Source of the DNA: Hylemonella gracilis ATCC 19624
GTDB lineage: Bacteria > Pseudomonadota > Gammaproteobacteria > Burkholderiales > Burkholderiaceae_C
NCBI RefSeq assembly: GCF_000211835.1
Contig: NZ_AEGR01000001.1
Location: 1-59,220, forward strand
DNA length: 59,220 nucleotides
Direction: 5' to 3'
This document shows, in pieces, positions 1 through 59,220 of the stretch. The notes below the pieces were generated by a model that did no database searches, was not told the DNA's origin, and saw nothing but the letters and a program-made list of their open reading frames with translations. Numbering within the stretch: position 1 is the stretch's first letter; each line of letters opens with the position of its first letter. A program made the position numbers and the translations under genes.

Positions 1-747
1 AACAACCTGACGACCACGACGACGGGCACGGGCACGACGAGCTTCGGGACCACGAGCCTGGGTGGCAACCTGGGGGTGACGAGCGCAAGTGCGGTGAGTG
101 ACACGGGCAGCGTGAGCGTCACGGGCACGACGACGCTGGCCGCGGGTGCGAACGCGATCACGCTGGACAGCGCCGGCAACAGTTTCGGCGGTGCCGTGAC
201 CGCCAACGGCACCAGTGTCACGATCGACGGTGGCACCGGCAGTCTGAATGTCGGCAGTGGTGGCATCACGGCCAGTACTGGCAACGTGGATCTGCGTGCC
301 GATACGCAGATCAGCGCGACTGGCAACATCAGTGCCGTGAATGGAACGGTGATATTGTCGGCATCCTCCGCCGGTGCCGGTATCGTACTGAGCAATCTGC
401 CGCCATCCAACCGGATCATTGCGGATAACCTGCAAATCGGTCGCTCCGGTCAAACGGGTGTGATCTCCCTGGGTGGGAACTTCTCGACGGGCAACAACCT
501 GACCTTCGCCCAGGCGGTGCGACTGACCACGGACGTCACGCTCAACACCAGCTCGGGCAACGGCAACATCACCTTCAATTCCACGGTCGACGGCACCGCG
601 TCGGGGCAGCAGGGGCTGACACTGAATACTGGGACCGGTGACATCGCCGTGGCGGGGGACATTGGCAACGGAACCCAACTGGAGTATCTGAGAATCACCC
701 AGGCCCACGACGCCACGTTCTCGTCGCAGATCAACCCAGAGCCGTGA
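1..747 (+). CDS. C-terminal part of a large repetitive beta-helix surface protein (filamentous-haemagglutinin-like); 5' end outside the window
   Basis: The reading frame is open from the first base, so the N-terminus lies outside the window; 248 codons are visible before the TGA at 745. The sequence is nearly all Gly, Ser, Thr, Asn, Ala and Val in short alternating strands (for example GTTTLAAGANAITL and SGGITASTGNVDL), with no Cys or Trp. That is the composition of the right-handed beta-helix of TpsA/FHA-type exoproteins and giant adhesins. No autotransporter barrel, LPXTG or other C-terminal anchor is visible, and the chain simply stops at INPEP. Export by a separate TpsB-type pore would fit, but no such gene is in view. 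The function (adhesion, biofilm) is inferred from the repeat type only. Confidence 0.75.
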   Translation, partial: NNLTTTTTGTGTTSFGTTSLGGNLGVTSASAVSDTGSVSVTGTTTLAAGANAITLDSAGNSFGGAVTANGTSVTIDGGTGSLNVGSGGITASTGNVDLRADTQISATGNISAVNGTVILSASSAGAGIVLSNLPPSNRIIADNLQIGRSGQTGVISLGGNFSTGNNLTFAQAVRLTTDVTLNTSSGNGNITFNSTVDGTASGQQGLTLNTGTGDIAVAGDIGNGTQLEYLRITQAHDATFSSQINPEP

Positions 748-1153
748 GCGCTGACGCCTAACCCCTCGTACATGGCCTCCCCCCTCAAGGGCAAGAGACT
801 GAGCGATTGAGGACCAGTGAGTAAAGCGCTTGCAATCGTATATCCGGCATCTGAGGTGGGATCATTGAAGTCCCGTGCCGACATGGAATTTGCGTCGCGG
901 CGAGACTATCAATAAAAGCGGCTGCATAAGATCCGCAAGAGTTATCGACGTTTTGCGGTGTGGGGAGCCCGGTTGTACTCAAGGTTGATCTGATCCCGCC
1001 TCCGCGCCACTGAACGGTGAATTCCCTCCGAGAGCTTTCATTGGATCCATCGAGAACATCACACCCTCCTTGCCGGCGCTGACCTCCCAGCACAAATCTT
1101 AGAATCACCCAGGGAATGAGCATTCAGCTCAGGATGGACATTCGGGAGGGTCT
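748..1153. other. Intergenic region, about 400 bases, no convincing gene
   Basis: No frame here has a credible start, ribosome site and protein-like composition; the open frames on the minus strand are short and unconvincing. It separates the repetitive surface protein from the EAL gene and presumably holds the promoter of the latter, but I see no clear -35/-10 pair. A 13-base stretch at 1101-1113 (AGAATCACCCAGG) repeats 691-703 inside the upstream gene. Confidence 0.5.
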
Positions 1154-1897
1154 GTGACGACGAGCAATGATGATGTCATTTGGGGGATCGAGCGGGGTGA
1201 GTTTCACGTCGAATACATGCCCATCGTTTCGCTGGCCTCGGGCGAGTGCGTCGCTGCGGAAGCGCTGGTTCGTTGGAAGAAGGACGGGAAAACGGTTTCC
1301 CCAGCGGTTTTCATTCCCGAAATAGAGGGGACTCCTGCGATAGGGGTTCTGACTTACTGGCTGGTGGAGCAAGTGGCCTTGGAGCTGGGCGCGTGGTTGA
1401 GAGCGCACCGAGACTTTCACCTCTCCCTCAACGTTCCCCCTGAGTTGTTTGGACGCGGCGGGTTGCAGTACGCAGCGCACCACGCTGGTGTCAAAGATCT
1501 GTACCCGCAGTTCGTCCTTGAGTTGACCGAGCGTGGCGCACCGGATCAGGTTTCGCTCGAAGGCTTGCGTTCCGCCCGTCGGCTCGGTCTCGGCATCGCG
1601 ATCGATGACGTTGAATCCGGCAACCTGAACCTCTTGCTGCTTGCGAGAACCAAGCTGGACTACATCAAGATCGACAAGAGCGTGGTCGACCAGATCTTGA
1701 GCGACGGAATGATCGAAGAGACAAAGGAAGAAATCAGACGTGTCGCTGCCTCAGGCCGTCCGGTGATCGTGGCCGAGGGCATAGAGCACGAAGTGCAAGC
1801 CAGGACCCTCAGAGAGCTTGGCGTTCGGCTGGGTCAGGGCTGGTTCTTCTCCAAATCACTGCCTGTGGATGAATTCCTCGCGTTCCTTACCCGCTGA
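1154..1897 (+). CDS. Stand-alone EAL-domain protein (cyclic-di-GMP phosphodiesterase-like)
   Basis: The 247-residue soluble protein is one EAL domain with no membrane segment, GGDEF, PAS or REC domain. The GTG start follows GGGAGGG at 1144-1150. Residues expected for c-di-GMP hydrolysis are present: EAL at 36-38, Asn93 (LNVPPE), Glu126 (ELTE), Asp151-Asp152, Lys172 (IKIDK), Glu208 (AEGIE) and Gln228 (GQGWFF). The loop-6 motif, normally DFGTG after the first Asp, is instead DVESG (152-156), so activity or dimer-dependent control may be altered. It would lower cytosolic c-di-GMP if active and may be a c-di-GMP-binding adaptor if not. Its position next to a surface-adhesin gene suggests, but does not show, a link to attachment. 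Confidence 0.88.
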   Translation: MTTSNDDVIWGIERGEFHVEYMPIVSLASGECVAAEALVRWKKDGKTVSPAVFIPEIEGTPAIGVLTYWLVEQVALELGAWLRAHRDFHLSLNVPPELFGRGGLQYAAHHAGVKDLYPQFVLELTERGAPDQVSLEGLRSARRLGLGIAIDDVESGNLNLLLLARTKLDYIKIDKSVVDQILSDGMIEETKEEIRRVAASGRPVIVAEGIEHEVQARTLRELGVRLGQGWFFSKSLPVDEFLAFLTR

Positions 1898-1975
1898 ACC
1901 GCCGCGCATTTGCGGATTTTTTTGATTTCAATCGAGGCGGCCGTCTTGATGACGGCGTGATTCTGGAGACCTGAT

Positions 1976-2461
1976 GTGATTCGCCTTGCCCTGCCCTCCG
2001 ACGCCGAAGCCATCGTCGGCATCTACAACCACTACGTCGCCAACACGACCATCACCTTCGAGGAGCTTCCGGTTTCCGTCGACGACATGGCGGGGCGAAT
2101 CACGGACATCCAGGCGGCCGGGCTGCCTTGGCTGGTGCTGGAAGAATCGGGGCAGTTGCTCGGTTATGCGTATGCCAGCAAATGGAAAACCCGCTCGGCG
2201 TACCGCTACTCGGTGGAGATTTCGGTTTACCTCCAGCAGGGCATCCAAGCGCGGGGCCTGGGCAGCCGTTTGTACGAGGCGCTGTTTGACGCGCTGGTGG
2301 AGCGTGACATCCATGCCGCGATGGGCGGCATTGTGTTGCCCAACGAGGCCAGCGTGCGCCTGCACGAGAAGTTCGGCATGAAACAGGTTGCTCGCTTTGA
2401 GCAAGTGGGGTACAAGTTCGGCCGGTGGCTGGATGTCGGCTACTGGCAGAAGGTCTTCTGA
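1976..2461 (+). CDS. GNAT N-acetyltransferase of the phosphinothricin/methionine-sulfone (PAT/MnaT) type
   Basis: The 161-residue protein fits the PAT/YncA subfamily across its length. It starts MIRLALPSDAEAI with the strand-helix of the GNAT fold, has the acetyl-CoA loop QARGLGSRLYEALF (motif A, near residues 88-101), and ends with the typical VGYKFGRWLDVGYWQK segment. Members acetylate the alpha-amino group of methionine sulfone or sulfoximine and similar small compounds in the cytosol. The GTG start at 1976 has GGAG at 1965-1968. The next gene begins 15 bases after the stop, so the two may be co-transcribed. The actual substrate cannot be read from the sequence. Confidence 0.9.
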   Translation: MIRLALPSDAEAIVGIYNHYVANTTITFEELPVSVDDMAGRITDIQAAGLPWLVLEESGQLLGYAYASKWKTRSAYRYSVEISVYLQQGIQARGLGSRLYEALFDALVERDIHAAMGGIVLPNEASVRLHEKFGMKQVARFEQVGYKFGRWLDVGYWQKVF

Positions 2462-2475
2462 TCACAGGCGTGCTG

Positions 2476-2946
2476 ATGCAAACCCCAACCCCTCCCTCCC
2501 TCTATGCCTGGCTCGGCGGCATGGACGCGCTGTTGCGTCTGACCACGCGTTTCTACGAGCGTGTTCCCGCCAACCCGACATTGGCGCCGGTGTTCGCCCA
2601 CATGAACCCTCAACATGCCCAGCACGTCGCCGCGTTTCTGGCGGAGGTGCTGGGCGGGCCAGAGACGTACTCGGCTGACCATGGCGGTCATCCGCACATG
2701 ATTCGCCAGCACCTGAATCGGCACCTCACCCAGGAACAGCGGCGCGCCTGGCTGGCGCTCTTGCTCGACACCGCCGACGAATTGGGCATGCCGGATGACC
2801 CCGAGTTCCGGTCCGCCTTGGTGGGCTACCTGGAGTGGGGTTCCCGCCTCGCGGTACTGAACTCCCAAGACGGCGCGGAGGTCAACCCCGACGCGCCCAT
2901 GCCCAAGTGGGGCTGGGGCGAGGTCAAGGGGCCGTATGTGCCTTAG
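2476..2946 (+). CDS. Group II truncated haemoglobin (trHbO-like)
   Basis: The 156-residue protein is a 2-on-2 globin. Visible family marks are the N-terminal SLYAWLGGMDALLRLTTRFYERV, the segment LGGPETYSADHGGHP, the likely proximal haem His at residue 79 (after GHPHMIRQ) and the group II/III Trp at residue 92 (RRAWLAL). The C-terminus carries an extra KWGWGEVKGPYVP tail typical of beta-proteobacterial members. Such globins bind O2 or NO and are usually linked to oxidative or nitrosative stress. I place the start at the ATG of MQTPTPP; an in-frame GTG at 2470 and ATG at 2425 would extend it into the preceding acetyltransferase gene. Confidence 0.88.
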   Translation: MQTPTPPSLYAWLGGMDALLRLTTRFYERVPANPTLAPVFAHMNPQHAQHVAAFLAEVLGGPETYSADHGGHPHMIRQHLNRHLTQEQRRAWLALLLDTADELGMPDDPEFRSALVGYLEWGSRLAVLNSQDGAEVNPDAPMPKWGWGEVKGPYVP

Positions 2947-3085
2947 CGCTGAAAGTCAAAGCCAACGCGGTTCGACCTGAGGTCGCCACCCGGTCGGCAC
3001 TACGTTGGCAGGATGTAGAACACGGTCTGGGCGCGGGTTGACTAAGACACTGCCGCGCACCGCTCAAGAAATGCAAGGAGACCCC

Positions 3086-3511
3086 ATGAAGTTGCTGACC
3101 GGTGGCTGCCTCTGCGGCGAAATTCGTTATGAGATCTCGGCCGACCCAGGTCCATCGAGGGTGTGCTGGTGCAGGGATTGCCAGCGCATCGCGTCGAACG
3201 GGACTGTGAACGTGCTTTTTCCCAGCAACGCGATCCGGATCACGGGCACCCCAAGCGGCCATGACAAGAAAGCCGACAGCGGCAACTTGGTCACCCGACG
3301 CTTCTGCGCGACATGCGGGAGTCATCTGTTTTCCGATTCCACCGGCCGTCCGGGGCTCACGGTGGTCCGTATCGGCACCCTGGATGATCCGTCGGCAATC
3401 AAGCCCAGCACCAACATCTGGGTTGCGAGCGCGCCCCATTGGGCCTGTGTGGATCAGTCGCTTGAGCGGTTCGACGGCCCTCCCGCTGCGGCAGCGCCGG
3501 CCAAGACCTGA
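3086..3511 (+). CDS. GFA-family zinc-cysteine protein
   Basis: The 141-residue protein has the GFA (glutathione-dependent formaldehyde-activating enzyme/CENP-V) fold. The cysteine pattern is complete: Cys8 and Cys10 (GGCLCG), Cys27, Cys29 and Cys32 (CWCRDC), and Cys74 and Cys77 (CATCG). These bind the structural and exchangeable zinc ions. The ATG at 3086 follows AAGGAG at 3075-3080, which decides the start over an upstream in-frame ATG at 3005. The family name reflects one proposed activity with S-hydroxymethylglutathione; most homologues have no tested function. The next gene begins 13 bases downstream. Confidence 0.88.
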   Translation: MKLLTGGCLCGEIRYEISADPGPSRVCWCRDCQRIASNGTVNVLFPSNAIRITGTPSGHDKKADSGNLVTRRFCATCGSHLFSDSTGRPGLTVVRIGTLDDPSAIKPSTNIWVASAPHWACVDQSLERFDGPPAAAAPAKT

Positions 3512-3524
3512 TGCCGGATAGACC

Positions 3525-4004
3525 ATGATCCACAAGGAACGATTGACCGCGACGCTGGAGGGCGACTTTGTCGTCTTCCTGATCGGCATGCGGATCAACA
3601 AACCCTGGTTGATCCATAAGTGGCTCTCGGTCGCCCAGGCCATGCCACGCATGCTCAAGGAACTGAGTCAGCAACCCGAACTGGGGCTGTTGCACGCGGA
3701 AATGTGGTTCTCGCGCACCATCATCCAAGTGCAGTACTGGCGCTCGATGGATCAGCTGCTGGCCTACGCCAAGAACAAGGACACGGCGCATCTGCCCGCC
3801 TGGCGCGCCTTCAACAAGGCCATAGGCACGGACGGCTCGGTGGGCATTTGGCATGAGACCTACCAGGCCTCGGCGGGCAGCCATGAGAACGTCTATGTCA
3901 ACATGCCGCCCTTTGGCTTGGGCAAGGCGGGCGTGCTGCAGCCGGCCACGGGCGGCAGGCAGTCCGCCTCGGGCCGCCTGGGCGCTGGGCGTGAGACGCC
4001 TTGA
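3525..4004 (+). CDS. DUF4188-domain protein
   Basis: The 159-residue protein matches the DUF4188 pattern: a conserved GDFVVFLIGMRINKPW segment near residues 13-28, a central EMWFSRTIIQVQYWRSMDQL segment and GSVGIWHETYQ near residues 105-115. The arrangement resembles a ferredoxin-like alpha/beta barrel of the antibiotic-monooxygenase type. No enzymatic role is established for the family to my knowledge. It follows the GFA gene by 13 bases and precedes the VOC gene by 51 bases on the same strand, so the three may be one transcript. The last 30 residues are Gly/Ala/Arg-rich and probably disordered. Confidence 0.8.
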   Translation: MIHKERLTATLEGDFVVFLIGMRINKPWLIHKWLSVAQAMPRMLKELSQQPELGLLHAEMWFSRTIIQVQYWRSMDQLLAYAKNKDTAHLPAWRAFNKAIGTDGSVGIWHETYQASAGSHENVYVNMPPFGLGKAGVLQPATGGRQSASGRLGAGRETP

Positions 4005-4055
4005 CCTTGAACCATCATCAATTTCCCAAGTTGGAGTTCATCGGAGACCACGCAC

Positions 4056-4469
4056 ATGCTTGACCACATGACCTTTCGTGTTCGCGACATCCAGCGTGCA
4101 AAGGCCTTCTACACCGCCGCCCTGACGCCCCTGGGTTACTCCCTGTGTTTCGAGGGCAACTACGGATCGAACCTCCTGGGCTTTGCCTATCCGGACCCTT
4201 CCGAACCAGATGGCAAGAAGGCGGACGTGTGGTTCATCGACGGCCCCTCGCCCCATGGCGGCTCGCCCGTGACCACCGGTTGTCATCTGGCCTGGAAGGC
4301 CAGCAGCCGCGCTGCCGTTGATGCCTTCTACCAAGCCGCGATTGCCGCTGGCGGCCAGGACAACGGGCCGCCCGGTCTGCGCCCGCACTACCATGCCCAT
4401 TACTACGGCGCCTTCGTCATCGACCCGGAGGGCAACAATGTCGAGGCCGTCTGCCATCGGCCTGAATAG
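4056..4469 (+). CDS. VOC-superfamily (glyoxalase/dioxygenase-like) protein
   Basis: The 137-residue protein is a single VOC module pair (two beta-alpha-beta-beta-beta units). It opens MLDHMTFRVRDIQRAKAFYTAAL, where His4 is a likely metal ligand, and ends with AFVIDPEGNNVEAVCHRPE, where the Glu of NNVEAV is the usual second ligand. The family covers glyoxalases, extradiol dioxygenases and bleomycin- or fosfomycin-resistance proteins; the substrate here is unknown. An ATG start is preceded by weak GGAG sequences. It is the last of three closely spaced plus-strand genes that begin with the GFA gene. Confidence 0.88.
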   Translation: MLDHMTFRVRDIQRAKAFYTAALTPLGYSLCFEGNYGSNLLGFAYPDPSEPDGKKADVWFIDGPSPHGGSPVTTGCHLAWKASSRAAVDAFYQAAIAAGGQDNGPPGLRPHYHAHYYGAFVIDPEGNNVEAVCHRPE

Positions 4470-4560
4470 CCGTGGTGGCACGGTTGACCTCCTTTGGACC
4501 CGAACTTCGCACCGGCGAAGGTGGCGAGGGGTCTGTACTGAATCTTGGCAGGTGTCGAAC

Positions 4561-4929
4561 ATGTCCATGAAGCGCTGGTTTGAAGAATACGCAAAGCACG
4601 CTGCGCTCAATTTCGGCCAGGCGCTGCAAGGCATTCGCTATTTCTACTCACATCCCGACGTGGACGATTTGGCCCCGAGAGGATCGTTCAAGCACTTTGC
4701 GCGGTCCCTCGTCATTCGAACCAAGCGGGTCGCGAATGATCTTTTCTTCGCGGCCATTCCCCCCCATTGGCACCACACCCCAGAAGAACTCACCGCCATT
4801 TGCGGAGTATCTTTCCCGCGCTGGTTTCAGTATGGCTATTGCGCTTGGCGTTTCACGGATTCCGGAGACCCCAAGACAAGTTTGCTGGACGTTGATCGGC
4901 GCTGGGACCCGCGATGCAAAGGCGGCTAG
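4561..4929 (+). CDS. Hypothetical protein, 122 residues
   Basis: Starting from the ATG at 4561, the frame encodes a basic, aromatic-rich protein (MSMKRWFEEYAKHAAL, then FKHFARSLVIRTKRVAND and HWHHTPEELTAICGVSFP). The ribosome site is poor (only GCAGGTG in the right area). I do not recognise a family. The frame stays open through the preceding VOC gene, so part of the openness is incidental, but the composition from 4561 onward looks like protein rather than a shadow frame. It ends convergently with the DUF6958 gene after about 200 non-coding bases. It could be a decayed remnant. Confidence 0.45.
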   Translation: MSMKRWFEEYAKHAALNFGQALQGIRYFYSHPDVDDLAPRGSFKHFARSLVIRTKRVANDLFFAAIPPHWHHTPEELTAICGVSFPRWFQYGYCAWRFTDSGDPKTSLLDVDRRWDPRCKGG

Positions 4930-5136
4930 TTCGACTCCAAGTGGTGCCGCTCGGCATGGCCTGGGCGGTTTTGCCCTGGGCGTTGCCTCTTCGCGAGGCG
5001 CTCTGAGGCCCCGATATCGGACGCAGACCCATGAACCCGAGCCATCAAACTGTGCGTTCGGCCTGGCCTGCCACGGGATTGCGATGGGCAACGCGAGGGC
5101 GGTCGGCTCAGCTCTATTAGCTCTATTGGCTCATCT

Positions 5137-5433
5137 TTATCGCCTCAAGCGCAGCGGCTTGGTGTTCTCCCGCTGGAGGAGTCCCTTGGCTTCCAGGTCC
5201 AGTTGCGTGGCTTTGAGCCACCACCCGGCCTTGGCCCCTGCAGGAAACAAGTCCTGTGGCAGCAGCGGGAGGATTGCGGACTTGACCTCGGCCACGGTCA
5301 GCCCCGGGGATGTCTTGGGTAGAACGGACATCAAGGCCTCTTTCATGGCCAGGTACTTGGCGCGGTCCACGCGCTCCACCCGGCCCGGTGTGTTGATGTT
5401 CTCGATCTCCACCTTGTCGGTGTCATGGCGCAT
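5137..5433 (-). CDS. DUF6958-family small protein
   Basis: The 98-residue protein begins MRHDTDKVEIENINTPGR and contains the family block AKYLAMKEALMSVLPKTSPG followed by LPQDLFPAGAKAGWWLKATQ, ending EAKGLLQRENTKPLRLRR. The family resembles a small winged-helix fold but has no proven role. I chose the ATG at 5433 because GGGGAGG stands just upstream and because it overlaps the stop of the upstream GFA-like gene by 11 bases, a typical translational-coupling arrangement. A longer frame to 5544 exists but has no such support. It should be transcribed with the GFA/DUF6151-like gene from the promoter at 6027-6053. Confidence 0.8.
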   Translation of the reverse strand: MRHDTDKVEIENINTPGRVERVDRAKYLAMKEALMSVLPKTSPGLTVAEVKSAILPLLPQDLFPAGAKAGWWLKATQLDLEAKGLLQRENTKPLRLRR

Positions 5434-5968
5434 CCAGGCCTCCCCGCACGAAATCAACCTTGGGCACGCGAAAACCCATGTCCACCCAGGCAAGAAAGAG
5501 CCGAAGGTAGAACGCCCAGGTGTGTGTGCCAGGGTTGGGCACATCCTTCGGTAGCACCACGCCTTCGGGCTTGCTCCGGGTCATCGTCCTGATTTCCAGC
5601 GGGGGCAAGGTGCCCGCTGGCCAGAGGCCGCCGTAGAGGCTGAGCCAATGGCCACCCCCGAATTCCATGAACATGGGCGTGTTGCAACAGCTCGCGACGA
5701 CGCGGCGGGTGGGCGAGCTTCTTGACAGTCTGTGCTCCCGCAAATGGCCCGATCCTCTCGCGCACCACACCCTGTCCTTGCGGTACAGCTCAAACCGGGT
5801 CGCGCCGTGGTGGTCCAGTACCGGTTTGGCGCCGGGCAGCGTTTGCAAAAAGGCGCCAGCGTGCTGGCAATCCGTGCAGAGGCATTCGGCGCTGATGATG
5901 GGCGTGCCCTCAAGCTGCAAGACGCATCGTCCGCAAGCGCAGGGCAGTGGGGTTATCTGAAAGTTCAT
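5423..5968 (-). CDS. GFA-like (DUF6151-type) zinc-cysteine protein
   Basis: The 181-residue protein has a GFA-type cysteine layout: Cys10, Cys12 and Cys15 (CACGRC), Cys29, Cys31 and Cys34 (CLCTDC) and a later SCCNTP pair. It differs from the GFA protein at 3.1-3.5 kb in having a long C-terminal extension (THTWAFYLRLFLAWVDMGF, then KVDFVRGGLDAP) and closely resembles DUF6151 proteins. The ATG at 5968 is preceded by GAGGA. It is the first gene of a two-gene minus-strand operon with DUF6958. A site fitting the ECF42 promoter consensus lies about 60 bases upstream. The biochemical role is unknown; zinc binding and thiol chemistry are inferred from the fold. Confidence 0.82.
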   Translation of the reverse strand: MNFQITPLPCACGRCVLQLEGTPIISAECLCTDCQHAGAFLQTLPGAKPVLDHHGATRFELYRKDRVWCARGSGHLREHRLSRSSPTRRVVASCCNTPMFMEFGGGHWLSLYGGLWPAGTLPPLEIRTMTRSKPEGVVLPKDVPNPGTHTWAFYLRLFLAWVDMGFRVPKVDFVRGGLDAP

Positions 5969-6026
5969 GGCTGGGGTTCCTCACGTGGGGTGGTCGCAGT
6001 TCTCTTAGACTGCTGTCCAGCACCAC

Positions 6027-6053
6027 GACGAACCGCATCCGGCAGATTCGACA
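6027..6053 (-). promoter_or_regulatory. Predicted ECF42-type sigma promoter of the GFA/DUF6958 operon
   Basis: On the minus strand TGTCGA (6053 to 6048) is followed after exactly 17 bases by CGTC (6030 to 6027). The start codon of the GFA/DUF6151-like gene lies about 60 bases further on. As I recall, the consensus reported for ECF42 sigma factors is TGTCGA at -35 and CG(A/T)C at -10. The same motif with the same spacing precedes the yciI-sigma operon at 8209-8235. A functional role is inferred. Confidence 0.55.
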
Positions 6054-6112
6054 CGGCGCAGCGGCCCTAGGGTTTTCCTTGGGTGACGGGTGTGCTGAAG
6101 TGACAAAAAACG

Positions 6113-6583
6113 ATGATCATTGATTTGATGACCACGGCATCCGTTATCGCCTCGGCGCTTGTCGGCGGGGTGTTCTTCGCCTTCTCCGTTTTCGTGATGC
6201 GCGCCCTGGCGTCCATGCCACCCGCGCAAGGCATCCTGGCGATGCAGCGCATCAACATCGCGGTCATCCATCCACTGTTTCTGGGCGTGTTCCTGGGAAC
6301 GGCACCGTTGCTGGCTGTCTCCACCTACTTGGCTCGGAGCAAGCCCCACGCTGACCCGTGGTTGCTGGCCGCGTTCCTCGTCTACGGGGTCGGTTCGGTG
6401 GTGGTGACCCTGGCGTTCAACGTGCCGCGCAACAACCGGCTCGCGGCCCTGGGCGCGGCGACATCCGAAGCGGAGGCTTACTGGCCGGTCTACCTGCGCG
6501 AGTGGCTGTTCTGGAACCATGTGCGTTGCATCGCTTCGATCACTGCTGCGGTGCTCGCCATGCGCGCGACCGAGATTGTCTGA
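6113..6583 (+). CDS. DUF1772 (anthrone-oxygenase-like) membrane protein
   Basis: The 156-residue protein has four predicted membrane helices: residues about 5-28, 50-70, 82-102 and 132-150. It shows the DUF1772 marks VFFAFSVFVMRAL, the central MQRINIAVIHPLF, and FNVPRNNRLAAL followed by the WPVYLREWLFWNHVR segment. The family includes fungal anthrone oxygenases, but bacterial members have no fixed function. The ATG at 6113 has only an A-rich stretch upstream. It is divergent from the GFA/DUF6151-like gene across a 144-base gap that carries the predicted ECF42 promoter on the other strand, and it is followed by the DUF3052 gene after 25 bases. Confidence 0.85.
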   Translation: MIIDLMTTASVIASALVGGVFFAFSVFVMRALASMPPAQGILAMQRINIAVIHPLFLGVFLGTAPLLAVSTYLARSKPHADPWLLAAFLVYGVGSVVVTLAFNVPRNNRLAALGAATSEAEAYWPVYLREWLFWNHVRCIASITAAVLAMRATEIV

Positions 6584-6608
6584 ACCCGCTGGAATCGCAG
6601 GAGGCGCC

Positions 6609-7031
6609 ATGGCCGTTGGTTATTCAGGAACACCCTTGCCCAAGAAGCTCGGCATCACCGAGGCCACGCGCCTGGCGGTGCTGCACGGCCCGGCTGACTA
6701 CGCCGCCATCGTGGGTGAGTTGCCTGCTGGCGCGCAGATCCAGAACCGGCTCGGTGCGAGCACCCACCTGGTCCACCTCTTCGTGACCGAGCGCGAGGTT
6801 CTGGCCTCGGAACTGGCGCGCTTGCGCAAGGCGTTGCACCCGGACGCGGCGGTCTGGGTGTCGTGGCCCAAGAAGTCCGCCAAGGTGCCCACCACCGTCA
6901 CCGAAGACACCATCCGCGAACTGGCCTTGCCGCTGGGCTGGGTCGATGTGAAGGTTTGCGCTGTCACGGAGGTCTGGTCGGGCCTGAAGTTGGTCGTGCG
7001 CAAGGAACTGCGGCCCAAGGGGCCGGCCTGA
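6609..7031 (+). CDS. DUF3052-family protein
   Basis: The 140-residue protein begins MAVGYSGTPLPKKLGITEATRLAV, the family signature, and contains the conserved WVSWPKKSAKVPTTVTEDTI segment near residues 80-100 and a C-terminal VCAVTEVWSGLKLVVRKEL block. The fold is expected to be a small SAM- or Rossmann-like alpha/beta domain, but no activity is known. AGGAGG stands directly upstream of the ATG at 6609 and decides the start over a longer open frame from 6519. It lies 25 bases after DUF1772 and 55 bases before the SLOG gene on the same strand. Confidence 0.85.
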   Translation: MAVGYSGTPLPKKLGITEATRLAVLHGPADYAAIVGELPAGAQIQNRLGASTHLVHLFVTEREVLASELARLRKALHPDAAVWVSWPKKSAKVPTTVTEDTIRELALPLGWVDVKVCAVTEVWSGLKLVVRKELRPKGPA

Positions 7032-7086
7032 TCGGGTGGTTCACTGGAACTGAAACTGAAACTGAAAAACGAGGAACGTCATCGCC

Positions 7087-7617
7087 ATGTCCCGTGCATC
7101 CGCATCTTTCCGTCAACCCCAGGTCTGTGTACTCGGCAGCGCCGAACCGGGTTCCACCGCCTACGAGTTGGCCGGCGAGGCCGGTGCGCTGCTGGCCCGG
7201 CACGGTATCACCTTGGTCAGCGGTTGCGGCAGCCCCGCGACCCGGGTCGCGGCGGAACGCGCCATTGCTGCGGGTGGTCTGGTACTCAGCATCGTGCCGC
7301 CCGATGAAATGCCGCCTGCGGATTGGCCTGCGACGGTGGTGGTGCCCTGCGGCATGGGCGATGCGCGCAACCTGCTGATGGCGCTGTCGGGCGACGCCTG
7401 CCTGGTCATCGGCGGGCGCGCGGGCACGATTTCGGAGGTCTGCCTGGCCTGGTTGCACAAGCGCCCGCTCTTGCCTTTGGTGGGGCATGGGGGCTGGTCC
7501 GATGCCTTGCCATCGAATCCTCCGGACGAACGCAAGAACTCGCCCATCCTGCCCTGGAGCGGCATGGCAGAGTTGGAGCGCCAACTTCGTCAACTGCAGA
7601 TCATTCGACCGACGTGA
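7087..7617 (+). CDS. SLOG-superfamily (TIGR00725/LOG-like) nucleotide-binding protein
   Basis: The 176-residue protein has the Rossmann-like SLOG fold. It opens QVCVLGSAEPGSTAYELAGEAG, followed by HGITLVSGCGSPATRVAAERA, and then the phosphate-binding VIGGRAGTISEVCLAW segment near residues 112-127, equivalent to the PGGxGTxxE loop of LOG phosphoribohydrolases (here GGRAGTISE). It therefore keeps the Gly-Thr and the catalytic-type Glu but replaces the first Pro-Gly-Gly. Proteins of this type bind nucleotides or related ligands; cytokinin-riboside hydrolase activity is possible but not assured. The ATG follows GAGGA. The C-terminus ends 82 bases before the SnoaL-like gene. Confidence 0.82.
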   Translation: MSRASASFRQPQVCVLGSAEPGSTAYELAGEAGALLARHGITLVSGCGSPATRVAAERAIAAGGLVLSIVPPDEMPPADWPATVVVPCGMGDARNLLMALSGDACLVIGGRAGTISEVCLAWLHKRPLLPLVGHGGWSDALPSNPPDERKNSPILPWSGMAELERQLRQLQIIRPT

Positions 7618-7699
7618 CAGATGACGAGCGGCGTCGTCAGGCTGTGAACAATCCCTGGATCGATCTCCTGCCCCCCTCACTGTGAAGGACGAATTGCCC

Positions 7700-8155
7700 A
7701 TGAACACGCAAGAGAACAAGGTTGTCGCTTTCAGATTCTTCGAGCGCTTCACGGCCAGTGATCTCGAAGGCGCCCTGGACACGATGGCCGATGACGCGAC
7801 ATGGTGGATACCTGGGAAGAAGGAGCGGTCGCCCTCTGCTGGCCTGTACCCCAAGGACAAGATTGGCCGCCTCTTTCATCGCATGGTCAATGCGCTGGAG
7901 AACGGTTTGAAGATGACGGTGGTGTTCTGCATCGCCGAAGGCGATCATGTCGCCCTTGAGGTCGTCTCCGAGGGCGACTTGAAGAATGGGCGCCAGTATC
8001 GGCAGGAGTACCACATGCTTCTGAAGTTCAGAGACGGGAAGATCGTTTCGGTCCGAGAGTACCTCGATACCCAGCACGCCAACGATGTCTGGGCCGCACC
8101 GCTCACCGAGCAGGAAATGGAAACGGCCCGCCTGGCGTCGCAGAAAGAAGCTTAG
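7700..8155 (+). CDS. SnoaL/NTF2-like protein
   Basis: The 151-residue protein has the cone-shaped NTF2-like fold pattern: an N-terminal helix (NKVVAFRFFERFTASDLEGAL), the DDATWWIPG segment, and a closing FRDGKIVSVREYLDTQHAND strand pair typical of ketosteroid-isomerase-like proteins. The substrate is unknown. I place the start at the ATG at 7700 (MNTQENK), with AAGGAC upstream; a GTG at 7682 would add six residues. SnoaL-like domains are common partners of ECF sigma factors, and this gene is immediately upstream of a yciI-sigma pair. A promoter lies between, however, so it is probably a separate transcript. Confidence 0.85.
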   Translation: MNTQENKVVAFRFFERFTASDLEGALDTMADDATWWIPGKKERSPSAGLYPKDKIGRLFHRMVNALENGLKMTVVFCIAEGDHVALEVVSEGDLKNGRQYRQEYHMLLKFRDGKIVSVREYLDTQHANDVWAAPLTEQEMETARLASQKEA

Positions 8156-8208
8156 CCCCTCCCATCCTTGTTCCCGAGGGAGGAGTGACTGGAAAATTTT
8201 CGTTCGCT

Positions 8209-8235
8209 TGTCGAAATCATGTCCGCTGCAACGAC
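8209..8235 (+). promoter_or_regulatory. Predicted ECF42-type sigma promoter of the yciI-sigma operon (autoregulation)
   Basis: TGTCGA at 8209-8214 is followed after 17 bases by CGAC at 8232-8235. The yciI start lies 55 bases downstream. This fits the ECF42 consensus as I recall it (TGTCGA at -35, CG(A/T)C at -10), and such sigma genes usually control their own yciI-linked operon. The same motif and spacing recur at 6027-6053. Confidence 0.6.
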
Positions 8236-8290
8236 ATGAAGATGTGTCGGGACCTTCCCTGCACACCCACCGATAGCGAAAGGACCGATC

Positions 8291-8644
8291 ATGCAATACA
8301 CCATTCTGATTCACGAAAGCGACGAGGGATTCGCGGCGCGCACCGATCCGCGACAGCAAGAGAACTACTGGGGAGGGACGATGCGTTACTTGAAGGCGCT
8401 CAAGGACGCGGGCGTCTTCGTCGGGGGCGCGGGTCTGCAGCCGCCCAGCATGGCGACGACCCTGCGCTTCGAGCAGGGCAAGCACCTTGTTCAGGACGGG
8501 CCTTATGCCGACACCAAGGAGCAATTGGGTGGCTTGTTCATCGTCAACGTGCCGGATCTGGATACTGCGCTCGAATGGGCGGCGCGCTTCCCGCAACGCC
8601 CGGGCCTGGTGATCGAGGTGCGTCCGAACTTGCCCAACGACTGA
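8291..8644 (+). CDS. YciI-family (DGPF domain) protein
   Basis: The 117-residue protein is a single YciI-like ferredoxin-fold domain: MQYTILIHESDEGF, a central MRYLKALKDAGVFVGGAGLQ helix, the hallmark DGPYADTKEQLGGLFIVNV (DGPF-like motif, residues about 71-89), and the terminal ALEWAARFP helix. In many bacteria such proteins are encoded next to ECF42 sigma factors and are thought to belong to their regulatory circuit. AAAGGA lies upstream of the ATG. Its TGA overlaps the ATG of the sigma gene by one base (TGATG), so the two are translationally coupled. Confidence 0.92.
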   Translation: MQYTILIHESDEGFAARTDPRQQENYWGGTMRYLKALKDAGVFVGGAGLQPPSMATTLRFEQGKHLVQDGPYADTKEQLGGLFIVNVPDLDTALEWAARFPQRPGLVIEVRPNLPND

Positions 8645-9903
8645 TGGGCCCTGATCACCCGGCCCATGCGGCCGTCGCGAGGGTCGCGCGGGAGTCGTGT
8701 CGGCGCTTGATCGCGCTGCTGGCGTCCCGCTCGGGCGGGATTGCGCAAGCCGAGGATGCGTTGGCCGATGCGTTTCGCTCAGCCCTGGAGACGTGGCCGA
8801 ATCAAGGGATTCCTCGGAATCCGGAGGCTTGGCTGCTCACCGCAGCCAGGCGCCGGGTGATCGACGCCCACCGGCACGATGCGGTGCGGGCGGAGGCGGT
8901 GACCACCTTGCTGTCCATTGCCGACGAAGCGATGGACGGCGTGGAGGAGGGGGCGGCTTTCCCCGACGAGCGACTCAAGCTCCTGTTCGTCTGCGCTCAT
9001 CCCGCCATCGATGTCGCGGCGCGAACGCCGTTGATGCTGCAAGTGGTATTGGGGCTCGATGCGGGCGACATCGCCTCGGCATTCTTGGTCAAACCGGCCA
9101 CCATGGCGCAACGCCTTGCCCGGGCCAAGGCCAAAATCCGTGACGCCAGGATTTCCTATGAGGTGCCAGACCACAAGGCGTTGCCGGAACGCCTGGACGC
9201 GGTCTTGCAAGCCATCTATGGAATCTATGGCCTCGGATGGGACGAACTGCTGGGCGCCGACTCACCGCGTCGTGGCCACGCCGCGGAAGCCGTGGAACTG
9301 GGGCGCTTGCTGCACTTGCAGATGCCCGAGCAGGCGGAAGTCAAAGGCCTGCTGGCCTTGATGCTCCATTGCGAGGCACGTCGTCCTGCCCGTCGCAATG
9401 CGTCGGGTGAGTTCGTGCCACTGGATGAGCAAGACACGTCGCTCTGGCTGCATCCCCTGATCGCCGAAGCCGATGAGTTGCTGGCGCAGGCCTCCTTGTT
9501 GAATACCTTGGGAAGATTTCAGCTGGAGGCGGCGATTCAGTCGGTGCACGCACGAAGATCCGCGGGGTACGCGACCGACTGGCAGTCCATCGCGCTGTTG
9601 TACGACGGGCTGGCCAGCAGGGCGCCGGCTTTGGGAACCTGGGTCGCGAGGGCCTCGGCATGGTCCAAGGTCCAGGGCCCTGATTTCGCCTTGCAACTTC
9701 TGGCCCAGCTGCCCACCGAGGCCGTGGAGGGCTATCAACCGTATTGGGTGCTCCTGAGCACCTTGATGCAAAGGCTAGGCCGGCTGAAAGAGGCCAGCAC
9801 CGCCTTGGAACGTGCGATCGGCTTGTGCGTCGATCCGGCCACGAGGCAGTATCTGCTTCAGCAAGCGATGTTTATATCGGTCAGCATGCGCGGCCATGCT
9901 TGA
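8644..9903 (+). CDS. ECF42-type RNA polymerase sigma factor with a long C-terminal extension
   Basis: The 419-residue protein starts with an ECF sigma core: region 2 (AEDALADAFRSALETWPNQG and RNPEAWLLTAARRRVIDAHR, about residues 39-79) and region 4 (GLDAGDIASAFLVKPATMAQ and RLARAKAKIR, about 138-168). The remaining 250 residues are the TPR-like DUF6596 extension with the typical LQAIYGIYGLGWDELLG, LLALMLHCEARRPAR and LNTLGRFQLEAAIQSVHA blocks. This architecture plus the upstream yciI gene marks the ECF42 group. There is no anti-sigma gene; regulation by the C-terminal domain is likely. The ATG at 8644 overlaps the yciI stop. A longer in-frame opening back to 8185 is incidental. Confidence 0.93.
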   Translation: MGPDHPAHAAVARVARESCRRLIALLASRSGGIAQAEDALADAFRSALETWPNQGIPRNPEAWLLTAARRRVIDAHRHDAVRAEAVTTLLSIADEAMDGVEEGAAFPDERLKLLFVCAHPAIDVAARTPLMLQVVLGLDAGDIASAFLVKPATMAQRLARAKAKIRDARISYEVPDHKALPERLDAVLQAIYGIYGLGWDELLGADSPRRGHAAEAVELGRLLHLQMPEQAEVKGLLALMLHCEARRPARRNASGEFVPLDEQDTSLWLHPLIAEADELLAQASLLNTLGRFQLEAAIQSVHARRSAGYATDWQSIALLYDGLASRAPALGTWVARASAWSKVQGPDFALQLLAQLPTEAVEGYQPYWVLLSTLMQRLGRLKEASTALERAIGLCVDPATRQYLLQQAMFISVSMRGHA

Positions 9904-10102
9904 TCGTTGGATGATGAGTCCAATAGGATATGTCTGTTAGTACTTTGAATAAAAGATTCAGGCACGTACGCGCTCAAGTGGTTTTTATCGAGTTTGTCCT
10001 ATCATTCCAAGGGGAGCGTTGCAGCAATCATATTGGTCGTGAATTCAAACGTTGACTTTGATTAAAGCTTACCCCCATCCATCAATATTCAACAGGGAAA
10101 AT

Positions 10103-10756
10103 ATGAACGCTATCTTTTCAATAGTATTCTCGCTTTCTGTCGCTGCTTTAGTTGGCGGCTGTGCCTCGGCATCAGGAGTTCATGAATTACTACCGTCTGC
10201 GAACTACATGAGTTCTTCTCAAGGAAATGGAAGCGTTGATGTCTTTCGGCAGGGTGAATCGCCGTCGCGACCTTATGTTCGAATTGCAGCCGTAGCAGCC
10301 CATGGAAACGCCTACGCGGATCAAGCTACTCTTGAAAGAGTATTGGTTCAAGAGGCGCAAAAGGTTGGTGCCGATTGCGTAACCATTACAGGAAAAGAGA
10401 TATCCAAAGATGAAGGCGTAGGCACCTATGGCGGCGGCATCATGATGTCTAGCCAAATCCAGCGCCCACATCTATATGGCATCGCATGTCGATACTCGAA
10501 AGTTCGCTTGGGAATTAGCTGGGATAAGGAAGGATTTATTACCTACGTCAGCTCTGGATCAGCTGCGGATAGAGCTGGACTTGTTGAGGGCCAGCGGCTG
10601 GCGGCAATCAACGGCGTGCCATTTTCGTATGGAGGTTACTTCATGGAAAAAGAAGTTGTCTCAAAATCGCCCGGAGATGTTGTTGTCCTTGAAGTGCTTT
10701 CAAGAAACTCGGAAAAAATCAGAAAAGAAGTGGTGCTTGAAGCATGGTCGCGATAA
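10103..10756 (+). CDS. Putative lipoprotein with a C-terminal PDZ-like domain
   Basis: The 217-residue protein has a signal peptide of about 19 residues ending in a lipobox (LVGGC, lipidated Cys20). A middle domain (RIAAVAAHGNAYADQATLER, then AQKVGADCVTI) resembles small outer-membrane stress lipoproteins. Residues about 130-217 read as a PDZ domain (GFITYVSSGSAADRAGLVEG and QRLAAINGVPF). The ATG at 10103 follows CAGGGA. The gene and its upstream region are visibly richer in A+T than all neighbours, with codons such as AGA, ATA and GAA, which suggests acquisition by transfer. It ends at a strong terminator shared with gltA. The exact family is not recognised. Confidence 0.75.
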   Translation: MNAIFSIVFSLSVAALVGGCASASGVHELLPSANYMSSSQGNGSVDVFRQGESPSRPYVRIAAVAAHGNAYADQATLERVLVQEAQKVGADCVTITGKEISKDEGVGTYGGGIMMSSQIQRPHLYGIACRYSKVRLGISWDKEGFITYVSSGSAADRAGLVEGQRLAAINGVPFSYGGYFMEKEVVSKSPGDVVVLEVLSRNSEKIRKEVVLEAWSR

Positions 10757-10840
10757 GTTGATCAGTTGAATCGCTCCCTCATTGAGCGGGAAAGTTTCAA
10801 ACTCATAGCGTTGCTCTTCTGAGCAAATCAACGCATATAA

Positions 10841-10869
10841 AAAAGCCCGCCGAAACTCGGCGGGCTTTT
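10841..10869. terminator. Bidirectional rho-independent terminator between the PDZ lipoprotein gene and gltA
   Basis: A perfect 12-base-pair stem including flanking A and T runs: AAAAGCCCGCCG, loop AAACT, CGGCGGGCTTTT. It lies between two convergent genes and works in either direction. Confidence 0.92.
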
Positions 10870-10919
10870 ACTTGGAAAACACAAGTAGCTGTGACTACTT
10901 GTATTCCCGATGTAACGGA

Positions 10920-12230
10920 TCAGCGCTTCGTGATGTGCGGCACGTCGCGGCGCACGGAGCCGGTGAACAGCTGACGGGGACGGCCGATCTTGTACTCGGG
11001 GTCGCCGATCATCTCGTTCAGTTGAGCGATCCAGCCGACCGTGCGGGCCAGGGCGAAGATGCCGGTGAACAGATTGACCGGGATGCCGATGGCGCGCTGC
11101 ACGATGCCGGAGTAGAAGTCCACGTTGGGGTAGAGCTTGCGCGAGACGAAGTAGTCGTCTTCCAGGGCGATCTTTTCCAGGGCCTTGGCCAGGGCGAACA
11201 GCGGGTCCTTTTCCAGGCCCAGCTCGGTCAGCACCTCATCGCAGGTTTCCTGCATCAGCTTGGCGCGCGGGTCATAGTTCTTGTAGACGCGGTGGCCAAA
11301 GCCCATCAGGCGCACGCCGGAGTTCTTGTCCTTGACCTTCTCCATGAATTCGCCGACCTTGGCCACGCCGCCATTGGCCTGCAGGTCTTCCAGCATGTTC
11401 AAGCAGGCTTCGTTGGCGCCGCCGTGGGCCGGGCCCCAGAGGCAGGCCACGCCGGCCGCGATCGCGGCGAAGGGGTTGGTGCCGGAGGAGCCGCACAGGC
11501 GCACCGTGGAGGTGGAGGCGTTCTGTTCGTGGTCGGCGTGCAGGATGAAGATGCGGTCCAGCGCCTTCTCGATCACGGGGTTGACCTTGTACTCCTCGCA
11601 AGGCGTGGCGAACATCATGCGCAGGAAGTTGCCGGAGTAGCTCAGGTCATTCTGCGGGTACATGTAGGGCTGGCCGATGCCGTACTTGTAGGCCATGGCG
11701 ACCAGCGTCGGCAGCTTGGCGATCAGGCGGATGGCCGAGATCTCGCGGTGCTCCGGGTTGTTGATGTCCGTGCTGTCGTGGTAGAACGCCGACAGCGCGC
11801 CGATCAGGCCCGTCAGGATGGCCATGGGGTGGGCGTCGCGGCGGAAGCCACGCAGGAAGAACTGCATCTGCTCGTTCACCATGGTGTGGCGCGTCACCAG
11901 GTCGGTGAAGTCCTTCTTCTCCGTGGCGTTGGGCAGGTTGCCCTTGAGCAGCAGATAGCAGGTTTCCAGGAAGTCGCAGTTCACCGCGAGCTGCTCGATG
12001 GGGTAGCCGCGGTAGAGCAGTTCGCCCTTGTCGCCGTCGATGTAGGTGATGGCGGACTGGCAAGAAGCCGTCGAGAGGAAGCCCGGGTCATACGTGAACA
12101 TGCCCGTCTGGCCGTAAAGCTTGCGGATGTCGATCACGTCCGGGCCGATGTTGCCCGAGTAAACGGGCAGGTCGATGGCGGGCTTGCCGTTGCTGAACGA
12201 CAGGGTGGCTTTGTTGTCTGCTAGTTTCAT
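10920..12230 (-). CDS. gltA: Citrate synthase
   Basis: The 436-residue protein is a type II (hexameric, Gram-negative) citrate synthase that joins acetyl-CoA and oxaloacetate. Catalytic blocks are clear: the His of [16 protein letters not shown], the His of [17 protein letters not shown], and the downstream Asp region near the [17 protein letters not shown] segment. The N-terminal beta domain ([20 protein letters not shown]) is that of NADH-sensitive enzymes. It starts 46 bases after sdhE on the same strand and is the last gene of the sdhCDAB-sdhE-gltA operon, ending near the bidirectional terminator. Confidence 0.98.
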
Positions 12231-12276
12231 TTTCTTGACCTTTCTCTCATCAAGCTGGGGGGATCAAAGCAACACC

Positions 12277-12564
12277 TTAGCGTTGCTGCAACATCTTCAG
12301 CACTTCGCGCACTTCGTCACGATCCATCTCGGGTGCCACCTGCGCCAGGGGCTTGCGTCCCAGATTCAGGTCGAGCAGGTCGTTGTCGCTCAGCTCCATC
12401 AGCGCGGACAGGCCGGCGGCCTGGCGCACCGTCAGGGACGACTCATGCTGCTGGAAGAAGCGCTCGACGAACAGATCGTTTTCCAGCAGGCCCCGGCGGC
12501 AGCGCCACTTGAGCTTGCTCAGACTGCGTTCATCGATGCGCGCATCTTCCGTCATCAAGGTCAT
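12277..12564 (-). CDS. sdhE: Succinate dehydrogenase assembly factor 2 (FAD-assembly protein SdhE)
   Basis: The 95-residue protein is the small helical SdhE/YgfY type needed for covalent flavin attachment to SdhA. The RGLLEND segment carries the RGxxE motif (about residues 24-28), and the LMELSDNDLLDLNLGRKPL segment is typical. It sits between sdhB and gltA, as in many beta-proteobacteria, which fits its job. Two in-frame ATGs (12564 and 12555) are possible; GGA six bases before the second makes both credible, and I give the longer form. Confidence 0.93.
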   Translation of the reverse strand: MTLMTEDARIDERSLSKLKWRCRRGLLENDLFVERFFQQHESSLTVRQAAGLSALMELSDNDLLDLNLGRKPLAQVAPEMDRDEVREVLKMLQQR

Positions 12565-12601
12565 CCTGACTTTCTTGCGTGAGTCTCTCGGGCCCGGCCC
12601 G

Positions 12602-13306
12602 TCAGACCGAGCGCGCCACCATCATTTCCTTGATCTTGCCGATGGCCTTGGTGGGGTTCAAACCCTTGGGGCAAACATCGACGCAATTCATGATGGTGTG
12701 GCAGCGGAACAGACGGTACGGGTCTTCCAGGTTGTCCAGACGCTCGGCGGTGGCTTGGTCGCGGCTGTCCGCGATGAAGCGGTAAGCCTGCAGCAGGCCG
12801 GCCGGGCCAACGAACTTGTCCGGGTTCCACCAGAAGCTGGGGCAGCTGGTCGAGCAGCTCGCGCACAAGATGCACTCGTACAGGCCGTTGAGTTCCTCGC
12901 GCTCCTCCGGCGACTGCAGGCGCTCCTTCTCGGGCGGCACTTGCTCATTGACGAGGTAAGGCTTGATGCTGTGGTACTGCGTGAAGAACTGCGTCATGTC
13001 CACGATCAGGTCGCGCACGACGGGCAGGCCCGGCAGGGGCTTGAGCACGATGGTGCCCTTGAGCGTCTTCAGGTTGGTCAGGCAGGCCAGACCATTCTTG
13101 CCGTTGATGTTCATCGCGTCCGAGCCGCAGACGCCTTCGCGGCAGGAGCGGCGGAAGGACAGCGTCGGGTCCACGGCCTTGAGCTTGACCAGGGCGTCGA
13201 GCAGCATGCGTTCATTGCCTTCGAGTTCGATCTCGATGGTCTGCATGTAGGGCTTGGCGTCCTTGTCCGGGTCGTAGCGGTAGATGCTGAAAGTGCGTTT
13301 TTGCAT
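12602..13306 (-). CDS. sdhB: Succinate dehydrogenase iron-sulfur subunit
   Basis: The 234-residue protein carries the electron path of complex II. The [2Fe-2S] ligands are in CREGVCGSDAM and the following NGLAC (about residues 58-79). The [4Fe-4S] and [3Fe-4S] ligands are in CILCASCSTSCPSFWWN and CHTIMNCVDVCPKGLNP. The length and order match the family. It follows sdhA by 32 bases and acts on the inner face of the cytoplasmic membrane, passing electrons from FAD to ubiquinone. Confidence 0.98.
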   Translation of the reverse strand: MQKRTFSIYRYDPDKDAKPYMQTIEIELEGNERMLLDALVKLKAVDPTLSFRRSCREGVCGSDAMNINGKNGLACLTNLKTLKGTIVLKPLPGLPVVRDLIVDMTQFFTQYHSIKPYLVNEQVPPEKERLQSPEEREELNGLYECILCASCSTSCPSFWWNPDKFVGPAGLLQAYRFIADSRDQATAERLDNLEDPYRLFRCHTIMNCVDVCPKGLNPTKAIGKIKEMMVARSV

Positions 13307-13338
13307 GATGTTGGTCCTTGGATGCGCTTGCGTGACGT

Positions 13339-15147
13339 TCAGAACGTGCGCACCTTGGGCGGCACGGATTCCACGGTCAGCGGCTTAAGGTTGACGGCCT
13401 TGTAGGTCAGGCTATTGCTCGCGCTGTGCCACAGGGTGTGCTTCATCCAGTTGGCATCGTCGCGGCCCAGCGGTGCCGTGGGGTGGTCGGCCGGGTGCTC
13501 GTAGTCCTTGACCGTGTGCGCGCCGCGGCATTCCTTGCGGGCGGCGGCCGAGATCATCGTGGCCTGGGCGCACTCGATCAGGTTCTCGACTTCCAGCGCC
13601 TCGATGCGCGCCATGTTGAAGACCTTGGAGGTGTCCTTCAGGCCAATGCCGCCCACGCGTTCGCGGATGGCGTTGATCTTGCGCACGCCCTCGTCCATGC
13701 TGGCTTGCGTGCGGAACACGCCCGCGTGCTGCTGCATGGTGGCGCGGATGTCGTTGGCCACGGTCTGGCAGTACTCGCCCTTGGCGTCGGAGTCCAGGCG
13801 GTTCAGGCGTGCCAGCGACTTGTCGGCCGCGTCCTTGGGCAGTTCCTTGTGGGACTTGGTGCGCGAGGCGAACTCGACGATGTGGTTGCCCGCCGATTTG
13901 CCGAAGACCAGCAGGTCGAGCAGGGAGTTCGTGCCCAGGCGATTGGCGCCGTGCACCGACACGCAGGAGCATTCGCCCACGGCATAGAGGCCGTTGACGA
14001 TGGCGCGGTCGTTGCCGTTTTGCTGCACCACGACCTGGCCGTTGATGTTGGTCGGAATGCCCCCCATCTGGTAGTGGATGGTGGGCACGACGGGAATCGG
14101 CTCCTTCGTGATGTCCACGTTGGCGAAGTTCACGCCGATCTCGTAGACCGAGGGCAGGCGCTTGTGGATGGTCTCGGCGCCCAGGTGGTCGAGCTTGAGC
14201 AGCACGTAGTCGCCGTTGGGGCCGCAGCCGCGGCCTTCCTTGATTTCCTGGTCCATGGAGCGGGACACGAAGTCACGCGGGGCCAGGTCCTTCAAGGTGG
14301 GGGCGTAGCGTTCCATGAAGCGCTCGCCCTTGTTGTTCAGCAGGATGGCGCCTTCGCCGCGGCAGCCTTCGGTCAGCAGCACGCCCGCGCCGGCCACGCC
14401 GGTGGGGTGGAACTGCCAGAACTCCATGTCTTGCAGCGGGATGCCCGAGCGCGCCGCCATGCCCAGGCCGTCACCCGTGTTGATGAAGGCGTTGGTGGAG
14501 GCCGCGAAGATGCGGCCCGCGCCGCCGGTGGCCAGCAGCACGGTCTTGGCTTGCAGGATGTGCAGGTCGCCGGTTTCCATTTCGAGCGCGGTCACGCCCA
14601 CCACGTCACCCTCGGCGTCGCGGATCAGGTCCAGCGCCATCCATTCGACGAAGAACTGGGTCTTGGCCGAGACGTTCTGCTGGTACAGGGTGTGCAGCAT
14701 GGCGTGGCCAGTGCGGTCGGCCGCCGCGCAGGCGCGCTGCACGGGCTTCTCGCCATAGTTGGCGGTGTGGCCGCCAAAGGGGCGCTGGTAGATGGTGCCG
14801 TCCGGGTTGCGGTCGAAGGGCATGCCAAAGTGTTCCAGCTCGTAGACGACCTTGGGCGCTTCGCGGCACATGTATTCGATGGCGTCCTGGTCACCGAGCC
14901 AGTCGGAGCCCTTGACGGTGTCGTAGAAGTGGTAGTGCCAGTTGTCCTCGGACATATTGCCCAGCGAGGCGCCGATGCCGCCTTGCGCCGCCACGGTGTG
15001 GCTACGGGTGGGGAAGACCTTGGACAGCACGGCGACGTTCAGGCCGGCGCGCGCCAGTTGCAGCGAGGCGCGCATGCCGGAGCCGCCCGCGCCGACGATG
15101 ACGACGTCGAACTTGCGCTTGGTGATGGACGAAGAGGTATAGGACAT
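13339..15147 (-). CDS. sdhA: Succinate dehydrogenase flavoprotein subunit
   Basis: The 602-residue protein oxidises succinate to fumarate. It has the dinucleotide-binding VGAGGSGMRASLQLARAG loop (residues about 18-35) and RSHTVAAQGGIGASLG, where the His carries covalent FAD. The substrate region includes HPTGVAGAGVLLTEGCRGEG and the RLGTNSLLDLLVFG segment. The C-terminal domain ends RPLTVESVPPKVRTF-like (KPLTVESVPPKVRTF). It follows sdhD by three bases, and SdhE encoded downstream flavinylates it. Confidence 0.98.
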   Translation of the reverse strand: MSYTSSSITKRKFDVVIVGAGGSGMRASLQLARAGLNVAVLSKVFPTRSHTVAAQGGIGASLGNMSEDNWHYHFYDTVKGSDWLGDQDAIEYMCREAPKVVYELEHFGMPFDRNPDGTIYQRPFGGHTANYGEKPVQRACAAADRTGHAMLHTLYQQNVSAKTQFFVEWMALDLIRDAEGDVVGVTALEMETGDLHILQAKTVLLATGGAGRIFAASTNAFINTGDGLGMAARSGIPLQDMEFWQFHPTGVAGAGVLLTEGCRGEGAILLNNKGERFMERYAPTLKDLAPRDFVSRSMDQEIKEGRGCGPNGDYVLLKLDHLGAETIHKRLPSVYEIGVNFANVDITKEPIPVVPTIHYQMGGIPTNINGQVVVQQNGNDRAIVNGLYAVGECSCVSVHGANRLGTNSLLDLLVFGKSAGNHIVEFASRTKSHKELPKDAADKSLARLNRLDSDAKGEYCQTVANDIRATMQQHAGVFRTQASMDEGVRKINAIRERVGGIGLKDTSKVFNMARIEALEVENLIECAQATMISAAARKECRGAHTVKDYEHPADHPTAPLGRDDANWMKHTLWHSASNSLTYKAVNLKPLTVESVPPKVRTF

Positions 15148-15150
15148 GAC

Positions 15151-15516
15151 TCAGAGGCTCCAGAGGACTTGGAGGGCCCAGCCGGCGCAGCCCGCCAGCC
15201 AGACGATGGTGAACACCTGCAGCGACAGCCGCAGCCAGACGGGCTTGATGTAGTCCATCCAGATGTCGCGCATGCCGACCCAGACGTGCCAGACCAGCGC
15301 GATCACGACGGCGAAAGTGACCACCTTCATCCATTGCGGCGCGAAGATGGCGGCCCAGCTCTCATAGCCCAGCGGGCCGCTGCTCAGCAGCACGCGCGCC
15401 AGCAGCAAGAGGGTGAAGAGGGCCATGATGACGGCGGTGGCGCGCTGGACGATCCAGTCACGCACGCCGTAGTGCGCGCCCACGACGAGGCGCTTGGAGC
15501 CGTAGTTGACGGACAT
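15151..15516 (-). CDS. sdhD: Succinate dehydrogenase membrane anchor subunit
   Basis: The 121-residue protein has three predicted membrane helices (about residues 28-48, 58-80 and 95-117) and begins MSVNYGSKRLVVGAHYGVRDW, the usual beta-proteobacterial SdhD start. With SdhC it anchors complex II and provides the quinone and haem b sites. A His within VIALVWHVWVGMRDIWMDY is a likely haem ligand. It starts 20 bases after sdhC and ends three bases before sdhA. Confidence 0.95.
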   Translation of the reverse strand: MSVNYGSKRLVVGAHYGVRDWIVQRATAVIMALFTLLLLARVLLSSGPLGYESWAAIFAPQWMKVVTFAVVIALVWHVWVGMRDIWMDYIKPVWLRLSLQVFTIVWLAGCAGWALQVLWSL

Positions 15517-15536
15517 GGTGTGTGCTCCTTGTTGAC

Positions 15537-15980
15537 TCAGTACAGGCCGAACAGCTTGGCGCCCAGCACGAGGGTCAGCCCGATGGACAGGACCAATGTG
15601 ACGACGGCGGAGTTACGGCCGAATTCCTTGGTGACGGCGTGCGTCGCGTCCATCCAAAGGTGGCGCAGGCCCGCGATGATGTGGTGCAGGTAGCCCCAGA
15701 TCAGGCCCAGCGTGGCCAGCTTGACGAACCAGCCCGGCACGAAACCGATGCCCGCGCTGAATGCGGCTGCGAAGCGTTCGTAAGACAGCTCCGAGGTGGT
15801 GGCGGTGTCGAACAGCCAGATGACAAAGGGCAGCAGCAGGAACATCAGTGCGCCGCTGACGCGGTGCAGGATGGACACCCAGCCGGCCGCGGGCAGGCGG
15901 TAGGTGGGGAGGTCCTTGAGGGCGTTGATGTTGCGGAACTCGGGCCGCTGGGCCCGCGTGGGAGTGGCAAGCTCGGACAT
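15537..15980 (-). CDS. sdhC: Succinate dehydrogenase cytochrome b556 subunit
   Basis: The 147-residue protein has three membrane helices and the SdhC hallmarks RPEFRNINALKDLPTYRLP, SILHRVSGALMFLLLP and HHIIAGLRHLWMDATH, the last containing the haem-ligating His. I place the start at the ATG of MSELATPTR (15980); the open frame reaches 16025 but the extra residues (HRGANFSFHQERH) are not family-like. It is the first gene of sdhCDAB-sdhE-gltA. The promoter should lie in 15981-16175; a TAGAAT (minus strand, 16061 to 16056) is a possible -10. Confidence 0.95.
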   Translation of the reverse strand: MSELATPTRAQRPEFRNINALKDLPTYRLPAAGWVSILHRVSGALMFLLLPFVIWLFDTATTSELSYERFAAAFSAGIGFVPGWFVKLATLGLIWGYLHHIIAGLRHLWMDATHAVTKEFGRNSAVVTLVLSIGLTLVLGAKLFGLY

Positions 15981-16175
15981 GGTGTGTCTCTCTTGGTGAA
16001 AAGAAAAATTCGCTCCGCGATGCACGGGTGGCGGCAGGGGGAGCGAGGTCGCCGGATTCTAGGTCAAGGCGGGACTTATCTGCATTCCCGTGTGATTCAT
16101 TTCGTGCTGTTGGGTGCGTGATCCGTTTTTTGCATGGGGGTATCGCGTGAGAGGGTTCCTTGCGTCGTGCTCCAT

Positions 16176-16991
16176 TCAACTGAGCACGTTGCGGTAGTGG
16201 TGCATGTCGGTCAGGTACAGGCCGCGGCGCAATTCCATCGGAACATCGTTGTAGGTGTAGGCGACGCGCTCCACGCTCAGCAAGGGCGTCGAGCGGCTGA
16301 TCTTGAGCAAGGCGCTTTGCGCCGCGTCCGGCAGCACCGCGCGGATTTTTTCCTCGGCGCGCACCATGCGCACGCCAAACTCGGTCTCGAACAGGGCGTA
16401 CATCGGCCCCAGGTTGTCGCGCAGGCGCTCGGCCGTGAGTCCCTTGAAGGGTGCGCCGGGCAGCCACAGGTCTTCCAGAATGGTGGGGCGGCCCGAGAAG
16501 GACAGCACCCGGCGCACTTGAAGCACGCCGTCGCCCGCGCGCAGGGCGAGCGCTCGCGCCACCTCGGCGCTGGCGCGTACCCGTTTGCAATCGATCACGT
16601 GGCGCTCGGCGGGGGTCGCTTGGCGTGGCTCGCCCGCGTCGAAGGCATCGGGCATCAGCCGCAGGAAGCGGTACTGCACCTGTTGCTCGGCATGTGTGGC
16701 AACGAAGGTGCCCTTGCCCTGGCGGCGCAACAGCAGGTTGTCCGCGGCCAGCTCATCGATGGCCTTGCGCACCGTGCCCTGGCTGACGCGGTAGCGCGCG
16801 GCCAGGTCGAGTTCACTGGGGATGGCTTCGCCCGGCTTCCATTCCCCGGACTGCAGGCTTTGCAGGATGAGCCCCTTGATCTGCTGGTACAGGGGGCTGA
16901 ACGCTGGCGCGAGCGGGGAAGTCGCCGAGGCTGGCGACGCCGCCATGCCGTCCGCGGCGTCACCGGCGCTGGGGGGCGTTTGGGAGCTCAT
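16176..16991 (-). CDS. GntR-family regulator with UTRA (HutC-type) ligand domain, probable TCA-cycle regulator
   Basis: From the ATG at 16991 the protein has 271 residues. The winged helix is FSPLYQQIKGLILQSLQSGE with PSELDLAARYRVSQGTVRKA, and a C-terminal UTRA domain follows (RRVLSFSGRPTILEDLWLPG and FGVRMVRAEEKIRAVLPD). The frame is open to an ATG at 17084, but that ATG lies inside the best -10 box (TATGAT) of its own promoter and has no ribosome site, so I prefer 16991. It is divergent from mdh and upstream of sdhC. A perfect palindrome (17086-17097) between the two promoters is its likely operator. The effector is unknown; a TCA intermediate is a fair guess. Confidence 0.88.
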   Translation of the reverse strand: MSSQTPPSAGDAADGMAASPASATSPLAPAFSPLYQQIKGLILQSLQSGEWKPGEAIPSELDLAARYRVSQGTVRKAIDELAADNLLLRRQGKGTFVATHAEQQVQYRFLRLMPDAFDAGEPRQATPAERHVIDCKRVRASAEVARALALRAGDGVLQVRRVLSFSGRPTILEDLWLPGAPFKGLTAERLRDNLGPMYALFETEFGVRMVRAEEKIRAVLPDAAQSALLKISRSTPLLSVERVAYTYNDVPMELRRGLYLTDMHHYRNVLS

Positions 16992-17079
16992 GGCTGGGGC
17001 AGGGCGGGTCGCGGGCGTGAGGGGAATGAAGTTGCCGAGCCGCGCGCGGAAGCTCGCGAGCTGGGCTTGATCGGTGTCA

Positions 17080-17107
17080 ATCATATCTTATATAAGACAT
17101 AAGACAA
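17080..17107 (-). promoter_or_regulatory. Predicted promoter of the gntR-type regulator gene
   Basis: On the minus strand TTGTCT (17107 to 17102), a 16-base spacer and TATGAT (17085 to 17080). The palindrome 17086-17097 lies inside the spacer, so a bound dimer would block this promoter, which implies autorepression. The ATG at 17084 falls in the -10 box, arguing for a downstream start codon. Confidence 0.45.
17086..17105. promoter_or_regulatory. Likely GntR operator between the regulator gene and mdh
   Basis: TCTTATATAAGA (17086-17097) is a perfect 12-base palindrome. It overlaps a tandem heptamer ATAAGAC-ATAAGAC (17092-17105). It lies just upstream of the mdh -35 box and within the spacer of the divergent regulator promoter. 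The dyad with a TNTNNNANA-like core suits GntR dimers; binding is inferred. Confidence 0.6.
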
Positions 17108-17108
17108 A

Positions 17109-17137
17109 TTGAATCGGCGCTGTTTTCGGGCTACACT
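17109..17137 (+). promoter_or_regulatory. Predicted sigma-70 promoter of mdh
   Basis: TTGAAT (17109-17114), a 17-base spacer and TACACT (17132-17137). It starts four bases after the operator repeats. It would give a leader of about 100 bases before the mdh ATG. Confidence 0.55.
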
Positions 17138-17245
17138 TCCAAATGCTTCCCAGCGGTGCCATGCCCGCGTGTTTGCGGCAGAGTTTCGCAGCGCCACGGC
17201 TGTGCCCGCGTTCAACTTCTTCAACAAAATCCTGGAGTTCCTGCC

Positions 17246-18232
17246 ATGAGCAAAAAGCCCGTTCGCGTCGCCGTCACCGGCGCTGCCGGTCAAATCGGTT
17301 ACGCCCTGCTGTTTCGCATCGCCTCGGGTGAAATGCTGGGCAAGGACCAGCCCGTCATCCTGCAATTGCTCGAAATTCCGGATGAGAAGGCCCAGAAGGC
17401 CCTCAAGGGCGTGATCATGGAGCTGGAAGATTGCGCCTTCCCGCTGCTGGCGGGCGTGATCCCCACGGGGGACCCGCTGGTGGCCTTCAAGGACGCCGAC
17501 TACGCCCTGCTGGTGGGTGCCCGTCCGCGCGGCCCCGGCATGGAGCGCGCCGACCTGCTGGCCGCCAACGCCCAAATCTTCACGGCCCAGGGCAAGGCCC
17601 TGGACCAAGTGGCTTCGCGCAACGTCAAGGTGCTCGTGGTTGGCAACCCCGCCAACACCAACGCCTACATCGCGATGAAGAGCGCGCCCAGCCTGCCGCG
17701 CGAGAACTTCACCGCCATGCTGCGTCTGGACCACAACCGCGCCGCTTCGCAAATCGCCGCCAAGACCGGCGGCAAGGTCGGCGAGATCGAAAAGCTCACC
17801 GTCTGGGGCAACCACTCGCCCACCATGTACGCCGACTACCGCTTCGCCACCATCGGCGGCAAGAGCGTCAAGGACGCGATCAATGACCAGGTCTGGAACG
17901 AAACCGTGTTCCTGCCCACCGTGGGCAAGCGCGGCGCGGCCATCATCGAAGCGCGCGGCCTGTCGTCCGCCGCTTCCGCCGCCAACGCCGCCATCGACCA
18001 CATGCGCGACTGGGCCCTGGGCTCCAACGGCAAGTGGGTCACCATGGGCGTGCCTTCCAACGGCGAGTACGGCATTCCGAAGGATGTGATCTTCGGCTTC
18101 CCGGTCACGACCGAGGGCGGCAAGTACAAGATCGTCGAAGGCCTGGCCATCGACGAGTTCAGCAAGAAGTGCATCGACAAGACCCTGGCCGAGCTGCAAG
18201 GCGAGCAGGACGGCGTCAAGCACCTGCTGTAA
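17246..18232 (+). CDS. mdh: Malate dehydrogenase (NAD)
   Basis: The 328-residue protein belongs to the beta-proteobacterial, cytosolic-type malate dehydrogenases. The NAD loop [18 protein letters not shown] begins near residue 12, the substrate Arg is in [15 protein letters not shown] (residues about 91-105), and the catalytic His is in [12 protein letters not shown]. It interconverts malate and oxaloacetate in the TCA cycle. The ATG at 17246 has TGGAG upstream; an open extension back to 17156 has no support. It is the first gene of mdh, CitE-like lyase, acnB on the plus strand and is divergent from the GntR regulator. Confidence 0.97.
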
Positions 18233-18255
18233 AAGGAAAAGGACGCGGAAGCACC

Positions 18256-19329
18256 ATGCACCCGACGCCAGAGGCATCGGGCCCTCGGGCCGTCCACCCT
18301 CACGCAGGTGATCGTGGAGTCGCGGCCCTCAGTCCGCGCGATGTCCTCCTCGGTGCCCAGGCCGCCACCGGCTTGCTGCCGGTGTGCGACCACTATTGCG
18401 GCGTCGAGGCGCGCATGCGCAAGAGCCTGGCCTTGCAGGCCGAGTTGGCCGAGGAGTTCGGCGCCGTCGTCTTCGACGTGACGCTGGACTGCGAGGACGG
18501 CGCGCCCGCGGGCGGCGAGGCGGAGCATGCCGCGCTGGTGGCCAGCATCGCCCTGGGCGCCGCGCCCTCGGCGCGGGTCGCGGCCCGCGTGCATCCGGTG
18601 GACCACCCGGCCTTCGCGGCGGATGTGCACACCATCGTCGGCCAAGCGGGTGCCCGGCTGCGCCACTTGATGATCCCCAAGGTGGAATCGGTGACCGACG
18701 TGGCGCGCGCCGTCGCCGCCGTGGACGCGGCGGGCGGGCAGAACCTGCCCCTGCATTGCCTGATCGAATCGCCCCTGGCGGTGCGCAACGCCTTCGAGAT
18801 CGCCGCGCATCCGCGCGTGCAATCGCTGAGCTTTGGCCTGATGGATTTCGTCTCGGCCCATGGCGGCGCCATTCCCGACAGCGCCATGACGGTGCAAGGC
18901 CAATTCGAGCATCCGCTGGTGCTGCGCGCCAAGCTGGAAATCTCGGCCGCTTGCCATGCGCATGGCAAGACGCCCGCGCACTGCGTGGTCACCGAATTCA
19001 AGAACGCCGACGCCCTGGGCGCAGCCGCCCGCAAGGCCGCGCGCGAACTGGGCTACACGCGGATGTGGAGCATCCACCCCGACCAGATTCGCCCCATCCT
19101 GCGCGCTTACGCCCCGGAGCAGCACGACATCGAGCGGGCCGCCGCCCTCATCGAGGCGGCCGAGCAGGCGCAATGGGCGCCCATCAGCCACCAGGGTGTG
19201 CTGCACGATCGCGCGAGCTACCGCTACTACTGGCAGGTGCTGGAACGCGCGTTCCGCACCGGCAAGACCCTGCCCGCGAGCGTGCAGGGCCACTTCATTC
19301 ACCATCAACCAGACCCTGAACTCATCTGA
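18256..19329 (+). CDS. HpcH/HpaI aldolase-citrate lyase family (CitE-like) CoA-ester lyase
   Basis: The 357-residue protein is a TIM-barrel lyase of the CitE/malyl-CoA lyase type. Visible marks are [20 protein letters not shown] (metal/CoA region, about residues 73-92), [20 protein letters not shown], and [18 protein letters not shown] with the metal-binding Glu. The C-terminal [14 protein letters not shown] is also family-like. The ATG at 18256 follows AAGGACGCGG; the longer open frame from 18034 runs inside mdh. It lies between mdh and acnB, a common Burkholderiales arrangement. A role in malyl-, citramalyl- or citryl-CoA cleavage is possible, but the substrate is not settled by sequence. 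Confidence 0.88.
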
Positions 19330-19341
19330 CAGGAGCACACC

Positions 19342-21936
19342 ATGTTGCAAGCCTACCGCGCCCATGTCGCTGAACGCGCCGCGCTCGGCATCCCGCCGCT
19401 GCCGCTGACCGCCAAGCAGGTGGCCGAGCTGATCGAACTCATCAAGAACCCGCCCGCGGGTGAAGACGCCTTCCTGATGGACCTGCTGACCCACCGCGTG
19501 CCCCCGGGCGTGGACGACGCGGCCAAGGTGAAAGCCAGCTTCCTGGCGGCCGTCGCGCACGGCGACATCAAGGTCGGCCTGATCTCCAAGGCCAAGGCCA
19601 CCGAGTTGCTGGGCACCATGGTGGGCGGCTACAACGTCCACCCGCTGATCGAGCTGCTGGACGACGCCGAAGTCGCGGGCGTCGCCGCCGAGGGCCTGAA
19701 GAAGACCCTGCTGATGTTCGACTACTTCAACGACGTGGCGACCAAGGCCAAGGCGGGCAACGCCAAGGCCAAGGAAGTCATGCAGAGTTGGGCGAACGCC
19801 GAGTGGTTCACCTCGCGCCCCGAAGTCGAGAAGAAGATCACCGTCACCGTGTTCAAGGTGCCGGGCGAGACCAACACCGACGACCTGTCGCCCGCGCCCG
19901 ATGCCTGGAGCCGCCCCGACATCCCGCTGCACTACCTGGCCATGCTGAAGAACACCCGTCCCGACGCGGCCTTCAAGCCCGAGGAAGACGGCAAGCGCGG
20001 TCCGATGAAGTTCATCGATGACCTGAAGAAGAAGGGTCACCTGGTCGCCTACGTGGGCGACGTGGTGGGCACCGGTTCCAGCCGCAAGTCGGCCACCAAC
20101 TCGGTGATCTGGGCCACCGGCCAAGACATCCCCTTCGTGCCGAACAAGCGCTTCGGCGGCGTCACCCTGGGCGGCAAGATCGCCCCGATCTTCTTCAACA
20201 CGCAGGAAGACTCGGGCTCGCTGCCCATCGAAGTCGATGTGTCCAAGCTGGAGATGGGCGACGTCGTGGACGTGCTGCCCTATGATGGCAAGATCGTGAA
20301 GAACGGCCAGACCGTCGCCGAGTTCAAGCTCAAGAGCGACGTGCTGTTCGATGAAGTGCGCGCCGGCGGCCGCATCAACCTGATCATTGGCCGCGCCCTC
20401 ACGTCCAAGGCGCGTGAGTTCCTGGGCTTGCCCGCGTCCACGGTGTTCCGTCTGCCGCAACCGCCTGTCGCCACCAAGGCGGGCTTCACGCTGGCGCAGA
20501 AGATGGTTGGCCGTGCCGTCGGCCTGCCGGAAGGCCAGGGCGTGCGCCCGGGCACCTACTGCGAGCCCAAGATGACCACGGTCGGCTCGCAAGACACCAC
20601 CGGCCCCATGACCCGCGACGAGCTGAAAGACCTGGCGTGCCTGGGCTTCAGCGCCGACATGGTGATGCAGTCCTTCTGCCACACCGCTGCTTATCCGAAG
20701 CCGGTGGACGTGAAGACGCACCGCGAGCTGCCCGCCTTCATCAGCAACCGCGGCGGCGTGGCCCTGCGCCCCGGGGACGGCGTGATCCACTCCTGGCTCA
20801 ACCGCCTGCTGCTGCCCGACACCGTGGGCACGGGCGGCGACAGCCACACCCGCTTCCCGATCGGCATTTCCTTCCCCGCGGGCTCGGGCCTGGTGGCCTT
20901 CGCGGCCGCCACCGGCGTGATGCCGCTGGACATGCCCGAGTCGGTGCTGGTGCGCTTCAAGGGCCAGATGCAGCCGGGCGTCACGCTGCGTGACCTCGTG
21001 CACGCCATTCCGCTCTACGCCATCAAGGCCGGTCTCCTGACCGTGGCCAAGGCGGGCAAGAAGAACATCTTCTCGGGCCGCATCCTCGAAATCGAGGGCC
21101 TGCCGGACCTGAAGGTGGAGCAGGCGTTTGAACTGTCCGATGCCTCGGCCGAGCGCTCCGCCGCGGGCTGCACGATCAAGCTGAACCACGAGCCGATCAA
21201 GGAATACCTCACCAGCAACGTCGTGCTGATGAAGAACATGATCGCCGAGGGCTACGCCGACGCCAAGACGCTGCAGCGCCGCATCGAGAAGGTCGAGGCC
21301 TGGCTGGCCAAGCCCGAGCTGCTCGAAGCCGACAAGGACGCCGAGTACGCGGCCGTGATCGAGATCGACCTGGCCGACATCACCGAGCCCATCGTCTGCT
21401 GCCCCAATGACCCGGACGACGCCAAGTTCCTGTCCGACGTGGCGGGCGCCAAGATCGACGAAGCCTTCATCGGTTCGTGCATGACCAACATCGGCCACTT
21501 CCGCGCCGCGGCCAAGCTGCTGGGCGGCCAGCGCGACATCCCGGTCAAGCTGTGGATCGCGCCGCCGACCAAGATGGACCAGAACGAGTTGATCAAGGAA
21601 GGCCACTACGCCGCCTTCGGCACCGCCGGTGCGCGCACCGAAATGCCTGGCTGCTCGCTGTGCATGGGCAACCAGGCGCAGGTGAAGGAGGGCGCGACCG
21701 TCATCTCCACCTCCACCCGCAACTTCCCGAACCGCCTGGGCAAGAACACCAATGTGTACCTGGGATCGGCCGAGCTGTCCGCCATCGCCTCGCGCCTGGG
21801 CCGCCTGCCGACCAAGGCGGAGTACCTGAAGGAAATGGGCATCATCGACGCCGACAAGGCCAGTGTCTACCGCTACATGAACTTCGACCAGATCGAGGAA
21901 TACAAGGAAGTGGCGGAGAAGGCTGCGGCCTGCTGA
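19342..21936 (+). CDS. acnB: Aconitate hydratase B (bifunctional aconitase/2-methylisocitrate dehydratase)
   Basis: The 864-residue protein has the AcnB layout: an N-terminal HEAT-like domain ([20 protein letters not shown]), the swivel domain ([20 protein letters not shown]), then the [4Fe-4S] catalytic domains. Cluster Cys residues are in [14 protein letters not shown] and [11 protein letters not shown] near the C-terminus, with the substrate motif [19 protein letters not shown] near residue 493-511. It isomerises citrate to isocitrate. It starts 12 bases after the CitE-like gene and ends 54 bases before a strong terminator. It is of full family length. Confidence 0.98.
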
Positions 21937-21990
21937 GCGGGTGCGGTCTGAAGCGGGCGCAAGCCCGCCTTCGGACTCTGCGGTACAAAC

Positions 21991-22026
21991 AAAAGGCCCC
22001 AGGGCGTTGCCCTGGGGCCTTTTTGT
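21991..22026 (+). terminator. Rho-independent terminator after acnB
   Basis: The stem AAAAGGCCCCAGGGC, loop GTT, GCCCTGGGGCCTTTT is perfect over 15 pairs and is followed by a T-rich stretch (TTTTGTTTTTTG). It closes the mdh-lyase-acnB unit. Confidence 0.93.
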
Positions 22027-22101
22027 TTTTTGTTTTATTTTTTGCTCTAGTTTTTGTGTGGGTCGCAGCGGCTCAATTGCCGGTGCGCGCCGGATGTGTG
22101 A

Positions 22102-22671
22102 TCAGGGCAGGCGTTCCAGCACGAGGTCCAGGTTCGGCTCGTCTTCGGTGGCAATCCCGGGTTTGGCGACGGGCTCGCTCTGCTTCAGCACGCGCACGCG
22201 CCAACGCTGCCCGGATTCCTCGAAGCTGACACTGGAGGTGGGGGCATCGACCCGCAGGGCTTGCTGGAACCCGGCCGAGTTTTGGACGACCCACTGGCCC
22301 GCAGCCTGGCGCAGCAAGCGTGCCTGACCGATCAGACGCCGCCCCGAACGCGCATGCGTCAGCTCGATGCGGTCCGGCGGGGTTCCGGCGCTGCCACCCC
22401 AGGTGCGGACCACGGTCGGGCCGGAGGGGTGCAGGTCACGCGTCACGCTGTCAGGCGGCGGCAGCGAGGCACTGCTGCTGTCTGCGCTGGGGCCGCTCGG
22501 CGCACTGGCGTTCGTTGCGCTGGTCGAAGCGCTGGTCGAAGCGCTGGGCGAGGAACCCGGCTTGCCCTGCACGGAAGCAGCAGGCGGGTTGGCGACGCAG
22601 CCTGCGGTCAGGCTGAGCAGCAACCCGAGCAGCAGGGACCGATGAGCGAGGCGGAGTTGTTTATTGACCAT
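22102..22671 (-). CDS. Small lipoprotein coupled to the metalloprotease gene
   Basis: The 189-residue protein has a signal peptide with lipobox LTAGC (Cys25). A Ser/Ala/Thr/Pro-rich linker (about residues 35-75) contains a short internal duplication (SASTSASTSA). A C-terminal beta-rich domain follows (PTVVRTWGGSAGTPPDR to RWRVRVLKQSEPVAKPG). No family is recognised. Its ATG at 22671 overlaps the stop of the upstream metalloprotease gene by 11 bases, so the two are translationally coupled and probably act together at the outer membrane or cell surface. It could be an inhibitor, chaperone or attachment partner of the protease, but this is inference from position only. Confidence 0.7.
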   Translation of the reverse strand: MVNKQLRLAHRSLLLGLLLSLTAGCVANPPAASVQGKPGSSPSASTSASTSATNASAPSGPSADSSSASLPPPDSVTRDLHPSGPTVVRTWGGSAGTPPDRIELTHARSGRRLIGQARLLRQAAGQWVVQNSAGFQQALRVDAPTSSVSFEESGQRWRVRVLKQSEPVAKPGIATEDEPNLDLVLERLP

Positions 22672-24619
22672 TGCGCAGGCTCTCAAAGAAAAGCATGGAC
22701 GGCGGGGTTTCTTCGGCGATTGGCTGTTTGTCTGCCGTGATCGGGTTGGCGACCACCGCGTTGGCAGATTTGAGGATGCTGAACCCTGAATTGCCGTTGT
22801 AGCTGCGTGCGAAGGGGAGTTGGAGGTTGCCCCAATCGTTGTAGTCGGTCAGCGTCCCAGAGGTGCCATCCCCGTTCAAATCCACAGCGATGAAACCACT
22901 CGTTTGGTTGCCACTATTGTCCCAGTCGGCGTAGGCGGTACCCGAAGAGTTGCCGCGCCCGACATTGGCGGACTCTTGCAGGCTCGCCTCGTTCAAAGAA
23001 CTGCCAGTTCCGTCCGAATAGTCCATCTTGAACAGTGAAGGTGCACCGCAAGGAGATGAATTGTTGAATGTGCAAAGTGTGAGGCCACCGTGACTTGCCA
23101 CTTTTTCATAGCGCCAACGTTCGTAAGCTGTACTGCTAGCGGGATTGGCGTCGAGACCGTAGATCTGGTACAGGTAATTCATCACGCTCCAATAGTTGGG
23201 CTTGTAGTTGGTGTCCACATTGCCGCCATGGCGCAGACCCAGGTTGTGTCCCAATTCATGCATGACGGTGGCCGCCTGACTATTGATCAAGCCGTTCACG
23301 CCAAGCGCAGTCGATGTTCCGGTCGCTGTGGTGTAGCCCCAGGCACCGAGTGAAACGATAAGGTCGTTACCCACCAGCTCTGCGATGCCCGAGGAACCGG
23401 CAGTCCCATCAGCCTTTTGCGAGTTCGCGAACAGCAGGTAGTGGAAAACTGCACGGCGGCGCAGATCCATGGACTCGGCCTTGTAGTCGTAGAGGCTGCG
23501 CCGATTGCTCGTGTTGGATGTGCAGGTGGTTTGATCCAAGCCCACGCATGGCTCATAAGGCACGACGCCGCTGCCCTGGCCCAAGTTGAAATCCGCGGTC
23601 GAGAAGCTGCTGTTGTAGGCGGTGCCTGCGTCAAAGTGCACCGAAATACTCTTGGCCGCGAACGCGTCCACCACTTTCTGCAGCGCCTCTTTGCGCGGAA
23701 TCACACCGGGGTCGGTGCTGTTCATCTGATCCACTTCGATGAAGATGTCCTTTTGGCCCGTGCGCGCGCCCATGGCATAAAGGTCCAGACCACCGAAGGT
23801 GCCACCGGATACTTCGGCTGTGTCGGGGATGCCGTCGGCATCCGCGTCGGCGCTGTCACCCACGTCGTTTCGGCCCGCAGGGGTAGCCCAATCGACGCTG
23901 GTCCAATCGCTCGCGCTGTCGCTGTCCGTGCTGATGGGGTAACGGCGAACCAAGGAGTTGCCGTAGGTGCTTGACGCATTCGGTAAGGAGTCCGCCGATG
24001 CGCCAGACCATTGGCCGCTGCTCATCGGTGTCTGGCTGGACGAGCCGAAGCGGACGAAGTCCACGGTGTTGTAGCTCTTCACCAATTCGATGAAGCCACT
24101 GCTGGTCCAAAAAGGTACGCGGCCGCCGGAGCTGACGCGGACCATTTGAGTGCCGCCTTGCACGGTGTTGTCGACGTTGCCCGAGATCAGCACGTAGCCT
24201 CCGGCCGGCACGGTAAAGCTGGGTAGCGTGAAGTTGTAGATGGTCACGGAGCCGCCGGACGAGGAATTGATGCTCGTGGATCGGAGGTCATAGCCCGATA
24301 GGTTGATGGCCGAAGCTGTGGGGTTGTAGACCTCGAACCAGCAATCTACGTTGTAGTAATAACAGCTACCCACCTCAGAAATCACGAGGTCCGTGGGCGT
24401 CCGCGCGGTGCTTCCACCACTCCCGCCGCCACCACCGCCTCCACCCCCCCCGCCACCACAGGCTGCCAGCAGGGCGGCGCCAGAGATCAGCACGGGCCAG
24501 AGCAGGCCGCGCCGCAGGCGGGCGATGCGCGAAACCGGACTGAGCGGTGTGAAAGAAGATAAAAGAGAGAGGAAGCGAAGACCGAAAAAGCGGCCTTGCC
24601 GAGCGGGCGTGAAGGGCAT
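22661..24619 (-). CDS. Secreted lipoprotein with lamin-tail-like domain and metzincin-type zinc protease domain
   Basis: From the ATG at 24619 the protein has 652 residues. A basic N-terminus and hydrophobic segment end in lipobox LLAAC (about Cys54), followed by 12 Gly. The segment DLVISEVGSCYYYNVDCWFE to GYVLISGNVDN fits a lamin-tail (LTD) domain. A calcium-like DADADGIPD motif follows. The protease domain has HELGHNLGLRHGG (about residues 452-464) and a Met-turn SVMNY near 479, the metzincin signature. A frame extension to a TTG at 24631 is possible. The C-terminus contains VDLNGDGTSG, another Asp-rich loop. A cell-surface or released protease is likely; the substrate is unknown. Confidence 0.82.
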   Translation of the reverse strand: MPFTPARQGRFFGLRFLSLLSSFTPLSPVSRIARLRRGLLWPVLISGAALLAACGGGGGGGGGGGGSGGSTARTPTDLVISEVGSCYYYNVDCWFEVYNPTASAINLSGYDLRSTSINSSSGGSVTIYNFTLPSFTVPAGGYVLISGNVDNTVQGGTQMVRVSSGGRVPFWTSSGFIELVKSYNTVDFVRFGSSSQTPMSSGQWSGASADSLPNASSTYGNSLVRRYPISTDSDSASDWTSVDWATPAGRNDVGDSADADADGIPDTAEVSGGTFGGLDLYAMGARTGQKDIFIEVDQMNSTDPGVIPRKEALQKVVDAFAAKSISVHFDAGTAYNSSFSTADFNLGQGSGVVPYEPCVGLDQTTCTSNTSNRRSLYDYKAESMDLRRRAVFHYLLFANSQKADGTAGSSGIAELVGNDLIVSLGAWGYTTATGTSTALGVNGLINSQAATVMHELGHNLGLRHGGNVDTNYKPNYWSVMNYLYQIYGLDANPASSTAYERWRYEKVASHGGLTLCTFNNSSPCGAPSLFKMDYSDGTGSSLNEASLQESANVGRGNSSGTAYADWDNSGNQTSGFIAVDLNGDGTSGTLTDYNDWGNLQLPFARSYNGNSGFSILKSANAVVANPITADKQPIAEETPPSMLFFESLRNGQ

Positions 24620-24791
24620 GGACAGGTTCAAGAAGGGTTGGGGGCGGGAGGATCTCCATGGCTCAGTCGCTCGGCTGGCGGCGCATGAAGATCAACGAGG
24701 TCCGGGGTATTCTATGAACCGCTGTCATTAATGAATCCTGAATGCACATTCGAGGCAGCACGCAATTGTTTCTGCTTGTAAGAGCCTTCCC

Positions 24792-25160
24792 ATGCCGACC
24801 CTGCAATCCATCCCCCTGTCCGTCCAGACCGTCTTGCTGCTGATCGCCAGCAACGTCTTCATGACCTTTGCCTGGTACGGCCACCTCAAGAATCTGGCCA
24901 CCGCGCCCTGGTACACCGCGGCCTTCGTGAGTTGGGGCATCGCCTTGGCCGAGTACCTGTTGCAGGTGCCGGCCAATCGCATCGGTTTCCAGCAGGCGGG
25001 GTTCACCGTCGGGCAGCTGAAGATCATTCAAGAGGTGATCACCCTCAGCGTCTTCGTGCCCTTCGCCGTGTTCTACCTGCGCGAGCCCTTCAAGCTGGAC
25101 TACCTCTGGGCGGCCTTGTGCATGGTGGGCGCGGTGTATTTCATCTTCCGCAGCGCCTGA
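24792..25160 (+). CDS. DUF486 (DMT-superfamily-like) small membrane protein
   Basis: The 122-residue protein has four predicted membrane helices and the DUF486 pattern VFMTFAWYGHLKN, AEYLLQVPANRIGF, VGQLKIIQEVITLSVF and REPFKLDYLWAALCMVGAVY. These are single-unit relatives of drug/metabolite transporters that probably dimerise; no substrate is known. The ATG start is backed by family length rather than by a strong ribosome site. It is divergent from the metalloprotease gene. Confidence 0.88.
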   Translation: MPTLQSIPLSVQTVLLLIASNVFMTFAWYGHLKNLATAPWYTAAFVSWGIALAEYLLQVPANRIGFQQAGFTVGQLKIIQEVITLSVFVPFAVFYLREPFKLDYLWAALCMVGAVYFIFRSA

Positions 25161-25253
25161 GCCGGGGCGCTGCCCCGCGCCGGGCGGAGCGCGGTGCTCC
25201 ATGCGACGGCGGTTAAACTCGCGGTTTCATCAATTTGTCACAAAAAAGACGCC

Positions 25254-25901
25254 ATGCTGTTTGGAAAACTGATGCCGCGCGACGGCAATTTCTTCGAGAA
25301 ATTCAACCAGCATGCGGACCGCACCGTGCAAGCCGCCCGGGCGTTTGCGCTTTTGGTGGCGAACTATGGCGATGCGCAGCTGCGTGAGCAGTACAACCGC
25401 GAGGTGGACGAGGCCGAGCACGCGGCCGACCGCATCACGCAGGACGTCAGCCGCACCTTGCACCTGACCTTCATCACGCCGATTGACCGTGAGCAGATCC
25501 ACACGCTGATCAACACCATGGACGACGTGGCCGATCTGCTGCAGGACGCCGCCGAGACCATGGCCCTGTACGACGTGCGCGAGATGACCGATGAAATCGT
25601 GCGCCTGACCGAACTCTGCGTGAAGTGCTGCGAGCGGGTGAAGGACGCGGTGTCCCTGCTGAGCACCATCGGCGAGGCCAAGTCGGCCGAGGCCGCGCTC
25701 AAGACCTGCGAGGAAATCGACAAGTTGGAATCCGACGCCGACCGCGTGATGCGCACCGCCATGAGCAAGCTGTTCCGCGAGCAGGCCGACGTGCGTGAAC
25801 TGATCAAGCTCAAGGCGATCTATGAATTGCTGGAGACCGTGACCGACCGTTGCGAGGACGTGGCCAACGTCATCGAGGGCATCGTCCTCGAAAACGCCTG
25901 A
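25254..25901 (+). CDS. DUF47-family accessory protein of the Pit phosphate transporter
   Basis: The 215-residue protein is all-helical and PhoU-like (MLFGKLMPRDGNFFEKFNQH, AEHAADRITQDVSRTLHLTF, ITPIDREQIHTLINTMDDVA). Such DUF47 proteins are encoded with Pit-type permeases and are thought to modulate phosphate uptake from the cytoplasmic side. I chose the ATG at 25254 because the family begins MLFGKLMP; an open extension to 25194 lacks similarity. It ends 10 bases before the pit start, so the two are one operon. Confidence 0.93.
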   Translation: MLFGKLMPRDGNFFEKFNQHADRTVQAARAFALLVANYGDAQLREQYNREVDEAEHAADRITQDVSRTLHLTFITPIDREQIHTLINTMDDVADLLQDAAETMALYDVREMTDEIVRLTELCVKCCERVKDAVSLLSTIGEAKSAEAALKTCEEIDKLESDADRVMRTAMSKLFREQADVRELIKLKAIYELLETVTDRCEDVANVIEGIVLENA

Positions 25902-25911
25902 GGACGTGGGC

Positions 25912-26934
25912 ATGGAGAACCTCACTCACATGACGCCGTCCGCGCTGTGGATCATCGTCATGCTGGTCTGCCTGGCGCTGGTCTTTGACTTCATGAACGG
26001 CTTTCATGACGCGGCCAATTCCATCGCCACGGTCGTTTCCACGGGCGTCTTGCGCCCGGGCCAAGCCGTTCTCTTCGCGGCCTTCTTCAACGTTGTGGCG
26101 GTGTTTGTCTTCCACCTGAGCGTGGCGGCCACCGTCGGCAAGGGCATCGTGCAGCCCGGCGTGGTGGACACGAACGTGATCTTCGGCGCACTCGCGGGCG
26201 CGATCACCTGGAACCTGATCACCTGGTACTACGGCATTCCCAGCAGCTCTTCGCACGCGCTGATCGGCGGCATCGTGGGCGCGGTGATCGGCAAGTCCGG
26301 CACCGATGCCTTGCTGGCCAGCGGCATCCTCAAGACCGTGCTCTTCATCTTCGTGTCGCCCCTGCTGGGCTTTCTGCTGGGCTCGCTGATGATGCTGCTC
26401 GTGGCTTGGGTGTTCCGGCGCACCTCGCCCGCGCGGGTGGACGGGTGGTTTCGCCGCCTGCAGCTGGTGTCGGCGGGCGCCTACAGCCTGGGGCATGGCG
26501 GCAATGACGCGCAGAAGACCATCGGCATCATCTGGATGCTGCTGATCGCCACCGGCTACGGCGCGGCCAGTGACGCGTCGCCGTCGGGCTGGGTGATCGT
26601 GTCCTGCTACGTCGCGATTGGCCTGGGCACCATGTTTGGCGGCTGGCGCATCGTCAAGACCATGGGTCAGAAGATCACCAAGCTCAAGCCCGTGGGCGGC
26701 TTCTGCGCCGAAACCGGCGGGGCGCTGACCCTGTTCTTCGCCACGGCCCTGGGGGTTCCGGTGTCGACCACGCACACCATCACCGGCGCCATCGTGGGCG
26801 TGGGTTCATCCCAGCGCGCCAGCGCCATGCGCTGGGGGGTGGCGGGCAACATCGTGTGGGCGTGGATTTTCACCATCCCGGCCAGCGCCTTCGTGGCCAT
26901 CGTGGCCTACTGGATCAGCCTGGGCTTGTTCTGA
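25912..26934 (+). CDS. pit: Low-affinity inorganic phosphate transporter, Pit family
   Basis: The 340-residue protein is a multi-helix permease with the duplicated PiT signature: DFMNGFHDAANSIATVVSTG near the N-terminus and GHGGNDAQKTIGIIWMLL in the second half. These are the paired GFNDxAN-like motifs of phosphate:cation symporters, and the VSTTHTITGAIVG and SSSHALIGGIVGAVIG loops are typical. The ATG at 25912 has GAGGAC six bases upstream; a GTG at 25906 would add two residues. It is co-transcribed with the DUF47 gene. Confidence 0.95.
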   Translation: MENLTHMTPSALWIIVMLVCLALVFDFMNGFHDAANSIATVVSTGVLRPGQAVLFAAFFNVVAVFVFHLSVAATVGKGIVQPGVVDTNVIFGALAGAITWNLITWYYGIPSSSSHALIGGIVGAVIGKSGTDALLASGILKTVLFIFVSPLLGFLLGSLMMLLVAWVFRRTSPARVDGWFRRLQLVSAGAYSLGHGGNDAQKTIGIIWMLLIATGYGAASDASPSGWVIVSCYVAIGLGTMFGGWRIVKTMGQKITKLKPVGGFCAETGGALTLFFATALGVPVSTTHTITGAIVGVGSSQRASAMRWGVAGNIVWAWIFTIPASAFVAIVAYWISLGLF

Positions 26935-26993
26935 TTCTGTTCGTCCTTTACATTTGCGGCCACCCACCACATCGCCGCTAGGAAGGACGAACC

Positions 26994-27464
26994 ATGGCAA
27001 CGCCCGTTGACCTGCTTCAGAACGTCTCTCTCTTCAAGGACCTGTCAGCCGCCGAGCTGCAGACGATCAACGGCATCGCGCAGGTCCAGACCTACGCCGC
27101 GGGCGACCAGGTTTTCGGGGAGGGCGATCCGGCGGATGCCCTGTACGTCATCAAGTTTGGTTCGGTGCGCATCAGCCACAGCGCGCGCGACAACGAGGTG
27201 GACATCGCGCAGCTGGGCTCGGGCTCGCACTTCGGTGAAATGTCCTTCGTGGACGGTGAGCCCCGTTCGGCAACGGTCGAAGTGCTGGAAAAAAGCGAAT
27301 TGGTGCGCATCGGATTCACCGAGCTGAAGGCCTTGTTCGGCAAGCAGCCGGGGATCGCCGTCAAGGCCTACCAGTCCCTGGCGCATTTCCTGTGCCGACG
27401 TCTGCGCGTGACGACGACCGATTTGTCCTTCGCGCGCGAGCGCAAGAGCGCCCGGCATTCCTGA
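26994..27464 (+). CDS. Single cyclic-nucleotide-binding-domain protein (Crp/Fnr N-domain only)
   Basis: The 156-residue protein is one cNMP-binding beta-roll: NVSLFKDLSAAELQTINGIA, VFGEGDPADALYVIKFGSVR, and HFGEMSFVDGEPRSATVEVL. The last is the phosphate-binding cassette (GE-x-FG/SF...RSAT) with the Arg that would bind cyclic phosphate. The C-terminus forms a helix (KAYQSLAHFLCRRLR) but has no DNA-binding domain. AAGGACG lies upstream of the ATG. It may be a free-standing regulator or a ligand sensor acting on a partner protein. It follows pit by 59 bases on the same strand; a link to phosphate uptake is unproven. Confidence 0.88.
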   Translation: MATPVDLLQNVSLFKDLSAAELQTINGIAQVQTYAAGDQVFGEGDPADALYVIKFGSVRISHSARDNEVDIAQLGSGSHFGEMSFVDGEPRSATVEVLEKSELVRIGFTELKALFGKQPGIAVKAYQSLAHFLCRRLRVTTTDLSFARERKSARHS

Positions 27465-27486
27465 GCGGGCGGCGCTGCCCGCTCAG
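27461..27486 (+). terminator. GC hairpin at the end of the cNMP-binding gene (weak terminator candidate)
   Basis: CTGAGCGGGC, loop GGCGCT, GCCCGCTCAG forms a perfect 10-pair stem starting at the stop codon. No T run follows, so it may protect the 3' end or pause polymerase rather than terminate on its own. Confidence 0.4.
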
Positions 27487-27571
27487 CCTTCATCGCGGCG
27501 CGCTGGACCGGCGTCGGGCCACCATCCGCCGACGGTTCGTCATTGCCGGCTTACCTCGTTGCCTCATCGCG

Positions 27572-28021
27572 TTATTGCGAGATCTTCTGACCCTCTTCGA
27601 TCTGGTACTCGAAATAGCGCTGGAAGCTGAAGGCGATGGACGACATCAGCGCCGTCGCGCCGATCAGCAGCGAGCACACCACCGCACCGATGGTCAGCCA
27701 TTGGGTGCGGCCGGCGCTGTCGTCCGGCGCGGCCTGCGGGTTGTGCCGTGCGTTCCATTTCTCGGGCGTGGCCAGGCCGTAGACGATGGCCGTGAGCGCG
27801 CAGGCCGCGATGGTGAAGCCGAACAGAGGGGTGAGCACCCAGCTCCAGCCATCGTCGACGCCGAATTCCAAGGCCCGCCGAATGCCGTACAGGCCCAGCG
27901 CCGTGGGGATGGGCAGGAACCAGCCCAGCGTGTCCGTCCAGCCGTGCAGGTAGAAGCGGTGCAGGCCGAACGGCCCGCCCAGGAAGGCCATCCAGGCGGC
28001 CAGCGTCTTGTTTTTTCTCAT
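27572..28021 (-). CDS. TM2-domain membrane protein
   Basis: The 149-residue protein begins MRKNKTLAAWMAFLGGPFGLHRFYLH, the TM2 hallmark (helix, short turn with GxxGxHRFY, helix). It continues with two or three further hydrophobic segments (about residues 75-97 and 115-137) separated by a polar loop. The role is unknown; TM2 proteins sit in the inner membrane. I prefer the ATG at 28021 since TM2 proteins start close to the KxxxxA helix; an upstream ATG at 28048 is possible. It is convergent with the cNMP-binding gene and divergent from the rpsP promoter. Confidence 0.82.
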   Translation of the reverse strand: MRKNKTLAAWMAFLGGPFGLHRFYLHGWTDTLGWFLPIPTALGLYGIRRALEFGVDDGWSWVLTPLFGFTIAACALTAIVYGLATPEKWNARHNPQAAPDDSAGRTQWLTIGAVVCSLLIGATALMSSIAFSFQRYFEYQIEEGQKISQ

Positions 28022-28080
28022 GGGGACGGATTGTGCCGCAGCCCGCATCCGACGTGAGTCGGCGCTGGGGGCGATGCGGC

Positions 28081-28086
28081 TATAAT
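28081..28086 (+). promoter_or_regulatory. Probable -10 box of the rpsP operon promoter
   Basis: A perfect TATAAT about 130 bases before rpsP, in the gap between the divergent TM2 gene and the ribosomal operon. The -35 region (near 28058-28063, GTCGGC) is poor. The leader would be about 125 bases. Confidence 0.5.
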
Positions 28087-28217
28087 CAGAGGCTTTCCGA
28101 TGTGTCGCTGGCCGGGTGGTCAGTTGCGTGTCTCAAACGTCGGGAGAAACCGGGCCTGCTTGTTGTATCTAGCGATCAGGCCAAATTGATTCCCCTTTCG
28201 AGGGACAAGGACAAACC

Positions 28218-28469
28218 ATGGTCGTGATTCGACTCTCCCGCGGTGGTGCCAAGTCGCGCCCCTTCTTCAACATCGTCGTGGCCGACAAGCGCAACCGCCG
28301 TGACGGTAACTTCATCGAGCGCATCGGTTTCTACAACCCGATCGCGACCGACAAGGAAGAAAGCATCCGCGTCGCGCAAGACCGCCTGACCTACTGGCAA
28401 GGCGTCGGTGCCCAGGCTTCCCCCACCGTGGAACGCCTGATCAAGCAAGCGGCCAAGAAGGCCGCCTGA
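28218..28469 (+). CDS. rpsP: 30S ribosomal protein S16
   Basis: The 83-residue protein is a complete S16 ([40 protein letters not shown], ending [10 protein letters not shown]). It binds 16S rRNA early in 30S assembly. It is the first gene of rpsP-rimM-trmD-rplS, an order conserved across proteobacteria. AGGGACAAGGAC precedes the ATG. Its promoter probably uses the TATAAT at 28081. Confidence 0.98.
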
Positions 28470-28566
28470 GCCTTTCCTCGCCCGCCAGGCGGAGTCTCGC
28501 ATCACGCATCCGGTGCTCCACGTGAGCACGGCTCGGCGGGCTGACATCTGGCGGTGACCGCAGCCC

Positions 28567-29148
28567 ATGACCCCTGGCCATCCCCTGCTCGCCCTGGAGC
28601 CCGCCGAATTGCCGGCGGACGCCATCGAGGTCGGGCGCATCTTGGATGCCTGGGGCATCAAGGGCTGGTTCAAGGTCCTGCCGTACAGCGCCTCGCCCGA
28701 GGCGCTTTTTACTTCCAAGCGCTGGTTTCTGATGCCCTCCGAGAAGGGCGCCAAGACCTTCGACGGGGTGGTCCGTCTGGCCGTCAAGGAAGCCAAGGAG
28801 CATTCCGACTCGGTGGTGGCCACCGCCCATGAGGTGACGGATCGCTCGGCTGCCGAGGCCCTGCGCGGCGCCCGCATCTTCGTCTCGCGCTCGAGCTTTC
28901 CCACGCCGAACCAGGACGAGTACTACTGGGTCGATTTGTTGGGCCTGGATGTGGTCAACCGTGAGAGCGTGCTCCTGGGGCAGGTGCGGGATTTGCAGTC
29001 CACGGGCCCGCAGACCGTTCTGGTGATCGCCTATGACGGGCCAGATGGCAAGCCTGCCGAGCGCATGATTCCCTTCGTGTCGGCCTACGTGGACGGCGTT
29101 GACTTGGCCGCACGTCGCATCTCGGTCGATTGGCAACCCGATTACTGA
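28567..29148 (+). CDS. rimM: Ribosome maturation factor RimM
   Basis: The 193-residue protein has the N-terminal RimM barrel ([20 protein letters not shown] near residues 20-39) and the C-terminal PRC-barrel ([20 protein letters not shown], ending [20 protein letters not shown]). It helps process the 16S rRNA 3' domain and binds S19. It lies 97 bases after rpsP and overlaps no gene; trmD starts 53 bases downstream. Confidence 0.96.
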
Positions 29149-29201
29149 GCGGGCGAGGGCGCGGTGATTCCGCCGCCCCACCGCTGTTGCGAGGGTGTTC
29201 C

Positions 29202-29990
29202 ATGCGTTTCGATGTCCTGACCCTGTTCCCTGAGCTGTTCGTCCCGCTGCTGACCAGCGGCATCACGCGCCGTGCCTACAGTGCCAACGGCGAGGGCGGG
29301 GCCATCGACGTGCACTTGCACAACCCCCGAGATCAGGCCCAAGGCAATTACCGCCGCGTGGACGACCGACCCTTTGGCGGCGGCCCGGGCATGGTCATGA
29401 TGGCCGAGCCGCTGGCCCTCAGTCTGGCAGCTGCCCAGTCGGCCCGCGTGGCCGCGGGGCACTCGCGCGGGCCAGTCCTGCTGTTTTCCCCTCTGGGCCG
29501 CACCCTGAACCACGCCGAGGTCGAGCGGTGGGCGGCGAGTGATGGCGCGGTGTTGGTCTGCGGCCGTTATGAGGGGCTGGATCAGCGATTCATCGACACC
29601 CATGTGGACGAGCAGATCAGCCTGGGGGATTTCGTGCTTTCCGGCGGGGAAATTGCCGCCATGGCGCTGCTGGATGCCGTGGCGCGCCTGCAGCCTGGCG
29701 TGCTGGGCGACGCCGAAAGCCACGCGCAGGACAGCTTCAACCCGGCCCTGGATGGTTTGCTCGACTGTCCGCACTACACCCGCCCCGAGAAATGGAAGTG
29801 GGATGACACCGGCCAGGAGTTGGGCGTGCCGGAGGTGCTTCTGTCGGGCAACCACGCCCGGATCGAGCGTTGGCGGCGCGAGCAGCGCTTGGCGCTGACG
29901 GCGCGCCTGCGCCCCGAATTGCTGGAACAGGCCCGCCAGGCCGGTCGACTGTCGCGCCAGGACGAATCTTTTCTGTCCGGCCTGCTATAA
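29202..29990 (+). CDS. trmD: tRNA (guanine-37-N1)-methyltransferase
   Basis: The 262-residue protein is full-length TrmD with the trefoil-knot SAM site: [36 protein letters not shown] (Tyr/Glu at the active site) and [20 protein letters not shown]. The N-terminal [16 protein letters not shown] decides the start at 29202, where GAGGGTG is upstream; an open frame to 29130 overlaps rimM. It methylates G37 of tRNAs to prevent frameshifting. The catalytic Asp is in the [20 protein letters not shown] segment. Confidence 0.97.
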
Positions 29991-29991
29991 T
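29983..29991 (+). promoter_or_regulatory. Possible extended -10 promoter ahead of rplS
   Basis: TGCTATAAT overlaps the trmD stop codon and fits an extended -10 (TGN plus TATAAT). It would allow extra transcription of rplS, with a leader of about 110 bases. There is no good -35 (CGAATC at the expected place). Confidence 0.4.
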
Positions 29992-30111
29992 CGCGGGCTG
30001 TCCAGATCCTCTGTCCGGCCGCTGTTTTCGCGGAGCTTGCTGACCAAGTTGGCAACGACATCTGAAAACGGCCTTTAGCGCAGCGCGGACACGATCGCAG
30101 AAGAGGAACCC

Positions 30112-30504
30112 ATGAACCTGATCCAGACCCTCGAGCAAGAGGAAATCGCCCGCCTGACCGAGAAATCGGGCAAGACCATCCCCGCTTTCGCACCCGGCGA
30201 CACGGTGATCGTCAGCGTCAACGTCGTCGAAGGCAACCGCAAGCGTGCCCAGGCCTATGAAGGCGTGGTCATCGCCAAGCGCAACCGCGGCCTGAACAGC
30301 GCCTTCACCGTGCGCAAGATTTCCAGCGGCGAAGGCGTGGAGCGTACCTTCCAGACCTACAGCCCGCTGATCGCCAGCATTGAAGTCAAGCGCCGTGGTG
30401 ACGTGCGCCGCGCCAAGCTGTACTACCTGCGTGACCGCAGCGGCAAGTCGGCTCGCATCAAGGAAAAGCTGGCTTACAAGACCACGGAAACCGCTGCGGA
30501 GTAA
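30112..30504 (+). CDS. rplS: 50S ribosomal protein L19
   Basis: The 130-residue protein is a complete L19: [35 protein letters not shown] (with RVKVxVVEG-like core), [20 protein letters not shown] and a closing [21 protein letters not shown]19 sits at the 30S-50S interface. AGAAGAGGAACCC precedes the ATG. It is the last gene of the rpsP operon, followed after 36 bases by a strong terminator. Confidence 0.98.
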
Positions 30505-30540
30505 ACCCCGCCAGCCTGGCTCGAAAGGCCAGTTCCACGA

Positions 30541-30579
30541 AAAACCGCCCTCGTACATGGTCCGCAGGGCGGTTTTTCT
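30541..30579 (+). terminator. Rho-independent terminator after rplS
   Basis: AAAACCGCCCT pairs perfectly with AGGGCGGTTTT across a 14-base loop, followed by TTCTTTT. It closes the rpsP-rimM-trmD-rplS operon. Confidence 0.9.
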
Positions 30580-30660
30580 TTTGGGGCATCATCCGGCCAA
30601 GCCGGCATGCAGCTGTGCTTCCAATCTGCCAGTCAGGCCCCAGGCTGAGGCTCTGAACCG

Positions 30661-31380
30661 ATGAGCGCATCCGATCCCACTCCGCTGTCCAAGATTCCGA
30701 ATTTCGACCCGCGCGCCGTTCCCGTGCGCGCGGTGGACAGCCATCTGCCTGCCGTGCCGACTGATCGACTCACAGCCGAGGCCTTGCGGCAGCGTTTTCT
30801 CGCGCCGCCGGTGTGGCAGCCGGAGGTGCGTGCCGAGCCGCGCTTTGTACAGCGTCAACCCGCGTCGGCCGCCGTGCTCGTGCCCCTGGTCATGCGTCCT
30901 GAGCCCACGCTGCTGCTGACCCAGCGCACGACGCAGCTGCGCAACCATTCCGGGCAGATCGCCTTTCCCGGAGGCCGGGTGGATGCCCAGGACGCGGGCG
31001 TGACCGACGCGGCCTTGCGCGAAGCCGAGGAGGAGGTGGGGCTGGCGCGTGATCAGGTCGAGGTGCTGGGCACCTTGCCGACCTACACCACGGGCACGGC
31101 CTTCGTGATCACGCCCGTGGTTGCGTTGGTGCACCCGGGGTTCACCTTGATGCCCAACCCCGCTGAAGTGGCAGAGGCCTTTGAAGTGCCGCTGGCGTTT
31201 CTGCTGGACCCGTCACACCACCGCAGGCATGCCCACGAGTTCAATGGCGTCGTGCGCGAGTGGTTCTCGATGCCTTGGCCTGGCACGCAGGACGGCGGAC
31301 AGGGCGGTGGCACCGAGCGCTTCATCTGGGGCGCGACGGCAGGCATGCTGCGCAATCTGTACCGGTTCATGGCGGCTTGA
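30661..31380 (+). CDS. NUDIX hydrolase, CoA pyrophosphatase type
   Basis: The 239-residue protein has the NUDIX box in GGRVDAQDAGVTDAALREAE continued by EEVGL (about residues 102-126), and the CoA-NUDIX features RNHSGQIAFPGG and a downstream GVVREWFSMPW segment. Such enzymes cleave coenzyme A to adenosine 3',5'-bisphosphate and phosphopantetheine. The first 60 residues are a less conserved N-terminal extension. It starts 81 bases after the rplS terminator, presumably from its own promoter. Confidence 0.9.
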   Translation: MSASDPTPLSKIPNFDPRAVPVRAVDSHLPAVPTDRLTAEALRQRFLAPPVWQPEVRAEPRFVQRQPASAAVLVPLVMRPEPTLLLTQRTTQLRNHSGQIAFPGGRVDAQDAGVTDAALREAEEEVGLARDQVEVLGTLPTYTTGTAFVITPVVALVHPGFTLMPNPAEVAEAFEVPLAFLLDPSHHRRHAHEFNGVVREWFSMPWPGTQDGGQGGGTERFIWGATAGMLRNLYRFMAA

Positions 31381-31450
31381 GGCAGGTTTTCCGGTTTCGA
31401 TTCAGCCCAGGCCATGCACCACCGGGTATGGCCCCGTTATCATCGTGGGC

Positions 31451-32506
31451 ATGAGCTTTTTCTCTCTGTTGCTGGCCTTGCTGATCGAGCAGGCGCGCCC
31501 GCTGGGGCGCGGAAACATCGTGCATGCCCGGGTGCGGGCCTGGTTGCGCTGGGTGGTGCGCAAGTTCGACATCGGTCGTTCACCTTGGCTGGCCTGGGGC
31601 ATCGCGGTGCTCGTGCCCGCTGTCTTGGCGACTTGCATTTACCTCTGGCTGAAGTATTCCCTGGGCTGGTTTGGGGTTCTGTTGGCGCTGGCCTGGAACG
31701 TCGCGGTGCTCTACCTCACCCTCGGCTTTCGGCAGTTCAGTTTCCATTTCAGCGCGATCCGTGACGCCCTGGAGGCGGGCGATGAGCAAACGGCCCGCCG
31801 CTTGTTGGCCGAGTGGCAGCAGATCGACGCCAGCGAGTTGCCCCCGCGCGAGATCATCCGTCACGTGCTGGAGTATTCCGTCGTGGCCGCGCATCGCCAC
31901 GTGCTGGGCGTGCTGTGCTGGTTCTTGGTGGGGTCCCTGCTCGGACTGGGGCCCGCGGGCGCGGTGTTCTATCGCCTGAGCGAGCTGATCACACGCTACT
32001 GGCCGCATGTCTCGCGCAAGCAGGCGCCGTGGGTCAGCGAGGGTGTGCTGGCCGTCGCTGCCCGGGCCTGGAGCTGGGTCGACTGGCTGCCGGCGCGCGC
32101 CACCGCCTTCGGCTTCGCCGTGGCCGGGCGCTTCGAGGACGCGGTCGATGCCTGGCGGCGCCACGAGGAATTCAAGCGCATGCAGCAGAAGGAAGCGCAG
32201 GAATCCGCCCCAGGCACCGGCATGCAGGTCCGGGTGGAGGCCCTGGCGGGCGCGCGACCGGGCGAGCAATTGGCCGACAACGCCCGCGCGCAGGACAACG
32301 ACCACCTGATCATTGCCGCCCTGGCTGGCGCGCTCAACGTGCGCCTGGGGCTCTCCGAGGCGTCCCGCGCCCGCCTGGGTGGAGGGGTTGACTGGCAAGA
32401 GCCGCAACTGGCGCATTTGCGCAGCAGCGTCGGCCTGATCTGGCGCGCGGTCGTGTTTTGGATGCTGCTGCTGGCTCTTGTCACGGTGGGGCGCTGGCTG
32501 GCCTGA
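31451..32506 (+). CDS. CobD/CbiB-family membrane protein (not in a cobalamin locus)
   Basis: The 351-residue protein has four or five membrane helices (about residues 3-20, 47-90, 150-180 and 330-350) and the CobD/CbiB-like blocks MSFFSLLLALLIEQARPLGR, AHRHVLGVLCWFLVGSLLG and LGPAGAVFYRLSELITRYW. True CbiB attaches aminopropanol to cobyrate, but no other cobalamin gene is nearby, and Burkholderiales carry this stand-alone relative widely, sometimes compared with AmpE. The ATG at 31451 was chosen because the family starts there; the frame is open further back over the NUDIX gene. Confidence 0.85.
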   Translation: MSFFSLLLALLIEQARPLGRGNIVHARVRAWLRWVVRKFDIGRSPWLAWGIAVLVPAVLATCIYLWLKYSLGWFGVLLALAWNVAVLYLTLGFRQFSFHFSAIRDALEAGDEQTARRLLAEWQQIDASELPPREIIRHVLEYSVVAAHRHVLGVLCWFLVGSLLGLGPAGAVFYRLSELITRYWPHVSRKQAPWVSEGVLAVAARAWSWVDWLPARATAFGFAVAGRFEDAVDAWRRHEEFKRMQQKEAQESAPGTGMQVRVEALAGARPGEQLADNARAQDNDHLIIAALAGALNVRLGLSEASRARLGGGVDWQEPQLAHLRSSVGLIWRAVVFWMLLLALVTVGRWLA

Positions 32507-32548
32507 GCGAGTGGGCGGCGGCGAAAGCCGTCACTGCAACCGCCACCG

Positions 32549-34987
32549 TTACGGTGCGGGAGATTCGACTTCCCGCGCCAGGCGGTCGATCTGTCGCAGC
32601 AATTCACCGCTGGTGGCCGGTTTGAGCAAGGTCGCGTCGAAACGCCGATCAGCCGGCCAATCCATGGGCGGCATGGGCGGTGCCGCGGAGTACAGCACCA
32701 CTGGCATGTCGGGCCGCAGGGCGCGCGCCTGGGTCAGCAGTTCCCAGCCGTCCATGCGCGGCATCATCTGGTCGGTCAGCAGCAGGTCGTAGCGCTCGTC
32801 CCGCAGCATCTGGGCCGCTTCCTGGCCATCCGCCGCCGTGTCGACTTCGAAGCCGTAGCCGCCCAGCAGGTCGGTCAATTGATCGCGATTCGCGCTCAGA
32901 TCGTCCGCGACCAGGATGCGGCGGCCTCGACCCTCCACTTCGGCGGCGTGGCTCTCGACGAAGATGTCGCGGACCTCGCTTTCATCGGCCAGTTCCAGGT
33001 CCAGCACGAAGCTGAAGCGGCTGCCTTCGCCGGGCACGGACTCCAACGCCAGTTCCGCATCCATGCCGTTGAGCAACTGGCGCACGATGGCCAGGCCCAA
33101 TCCAACACCGTCCACGCCCTGCGCATTGGCCCCGCGCCCAAAAGGTTGCATCACCTTGCTGCGCTCGCTTTCGGAAATGCCGGGCCCCGTGTCGCTGACT
33201 GAAAAGCGCAGGCGGGTGTGGCCGCTTCCTTGTGTCTGCTCGATCTTGTCCAGGCATTCGACCTGCAGGCGGATGCTGCCCTGGGTCGTGAACTTGGCCG
33301 CGTTGCCCATGAGGTTGAGCAGCACTTGGCGCAAATGCCGGAAGTCGGCGCGCACGGCCAGGGGCAGGTCTGCCGCGATCTCGGCTTCGAAGCGGTTGTG
33401 CTGCCGCTGCGCCAGCAGCCGACCTTCCTGCTCCATCTCGTTCAGCAAGGCGTAGAGATAACCGGGCTGGGCGTGGATCTCCGGGCCTTTGAGGTCTTGG
33501 CGCGCGAACTCCAGCAGTTCATCGATCAGTTCCATCTGACGGCGCGCGCTGCGCTCGATGTGTCGCGTGGTTTCGGCTTCGAGCGCCGCCGCCGATTGCG
33601 TCATGTTGATGATGCCCGCCAGCGGTGAGCGCAGATCGTGGCTGATGCGCGCCAGCAGATTGCGCCGTGCATCCAGGGCTTCACGCAACTGACCCGTGCG
33701 TTCGGCGACCGCGCTCTCCAGCCGATCCAGCTCGCTTCTGCGCTGGCTTTCCAGCGCGGCCTGGGCGCGTTGCTCGCGCCGGCGGCTGCCCAGCACTTCC
33801 AACACCATCGTGGCTGCCAGCCAGATCGCGCCGTTGAGGGTCCCTGACAGGTTCTGGGTGTAGGCGGACTGCCAGACCAGGCTGCTAAGAAACTCCAGTG
33901 CGGGGGGGAAATGCGGTGCCCAAGGCACGCTCTTGTCGAAATCAAAGACGTATTGCGATAGAAGCTGCACCGCCATTAAGTGCATGCCCAGCCAAGCCAT
34001 GAACTGATGGCGATGGCCATGCACGAGCACGGCGACGAATGCCACCATCACCCACAGGCCCATACTGCTCAGCGCGGGCGCCGCATACCAGCCGATGAGG
34101 CGGGTGGCGATGTAGAAGCCAACGAGCCCTACGATCATGTAGGTCCACAGGGGTGGCAGGCGGCTCAGTCCATACAACTGCCGCACATAAATCATAAAAC
34201 CCGAGATCGCGAAGGTCCCTGTCACCACCGCGAATGCTTCTGTGTAAGGCAGCAGGGTGGGCAAATAGAAGAGATAGCCGTTGACGACGCAAACGAAGAG
34301 CGCGTTGGAGAGGGCGCCGAACGATAGCGCCAGCAGCATGCCCGAGCGCAGAATCCAGCCAACGGTCAGACCGACCGCGACCACCAGCAGCACGATGCCT
34401 TGCGACAGACCATCGATGATGTGCGTGCTTTGCTGCGTCTGTAGCCAGGCCGCGTCCGAAAAAAGCTGCGGGTTCATCAGCAGCAAGCTGGAGGTGCTCG
34501 AGGCGCGGGCCAGCACACGCACCGTCTCCCCAGCCTTCAGGTCCAGCAGGAACACGGGCTGGCGCTGCGCCACGGACCAGGTTCGTAAGGGATAAGCGCG
34601 GCCCGCGCGTTGACTGTGCCATTGCCCGTCCGCGCGCAACATGTGCACCTGTTGGTCCTCGACGTTGGGTTTGGCCAGGTTGAGCCAGCGGCGGCATGGT
34701 TGCGTTTGCGAGTTGCGCAGGCTCAGCGTCAGCCAGACGGCGGACTGTGTGTACTGCGGCAAGGCCAGAGGATCAAGCGCGGTGAAGGCACTGGCCGGTA
34801 GCTGGGCGATCTCCTCGGGGGTGCGCTGCCCTGTTCGGTCCACGTAGACCTCGACCTGGCCGCCCAGCAACTGCTGAGGCGTCTCACACGCTTCAAGCGG
34901 CATTGCGCTGGCTGCGAATGGGATGGCCAAGGCCGTGGCGAGCACCAAGCCAAGCCGCAGTCCGCTCGACCATTCGCGGTGCTTCAT
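32549..34987 (-). CDS. Hybrid sensor histidine kinase with 7TMR-DISM sensor and C-terminal receiver
   Basis: The 812-residue protein has a signal peptide (residues 1-28), a periplasmic 7TMR-DISMED2 domain (about 40-165), seven membrane helices (about 185-390), a short coiled coil, HisKA with the phosphorylated His in ARISHDLRSPLAG (about 449), HATPase (N-box NLMGNAAKF about 560, G1 DTGPGIS about 600) and a receiver (VADDLSANRDQ about 690, phospho-Asp in LLLTDQMMPRMD about 737). It probably senses a periplasmic ligand, often a carbohydrate in this class, and signals to the overlapping AraC-type regulator. Its ATG overlaps that gene's stop by four bases. Confidence 0.94.
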   Translation of the reverse strand: MKHREWSSGLRLGLVLATALAIPFAASAMPLEACETPQQLLGGQVEVYVDRTGQRTPEEIAQLPASAFTALDPLALPQYTQSAVWLTLSLRNSQTQPCRRWLNLAKPNVEDQQVHMLRADGQWHSQRAGRAYPLRTWSVAQRQPVFLLDLKAGETVRVLARASSTSSLLLMNPQLFSDAAWLQTQQSTHIIDGLSQGIVLLVVAVGLTVGWILRSGMLLALSFGALSNALFVCVVNGYLFYLPTLLPYTEAFAVVTGTFAISGFMIYVRQLYGLSRLPPLWTYMIVGLVGFYIATRLIGWYAAPALSSMGLWVMVAFVAVLVHGHRHQFMAWLGMHLMAVQLLSQYVFDFDKSVPWAPHFPPALEFLSSLVWQSAYTQNLSGTLNGAIWLAATMVLEVLGSRRREQRAQAALESQRRSELDRLESAVAERTGQLREALDARRNLLARISHDLRSPLAGIINMTQSAAALEAETTRHIERSARRQMELIDELLEFARQDLKGPEIHAQPGYLYALLNEMEQEGRLLAQRQHNRFEAEIAADLPLAVRADFRHLRQVLLNLMGNAAKFTTQGSIRLQVECLDKIEQTQGSGHTRLRFSVSDTGPGISESERSKVMQPFGRGANAQGVDGVGLGLAIVRQLLNGMDAELALESVPGEGSRFSFVLDLELADESEVRDIFVESHAAEVEGRGRRILVADDLSANRDQLTDLLGGYGFEVDTAADGQEAAQMLRDERYDLLLTDQMMPRMDGWELLTQARALRPDMPVVLYSAAPPMPPMDWPADRRFDATLLKPATSGELLRQIDRLAREVESPAP

Positions 34988-35817
34988 TCCGGGGTGCCTT
35001 TGCCGCGGGCCTGTTGGCGGTAGTCACTGGGCGTCATGGACTGCTGTTCGCGAAACGCGGTGGCGAAATTGGCCGCGCTTTGGTAGCCGGTCAACTCGGC
35101 GATATCCTGGATTTCCAGGTCACTGTTCACCAGCAGGTCTTTCGCTTTTTGCAGCCGCAGCTGGCGCGCGAAGGCAAAGACCGTGCTGCCGGCCCGCTGG
35201 CGGAACACTTGGGACAAGCGTTTCTCGTGAGTGCCGACGGCCGCGGCGATCTCGGTCAGGCCCGGCAACTCGGCCAGGTGCGTCTCGATGAATTGCATGG
35301 CCGCGCGCAGCAGTGCTTCGTCCGCGTCGGTTGGCGTGTGCGCCTCGGCAGGTGCGTCGTCGCCTTGAGATGCTGAGGTGTCCGAGTCCTCTTGGGGTGC
35401 TGGCTTGGCCTTGGCACGCCGCGCCAGTTGCATGTGAATGCGAATGCGAGCCAGGACCTCCTGCGGTTCAAACGGTTTGGTGACATAGTCCACGCCGCCT
35501 TCGGTCAGTCCGGCCAAGCGCTGGTCGGCTGCGTGCTGCGCGGACAAGAAAATCACCGGGATGTCCTGCGTCTCAGGCGCCGCGCGCAGCCGCCGCAACA
35601 AGGCCATGCCGTCCATGCCCGGCATGGAGATGTCGAGCACGATCAGGTCAGGCTGCAAGGCGAGTGCACGCAGATGCCCACGATGAGGTTCCGCCGCCAA
35701 GGACACCTGCCAGCCCTGCTGCCGAATCAATGCCACGAGCGAGCGCAAGGCTTCGGGCTCGTCGTCGATGAGCAAGATGTGGGGCTGATCAACAGAGGGG
35801 ACGTGGGCGGCACACAT
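34984..35817 (-). CDS. Response regulator with AraC-type DNA-binding domain
   Basis: The 277-residue protein has an N-terminal receiver (PHILLIDDEPEALRSLVALI; phospho-acceptor Asp in LIVLDISMPGMDG near 60; KPFEPQEVL switch region) and a C-terminal AraC HTH pair (AAAVGTHEKRLSQVFRQRAG and AELTGYQSAANFATAFREQ). The linker is Ser/Asp/Ala-rich. It precedes and overlaps the hybrid kinase gene (ATGA), so kinase and regulator are made together. It is divergent from the TPR gene across 180 bases and may control that promoter. Confidence 0.94.
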   Translation of the reverse strand: MCAAHVPSVDQPHILLIDDEPEALRSLVALIRQQGWQVSLAAEPHRGHLRALALQPDLIVLDISMPGMDGMALLRRLRAAPETQDIPVIFLSAQHAADQRLAGLTEGGVDYVTKPFEPQEVLARIRIHMQLARRAKAKPAPQEDSDTSASQGDDAPAEAHTPTDADEALLRAAMQFIETHLAELPGLTEIAAAVGTHEKRLSQVFRQRAGSTVFAFARQLRLQKAKDLLVNSDLEIQDIAELTGYQSAANFATAFREQQSMTPSDYRQQARGKGTPE

Positions 35818-35997
35818 GTTTCAAATGAGAGTGATTCGCCTGCAACACAGAGGCCTACGACGGTGGGCAAATCCACGCAAATGTAATAACCGCCGTTTTT
35901 CCTTTTTGGCAAAGGCGTTGTCCGCTGCGCCAAACGTGCCGCGCGTCCAAGTCGGCGATCCTTCGTCCATCGGTTGTCCTTTGGAGAAGAGCTCATC

Positions 35998-36735
35998 ATG
36001 CTGCAGAACCTGCGAACCCTGGCGTACCAACAACAATTCGAAGTCCTCGCGCTGGCCGCCAAGTGCTACTACTTGGAGGGCGATGACCTCCAAGCCTTGC
36101 TGCTGCAAGGCCTGGCCCATGCACATTTGGGAGACCATCAACAAGCGCGAGAACTTCTGGTTCAGGTGCAGCAACGCCGGCATGAATTGAGCTTCGAGGC
36201 TCAGGCCGATCTGGGCGCAGCGCTGCTGCTGCTGGGGGACACCGCGCAGGCGGACTTGCTGCTGCGCGCGTCGGTGCGTCAGATGCCCCAGCAATTGCCG
36301 CAGCAAGCCTATGCGCGCGCGCACCTCGCGTCGCTGGCGCAGCAGAACGGTCGCTCGGACGAAGCCCTGGAAGGTTATCGGCAAGCCTTTGGGCACATGC
36401 CGGGTTTGGTGATGGTTTGGTCCAACCTGGTGCGTCTGCTGTTGGATCGCCGCCTGGCCGGAGAGGCCCAGGATGTGCTGGAACATGCCCGTGCGGCTTT
36501 CGAGGCGGTGCAGGACCAACTCGACGAGCCCATCGCACTGCAGCAGAAGGCTGGCTTGGATCTGCTGCAGTGGGAAATCTGGTGCTCGACGGAGCAGTTT
36601 GCCGCAGCCGAGAGTTGGTTGAGCGAACGGATCGCCGACCTGGGCGAGGCGGACGTCTTTCGTCAGGCCCTCATGCGTTCGCGCCAGATCGGCGTCATGC
36701 AGCGCATCCCCGCGCGCAGCATGAGCCTGCACTGA
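35998..36735 (+). CDS. Tetratricopeptide-repeat protein
   Basis: The 245-residue protein is made of helical pairs typical of TPRs, for example LLLQGLAHAHLGDHQQAREL, ADLGAALLLLGDTAQADLLL and ARAHLASLAQQNGRSDEALE, then LVMVWSNLVRLLLDRRLAGE. There is no signal peptide or membrane segment, so it is a cytosolic scaffold. GGAG stands upstream of the ATG at 35998, which decides the start over an ATG at 35974. It is divergent from the AraC-type regulator/kinase pair and could be their target or partner, but there is no direct evidence. Confidence 0.82.
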   Translation: MLQNLRTLAYQQQFEVLALAAKCYYLEGDDLQALLLQGLAHAHLGDHQQARELLVQVQQRRHELSFEAQADLGAALLLLGDTAQADLLLRASVRQMPQQLPQQAYARAHLASLAQQNGRSDEALEGYRQAFGHMPGLVMVWSNLVRLLLDRRLAGEAQDVLEHARAAFEAVQDQLDEPIALQQKAGLDLLQWEIWCSTEQFAAAESWLSERIADLGEADVFRQALMRSRQIGVMQRIPARSMSLH

Positions 36736-36769
36736 CGCAACATGGCCGCCGCCTCGGTGGTGGCGGCGC

Positions 36770-37828
36770 TCAGTACCTCGGCGGCATGGAGAGTTCGGCA
36801 TGCAGTTCACGGTAGATACGATAGCGGCTGGAGGTGACGGAAGGTTCGGGTCCAACCTCGCGTTGCGTCGGTTCATCGGTGCTGAGCCTGCCGTCCGCGA
36901 GAGCCGGCCCAGGCTCGACGGCGGCGATCACGGCGCATCCGGGTTCGTGCAGGTGCGTGCAGTTGTAGAAGCGGCATGCGCTGGCATGCGCCCGCAGGTC
37001 TGGCATCAAACCGGCCAGTTGCGGGGCCTCGATGTGGCGCAGCCCAAATTCCTGAAACCCAGGTGAGTCAATCAGAGCGGTGCGTCGTGCCTTGGGCTCG
37101 GCGTCCTGGTCCACCCAGTACCAGCGCGTATGGGTCGTGGTGTGCTTGCCACTGTTGAGCGCACTCGAGATATCGCCTGTTTGGGCCTGAGCGCCCGGTG
37201 CCAACAAATTGATCAGGGTGCTCTTGCCCGCGCCGGATGGACCTAGCACCAAGGTCGCCAGGCCTTGAAGGCGCTGGCGCAGCGTCACGACGCTGTCCTG
37301 TCCTGCGCCATGTTTCAGATTCAGCGGCAGCACGGGATAGCCCATGCGACGGTAGGCGGCAAGCCGTTCCCAAGCGCGCGCATGCGCCTCGGTCAGATCG
37401 CTCTTGTTCAAGGCGATCAGGGGCGCAATGCCGGCAGCCTCCGCGGCGATCAGCGCGCGAGCCAATTGGCTTTCCGAGAATTCCGGTTCGGCCGCGATCA
37501 GGATCAGCACCAGATCGATGTTCGCGGCGAAGCTCTTGCTGCGCAATTCGTCTTGGCGGTAGAACAGATTACGGCGCGGCTCGATGGCTTCGACGCTGCC
37601 TTCGTCACCCGTGGGCGACCAGCGCACGCGGTCCCCCACCACGGCGTCGTTCTTTTTGCCGCGCGGGTGGCAGATCAGTCGCTGGCCGCCGGGGCCTTCG
37701 GGGCTTTCCACCAGCAGATGCCGCCCATGGCTGGCCACGACCAGGCCCGAGGACAAATGCCCTGCTTCCGCGGCAGGGCGTTTCGCCGCGCGCCCGCCAC
37801 CCCGTGTCACCGTGCCACCGCCATTCAA
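36770..37828 (-). CDS. rsgA: Ribosome small-subunit-dependent GTPase A
   Basis: The 352-residue protein is a circularly permuted GTPase: G4 (ALNKSDL), G1 (GPSGAGKSTLINLL, about residue 195), G2 (HTTTHTRWYW) and G3 (DSPGFQEFGL), followed by the zinc knuckle CRFYNCTHLHEPGC. A basic, Arg-rich N-terminal stretch precedes an OB-like domain. It checks late 30S assembly. Its start overlaps the M48 protease stop by four bases, so they form an operon. Confidence 0.95.
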   Translation of the reverse strand: MNGGGTVTRGGGRAAKRPAAEAGHLSSGLVVASHGRHLLVESPEGPGGQRLICHPRGKKNDAVVGDRVRWSPTGDEGSVEAIEPRRNLFYRQDELRSKSFAANIDLVLILIAAEPEFSESQLARALIAAEAAGIAPLIALNKSDLTEAHARAWERLAAYRRMGYPVLPLNLKHGAGQDSVVTLRQRLQGLATLVLGPSGAGKSTLINLLAPGAQAQTGDISSALNSGKHTTTHTRWYWVDQDAEPKARRTALIDSPGFQEFGLRHIEAPQLAGLMPDLRAHASACRFYNCTHLHEPGCAVIAAVEPGPALADGRLSTDEPTQREVGPEPSVTSSRYRIYRELHAELSMPPRY

Positions 37829-39204
37829 GCCGTGCCCTGAGGGTGAGGGGCGGCGTTCACACCCAGTCGCGCCAATCGCTGGCTGGCGGGCGGGTGCGAG
37901 TAGTAAAAGGCGACGTAGATCGGATCAGGCGTCAGCGTGGAGGCGTTGTCTTCATAGAGCTTGAGCAGCGCGCTGGCCAGATCCGCCGGCTGAGCTTGCT
38001 GGGCGGCATAGGCGTCGGCTTCGAATTCGTGCTTGCGAGATCCGCGCGACATCAAGGGCGTGATGAAGAACGTGAAGATGGGCGAAACCAGCAGGAACAG
38101 CAACAAAGCCAAGGCGTCGTTCGATGTGCCGAGCGCCGACGAGAAGCCGCGAGCAACGTCGGGGGGCAGCGAGGACAGTGCCGCACCGAGGGCGGGTGCC
38201 AGCAGCTCCAGACTGGGCGTGACCCCCAAGCCCGCGTAGAACCAAGGCTGCTGCGCCAGCCAGCCCAGCAGCCCGAAACCCGCGAGGCTGATGGCGAACA
38301 GCGTGACGATGCGCTTGACGATGTGTTTGTGCTTGAAATGGCCCAACTCATGCGCCAGCACGGCGTCCACCTCGCCGGGGCTGAGTTTGTTGAGCAAGGT
38401 GTCAAAGAAGACCACGCGCTTGGCTGTGCCGAAACCGGTGAAGTAGGCGTTGGCGTGCGCGCTGCGGCGACTGCCGTCCATGACGTACAGCCCTTGAGCC
38501 TGGAAACCGCAACGTTGCATCAACGCCGTCACGCGGGCTTTCAGCGACTCGTCTTGCAGCGGCTGGAACTTGTTGAACAGCGGTGAGATGAACGTCGGAT
38601 AGACCCACAGCAAAAGCAGGTTGAAGCCCATCCAGGCACACCAAGCCCAGAGCCACCACAGTGCTCCGGTGGCGCCCATGAACCAGAGCACCAAGGCCGC
38701 GATGGGCAGACCGATGGCCGCGCCCAGCAACGCACCTTTGACGATGTCGCTGAGCCAGAGCTTGAAGTTCATCTTGTTGAAGCCGAAGCGCTGCTCGATC
38801 ACGAAGGTTTGGTAGAGCGAGAAGGGCAGCTCGATCAGTCCGCCCACCAAGACAAAGGCCGTGATGAGCGCGAGTTGCTGGACCATGCCTGGCCCCATCC
38901 AGCCGAGCAGCGCCTGGTTCAGCGCATCCAGCCCACCCAGCAAGGTCCAGCCCAGCAGAACGACGCTTGAAAAGGCCGTTTCCAACAGGCCAAAGCGAAG
39001 CTTGGTCACGCTGTAGTCGGCGGCTTTCTGGTGCGCGTCCAGGCTGATGGCGCTGGAAAAAGCGGCAGGCACCGTGGCGCGATGGCGGGCGATGTGGCGG
39101 ATCTGCCGGGTGGCGAGCCAAAACTTGGTCAACAGACCCAGCAGGAGCGCGGTCGCGAACAGCAGGGTCAGGGCGAAAGACGGGGGCAGGGCTGGAGCTT
39201 CCAT
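37825..39204 (-). CDS. M48-family zinc metalloprotease (Ste24/CAAX-type), membrane-bound
   Basis: From the ATG at 39204 (MEAPALPPSFAL) the protein has 459 residues. It has several membrane helices, the zinc motif VLAHELGHFKHKH, and the third ligand Glu in SRKHEFEADAYAAQQ. The N-terminal TKFWLATRQIRHIARHR and SLDAHQKAADYSVTK blocks are those of Ste24-type enzymes, which degrade or clip membrane proteins. The frame is open far upstream to 40050, but the residues before 39204 are on the far side of the divergent orn start, so 39204 is the sensible start. It overlaps rsgA by four bases. Confidence 0.94.
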   Translation of the reverse strand: MEAPALPPSFALTLLFATALLLGLLTKFWLATRQIRHIARHRATVPAAFSSAISLDAHQKAADYSVTKLRFGLLETAFSSVVLLGWTLLGGLDALNQALLGWMGPGMVQQLALITAFVLVGGLIELPFSLYQTFVIEQRFGFNKMNFKLWLSDIVKGALLGAAIGLPIAALVLWFMGATGALWWLWAWCAWMGFNLLLLWVYPTFISPLFNKFQPLQDESLKARVTALMQRCGFQAQGLYVMDGSRRSAHANAYFTGFGTAKRVVFFDTLLNKLSPGEVDAVLAHELGHFKHKHIVKRIVTLFAISLAGFGLLGWLAQQPWFYAGLGVTPSLELLAPALGAALSSLPPDVARGFSSALGTSNDALALLLFLLVSPIFTFFITPLMSRGSRKHEFEADAYAAQQAQPADLASALLKLYEDNASTLTPDPIYVAFYYSHPPASQRLARLGVNAAPHPQGTA

Positions 39205-39240
39205 GGCCGCGAAGTTTAGGGGATCGGGGACAATACGGAC

Positions 39241-39828
39241 ATGAGCGACGCCCTGAATGCCCCGAATCTTCCCGAGACTTTGAAGAAATCTGACCAAAAC
39301 CTGGTCTGGATCGATTGCGAGATGACGGGGCTGGACCCCGAAAAGGAACGCCTGATCGAAATCGCCATCATTGTCACCGGCCCGAATTTGGAGCCGCGCA
39401 TTGAGGGGCCCGTGATGGTCATCCACCAAAGCGACGAGATTCTGGACAAGATGGATGCTTGGAACAAGGGCACCCATGGTCGCAGCGGACTGATCGAGAA
39501 GGTCAAGGCTTCCACGCTGACCGAGGAGGAGGCCGAGGAGCAGCTGCTCGCCTTCATCAAGCAATACGTGCCCAAGAGTGTCACGCCCATGTGCGGAAAC
39601 ACCATCAGCCAGGACCGGCGCTTCCTGGTGAAGTACATGCCCAAGCTGGAAGCCTGGTTCCACTACCGCAACCTGGACGTGAGCACCCTGAAGGAGCTGG
39701 CCAAGCGTTGGCGCCCCGAGGTCTACAGCGCGTTCAAGAAGGCGCAAAAGCACACGGCCTTGGCGGATGTGCACGAATCCATCGACGAACTCATGCACTA
39801 CCGCGCCCATTTCCTCAAGCTGTCCTGA
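39241..39828 (+). CDS. orn: Oligoribonuclease
   Basis: The 195-residue protein is a DEDDh exonuclease: [20 protein letters not shown] has the first Asp-Glu, HKNLxL-type Asp occurs in [16 protein letters not shown], and [20 protein letters not shown] carries the last catalytic His-Asp. It degrades RNA di- to pentamers and pGpG, the end product of EAL-type c-di-GMP cleavage. It is divergent from the M48 gene across only 36 bases. Confidence 0.96.
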
Positions 39829-40085
39829 ATCCCGGGCATGCAGCCAGCTGCAAGACGTGCGATAATCTGAGTCGCGCCACTCAGTCGAGGGCGCTGACGT
39901 ACATCTCCCCATCACACACCGGACGTGAGTTCTCCCTGAAAGAACTCGTTGAGAAATGTCCAACCATGCCCTTGTGCATGGATTCCCGTTTGATGGTTGA
40001 TGTCTCTTAACCATTGAACGGGGCGCACCGCAACTCAGGCGGAGCGCCATGCCGCGTTTTTCGCGGCTTTCCGTGTGAGCATGAC
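39829..40085 (+). promoter_or_regulatory. Structured leader of the DEAD-box helicase gene: five successive hairpins
   Basis: After a GATAAT (39861-39866, possible -10), five inverted repeats stand in a row: GAGTTC/GAACTC (39927-39947), CCATGC/GCATGG (39964-39981), ATGGTT/AACCAT (39993-40014), a 9-pair stem GGCGC-A-CCGC/GCGG-A-GCGCC (40022-40048) and GCCGCG-TTTTT-CGCGGC (40051-40067). The last ends 18 bases before the start codon. It is likely a cis-acting regulatory leader; the mechanism is unknown. Confidence 0.55.
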
Positions 40086-41798
40086 ATGACCGACACCTTG
40101 AACGTGACGGGCGGCCTCGTTTCCGAGTCCACGCCCATTGAAACCACCATTTCCGAAACCATCGCGCCCAACGGCTTCGTGGAACTTGGCCTCGCGCCGG
40201 AACTGATCCAAGCCGTGGCCGACCTGGGCTACACCCAGCCCACCGCCGTGCAACAGCGCGTCATTCCCTTGGCTTTGCCGACGCACGACCCTAGCCATCA
40301 CGGCTACAACGACCTTATGGTCTCCAGCCAGACGGGCAGCGGCAAGACGGCGGCTTTTCTGCTGCCGGTGTTGCACACGCTGATCCAGCAGCAGGCCGAT
40401 GCTGCTAACCGTGAACGCGAGGAATACGAGCGTGCGTGCGCGGATGCCGCCGCCAAGGGCGAGCCCGCTCCGAAGCGCCACAAACGCAAGGACCCGACCA
40501 ATCCCCGCAACTTCAAGGCTGCGGTGCCGGGCGCGCTGGTCCTGTGCCCCACGCGTGAACTGGCGCAGCAGGTCGCCCATGACGCGATCGAGCTGGTCAA
40601 GCATTGCCGGGGTCTGCGCATCGCGAACGTGGTGGGCGGCATGCCCTATCAGCTACAGATCGCCAAGCTGCAGAACGCCGGCCTGGTCGTGGCCACGCCG
40701 GGTCGCCTGCTGGACCTGCAGCGTTCCATGCAGATCAAACTGGACCAGGTGCAGTTCCTGGTCGTGGACGAAGCCGATCGCATGCTCGACCTCGGCTTCA
40801 CCGACGATCTGGCCGAGATCAACGCGCTGACGGCGAACCGCCGCCAGACCATGATGTTCTCCGCCACCTTCGCGCCGCGCATCCAGCAGCTCGCCATGCG
40901 CGTGATGCACGACAACGGCTCGCAGGTCAAGAAAGTGCAGATCGATGCGCCGCACGAGAAGCACGCCAACATCAAGCAGGTCCTGCATTGGGCCGACAAC
41001 TTCGCGCACAAGCGCGCCTTGTTGGACCATTGGTTGCGTGACGCGAACATCGACCAAGCCATCGTCTTTGCCAGCACGCAGGTGGAATGCGACGGCCTCG
41101 CCGCTGACTTGCAGCAAGCCGGTTTCGCCGCTGTTGCCTTGCATGGCGCGCTGAGCCAGGGCTTGCGCAACCGCCGCCTGATGGCGCTGCGCAGTGGGCA
41201 GGTGAAGTTCCTGGTGGCCACCGACGTGGCCGCGCGTGGCATCGATGTGCCCACGATCACCCACGTCTTCAACTTCGGCTTGCCCATGAAGGCCGAGGAC
41301 TACACGCACCGCATCGGTCGCACGGGTCGCGCGGGTCGTGACGGTATCGCCGTGACCATCGCTGAATTCCGTGACCGCCGCAAGATCGGTGACATCGAGT
41401 TCTACACCAAGCAGCCTTTCAAGGCCGAGGCCATTCCCGGTCTGGAGCCTCAGCAGCGCATGCCTTCCTTCCGTGCTGAGCGCGGCGACAGGGGTGACCG
41501 CGGCGATCGCCAGGGTCGTTCCGACCGCGGCGGCAGTTTCGGCCGGGGCAACTTCGGCAAGGGTCCGGGTGCGGGTCGTCCGGAAGGCGGACGCGGTGCA
41601 GGCGCGGGCCGGCCGGAGTTCGGCAAGGCCCATGGTTTCGGTGATCGCGGTGATCGCCGTGAGCGCGGCGCCGCCGACAACACTCGCGGCGGCCGGACCG
41701 AGGGCCCACGCCAGGGCTTTGTCCGCCCGATGGGGGATGCGCCGCGTGGTGGCGGTGGCGGTGGTAAGCGCCCCTTCGTGGCGCGCGCGCCGCGCTGA
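40086..41798 (+). CDS. DEAD-box RNA helicase (RhlE-like)
   Basis: The 570-residue protein has all DEAD-box motifs: Q-motif TQPTAVQQRVIP, motif I SSQTGSGKTAAF, Ia PTRELAQQ, Ib TPGRLLDL, II VDEADRMLDLG, III SATFA, V ATDVAARGIDV and VI HRIGRTGRAGRDG. A 40-residue polar insert (EREEYERACADAAAKGE then KRHKRKDPTNP) separates motif I from Ia. The C-terminal 110 residues are an RGG/GRG-rich tail that would bind RNA or structured leaders. I chose the ATG at 40086; an earlier in-frame ATG at 40014 falls inside the leader hairpins. It unwinds RNA, for example in ribosome assembly or cold conditions. Confidence 0.94.
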   Translation: MTDTLNVTGGLVSESTPIETTISETIAPNGFVELGLAPELIQAVADLGYTQPTAVQQRVIPLALPTHDPSHHGYNDLMVSSQTGSGKTAAFLLPVLHTLIQQQADAANREREEYERACADAAAKGEPAPKRHKRKDPTNPRNFKAAVPGALVLCPTRELAQQVAHDAIELVKHCRGLRIANVVGGMPYQLQIAKLQNAGLVVATPGRLLDLQRSMQIKLDQVQFLVVDEADRMLDLGFTDDLAEINALTANRRQTMMFSATFAPRIQQLAMRVMHDNGSQVKKVQIDAPHEKHANIKQVLHWADNFAHKRALLDHWLRDANIDQAIVFASTQVECDGLAADLQQAGFAAVALHGALSQGLRNRRLMALRSGQVKFLVATDVAARGIDVPTITHVFNFGLPMKAEDYTHRIGRTGRAGRDGIAVTIAEFRDRRKIGDIEFYTKQPFKAEAIPGLEPQQRMPSFRAERGDRGDRGDRQGRSDRGGSFGRGNFGKGPGAGRPEGGRGAGAGRPEFGKAHGFGDRGDRRERGAADNTRGGRTEGPRQGFVRPMGDAPRGGGGGGKRPFVARAPR

Positions 41799-41816
41799 AG
41801 GACATTCGACTGTGCC

Positions 41817-41871
41817 CCGGCATTGAGTGCCGGGCAACAAAAAAGGGGCGCTGCATGCGCCCCTTTTTTTT
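41817..41871 (+). terminator. Terminator region after the helicase gene
   Basis: A small hairpin CCGGCA-TTGAG-TGCCGG (41817-41833) is followed by a strong terminator: A-run, GGGGCGC, loop TGCAT, GCGCCCC (41845-41863) and eight T. It probably also stops transcripts from the opposite-strand lipoprotein gene. Confidence 0.9.
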
Positions 41872-41898
41872 AGCTGTCGCCAAGGTGCGGCGGAGGGC

Positions 41899-42438
41899 TT
41901 ACTCGAGTCGCAGGTAGTTGCAGGACAGGGCCCAGTCGAACCAGTTGCACATGAACCCTTCTTCCTTGGCCAGGACCAGACGGCGGCCAGCGGGCGGCAT
42001 CAGCCAAGCGCGCGCGTTTTCCGGAGGCAGTCCGTAGGTCACGCTCACGCCGCCGCCCGAGGCGTGGCCCTGCGTTTCGCCAATCGTGGTGTAGGGCAAG
42101 CGGATCTGCGAGCCGTCGTTGCAGCGCAAGTCCAACACGCCGCCGGTGGTGTTGGTGTAGTTCATGGTGCCCAAGCAATCCAGTGCCGGGTCTTTGTCGT
42201 CGCTCAATTCCACCGTGGCACGACGATCGGTGTACAGCACGGCTTTGCCCGTCAACAGGCGGTCACCGATGACGGCCAGGGCGAGGGTGGGCGTGGCGAC
42301 GGCGCGCATGGCTTTGCCGTGCATCCAGGCGCAACCGCTCATCAAACTGCCTGCCACGACGGCTGCGATCAGGCCCAGATGCCTCGGCCAGGATTGAGAG
42401 GTGAGGGGAGAGTCATTCGAAACCATGTTGCAGCTCAT
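41899..42438 (-). CDS. Putative lipoprotein of unknown function
   Basis: From the ATG at 42438 (MSCNMVSNDSPL) the protein has 179 residues, with a hydrophobic segment LIAAVVAGSLMSGC that ends in a lipobox Cys. The mature part has a small beta-rich domain (RRATVELSDDKDPALDCLGT, MNYTNTTGGVLDLRCNDGSQ) and a terminal CNWFDWALSCNYLRLE with two Cys that could form a disulfide. GGAAAG precedes the start. Family not recognised. It lies downstream of the HTH gene on the same strand with 29 bases between them. Confidence 0.72.
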   Translation of the reverse strand: MSCNMVSNDSPLTSQSWPRHLGLIAAVVAGSLMSGCAWMHGKAMRAVATPTLALAVIGDRLLTGKAVLYTDRRATVELSDDKDPALDCLGTMNYTNTTGGVLDLRCNDGSQIRLPYTTIGETQGHASGGGVSVTYGLPPENARAWLMPPAGRRLVLAKEEGFMCNWFDWALSCNYLRLE

Positions 42439-42467
42439 GCTTTCCGGGGACAGTTTCGGTGGGCGTG

Positions 42468-42911
42468 TCACATCTCTGCCAGCTTGGCCGCGGCGCCACG
42501 CTTGCCCAATTTACGGATCGCGGCGATGTTTTGTAGTTGGCTCGCGCGGGGACGGGCTTGGCCCTTTTCCCAGTGATAGACGGTTTGTTGCGTCACGCCA
42601 ACCAGCTTGCCCATGTCCGCCGCGGAAAGGTCCAGTTTCTTGCGCAGTGTCGCAAAACCGGAGGCGCGGAAACGCAGCCTTGGGTTGTCCTCGTCCTCCC
42701 CGGCGGTATCACTGCTGACGGGTTTGGCGCGCCCACCGCTTTTAGCCTGCTTGGCCAATTGCCGTTGCTGGTCCTTGATCTGCCGTTTGAGCGCGGCGAG
42801 CTCCGTGCGATAACGGGAAGAGGCTTTCTGGAGCGCCTGCAGTTCGGCGCGGACTTCCTTGCGCGCCAGACGGACGATTTCGGCTTTGAGCAGGGAGGCG
42901 AGCTGTGCCAT
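42468..42911 (-). CDS. Coiled-coil protein with C-terminal XRE-type helix-turn-helix
   Basis: From the ATG at 42911 the protein has 147 residues. The first 60 form a coiled coil (AEIVRLARKEVRAELQALQK, TELAALKRQIKDQQRQLAKQ). A polar linker follows, then an HTH (LRKKLDLSAADMGKLVGVTQ, QTVYHWEKGQARPRASQLQN) of the XRE/Cro type, with a C-terminal AAIRKLGKRGAAAKLAEM tail. It probably binds DNA as a dimer. Two perfect inverted repeats 75 to 115 bases upstream (42986-42999, 43013-43026) are good candidate operators. A longer frame to 42977 has no ribosome site. Confidence 0.8.
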   Translation of the reverse strand: MAQLASLLKAEIVRLARKEVRAELQALQKASSRYRTELAALKRQIKDQQRQLAKQAKSGGRAKPVSSDTAGEDEDNPRLRFRASGFATLRKKLDLSAADMGKLVGVTQQTVYHWEKGQARPRASQLQNIAAIRKLGKRGAAAKLAEM

Positions 42912-43317
42912 GGAGGTTGGGGGTGTGTGGAGGATGAAAGTGTTTGGAATTTCTGGCGGCAGCGCCCGAGTTAGCAAATCTTGGGAAGCATTGATGCTTG
43001 GGCACTCGCGCGTAATGCATGCATTAAGACGCGGCAGGGCTTAGGATACACCACGGAAAACGGGCGGAGCTTACAAAAGCGAGGCTTTGGGTGTCCTTTC
43101 CTGTGACTCGGGGCCGCTTAATTCTGATTGTGTTGCGCTTTTGCGCCGACCTAGGGCATCGGTTGGCGCCTGGCTTCTCCTGGATGCAGGGGCAGGGGGC
43201 CTCCAAGGCTTCATACAATTCTGTCCATGGCGCGCGGTTCACAAGGCACCCCGATCACGCGCGCGCGCCCCAGTGAAGAATGCAATTCGTGGCGCGGGGT
43301 GTCGAAGAAAGGCGGGT
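42912..43317. other. Divergent intergenic region, about 400 bases, with inverted repeats
   Basis: No credible gene is seen. It holds two palindromes near the HTH gene (AAGCAT-TG-ATGCTT at 42986-42999 and TAATGCATGCATTA at 43013-43026), a small GCGCTTTTGCGC dyad around 43135-43146, TACAAT at 43214-43219 as a possible -10 for the carbonic anhydrase gene, and a GC-rich inverted repeat (CACCCC/GGGGTG) just before that gene. Confidence 0.5.
42986..43026. promoter_or_regulatory. Two perfect inverted repeats upstream of the HTH gene (operator candidates)
   Basis: AAGCAT-TG-ATGCTT (42986-42999) and TAATGCATGCATTA (43013-43026) are both perfect dyads, 27 bases apart from start to start, and share the GCAT/ATGC core. 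They are suited to binding by a dimeric HTH protein such as the one encoded next to them. Confidence 0.5.
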
Positions 43318-43842
43318 ATGGCGATTTATGAACTCGACGGGCACGCCCCGACGCTGGGCACCAATGCCTGGGTGGCCGACAGCGCGCAGGTGATCGGGAA
43401 GGTGACGATCGAGGCCAACGCGAGTGTGTGGTTTGGCACCGTCGTGCGGGGTGATACCGAGCATCTGCATATCGGCAGGGGCAGCAATGTGCAGGACGGG
43501 TCGGTGCTGCACGCCGATGCCGGCGTGCCGCTGCACATCGGCGATGACGTGACCGTGGGCCACAAAGTGATGTTGCATGGCTGCACGGTGGGCGATGGCT
43601 CGCTGATCGGCATTGGGGCCATCGTGCTCAACCATGCTCGCATTGGGAAGAACTGTCTGGTCGGCGCGGGTGCATTGGTCACCGAGGGCAAGCAGTTCCC
43701 CGATGGCAGCATGATCCTCGGCAGTCCGGCCAAGGCCGTGAAGCAGCTCAGCCCGGAGCAAATCGAGGGACTGAGGCGCATCGCTCAGCACTATGTTGAC
43801 AACGCCGCTTTGTACCGCCAGGGCTTGAAGAAAATCGCTTGA
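43318..43842 (+). CDS. Gamma carbonic anhydrase-family protein
   Basis: The 174-residue protein is a left-handed beta-helix (hexapeptide repeats: VTIEANASVWFGTVVRGDTE, HLHIGRGSNVQDGSVLHADA, VTVGHKVMLHGCTVGDGSLI). The His ligands expected for the trimer-interface metal are the His of VLHAD, and both of GHKVMLHG. The C-terminus is a helix (EIEGLRRIAQHYVDNAALYR-like). Homologues include YrdA/PaaY; carbonic anhydrase activity is not assured for all. The ATG at 43318 fits the family; the frame is open upstream to 43087 without similarity. It is followed after 51 bases by hslO. Confidence 0.92.
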   Translation: MAIYELDGHAPTLGTNAWVADSAQVIGKVTIEANASVWFGTVVRGDTEHLHIGRGSNVQDGSVLHADAGVPLHIGDDVTVGHKVMLHGCTVGDGSLIGIGAIVLNHARIGKNCLVGAGALVTEGKQFPDGSMILGSPAKAVKQLSPEQIEGLRRIAQHYVDNAALYRQGLKKIA

Positions 43843-43893
43843 CCCGCATCTGAGCCGATCGCTCCCTACATTGACCTTTATTCAAACTCCAGC

Positions 43894-44898
43894 GTGTCTG
43901 AACTTCACAAATTCTTGTTTGAGGGCTTGCCCGTGCGCGGGTCCCTGGTGCGCCTGGGCAGCGATGCCTGGGGCGAAATTCTGCGCCGCCGAGCGCAGAG
44001 CCTGTCCGGCGCTGAGTCTGACCGCGCGTCCGGTGCTTATCCCCAGCCGGTTCAGAATCTGCTGGGTGAAATGGCCGCTGCGGCGGTGCTCATGCAGTCC
44101 AGCATCAAATTCGATGGCGCGCTGATTTTGCAGGTCTTTGGTGACGGCCCGGTGAAACTGGCCGTGGCTGAGGTGCAGTCTGACCTGCGTCTGCGTGCCA
44201 CGGCCACGGTGCAGGGCGACGTGGCAGCCGATGCGCAGCTTTCTGACATGTTGAATGTGCATGGTCAGGGACGTTGCGCTGTCACGCTGGACCCCAAGGG
44301 CCGCCAGCCGGGCCAGCAGCCCTACCAGGGCGTGGTTCCTCTGACGGAGGCCGATGGTCGAGGCCTGCGCACCTTGTCCGAAGCGTTGGAGCATTACATG
44401 CGACAGAGTGAGCAGCTCGAAACCACGCTGGTGCTGGCGGCCGATGACCAGGTGGCTGCCGGCCTGTTGATCCAGCGTTTGCCCGTTCAGGGCGCGGGCA
44501 ACCTGGAGGGCGAGAAGGGTGTGGAGCAGGCGGCCGAGATGCAGGAGCATTACAACCGCATCGCGACCTTGGCAGCCAGCTTGAAACGCGAGGAGCTGCT
44601 GACGCTGGATGCGGACACTATTCTGCGGCGCCTGTTCTGGGAGGAGCGCCTGCAACGCTTCGAACCACAGCGGGGCGAGCAGGGTCCTCGATTCGCGTGC
44701 ACGTGCAGCCGAGAGCGGGTGGCCGGCATGATCCGCGGCCTGGGACAGGAAGAAGTGCGGGACATCCTGGCCGAGCAGGGTGCGGTGCAAGTGGATTGTG
44801 ATTTCTGTGGCGCCAGCTACCGCTTTGACGAAATCGACGCAGCCCAATTGTTCACCCAGGCGGAAGACCAACCGCCCTCGAGTTCCACGGTGCAATAG
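43894..44898 (+). CDS. hslO: Redox-regulated chaperone Hsp33
   Basis: The 334-residue protein has the Hsp33 substrate-binding domain (LLGEMAAAAVLMQSSIKFDG, LQVFGDGPVKLAVAEVQSDL) and the C-terminal redox switch with the zinc Cys pattern CTCS (C-X-C) and CDFC (C-X2-C). Oxidation releases zinc and activates its holdase function in the cytosol. It uses a GTG start. Its last 47 bases overlap the end of a P-loop gene on the opposite strand. Confidence 0.95.
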   Translation: MSELHKFLFEGLPVRGSLVRLGSDAWGEILRRRAQSLSGAESDRASGAYPQPVQNLLGEMAAAAVLMQSSIKFDGALILQVFGDGPVKLAVAEVQSDLRLRATATVQGDVAADAQLSDMLNVHGQGRCAVTLDPKGRQPGQQPYQGVVPLTEADGRGLRTLSEALEHYMRQSEQLETTLVLAADDQVAAGLLIQRLPVQGAGNLEGEKGVEQAAEMQEHYNRIATLAASLKREELLTLDADTILRRLFWEERLQRFEPQRGEQGPRFACTCSRERVAGMIRGLGQEEVRDILAEQGAVQVDCDFCGASYRFDEIDAAQLFTQAEDQPPSSSTVQ

Positions 44899-45325
44899 GG
44901 CTGGAAGCCCGGTGTGCAAGTCCGCTGAACAAGCGGAACTCGCAATCGGGATCAGCGCAAGTCTCGCAGGGGCCGCGCCAGCGGCCCTCCCTGTGTTCTA
45001 GGGGAATTTCCTGCGGAAACAACAACTGCGTCGCCGCGCTCAGGCGCTGCGGCCCTTGCCCATAGACCACGCCATAGGTGCGGCCCGCCGCACTCAGCCA
45101 TGCGCGCAGTCGGGCATCCTCGGCGCGGCGGAGGGCTTGGCTTGCAGCATCCGGTTGTACGCTCGGGTCCGGCCAGTCCAGACCCATCAGCAGGACACGA
45201 TCCCAGGTGAGAGTCTCGTCAAGGTCTGGTGCATCCAGGAAGGTATGCGCAGACCAGTGCCGCAAGAGAGCTTGCGTCAACCAGCTCTTGCCAGTGCCGA
45301 CGGCACCCAGCAGTGCGACCTTCAT
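44852..45325 (-). CDS. P-loop (ATP/GTP-binding) protein of unknown function
   Basis: The 157-residue protein begins MKVALLGAVGTGKSWLTQAL, a Walker A loop at residues about 8-14. It continues with DAPDLDETLTWDRVLLMGLD, which resembles a Walker B/switch segment, and later has a Cys-rich CETCADPDCEF stretch. GGGAG lies upstream of the ATG. It follows ftsB by 22 bases and is probably the last gene of pyrG-eno-ftsB. Its 3' end overlaps hslO by 47 bases. The small size suggests a compact kinase or GTPase-like protein; no family is recognised with certainty. Confidence 0.7.
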   Translation of the reverse strand: MKVALLGAVGTGKSWLTQALLRHWSAHTFLDAPDLDETLTWDRVLLMGLDWPDPSVQPDAASQALRRAEDARLRAWLSAAGRTYGVVYGQGPQRLSAATQLLFPQEIPLEHREGRWRGPCETCADPDCEFRLFSGLAHRASSPIAPWNSRAVGLPPG

Positions 45326-45347
45326 GCGCGCGTTGACTCCCGGCGAT

Positions 45348-45638
45348 CTATTGATCGATCTGCACGTAGATTTCGTTGGGCTTGACCATGCCTAACTCTC
45401 GCCGCGCTTTCTCTTCGACCATGTCCAGCCCTTCTTGCAGGTCCTGGACTTCCGCAGCCAGCCGCTCGTTCTGTTGCTTGGCCTCTATGTTGCGCTGGGT
45501 TTGAGCTTCCAGCTTATTGGCCAAGGCGGCAACCTGGGGCACGCTGCCGCGACCAAACCACAGCTGCGCGTGCACGATGAGCAGGAGTGCCACCAGCAGC
45601 AGCGGTAGCAGACGGGAAGGGCGAGGCGGTCGTGCCAT
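45348..45638 (-). CDS. ftsB: Cell division protein FtsB
   Basis: The 96-residue protein has one membrane helix (RLLPLLLVALLLIVHAQLWF, about residues 8-27) followed by a periplasmic coiled coil (VAALANKLEAQTQRNIEAKQ, LAAEVQDLQEGLDMVEEKAR) and the RRELGMVKPNEIYVQI tail typical of FtsB. It bridges FtsQ, FtsL and the divisome. I use the ATG at 45638 (MARPPRPSRLL); an upstream ATG at 45710 adds 24 residues without similarity. It sits after eno in a proteobacterial order. Confidence 0.93.
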   Translation of the reverse strand: MARPPRPSRLLPLLLVALLLIVHAQLWFGRGSVPQVAALANKLEAQTQRNIEAKQQNERLAAEVQDLQEGLDMVEEKARRELGMVKPNEIYVQIDQ

Positions 45639-45716
45639 GGGGGATCGTGTCTCGCCTGCCTCGTCGATGGGTCCTGAAGTCAGCGTGTCAGCATGCCGCG
45701 TCCGAAGCAAGCAGGC

Positions 45717-47015
<1,299 letters not shown>

Positions 47016-47088
47016 TTACTCGAAGTTGAAAAACGGTGGGATAGCGGAAGTGGGCAGCGGGTAAACCAGAGATGGTGGTTTCCGTCGT

Positions 47089-49155
<2,067 letters not shown>

Positions 49156-49170
49156 CTACATTCCCGGGCC

Positions 49171-50397
49171 ATGAACGAGCTTGCTGGAAAACACATCGTC
49201 CTGGGCCTCTCCGGTGGCGTGGCTTGCTACAAGTCCGCGGAGTTGTGTCGGCTGCTGATCAAGGCGGGCGCGACCGTGCAGGTCATCATGACCGAAGCCG
49301 CCGCGCAGTTCATCACTCCCGTGACCATGCAGGCCTTGTCCAATCGGACGGTGTACCTGTCGCAGTGGGACGCACGCGAGCCCAACAACATGCCCCACAT
49401 CAACGCGACGCGGCAGGGTGACAGACATGCGGATGCCATACTCGTCGCGCCGGCCAGCGCGGATTTCATCGCCCAGTTGGCGCAGGGTCGCGCCAGTGAG
49501 CTGCTGGGCCTGATGTGCCTGGCGCGCCCCATTGACAAGGTGCCCTTGCTGCTGGCCCCCGCGATGAACCGCGAAATGTGGGCCCACCCTGCCACCCAGC
49601 GCAACCTGGCCCAGGTGGCCGACGATGGGGCCACGCTGCTGGGTGTGGGCAATGGTTTGCAGGCCTGTGGCGAGACCGGGGACGGCCGCATGCTGGAGCC
49701 CGCGGACATTCTGGAAGACCTGATCGCCTTCTTCCAGCCCAAGCTGCTGCGCGGCCAGCGTGTGCTGGTCACGGCGGGGCCGACTTATGAAGCCATCGAC
49801 CCCGTGCGTGGCATCACCAACCGCTCCAGCGGCAAGATGGGATTCGCCATTGCCCGTGCCGCGCGCGAGGCGGGCGCGGACGTGACCCTGGTGGCGGGAC
49901 CGGTGCATTTGCCCACGCCGCGCGGTGTGCGTCGCATGGACGTGCGGTCGGCACAGGAGATGCAGCGGGCCGTTGAGTCCGAAGTGCTCCATGCTTCTGT
50001 TTTTGTAGCGACCGCCGCCGTCGCCGACTGGCGCCCTGCCAGCGTGGCCGAGCAGAAGATCAAGAAGGACGGCAGCGGCAAACCGCCTGCGCTGGACTTC
50101 GTCGAAAACGACGACATCTTGGCTGGCGTGGCGCAGTCGTCGCGCGCGAAGAGCGGCGCGCTGTACTGCGTCGGTTTTGCCGCGGAGAGCCACGAACTGC
50201 TGGCCCATGCCCAGGCCAAGCGCGTTCGCAAGGGGGTGCCCTTGCTGGTGGGCAACATCGGCCCGGCCACCTTCGGTCAGGACGACAATGCCTTGTTGCT
50301 GGTCGATGAACGCGGCACCAAAGAACTTTCCCGTGCCGACAAGCTCAATCTGGCGCGCCAACTGGTGACCGAGATCGCCTTGCGTCTCACGAAGTAA
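49171..50397 (+). CDS. coaBC: Bifunctional phosphopantothenoylcysteine decarboxylase/phosphopantothenate-cysteine ligase
   Basis: The 408-residue protein combines CoaC and CoaB. The flavin decarboxylase half has [18 protein letters not shown], the active-site His region MPHINATR, the PAMN motif ([11 protein letters not shown]) and the catalytic Cys in [12 protein letters not shown]. The synthetase half has [19 protein letters not shown] and [13 protein letters not shown]. It makes 4'-phosphopantetheine for coenzyme A. It starts at the ATG at 49171; the inverted-repeat element ends 62 bases upstream and fills its promoter region. dut follows 16 bases after the stop. Confidence 0.96.
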
Positions 50398-50413
50398 TTT
50401 TTCCGTTTCTCCC

Positions 50414-50863
50414 ATGCTCATCGACGTCAAGATCATCGACGCGCGTCTGCGCGAACACATGCCCGCCTACGCCACGCCCGGCAGCGCCGGCCTGGACCTG
50501 CGGGCCTGCCTGGACACGCCCCTGACCCTGGCTCCCAATGCCTGGCAACTCGTGCCCACGGGCATGGCGATCCATCTGGCCGACCCCGGGTATGCCGCGC
50601 TCATCCTGCCGCGCTCGGGCCTAGGTCACAAGCACGGCATCGTTCTGGGCAACCTCGTGGGCCTGATTGACAGCGACTACCAGGGGCAGCTGATGGTCAG
50701 CGCCTGGAACCGCAGCGCCACGGCTTTCACCATCGAGCCCATGGAGCGCATCGCCCAACTGGTAATCGTGCCCGTGGTGCAGGCTCGCTTCCATCTCGTG
50801 GACGAGTTCGCCGCGGAAACCGAACGGGGTGCGGGCGGCTACGGATCAACCGGCAAGCGCTGA
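50414..50863 (+). CDS. dut: dUTP diphosphatase
   Basis: The 149-residue protein has all five dUTPase motifs: [16 protein letters not shown] (1), [15 protein letters not shown] (2, 3), [22 protein letters not shown] (4) and the C-terminal [13 protein letters not shown] (5). It hydrolyses dUTP to dUMP as a trimer, protecting DNA from uracil. It is in the common coaBC-dut arrangement. The GNAT gene begins 40 bases later. Confidence 0.97.
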
Positions 50864-50903
50864 ACCGTTCGCGACGCATCCACACCGCCACAGCCACAGG
50901 CCC

Positions 50904-51341
50904 ATGACACTGCGCGTCGCCCCCTTGCAGCCTGGAGACCGGTCCGCCTGGGAGCGCCTCGCGCGCGGCTACAAGGCTTTTTACAACACGCCCACCACCG
51001 ATGATGAGTACGCCCGCGCCTGGATCCGCCTCTTGAACGAGGAGGGCATCCACGGTCTGGGCGCCTATCTCGACGGTGAGTTGCGGGGGCTGGCCCACTA
51101 CCTCTTCCACGCCAACACCTGGGCGTCGAGCGTTTGCTATTTGCAGGATCTCTACACGGACCCCTCGGTGCGCGGCCAGGGCCTAGGCCGCGCGCTGATC
51201 GAGGCGGTGGCGGACCAGGCCCGGCAGCGGGGAGCGGCACGCTATTACTGGCTCACCCAGGCCCACAACGCCACGGCCCGTGCCTTGTATGACCGGCTCG
51301 CCCATCACGGCGGTTTTGTCCGCTACGACTATTCGCTTTGA
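50904..51341 (+). CDS. GNAT-family N-acetyltransferase
   Basis: The 145-residue protein starts MTLRVAPLQPGDRSAWERLA and has the GNAT motif A VRGQGLGRALIEAVADQARQ (about residues 90-109) preceded by the LQDLYTDPSVRG strand, and motif B-like YYWLTQAHNATARALYDRLA. The target is unknown. I chose the ATG at 50904; the frame is open back to 50829 inside dut. It is the third gene of the coaBC-dut unit. Confidence 0.88.
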   Translation: MTLRVAPLQPGDRSAWERLARGYKAFYNTPTTDDEYARAWIRLLNEEGIHGLGAYLDGELRGLAHYLFHANTWASSVCYLQDLYTDPSVRGQGLGRALIEAVADQARQRGAARYYWLTQAHNATARALYDRLAHHGGFVRYDYSL

Positions 51342-51379
51342 TGGCGGACTGCGTTCAGCGGCCTCGGTGCGGGGCCGGC

Positions 51380-53044
51380 TTACACCGGGTGGTACTGGTA
51401 GAGCCAAGTCTCTGACAGCGTCTGGCCCGCTTGGCGCAGGTAGAGCCGCATGTCCACCGGATCTTGGCCGCTCGCGGTGAGATCGAACGCGGCGCGCCAG
51501 TGGCCCGGTACCCCATTGGGCACGGCCTCGCAGAAGACATTGCTGAAGGTTCCGCGCGAGGCGCTGAGCACGGCTTCGGGCCGCACGCCCCAGGGCAACT
51601 GGCCCAACGGGCCTCCCAGAAACTCCACCACGAACTTGCGCACGCCCCGGGGGCGCTGCTTGCCCGGTTCGCCGCCATGGCCCAGTCGCGTGGCGACGCA
51701 CTGCGCCAGCGCCGCTCGCGACGCGGCCGGTTCGTCGGCGCGCCAGTGCAGCCTGTACTTCAGCCGTTGGCTGCTGCCCGCCTTGGCCTCGGCTTGAGGC
51801 ACCCACATGGCGACGATGTTGTCGTGAATTTCATCGTCGGTCGGGATCTCGATCAGCTGCACGCTGCCCGCGCCCCAGTCGCCCAGCGGTTCGACCCAGA
51901 GGCTGGGGCGGCGGTCGTAGGCCACGCCGTCCAGGTAATGGTCGAAGTTGCGGTCGCGTTGCATCAGACCGAAGCCTCGGGGCGCGCGGTCCGCGAAAGC
52001 CGAGGCCATGGTGCGCTTGGGATTGTTCAGCGGTCGCCAAATGCGTTCGCCGCTGCCCGTCCACAGGGCCAGGCCATCGGAGTCGTGGACCTCGGGTCGC
52101 CAGTCCACGGCGGTGGACTTGTCCGTCTCTGAGAACCAGTACATGGAGGTCAGCGGGGCGATGCCGAGGCGCGCCACGTCGCGGCGCAGGAAGAGTGCGC
52201 AGTCGATCTCCATCAGCACCGCGCCGTTCTTGCCTGTGTCGCGCCGCAGTTCGAAGCGGTAGGCACCGCTGATGCTGGGGCCATCCAGCAAGGCAAAAAC
52301 GGTCACTGGGGCCGTGCTGGTGTTGTCCCCTGGTTTGCCCGAGGGCGGCAGGAACCAGAAGTGGGTGAAGGCAGGAAACTCCTCCGGTTTACCAGCCTGC
52401 GCCACGTCCAGGGCCACGCCACGCGCTGACAGACCGTATTGGTAAAGGTCGCCGATGGCGCGGAAGTAAGACGCGCCCAGAAACGCCACCCAGTCATTTT
52501 TTTGCCAAGGCAGTTGCTTCTGTGCCTCGGCGCCGCCGAGCCGGCTTTCCTGGAAGCGGAACCCCGCGAAGCCCGCGCCGGCCGGAAGCTCGCGTGCCGG
52601 GCTGTCGGCGGGCATGTCGAAGTAGGCCGGGTTGTAGAGGATTTCGCGCGCCTGGCGACCCGTCGCGTCCAGCAGGTGCATGTGCACGGGGGTTTGGAAG
52701 TAGCGACCCAGATGGAAGAAGGTGACCGGGAAGGCGCCGGGCCCTTGCGCGAACAGCGCGAATTCGCTCTTGTAGCGCAGCTGGCCGTGGGCGTCGTAAT
52801 CGATGCGTTCGAGCACGTTGCTGGGCAAGGGCGGCGGCGGGGCGTAGGCCTGAGCGGCCAGGTTCCGCGCGCGCGCAACCAGCTCGTCAAAAGAAAACGC
52901 CTGCGCGGGCCCGTATTCCAGCTGGGTCGGCAGCGCGGCCCATGCGGAACGTGGCAAGGTGCTCCAGGCGCCGAGGGCGCTGATCGCGCCCGCGCCGACC
53001 AGCAGTTGGCGGCGGCTCAAGGTCTCGGGGTTGTCTTGGCTCAT
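51380..53044 (-). CDS. opgD: Osmoregulated periplasmic glucan biosynthesis protein (OpgD/MdoD-like)
   Basis: The 554-residue protein has a twin-arginine signal (LSRRQLLVGAGAISALGAWS, residues about 9-28) and an MdoG/D domain: FSFDELVARARNLAAQAY, the HLGRYFQTPVHMHLL strand region, WFSETDKSTAVDWRPEVHDS, SGERIWRPLNNPK, ending FDLTASGQDPVDMRLYLR. It acts in the periplasm on osmoregulated periplasmic glucans. The ATG at 53044 fits the Tat leader; an ATG at 53071 is also possible. Its start lies 29 bases after the slyD stop, so they form one unit. The Tat route and single-gene form suit OpgD more than OpgG. Confidence 0.93.
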   Translation of the reverse strand: MSQDNPETLSRRQLLVGAGAISALGAWSTLPRSAWAALPTQLEYGPAQAFSFDELVARARNLAAQAYAPPPPLPSNVLERIDYDAHGQLRYKSEFALFAQGPGAFPVTFFHLGRYFQTPVHMHLLDATGRQAREILYNPAYFDMPADSPARELPAGAGFAGFRFQESRLGGAEAQKQLPWQKNDWVAFLGASYFRAIGDLYQYGLSARGVALDVAQAGKPEEFPAFTHFWFLPPSGKPGDNTSTAPVTVFALLDGPSISGAYRFELRRDTGKNGAVLMEIDCALFLRRDVARLGIAPLTSMYWFSETDKSTAVDWRPEVHDSDGLALWTGSGERIWRPLNNPKRTMASAFADRAPRGFGLMQRDRNFDHYLDGVAYDRRPSLWVEPLGDWGAGSVQLIEIPTDDEIHDNIVAMWVPQAEAKAGSSQRLKYRLHWRADEPAASRAALAQCVATRLGHGGEPGKQRPRGVRKFVVEFLGGPLGQLPWGVRPEAVLSASRGTFSNVFCEAVPNGVPGHWRAAFDLTASGQDPVDMRLYLRQAGQTLSETWLYQYHPV

Positions 53045-53073
53045 GTCATCTGTCTCGCCAGTGCCGGCCATGC

Positions 53074-53640
53074 TCAATGCACGGAACTGCCGCCGTCGCC
53101 CTGTTCGTGCAGGGGGGCGATGCGGAAAAAGCCGGTGCCCGCGGTGCCGCGTCCGATTTCTTCCTCGGTGGCTACGCGCACGCCCTCGACTTTCAAGGCG
53201 AGGCGCAAGGCAATGCCCGCCAGCGGATGGTTGCCATCGAGCACCACGTGGTCGGGGTAGATCTCGGTCACGGTGTAGAGCGCGTCGCGCGGGGCGTCCG
53301 GATTGCAGCCTGGGGGCAGGGCATGGCCTTCAAGCGTCATGCCTTCTTCCAGCTCGGCGGGGAAGAGCTCGCGTTTTTCCAGGAAGAGCAATTGGTCGTT
53401 GAAATCGCCGAAGGCTTCCTCGGGCTCCAGGTGCACCGCCACGCTGGCGCCGACGCCGTGGCCTTGCAAGGCTTGTTCGATCTTTTCAAACAGGTCCTCG
53501 CCCCCGATCAGGAATTCGACGGGGTCGTCGAGCACGTCGAGTTCCTCGCCCAGGGTGTCGGTCAGGGTCCAGGTGAGCGCGACCACGCATTGCGGCGTGA
53601 CGGCGTCCAGGCGCTTGTCGTTCGGATAGTCTGTGTTCAT
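53074..53640 (-). CDS. slyD: FKBP-type peptidyl-prolyl isomerase, SlyD-like
   Basis: The 188-residue protein is an FKBP with the insert-in-flap layout of SlyD: CVVALTWTLTDTLGEELDVL, PVEFLIGGEDLFEKIEQALQ, followed by VAVHLEPEEAFGDFNDQLLF and PDHVVLDGNHPLAGIALRLA. It catalyses proline isomerisation and binds unfolded chains; a long His-rich tail for metal is missing (short HEQGDGGSSVH). The ATG at 53640 (MNTDYPNDK) is preferred; an ATG-like start at 53649 adds three residues. It is divergent from the oxygenase gene across 64 bases. Confidence 0.92.
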   Translation of the reverse strand: MNTDYPNDKRLDAVTPQCVVALTWTLTDTLGEELDVLDDPVEFLIGGEDLFEKIEQALQGHGVGASVAVHLEPEEAFGDFNDQLLFLEKRELFPAELEEGMTLEGHALPPGCNPDAPRDALYTVTEIYPDHVVLDGNHPLAGIALRLALKVEGVRVATEEEIGRGTAGTGFFRIAPLHEQGDGGSSVH

Positions 53641-53704
53641 GGGGGACAATTGTCGCCCAAGCTTTTTTCACCCGCGCTGAACCCGTGCACACGAAAGCCT
53701 TCCC

Positions 53705-54892
53705 ATGGATGTGAACCTGCCGCTGACCTTGCTGGGCGGCATCAGCCCCGCCGTTTTCATGCGCCGCTACTGGCAGAAAAAGCCCCTGCTGGTGCGCCAG
53801 GCCGTGCCGGGCATGCAGGCCCTGCTCACGCGCGCGCAGCTCTTCACCCTGGCGGCACGTGAAGACGTGGAATCCCGTCTGGTGACCTTGCACAAGCGCG
53901 GGCGCCAGGAAAACTGGGGTCTGCGCCGCGGTCCCTTCGCGCGACGCGACCTGCCCGCGCTCAAGCCCGCCACGGGCGATTTCTGGACCCTGCTCGTGCA
54001 GGGCGTGGACTTGCACGACGAAGCGGCGCACCAATTGATGCAGCAGTTCCGCTTTGTGCCCGATGCGCGCCTGGACGATTTGATGATCAGCTATGCCGTG
54101 CAAGGTGGCGGCGTGGGGCCGCATTTCGACAGTTACGACGTGTTCCTGTTGCAGGCGCATGGCAAGCGGCACTGGAAGATCGGCAGCCAGCAGGACTTGA
54201 AACTCAAGGCCGGTGTGCCGCTGAAAATCCTTTCCAACTTCCATCCAGAGCAGGAATTCGTGCTCGAGCCGGGTGACATGCTGTATCTGCCCCCACAGTA
54301 CGCGCACGATGGCGTCGCCGTGGAAGGGGAGTGCATGACTTACTCCATTGGTTTTCGCTCTCCCAAGGCTGGCGGGCTCGCGCAGGAACTGCTGCAGCGC
54401 TTGGCGGAGGATGCCGCCGAGGGGATGGACCCTGCGTTCGCCGATCTGCTGTACCGCGACCCGAAGCAGCCTGCGGTGGACGCGCCGGCCAGTCTGCCCA
54501 GCCCGCTGCTGCGGTATGCACGCCAAGCCGTGGAGCAGGCCTTGCGCGATCCGCGGGCCGTGGCGCGTGTGCTGGGCGAGGTCTTGAGCGAACCTAAGCC
54601 TCAAGTGTGGTTTGAACCGCGGTCCCAGCACGCCAGTGGCGAGCCCTTGTCCGCGTCTGGGATCGTGCTGGACAGGCGCACGCGCATGCTCTACGACGAG
54701 GCCCGCCTCTACATCAACGGGGAGAGCTACCTCGCTTCCGACGACGATGGCGGCCGCGACGTCGCGCTGCTGCGGCGCCTGGCCGACGAGCGCCGCCTGG
54801 GCGCCAAGGAGGTGCGCGGACTCAGCCGCGCTGCTCGCGAACTTCTCGCTGACTGGCGAGACTCCGGCTGGTTGCACGGCGGATCCGCTTGA
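53705..54892 (+). CDS. JmjC/cupin ribosomal-protein oxygenase (RoxA/YcfD-like)
   Basis: The 395-residue protein is a 2-oxoglutarate/Fe(II) oxygenase of the YcfD (RoxA) type. The iron facial triad is visible as HFD in GGGVGPHFDSYDVFLLQ and the distal His in LPPQYAHDGVAVEG. The N-terminal FMRRYWQKKPLLVRQAVPG and the C-terminal winged-helix-like half (YLASDDDGGRDVALLRRLAD) match. YcfD hydroxylates an Arg of ribosomal protein L16. It starts at the ATG at 53705 and is followed by about 350 bases of intergenic DNA. Confidence 0.92.
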   Translation: MDVNLPLTLLGGISPAVFMRRYWQKKPLLVRQAVPGMQALLTRAQLFTLAAREDVESRLVTLHKRGRQENWGLRRGPFARRDLPALKPATGDFWTLLVQGVDLHDEAAHQLMQQFRFVPDARLDDLMISYAVQGGGVGPHFDSYDVFLLQAHGKRHWKIGSQQDLKLKAGVPLKILSNFHPEQEFVLEPGDMLYLPPQYAHDGVAVEGECMTYSIGFRSPKAGGLAQELLQRLAEDAAEGMDPAFADLLYRDPKQPAVDAPASLPSPLLRYARQAVEQALRDPRAVARVLGEVLSEPKPQVWFEPRSQHASGEPLSASGIVLDRRTRMLYDEARLYINGESYLASDDDGGRDVALLRRLADERRLGAKEVRGLSRAARELLADWRDSGWLHGGSA

Positions 54893-55241
54893 GGAAGGCG
54901 CGCCTCAGATGTCGTGCCGCTCTCAAAATTGGAGCGCTCGGGTGCAACCGCACGCATCGTGCCGCCTCTTATTTGAAACTGCCGTCATCTTGAATCGATG
55001 TACACCCGCCTGTCGGGCGAATTGTTTCAAGGGTTACTACGAATTTATTTTGTATGACGGCAAAAAAAATCCAGAACAGCGCATAAAATTGCGCCCCAAT
55101 CCGGGTCGTGTGAGCGGGTCGGATTACCAGTGTGGTGCATTGATGGGGCGCGTCTAGGCGGCCTGCCATTTCATGTGTGCCACATCGGGTGAAAGTTTTT
55201 TTTGTTGCCGCTCTTTTATTCACTCTCTAAATTCAACCATT
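54893..55241. other. Intergenic region, about 350 bases, with one doubtful small frame
   Basis: The middle part (about 55000-55090) is richer in A+T than the surroundings. A plus-strand frame from the ATG at 54909 to 55157 (82 codons) has GAGGAAGG 10 bases upstream and contains FKGYYEFILYDGKKNPEQR, which reads like a small beta-hairpin domain, but its first half is unlike protein. No clear promoter for the Ala-rich lipoprotein gene is seen. Confidence 0.4.
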
Positions 55242-55457
55242 ATGAAAAAGTCTCTTGCTCTGATCGCCGTGATTTCCGCCGTGGCCCTGGCTGCTTGCGG
55301 CAAGAAAGAGGAAGCCGCTGCTCCCGCCGCCGCTCCGGCTGCTGCTGAAGCTCCCGCTGCTGCTCCGGCCGCCGCCGCTCCCGCTGACGCCGCCGCCGCT
55401 CCGGCTGCTGCTGCTCCCGCTGCCGCCCCGGCTGCCGCTGAGCCCGCCAAGAAGTAA
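55242..55457 (+). CDS. Short Ala/Pro-rich lipoprotein
   Basis: The 71-residue protein has a 17-residue signal peptide with lipobox LAAC (Cys18; MKKSLALIAVISAVALAAC), a charged KKEEA and then 45 residues of Ala-Pro repeats (AAAPAAAPAAAEAPAAAPAA and so on) ending AEPAKK. The mature part is a flexible, probably extended rod anchored in the outer membrane. Many Burkholderiales have such abundant small lipoproteins, and their role is unclear. The codons GCT, GCC and CCC alternate without strict repeat. A strong terminator follows. Confidence 0.82.
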   Translation: MKKSLALIAVISAVALAACGKKEEAAAPAAAPAAAEAPAAAPAAAAPADAAAAPAAAAPAAAPAAAEPAKK

Positions 55458-55495
55458 TCTTCGGCTCCGAGTAGGCGCTTCGAGCGCCGAAAGAC

Positions 55496-55527
55496 AAAAA
55501 GCCACCGCATTGCTGCGGTGGCTTTTT
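55496..55527. terminator. Bidirectional rho-independent terminator
   Basis: AAAAAGCCACCGCA, loop TTGC, TGCGGTGGCTTTTT forms a perfect 14-pair stem including A/T arms. It ends the Ala-rich lipoprotein transcript and, on the other strand, the dapA-bamC-mipA unit. Confidence 0.92.
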
Positions 55528-55586
55528 ATTTTTACCCGTGCCCCGTGCTGCCCCGTGCGCGTGGAGCCACGACCTTGCCCTTCCAG

Positions 55587-56447
55587 CTAGAAGCGGTAGA
55601 GGACTGCCGCGATGGCCAGGGTGTTGCGCGTATCGCGCACCAGGGGACTGTCCGCCGCCTCTCCTTGCCAGTGAGTCTGGCTGACCGTCAGCAAGCCGGT
55701 GACCGTGGGTGAGAACAGCTGGATGAAGGTCAATGACAGACGCACATCGCGCAAGCCGCCGCGCGTCTCGTATTCCTCGTAGCCGCTGGACGCGGACTGC
55801 GCCCGTGTCACGCCGAAATAGGTTTGCATATAGGCCTGATTGGCCCAATTCGCCGCGAGGCCCAGGTTCATCAGGCTGCGCTCCCCGATCCGCGTGCCCC
55901 AGCCCAAGCCCAGCTCAGCCTGCCCGCCGTGGCGATCCTCGCCCGAGCCGTAGCGCAGGTGGGAGCGCACGCTCAGGTTTCCGCCCAGCCAGACTCCCAG
56001 CCGCTGCTGCGCAAAGATCCCCGGCTCGGCCTCGCGGTTGACCTTACCCATGCCGTCCAGCGCGGGATCATCGCTTTCCTCGCGATCGGGAGAGACGCCG
56101 ACGTGCGCCCCTAGGCGCAGGCCGGGTGCGGGCGATCCCGCGTAACCGACGCCGTTGAGGCCATCGATGAACCAGCCGTTGGCCCAGCGGTAGCTGAAGT
56201 AAGGCAGGGCCCGCAAGCGGTTTTGATCCGCGCCCATGTAGCGCGGGGTGCTGAGCACCGCCGCGCCGATCTGGCCCACGTCCACCCCCGGCGGGCCGTC
56301 TCCGCCCCCGTCGCCAAATTGTGCCCAGGCGGTAGGCGTGGCTGCCAGAGCCAACACGACCAGGCTCCTGACCATCCAGCACCTGGCGCCAGCCGCCGCA
56401 CATCCGGCCAGGCTCAGCCAGCTCGCCCGCATCACGTTCATGGTCAT
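55587..56447 (-). CDS. MipA/OmpV-family outer-membrane protein
   Basis: The 286-residue frame has a signal peptide ending near ATPTAWA, then a beta-barrel of the MipA/OmpV type (VGQIGAAVLSTPRYMGADQN, RALPYFSYRWANGWFIDG, GLRLGAHVGVSPDREESDD, and a terminal AIAAVLYRF with the C-terminal Phe of outer-membrane barrels). Members include MipA, an MltA-interacting scaffold, and porin-like OmpV. The first ATG (56447) follows bamC by 7 bases; ATGs at 56441 (GGGGA upstream) and 56375 (MVRSLVVLALAAT) are alternatives, the last giving the cleanest signal peptide. Confidence 0.88.
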   Translation of the reverse strand: MTMNVMRASWLSLAGCAAAGARCWMVRSLVVLALAATPTAWAQFGDGGGDGPPGVDVGQIGAAVLSTPRYMGADQNRLRALPYFSYRWANGWFIDGLNGVGYAGSPAPGLRLGAHVGVSPDREESDDPALDGMGKVNREAEPGIFAQQRLGVWLGGNLSVRSHLRYGSGEDRHGGQAELGLGWGTRIGERSLMNLGLAANWANQAYMQTYFGVTRAQSASSGYEEYETRGGLRDVRLSLTFIQLFSPTVTGLLTVSQTHWQGEAADSPLVRDTRNTLAIAAVLYRF

Positions 56448-56454
56448 CCCCGGC

Positions 56455-57624
56455 TCAGCGCAGATCGTCCGCGATCACCTGCAGGATGTTGCGCGCTGGC
56501 TCGGAGCGCTCGGGCGCACCTTCCGCGTTGAGCACGGTCACGGTGCTCTGGTTGCCCTCGGCCCGTACCGTGATGCGGTAGCGGCGAGGCGTCTTGTCCA
56601 GGGGCTTCGCGCCGCCAAAGGTGCGTGCCCACCAGCCCGGCTCTTCCTCGCCGGACTTGGGCGGTTGCACATAACGCACGTAGTAGATGCCCTGGCTGCG
56701 GTCACGGTCTTCCACGGTGAAGCCCGTGCGGTCCAGCGTCAGGCCGACCCGTCGCCATGCACGGTCGAAAGGCTCGCGCACGGTGACCAGGGGTTGGCCG
56801 TTGCGTTGCTCCAGCTGCGCGGTCTTGGGTGGTGCCTGGGCTGGGTCGTTCAACGCCGCGGTCTGCCGATCCGACTGCGCGTCCGCCTGTTCGGCCGGAG
56901 CGCCCAGCTTGAGCATCAAGCGGCGCAGCATCTCGATTTCCATTTCCGGATCGGAAGCGCGCGGTTGCCAGGCAGTTTGACGTTTCCCCTCGGGATTGGA
57001 GCCCGAATCGTCCGTGTAAACCTCCTCTAGGCCACGGTGGCTGATGTAGATCTCGGTGCTGGTGCCGCCATTGGGGCCGGCGACACGCTCAACGCGCGTG
57101 CGGTACAGGTCCAGGGTGCTGGTGGACATCAAAGCGCCCAGGATCTTGCGCATGAAGTTCTGCGGCAGCTTGGCGCGGTTTTCAGCCCACTCGGTTTCCA
57201 TCAGGCCCAGCTTGGGCTCATCCAGCGTCAGTTTCAGCCCGGTCTCTTCCCAGAAGCTGCGCAACTTCGGCCAGACGTCTTCCGGTGTCATGCCCGTCGC
57301 CACCAGCCAACGCATGCCGCCCTGGCCTTCCAGGCGCAGGCTCGGCACATTCGGCGCCACAGTCTGCGCGCGGGGCGCCTGCGGCGAGCTGGCCATGCCG
57401 CTGCCATAGGTGCTGGCGCTGACCGTGCTTCCAGGCAAGGCGTAGCGTGTGTCCTGGGGCAATTGCGTCAGATCCGGAGGCACCGCCAAGGGCGTGTTTT
57501 GGACGGCCGCGCCATAGTCCACCTTGTCGCCCTCAAGCGCGGAGCAGGCGCACAGCAGCAGGGACGACAGCAGCACAAGGCCCCGCTGCAGCGCGCGGGG
57601 ACGGAGAGGAGAAACGGAATTCAA
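56455..57624 (-). CDS. bamC: Outer-membrane protein assembly factor BamC
   Basis: The 389-residue protein (NlpB) is a BAM-complex lipoprotein. It begins with a TTG start at 57624 preceded by AAGGAAAG; the lipobox is LLCAC (Cys27). An unstructured N-terminal stretch (DYGAAVQNTPLAVPPDLTQL, which binds BamD) is followed by two helix-grip domains (RWLVATGMTPEDVWPKLRSF and VTVREPFDRAWRRVGLTLDR). The frame is open to 57711, but that part carries neither signal peptide nor ribosome site. It follows dapA and precedes mipA in one direction, the usual Burkholderiales order. Confidence 0.92.
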   Translation of the reverse strand: MNSVSPLRPRALQRGLVLLSSLLLCACSALEGDKVDYGAAVQNTPLAVPPDLTQLPQDTRYALPGSTVSASTYGSGMASSPQAPRAQTVAPNVPSLRLEGQGGMRWLVATGMTPEDVWPKLRSFWEETGLKLTLDEPKLGLMETEWAENRAKLPQNFMRKILGALMSTSTLDLYRTRVERVAGPNGGTSTEIYISHRGLEEVYTDDSGSNPEGKRQTAWQPRASDPEMEIEMLRRLMLKLGAPAEQADAQSDRQTAALNDPAQAPPKTAQLEQRNGQPLVTVREPFDRAWRRVGLTLDRTGFTVEDRDRSQGIYYVRYVQPPKSGEEEPGWWARTFGGAKPLDKTPRRYRITVRAEGNQSTVTVLNAEGAPERSEPARNILQVIADDLR

Positions 57625-57694
57625 AGGGCTTTCCTTCTTGGGGGCAGACCGGCGGAGTCGGGCCTGCGTCACGGGACTGTGGTGTCGGGCTCGA

Positions 57695-58594
57695 TCAGAG
57701 CATGCCGGCAACGCGCAGGGCGCCTTCCACGGCCGTCTGGCCGCTGGCCGACAGAGGGGTCAGTGGCAGACGCAAGGCGCCGCCGCAGCGGTCCAGGCGG
57801 GCCAGCGCCCACTTGACGGGGATGGGGTTGGGCTCGACGAAGAGCTGGCGGTGCAGGGGCATGAGGCGGAACTGGATTTCCATGGCGCGCTTCACATCGC
57901 CGGCGATGGCCGCCACGCAGAGCTCGTGCATCAGCCGCGGCGCGACATTGGCCGTCACGCTCACGTTGCCTTGACCTCCGCAGAGCATCAGCGCCACGGC
58001 GGTGGGGTCGTCGCCGGAGTAGATGGCGAAATTCTTGTTGACCTTGGGCACCTCGCGGATCAGCCACTGCGCGCGCTCGATGTTGCCCGTGGCTTCCTTG
58101 ATGCCGACGATGCCGGGCACTTCGGCCAGGCGCAGCACCGTGTCATGCGTCATGTCGGCCACGGTGCGGCCCGGCACGTTGTACAGGATCACGGGCAGGT
58201 CCACCGCCTCCGCGATTTTCTTAAAGTGTTGGTACTGGCCTTCCTGGGTCGGCTTGTTGTAGTAGGGCACGACCTGCAGCTGGCAGTCGGCGCCGACGTT
58301 TTTGGCGAACTTGGCCAATTCCACCGCCTCGGCCGTGGAGTTGGCGCCGCAGCCGGCCATGATGGGCACGTGCTTGGCGTGCTTGCGCGCCTGTTCGACC
58401 GAGACGCGGATGATTTCGCAGTGTTCCTCCACGCTGACCGTGGGCGATTCACCGGTGGTGCCGACCACGCCGATGCAGTCCGTGCCCTCGGCGATGTGCC
58501 AGTCGATCAGGGAACGCAGCGTGGGGTAGTCGACGCTGCCGTCGTCGTGCATCGGGGTGACGAGGGCCACGATGCTGCCAGTGATGGGGGTCAT
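57695..58594 (-). CDS. dapA: 4-hydroxy-tetrahydrodipicolinate synthase
   Basis: The 299-residue protein is a TIM-barrel lyase of lysine and diaminopimelate synthesis. The catalytic residues are in place: the Thr pair of [11 protein letters not shown], the Tyr of [12 protein letters not shown] (about 133), and the Schiff-base Lys of [11 protein letters not shown] (about 161). Pyruvate and aspartate semialdehyde condense in the cytosol. It starts [20 protein letters not shown]. bamC follows 70 bases downstream. Confidence 0.97.
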
Positions 58595-58696
58595 GTCGGA
58601 CTGGAATGAGAGGTTGGTCGTTCTGTAGCGCCGGGCTGGCGGCCTGCGCTGTTACAGGCAAAGGGCTATTTTACGGTCCCCGGGCCAGGGGCCCGC

Positions 58697-59220
58697 CTAT
58701 TCCCGCACGGCCGCGACACGTTGCACGCAGCGTGTGGGGCCGTCCAGGGTGACGTCTTCATAGGCGATCACGCGCAGCGGCACCGGGCCGTTCGCGCAGG
58801 CGGCGAGCAGTTCCCCCGGACGCAGCAGGAAGTCCGGGTTCGACGGTTTGCCGAATCGCTCGTTGCCCAGCGCGAAGGTTTCGTAGATCAGCGCGCCACC
58901 CGGGGCCACGCTTTGGACCAGCGTGGGCAGCAGCGCTCGCCAGAGGTAATTCGTCACGATCACACCGGCGAAGGTCTGAGCGGCCAGCGGCCAAGGGCCG
59001 TGTTCGAGGTCGGCTTCGATCAAGTTCGCCTCGGGCAAGGCCAGGCGCACGGTGGCCAAGGCTGATCCGTCACGGTCCACGCCAGTGACCGGGTGTCCGC
59101 GTTCATGGAAGAAGCGCAGGTGACGTCCCCTGCCACAGGCCACGTCGAGCACCTTGCCCGCCTGCCGGCCACCATCGGCATCGGCATCGGCATCGGCATC
59201 GGCATCGGCATCGGCATCGG
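58697..59220 (-). CDS. Class I SAM-dependent methyltransferase, N-terminal end outside the window
   Basis: The visible 174 codons run from the window edge to the stop at 58697. The SAM loop is KVLDVACGRGRHLRFF, followed by GHPVTGVDRDGSAL, NLIEADLEHGPWPLAAQTF and VIVTNYLWRALLPTL. The C-terminus ends TRCVQRVAAVRE. Upstream of KVLDV the frame reads (Asp-Ala)n from a GATGCC repeat, so the start lies beyond 59220 or is one of the GTG codons nearby (59152). It resembles tellurite-resistance TehB-like or unassigned methyltransferases; the substrate is unknown. It follows dapA by 102 bases upstream on the same strand. Confidence 0.85.
   Translation of the reverse strand, partial: DADADADADADADADGGRQAGKVLDVACGRGRHLRFFHERGHPVTGVDRDGSALATVRLALPEANLIEADLEHGPWPLAAQTFAGVIVTNYLWRALLPTLVQSVAPGGALIYETFALGNERFGKPSNPDFLLRPGELLAACANGPVPLRVIAYEDVTLDGPTRCVQRVAAVRE
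59174..59220. repeat. GATGCC (minus strand) hexanucleotide tandem repeat, running off the window edge
   Basis: On the plus strand ATCGGC is repeated nearly eight times (47 bases) with no visible imperfection up to the last base. On the minus strand it lies in frame in the methyltransferase gene as Asp-Ala repeats. The unit length is six, so copy-number change keeps the frame. The full length cannot be seen. Confidence 0.9.

Follow-up and report, generated by a model that had tools for sequence, protein, structure and literature searches.

The window, by which we mean the whole stretch of 59,220 nucleotides analysed from Hylemonella gracilis ATCC 19624 (contig NZ_AEGR01000001.1), carries a pair of overlapping minus-strand genes next to a plus-strand sigma factor operon. 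The first gene of the pair (5423-5968, 181 aa) encodes a GFA-like protein assigned to DUF6151 by a narrow score (27.6 bits, cut-off 27); its match to GFA, PF04828, reached 24.0 bits, below the gathering score of 24.3. A homologue from genus g240, cut at 150 residues, scored the opposite way (GFA 25.6, DUF6151 22.5). In an alignment of 20 homologues, the cysteines of CxCG, CxCxxC and CCN were conserved in all sequences covering them, and their pattern is consistent with a zinc-type site. The structure model of this protein, built from a two-row alignment, was unusable (pLDDT 36).

The second gene (5137-5433, minus strand, 98 aa) encodes a DUF6958 protein, with PF22278 at 125.3 bits (cut-off 27) on the longer ORF 5137-5544. 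As placed by alignment, its start is most likely 5433 rather than the first ATG of the ORF at 5544, and the two genes therefore overlap by 11 bases at the end of DUF6151. The model of DUF6958 (pLDDT 88, pTM 0.78) predicts a winged-helix-like fold. Foldseek returned 493 matches up to E 10, of which the best had E 0.09 and none fell below 0.001; among the 50 matches listed, many were winged-helix proteins going by their titles. Since these matches are weak, DNA binding by DUF6958 is still a guess. A role as regulator of the gene pair was considered and rejected on the argument that DUF6958 occurs irrespective of which regulator gene is in the neighbourhood. No sequence relatives of either protein were found in the PDB at E 0.1, and no paper in the literature searched names DUF6151 or DUF6958. 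DUF6958 is sparsely distributed, with matches above the cut-off in 3/100 sampled genomes of relatives, 6/369 of the class and 20/398 of the phylum, the genome of the window being included each time.

The plus-strand operon begins with yciI (8291-8644), encoding a YCII/DGPF-domain protein (PF03795, 61.7 bits), which overlaps the start of a 419-residue sigma factor (8644-9903). Sigma-70 region 2 was recognised by PF04542 (31.4 bits, cut-off 24). For region 4, PF08281 reached 23.5 bits (E 4.5e-5), slightly below its cut-off of 25.7, and the protein aligned with other ECF42s throughout the region. The C-terminal extension of about 200 residues contains DUF6596 (98.9 bits, residues 183-283); no TPR Pfam match was found there at E 0.001. 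Region 2, the DUF6596 extension and the YCII/DGPF gene directly upstream mark the protein as a sigma factor of the type of ECF42, a widespread sigma group. In the tree, it grouped with the ECF42 of locus L181 (100/98) within a clade of 17 rows (100/99). In all 17 rows, the window included, the sigma gene was preceded by one TGTC(G/C)(A/G)-N17-C(G/A)(A/T)C, and a script confirmed a YCII-like ORF behind the promoter in 14 of them. The -10 element of this clade was CGAC, CGTC or CATC.

Two candidate promoters face these operons. On the minus strand, a -35 TGTCGA (6053-6048), a 17-base spacer and a -10 CGTC (6030-6027; extended form GGTTCGTC) end 58 bases before the ATG of DUF6151. On the plus strand, TGTCGA (8209-8214) is followed, again after 17 bases, by CGAC (8232-8235), 55 bases before the ATG of yciI. 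Both fit a -35 of TGTCG(A/G), the 17-base spacer and CG(A/T)C, a form of the ECF42 -10 element; they share the -35 box and differ at -10 (GGTTCGTC against GCAACGAC). The sequences, strands, coordinates, spacing and distances are those of the original prediction. The window contains exactly two copies of TGTCGA-N17-CGWC. After dinucleotide shuffling, 0.29 copies were expected, and 1 of 100 shuffles reached two. The stricter form matching the DUF6151 site, TGTCGR-N15-TTCGTC, had a shuffle expectation of 0.01 in the window. A sigma-70 promoter scan of 4900-10100 found none, with 1.1 expected.

The original prediction had made conservation upstream of orthologues its own test, and the outcome was divided. 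The site was found upstream of 8 of the 18 DUF6151-DUF6958 loci read: the window, an H. gracilis comparison genome and six genomes of g240, an unrelated genus sampled with 41 genomes, in which all six carriers of the pair had it. Two further g240 genomes had the site and DUF6151 without a DUF6958 match. At the window site and nine other DUF6151/DUF6958 loci, the boxes and the 17-base spacing were the same while the spacers had diverged, although the ten rows of this comparison had been picked with the pattern itself. In the H. gracilis comparison genome, the equivalent of window positions 5492-6016, most of DUF6151, is gone and the promoter is retained before DUF6958. The other ten loci, namely those of genomes G091, G645 and Phyllobacterium G467 and seven on plasmids, had no site. 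These three genomes contain, respectively, no ECF42, three and two, one of the Phyllobacterium copies being 59% identical to a second ECF42 of the window's genome, described below. One plasmid locus (L212) had only a near match, ending in CGCC, 78 bases upstream. Six of the plasmids are annotated, and in these TetR genes adjoin the pair or are close to it. Lone DUF6958 loci, with no DUF6151 match within reach, had the strict motif in 1 of 16 cases; five weaker DUF6958 loci (L118-L122), which had no BLAST match, were left out of the motif scan. The lone gene with the motif (L106, genome G774) is preceded by TGTCGG-N17-CGTC 29 bases before its ATG and is a possible ECF42 target. Taken together, sequence, spacing, placement and conservation bear out the ECF42-type identity of both window promoters, and in two lineages far apart the DUF6151-DUF6958 operon is likely a target of ECF42.

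The genome-wide scan that the original prediction had called for was run with loose and strict forms of the pattern. TGTCGR-N17-CGWC occurred at 27 sites in the 3.6 Mb genome against 38 for the reversed control, and thus the loose pattern is not enriched. Eight of the 27 sites were non-coding by codon score, five of these with a gene 20-100 bp downstream; for other spacings, compared over those 30 of 164 loose-scan sites that have loci, the figures were five and two. The scan with TGTCGA-N15-19-CGWC was itself dropped as too unspecific (164 sites against 134 reversed). TGTCGR-N15-TTCGTC has two copies in the genome, one of which is the DUF6151 site. Across 26 genomes of the window's genus, the strict form gave 33 sites against 7 for the reversed control. 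The genes downstream encoded YCII (13), SRPBCC/AHSA1 (8), PhnB/VOC (2), GFA or DUF6151 (2), DUF1428 (1) and MFS-like proteins (2) and one protein without a Pfam match, and four sites had nothing convincing behind them; the gene classes rest in part on similarity, and Pfam was run on representatives only. In g240, the excess over the control was modest (80 against 49), and the case there relies on the downstream gene families. The strict form marks putative ECF42-type targets in two genera. In the window's genus, the predicted regulon comprises YCII, SRPBCC/AHSA1, PhnB and GFA-type genes; in g240, it comprises DUF1428, DUF4287, YCII, GST and DUF6151.

The window's genome encodes a second ECF42, on contig C60, within an SRPBCC-YCII-VOC-ECF42 operon; it is 34% identical to the ECF42 of the window. 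This C60-type sigma was present in all five genus genomes examined, whereas the window type was absent from the other four. The H. gracilis comparison genome has the C60 type only. The ECF42 promoters of C60, G007 and G003 are of the TTCGTC type, like the DUF6151 site. Three g240 genomes with the DUF6151 site (G373, G746, G833) were checked, and each has a single ECF42, 56% identical to that of C60 and 34% to that of the window, which grouped with C60 in the tree (100/100). The stretches read upstream of three g240 ECF42 genes contained no matching site. The -10 element (TTCGTC as opposed to CGAC, CGTC or CATC) seems to separate two ECF42 clades.

From the sequence, placement, conservation and sigma phylogeny we infer promoter activity and the acting sigma, and consider it probable that 6053-6027 is a functional ECF42-class promoter of DUF6151-DUF6958 read chiefly by the C60 copy, the adjacent ECF42 serving mainly its own operon. 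RNA polymerase with an ECF42 sigma, most likely the C60 copy common to the genus genomes examined, would recognise TGTCGA-N17-CGTC and transcribe the overlapping genes, yielding a GFA-like cysteine protein and a small winged-helix-like protein. The adjacent ECF42 would be a lineage-specific arrival that mainly drives yciI-ecf42 from the CGAC site at 8209, and cross-talk between the two sigmas through the common TGTCGA box may occur. The products may take part in the small-enzyme stress or detoxification response suggested by ECF42 targets.

It is possible, if rather doubtful, that the DUF6151 promoter merges two inputs, being recognised mainly by the C60 copy but also, through the TGTCGA box, by the newly arrived sigma. 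The common -35 and spacing and the occurrence of CGTC at -10 in both clades speak for this; however, the two proteins differ strongly in regions 2 and 4, and their -10 preferences differ. This possibility overlaps with our preferred explanation, which allows cross-talk. The original prediction had instead joined both sites into a local regulon of the adjacent sigma. Its link of the GFA-like/DUF6958 pair to ECF42 stands as likely, but the C60 copy, not the neighbour, has the matching promoter type. The two sites do lie 2.2 kb apart with identical -35 boxes and spacing, and CGTC is found at -10 in 3/17 rows of the window clade. Nevertheless, TTCGTC was seen in 0/17, the H. gracilis comparison genome has no window-type ECF42 and still retains the promoter of DUF6958, and in the three g240 genomes the promoter accompanies a sole ECF42 of C60 type; the local reading is improbable and probably wrong. 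That the matches are accidental and the operon is under some other control, e.g. that of a repressor, would agree with the unenriched loose pattern, the ten loci without a site and the TetR genes near the plasmid pairs, but is very improbable given the shuffle expectation of the strict motif and the site in 6/6 g240 carriers and H. gracilis with divergent spacers.

The closest known system is the RpoE10 (ECF42) regulon of Sinorhizobium meliloti, in which the promoters read TGTCGG-N17-CGTC (PMC6180224, Table 1), a YCII gene precedes the sigma gene, and further operons encode small conserved proteins, with PhnB/VOC as a common target family. Its target SMb20475, whose ECF42 promoter has been mapped (PMC6180224), shares 73% identity across 108 residues with a target that follows a strict site in the window's genus. 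Unlike here, the four named RpoE10 targets comprise two glyoxylase-like proteins, one hydrophobic-ligand-binding protein and one without predicted function, and none is called GFA, DUF6151 or DUF6958 (PMC6180224). The YCII-rpoE10 operon has a matching motif and an overlapping transcript start, yet its expression was not raised by RpoE10 (PMC6180224); the motif alone is thus not proof of control. The ECF42s of Streptomyces venezuelae and Xanthomonas campestris and ECF-10 of Pseudomonas putida share the long C-terminal extension and a YCII protein in the neighbourhood (PMC8999054, PMC8103513). The plasmid pairs of Shinella, Roseateles sp. XES5, Mameliella, Roseinatronobacter and Sulfitobacter overlap as here but have TetR/AcrR genes beside or near them and no ECF42-type site. 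In the literature searched, "glutathione-dependent formaldehyde-activating" was never joined with "ecf sigma factor", nor "duf1428" with "sigma factor".

DUF6151 and DUF6958 are predicted to be new members of a regulon of known type, and their regulator has apparently switched between lineages. The pair is a predicted ECF42 target in Hylemonella and g240 and occurs with TetR on alphaproteobacterial plasmids. ECF42 circuits may have recruited GFA-type cysteine proteins more than one time, with DUF6151 here and in g240 and with a protein of PF04828 in G008; this would point to a detoxification output. We tentatively suggest, with rather less than even confidence, that the pair is a portable effector module, switched between TetR and ECF42 control, and that its output may be detoxification of thiol adducts or reactive carbonyls. 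The case also illustrates that nearness to a sigma gene can point to the wrong paralogue. The strict motif yields a compact, directly testable predicted regulon, and the conserved promoter places two uncharacterised families, DUF6151 and DUF6958, in the predicted output of ECF42.

Both promoter-like sites of the original prediction were confirmed by a sequence check, TGTCGA-N17-CGTC on the minus strand (6053-6027) before the DUF6151-DUF6958 pair, and TGTCGA-N17-CGAC on the plus strand (8209-8235) before yciI and the ECF42 sigma gene. The rarity claimed for them held within the window, where two TGTCGA-N17-CGWC copies compare with a shuffle expectation of 0.29 (two were reached in 1 of 100 shuffles), and in the window's own genome (G000, 3.6 Mb, 115 contigs) 27 TGTCGR-N17-CGWC sites stood against 38 reversed-pattern controls, so the loose pattern alone is little proof. 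By a codon-score filter, eight of these 27 were non-coding, and five of the eight had a gene 20-100 bp downstream: SRPBCC (contig C60), DUF6151, YCII, an ORF on contig C47 with 485 codons or more, and one doubtful ORF. In a comparison set of 30 sites with other spacings, those with loci among the 164 hits of a TGTCGA-N15-19-CGWC scan, five were non-coding and two of these had such a gene. The C47 site (L033, 2144-2170) reads TGTCGG-N17-CGAC; the DNA holding it is likely non-coding, and its ORF begins 43 bases downstream. The yciI promoter is quasi-palindromic (TGTCG...CGACA, 8209-8236), so its reverse strand also fits the strict consensus, TGTCGR-N15-TTCGTC, with two mismatches.

DUF6151 (5968-5423, minus) narrowly passed its Pfam model (27.6 bits, cut-off 27), and its product narrowly missed the GFA model (24.0 bits, cut-off 24.3). 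Its CxCG, CxCxxC and CCN cysteines were kept in the homologues spanning them (alignment of 20 rows). DUF6958 (5433-5137, minus) follows with an 11-base overlap; its predicted structure, strand-strand-helix-helix-helix-strand-strand (pLDDT 88, input alignment of four rows), gave only weak matches in a fold search. Family and regulon company suggest the function of the two products. On the plus strand, the YCII gene (8291-8644) overlaps that of the 419-residue ECF42-type sigma factor (8644-9903), which carries a DUF6596 extension, an arrangement resembling the ECF42 loci described in PMC8999054 and PMC6180224.

The strict pattern occurred 33 times in 17 of 26 genomes of the window's genus, compared with seven reversed controls. 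The genes behind were 13 YCII, eight SRPBCC/AHSA1, two PhnB, two GFA-type, one DUF1428, two MFS-like (one called by Pfam, one by eye) and one without a Pfam match; four sites had nothing convincing. Of the 28 sites scorable by script, 25 were non-coding and 22 had a gene 20-100 bp downstream. The GFA-type genes were DUF6151 of the window and one in G008 encoding a PF04828 protein (53.6 bits; L143/L155, C78:85859), which has TGTCGA-N15-TTCGTC 41 bases before its start and is a predicted second GFA-type target. The promoters listed for RpoE10, an ECF42 of Sinorhizobium meliloti, read TGTCGG-N17-CGTC (PMC6180224, Table 1). One of them was placed on pSymB, before a gene for a PF06983 (PhnB-like) protein that is 73% identical over 108 residues to a product of G012, a genome of the window's genus; the G012 gene sits behind TGTCGA-N15-TTCGTC. 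Reading the motif as promoter activity calls for caution by analogy with the S. meliloti YCII-rpoE10 operon, for which PMC6180224 reports the motif and no response to RpoE10.

Conservation upstream of orthologues was partial: 8 of the 18 DUF6151-DUF6958 loci read had the site and the remainder did not. In g240, a genus of a different family in the same class, 41 sampled genomes gave 80 strict sites (77 and 3 in two batches) against 49 reversed controls, and 66 of the 80 preceded DUF1428 (22), DUF4287 (14), YCII (11), GST (11) or DUF6151 (8). DUF6958 was present in six of these genomes, each with the site before DUF6151; two further loci (L234, L279) had the site and DUF6151, with no DUF6958 match. 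Ten aligned site sequences, picked using the pattern, kept TGTCGA, CGTC and N17, and their spacers diverged. Across 66 bases of promoter region, H. gracilis Niagara R (L063, same contig as G007) matched the window at 76%; L063:5884-6364, aligned with window 5127-6081, lacks most of DUF6151, of which it has just a C-terminal tail, with the promoter kept and DUF6958 next. In G774, TGTCGG-N17-CGTC (L106:1428-1454) lies 29 bases before the ATG of a lone DUF6958 gene without DUF6151; of the three ECF42 genes in this genome, one is 65% identical to the C60 copy.

The window's genome itself encodes two ECF42 factors, 34% identical: the window copy, and one that belongs to an SRPBCC-YCII-VOC-ECF42 operon on C60 whose promoter is of the TTCGTC kind. 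Each of the five genus genomes surveyed for ECF42 (G000, G003, G007, G008, G012) had a C60-type copy (73-93% identical), and the window type was present in G000 only. Window 7590-10836 (SnoaL, YCII, ECF42, a 234-residue ORF) had no match in the H. gracilis comparison locus, so the window ECF42 looks lineage-specific. Positions 9904-10919 have 46.3% GC (window, 63.9%). The ECF42 tree split the two types into groups of their own (100/100 for both) and placed the g240 factors beside C60. With a pattern widened to CATC after an earlier result had been seen, all 17 window-clade rows (window included) had one TGTC(G/C)(A/G)-N17-C(G/A)(A/T)C upstream; in three (L176, L182, L185) the YCII ORF right behind the site was unconfirmed by script. 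The -10 was CATC in 11 (L183, L185-L194), CGAC in three, CGTC in three and TTCGTC in none. Most genus TTCGTC sites are a selected set, since that pattern was used to search for them. C60-type loci inspected without such selection had TTCGTC at L072 and L160 and CTCGTC at L162; no consensus site was found in the stretch read at L071, L163, L165 and L167-L169, nor in longer surrounding stretches of three g240 ECF42 genes.

The pair was also present in G091, G645 and Phyllobacterium, with no site found upstream; G091 has no ECF42, G645 and Phyllobacterium do, and one of those in Phyllobacterium is 59% identical to the C60 copy. Among plasmid loci (eight matches), none of the seven read had the site; at L212 a near match with CGCC at its end lies 78 bases upstream. 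Six of these seven records were annotated (L210-L213, L215, L216): a TetR/AcrR gene adjoins the pair directly in five, and two genes intervene in L215. By neighbourhood, these TetR/AcrR genes are candidate controllers of the pair, control of which has apparently switched between TetR and ECF42.

ECF42 regulons of small enzymes are already known. Our literature search did not meet DUF6151 and DUF6958 as ECF42 targets, such a TetR/ECF42 switch, or a -10 of CATC as seen at some window-clade loci, which does not establish their absence from print. The original prediction assigned both sites to one local regulon; most likely, the C60-type ECF42 holoenzyme would instead transcribe DUF6151-DUF6958 from the 6053-6027 promoter, and the window ECF42 would drive its own operon from 8209-8235.
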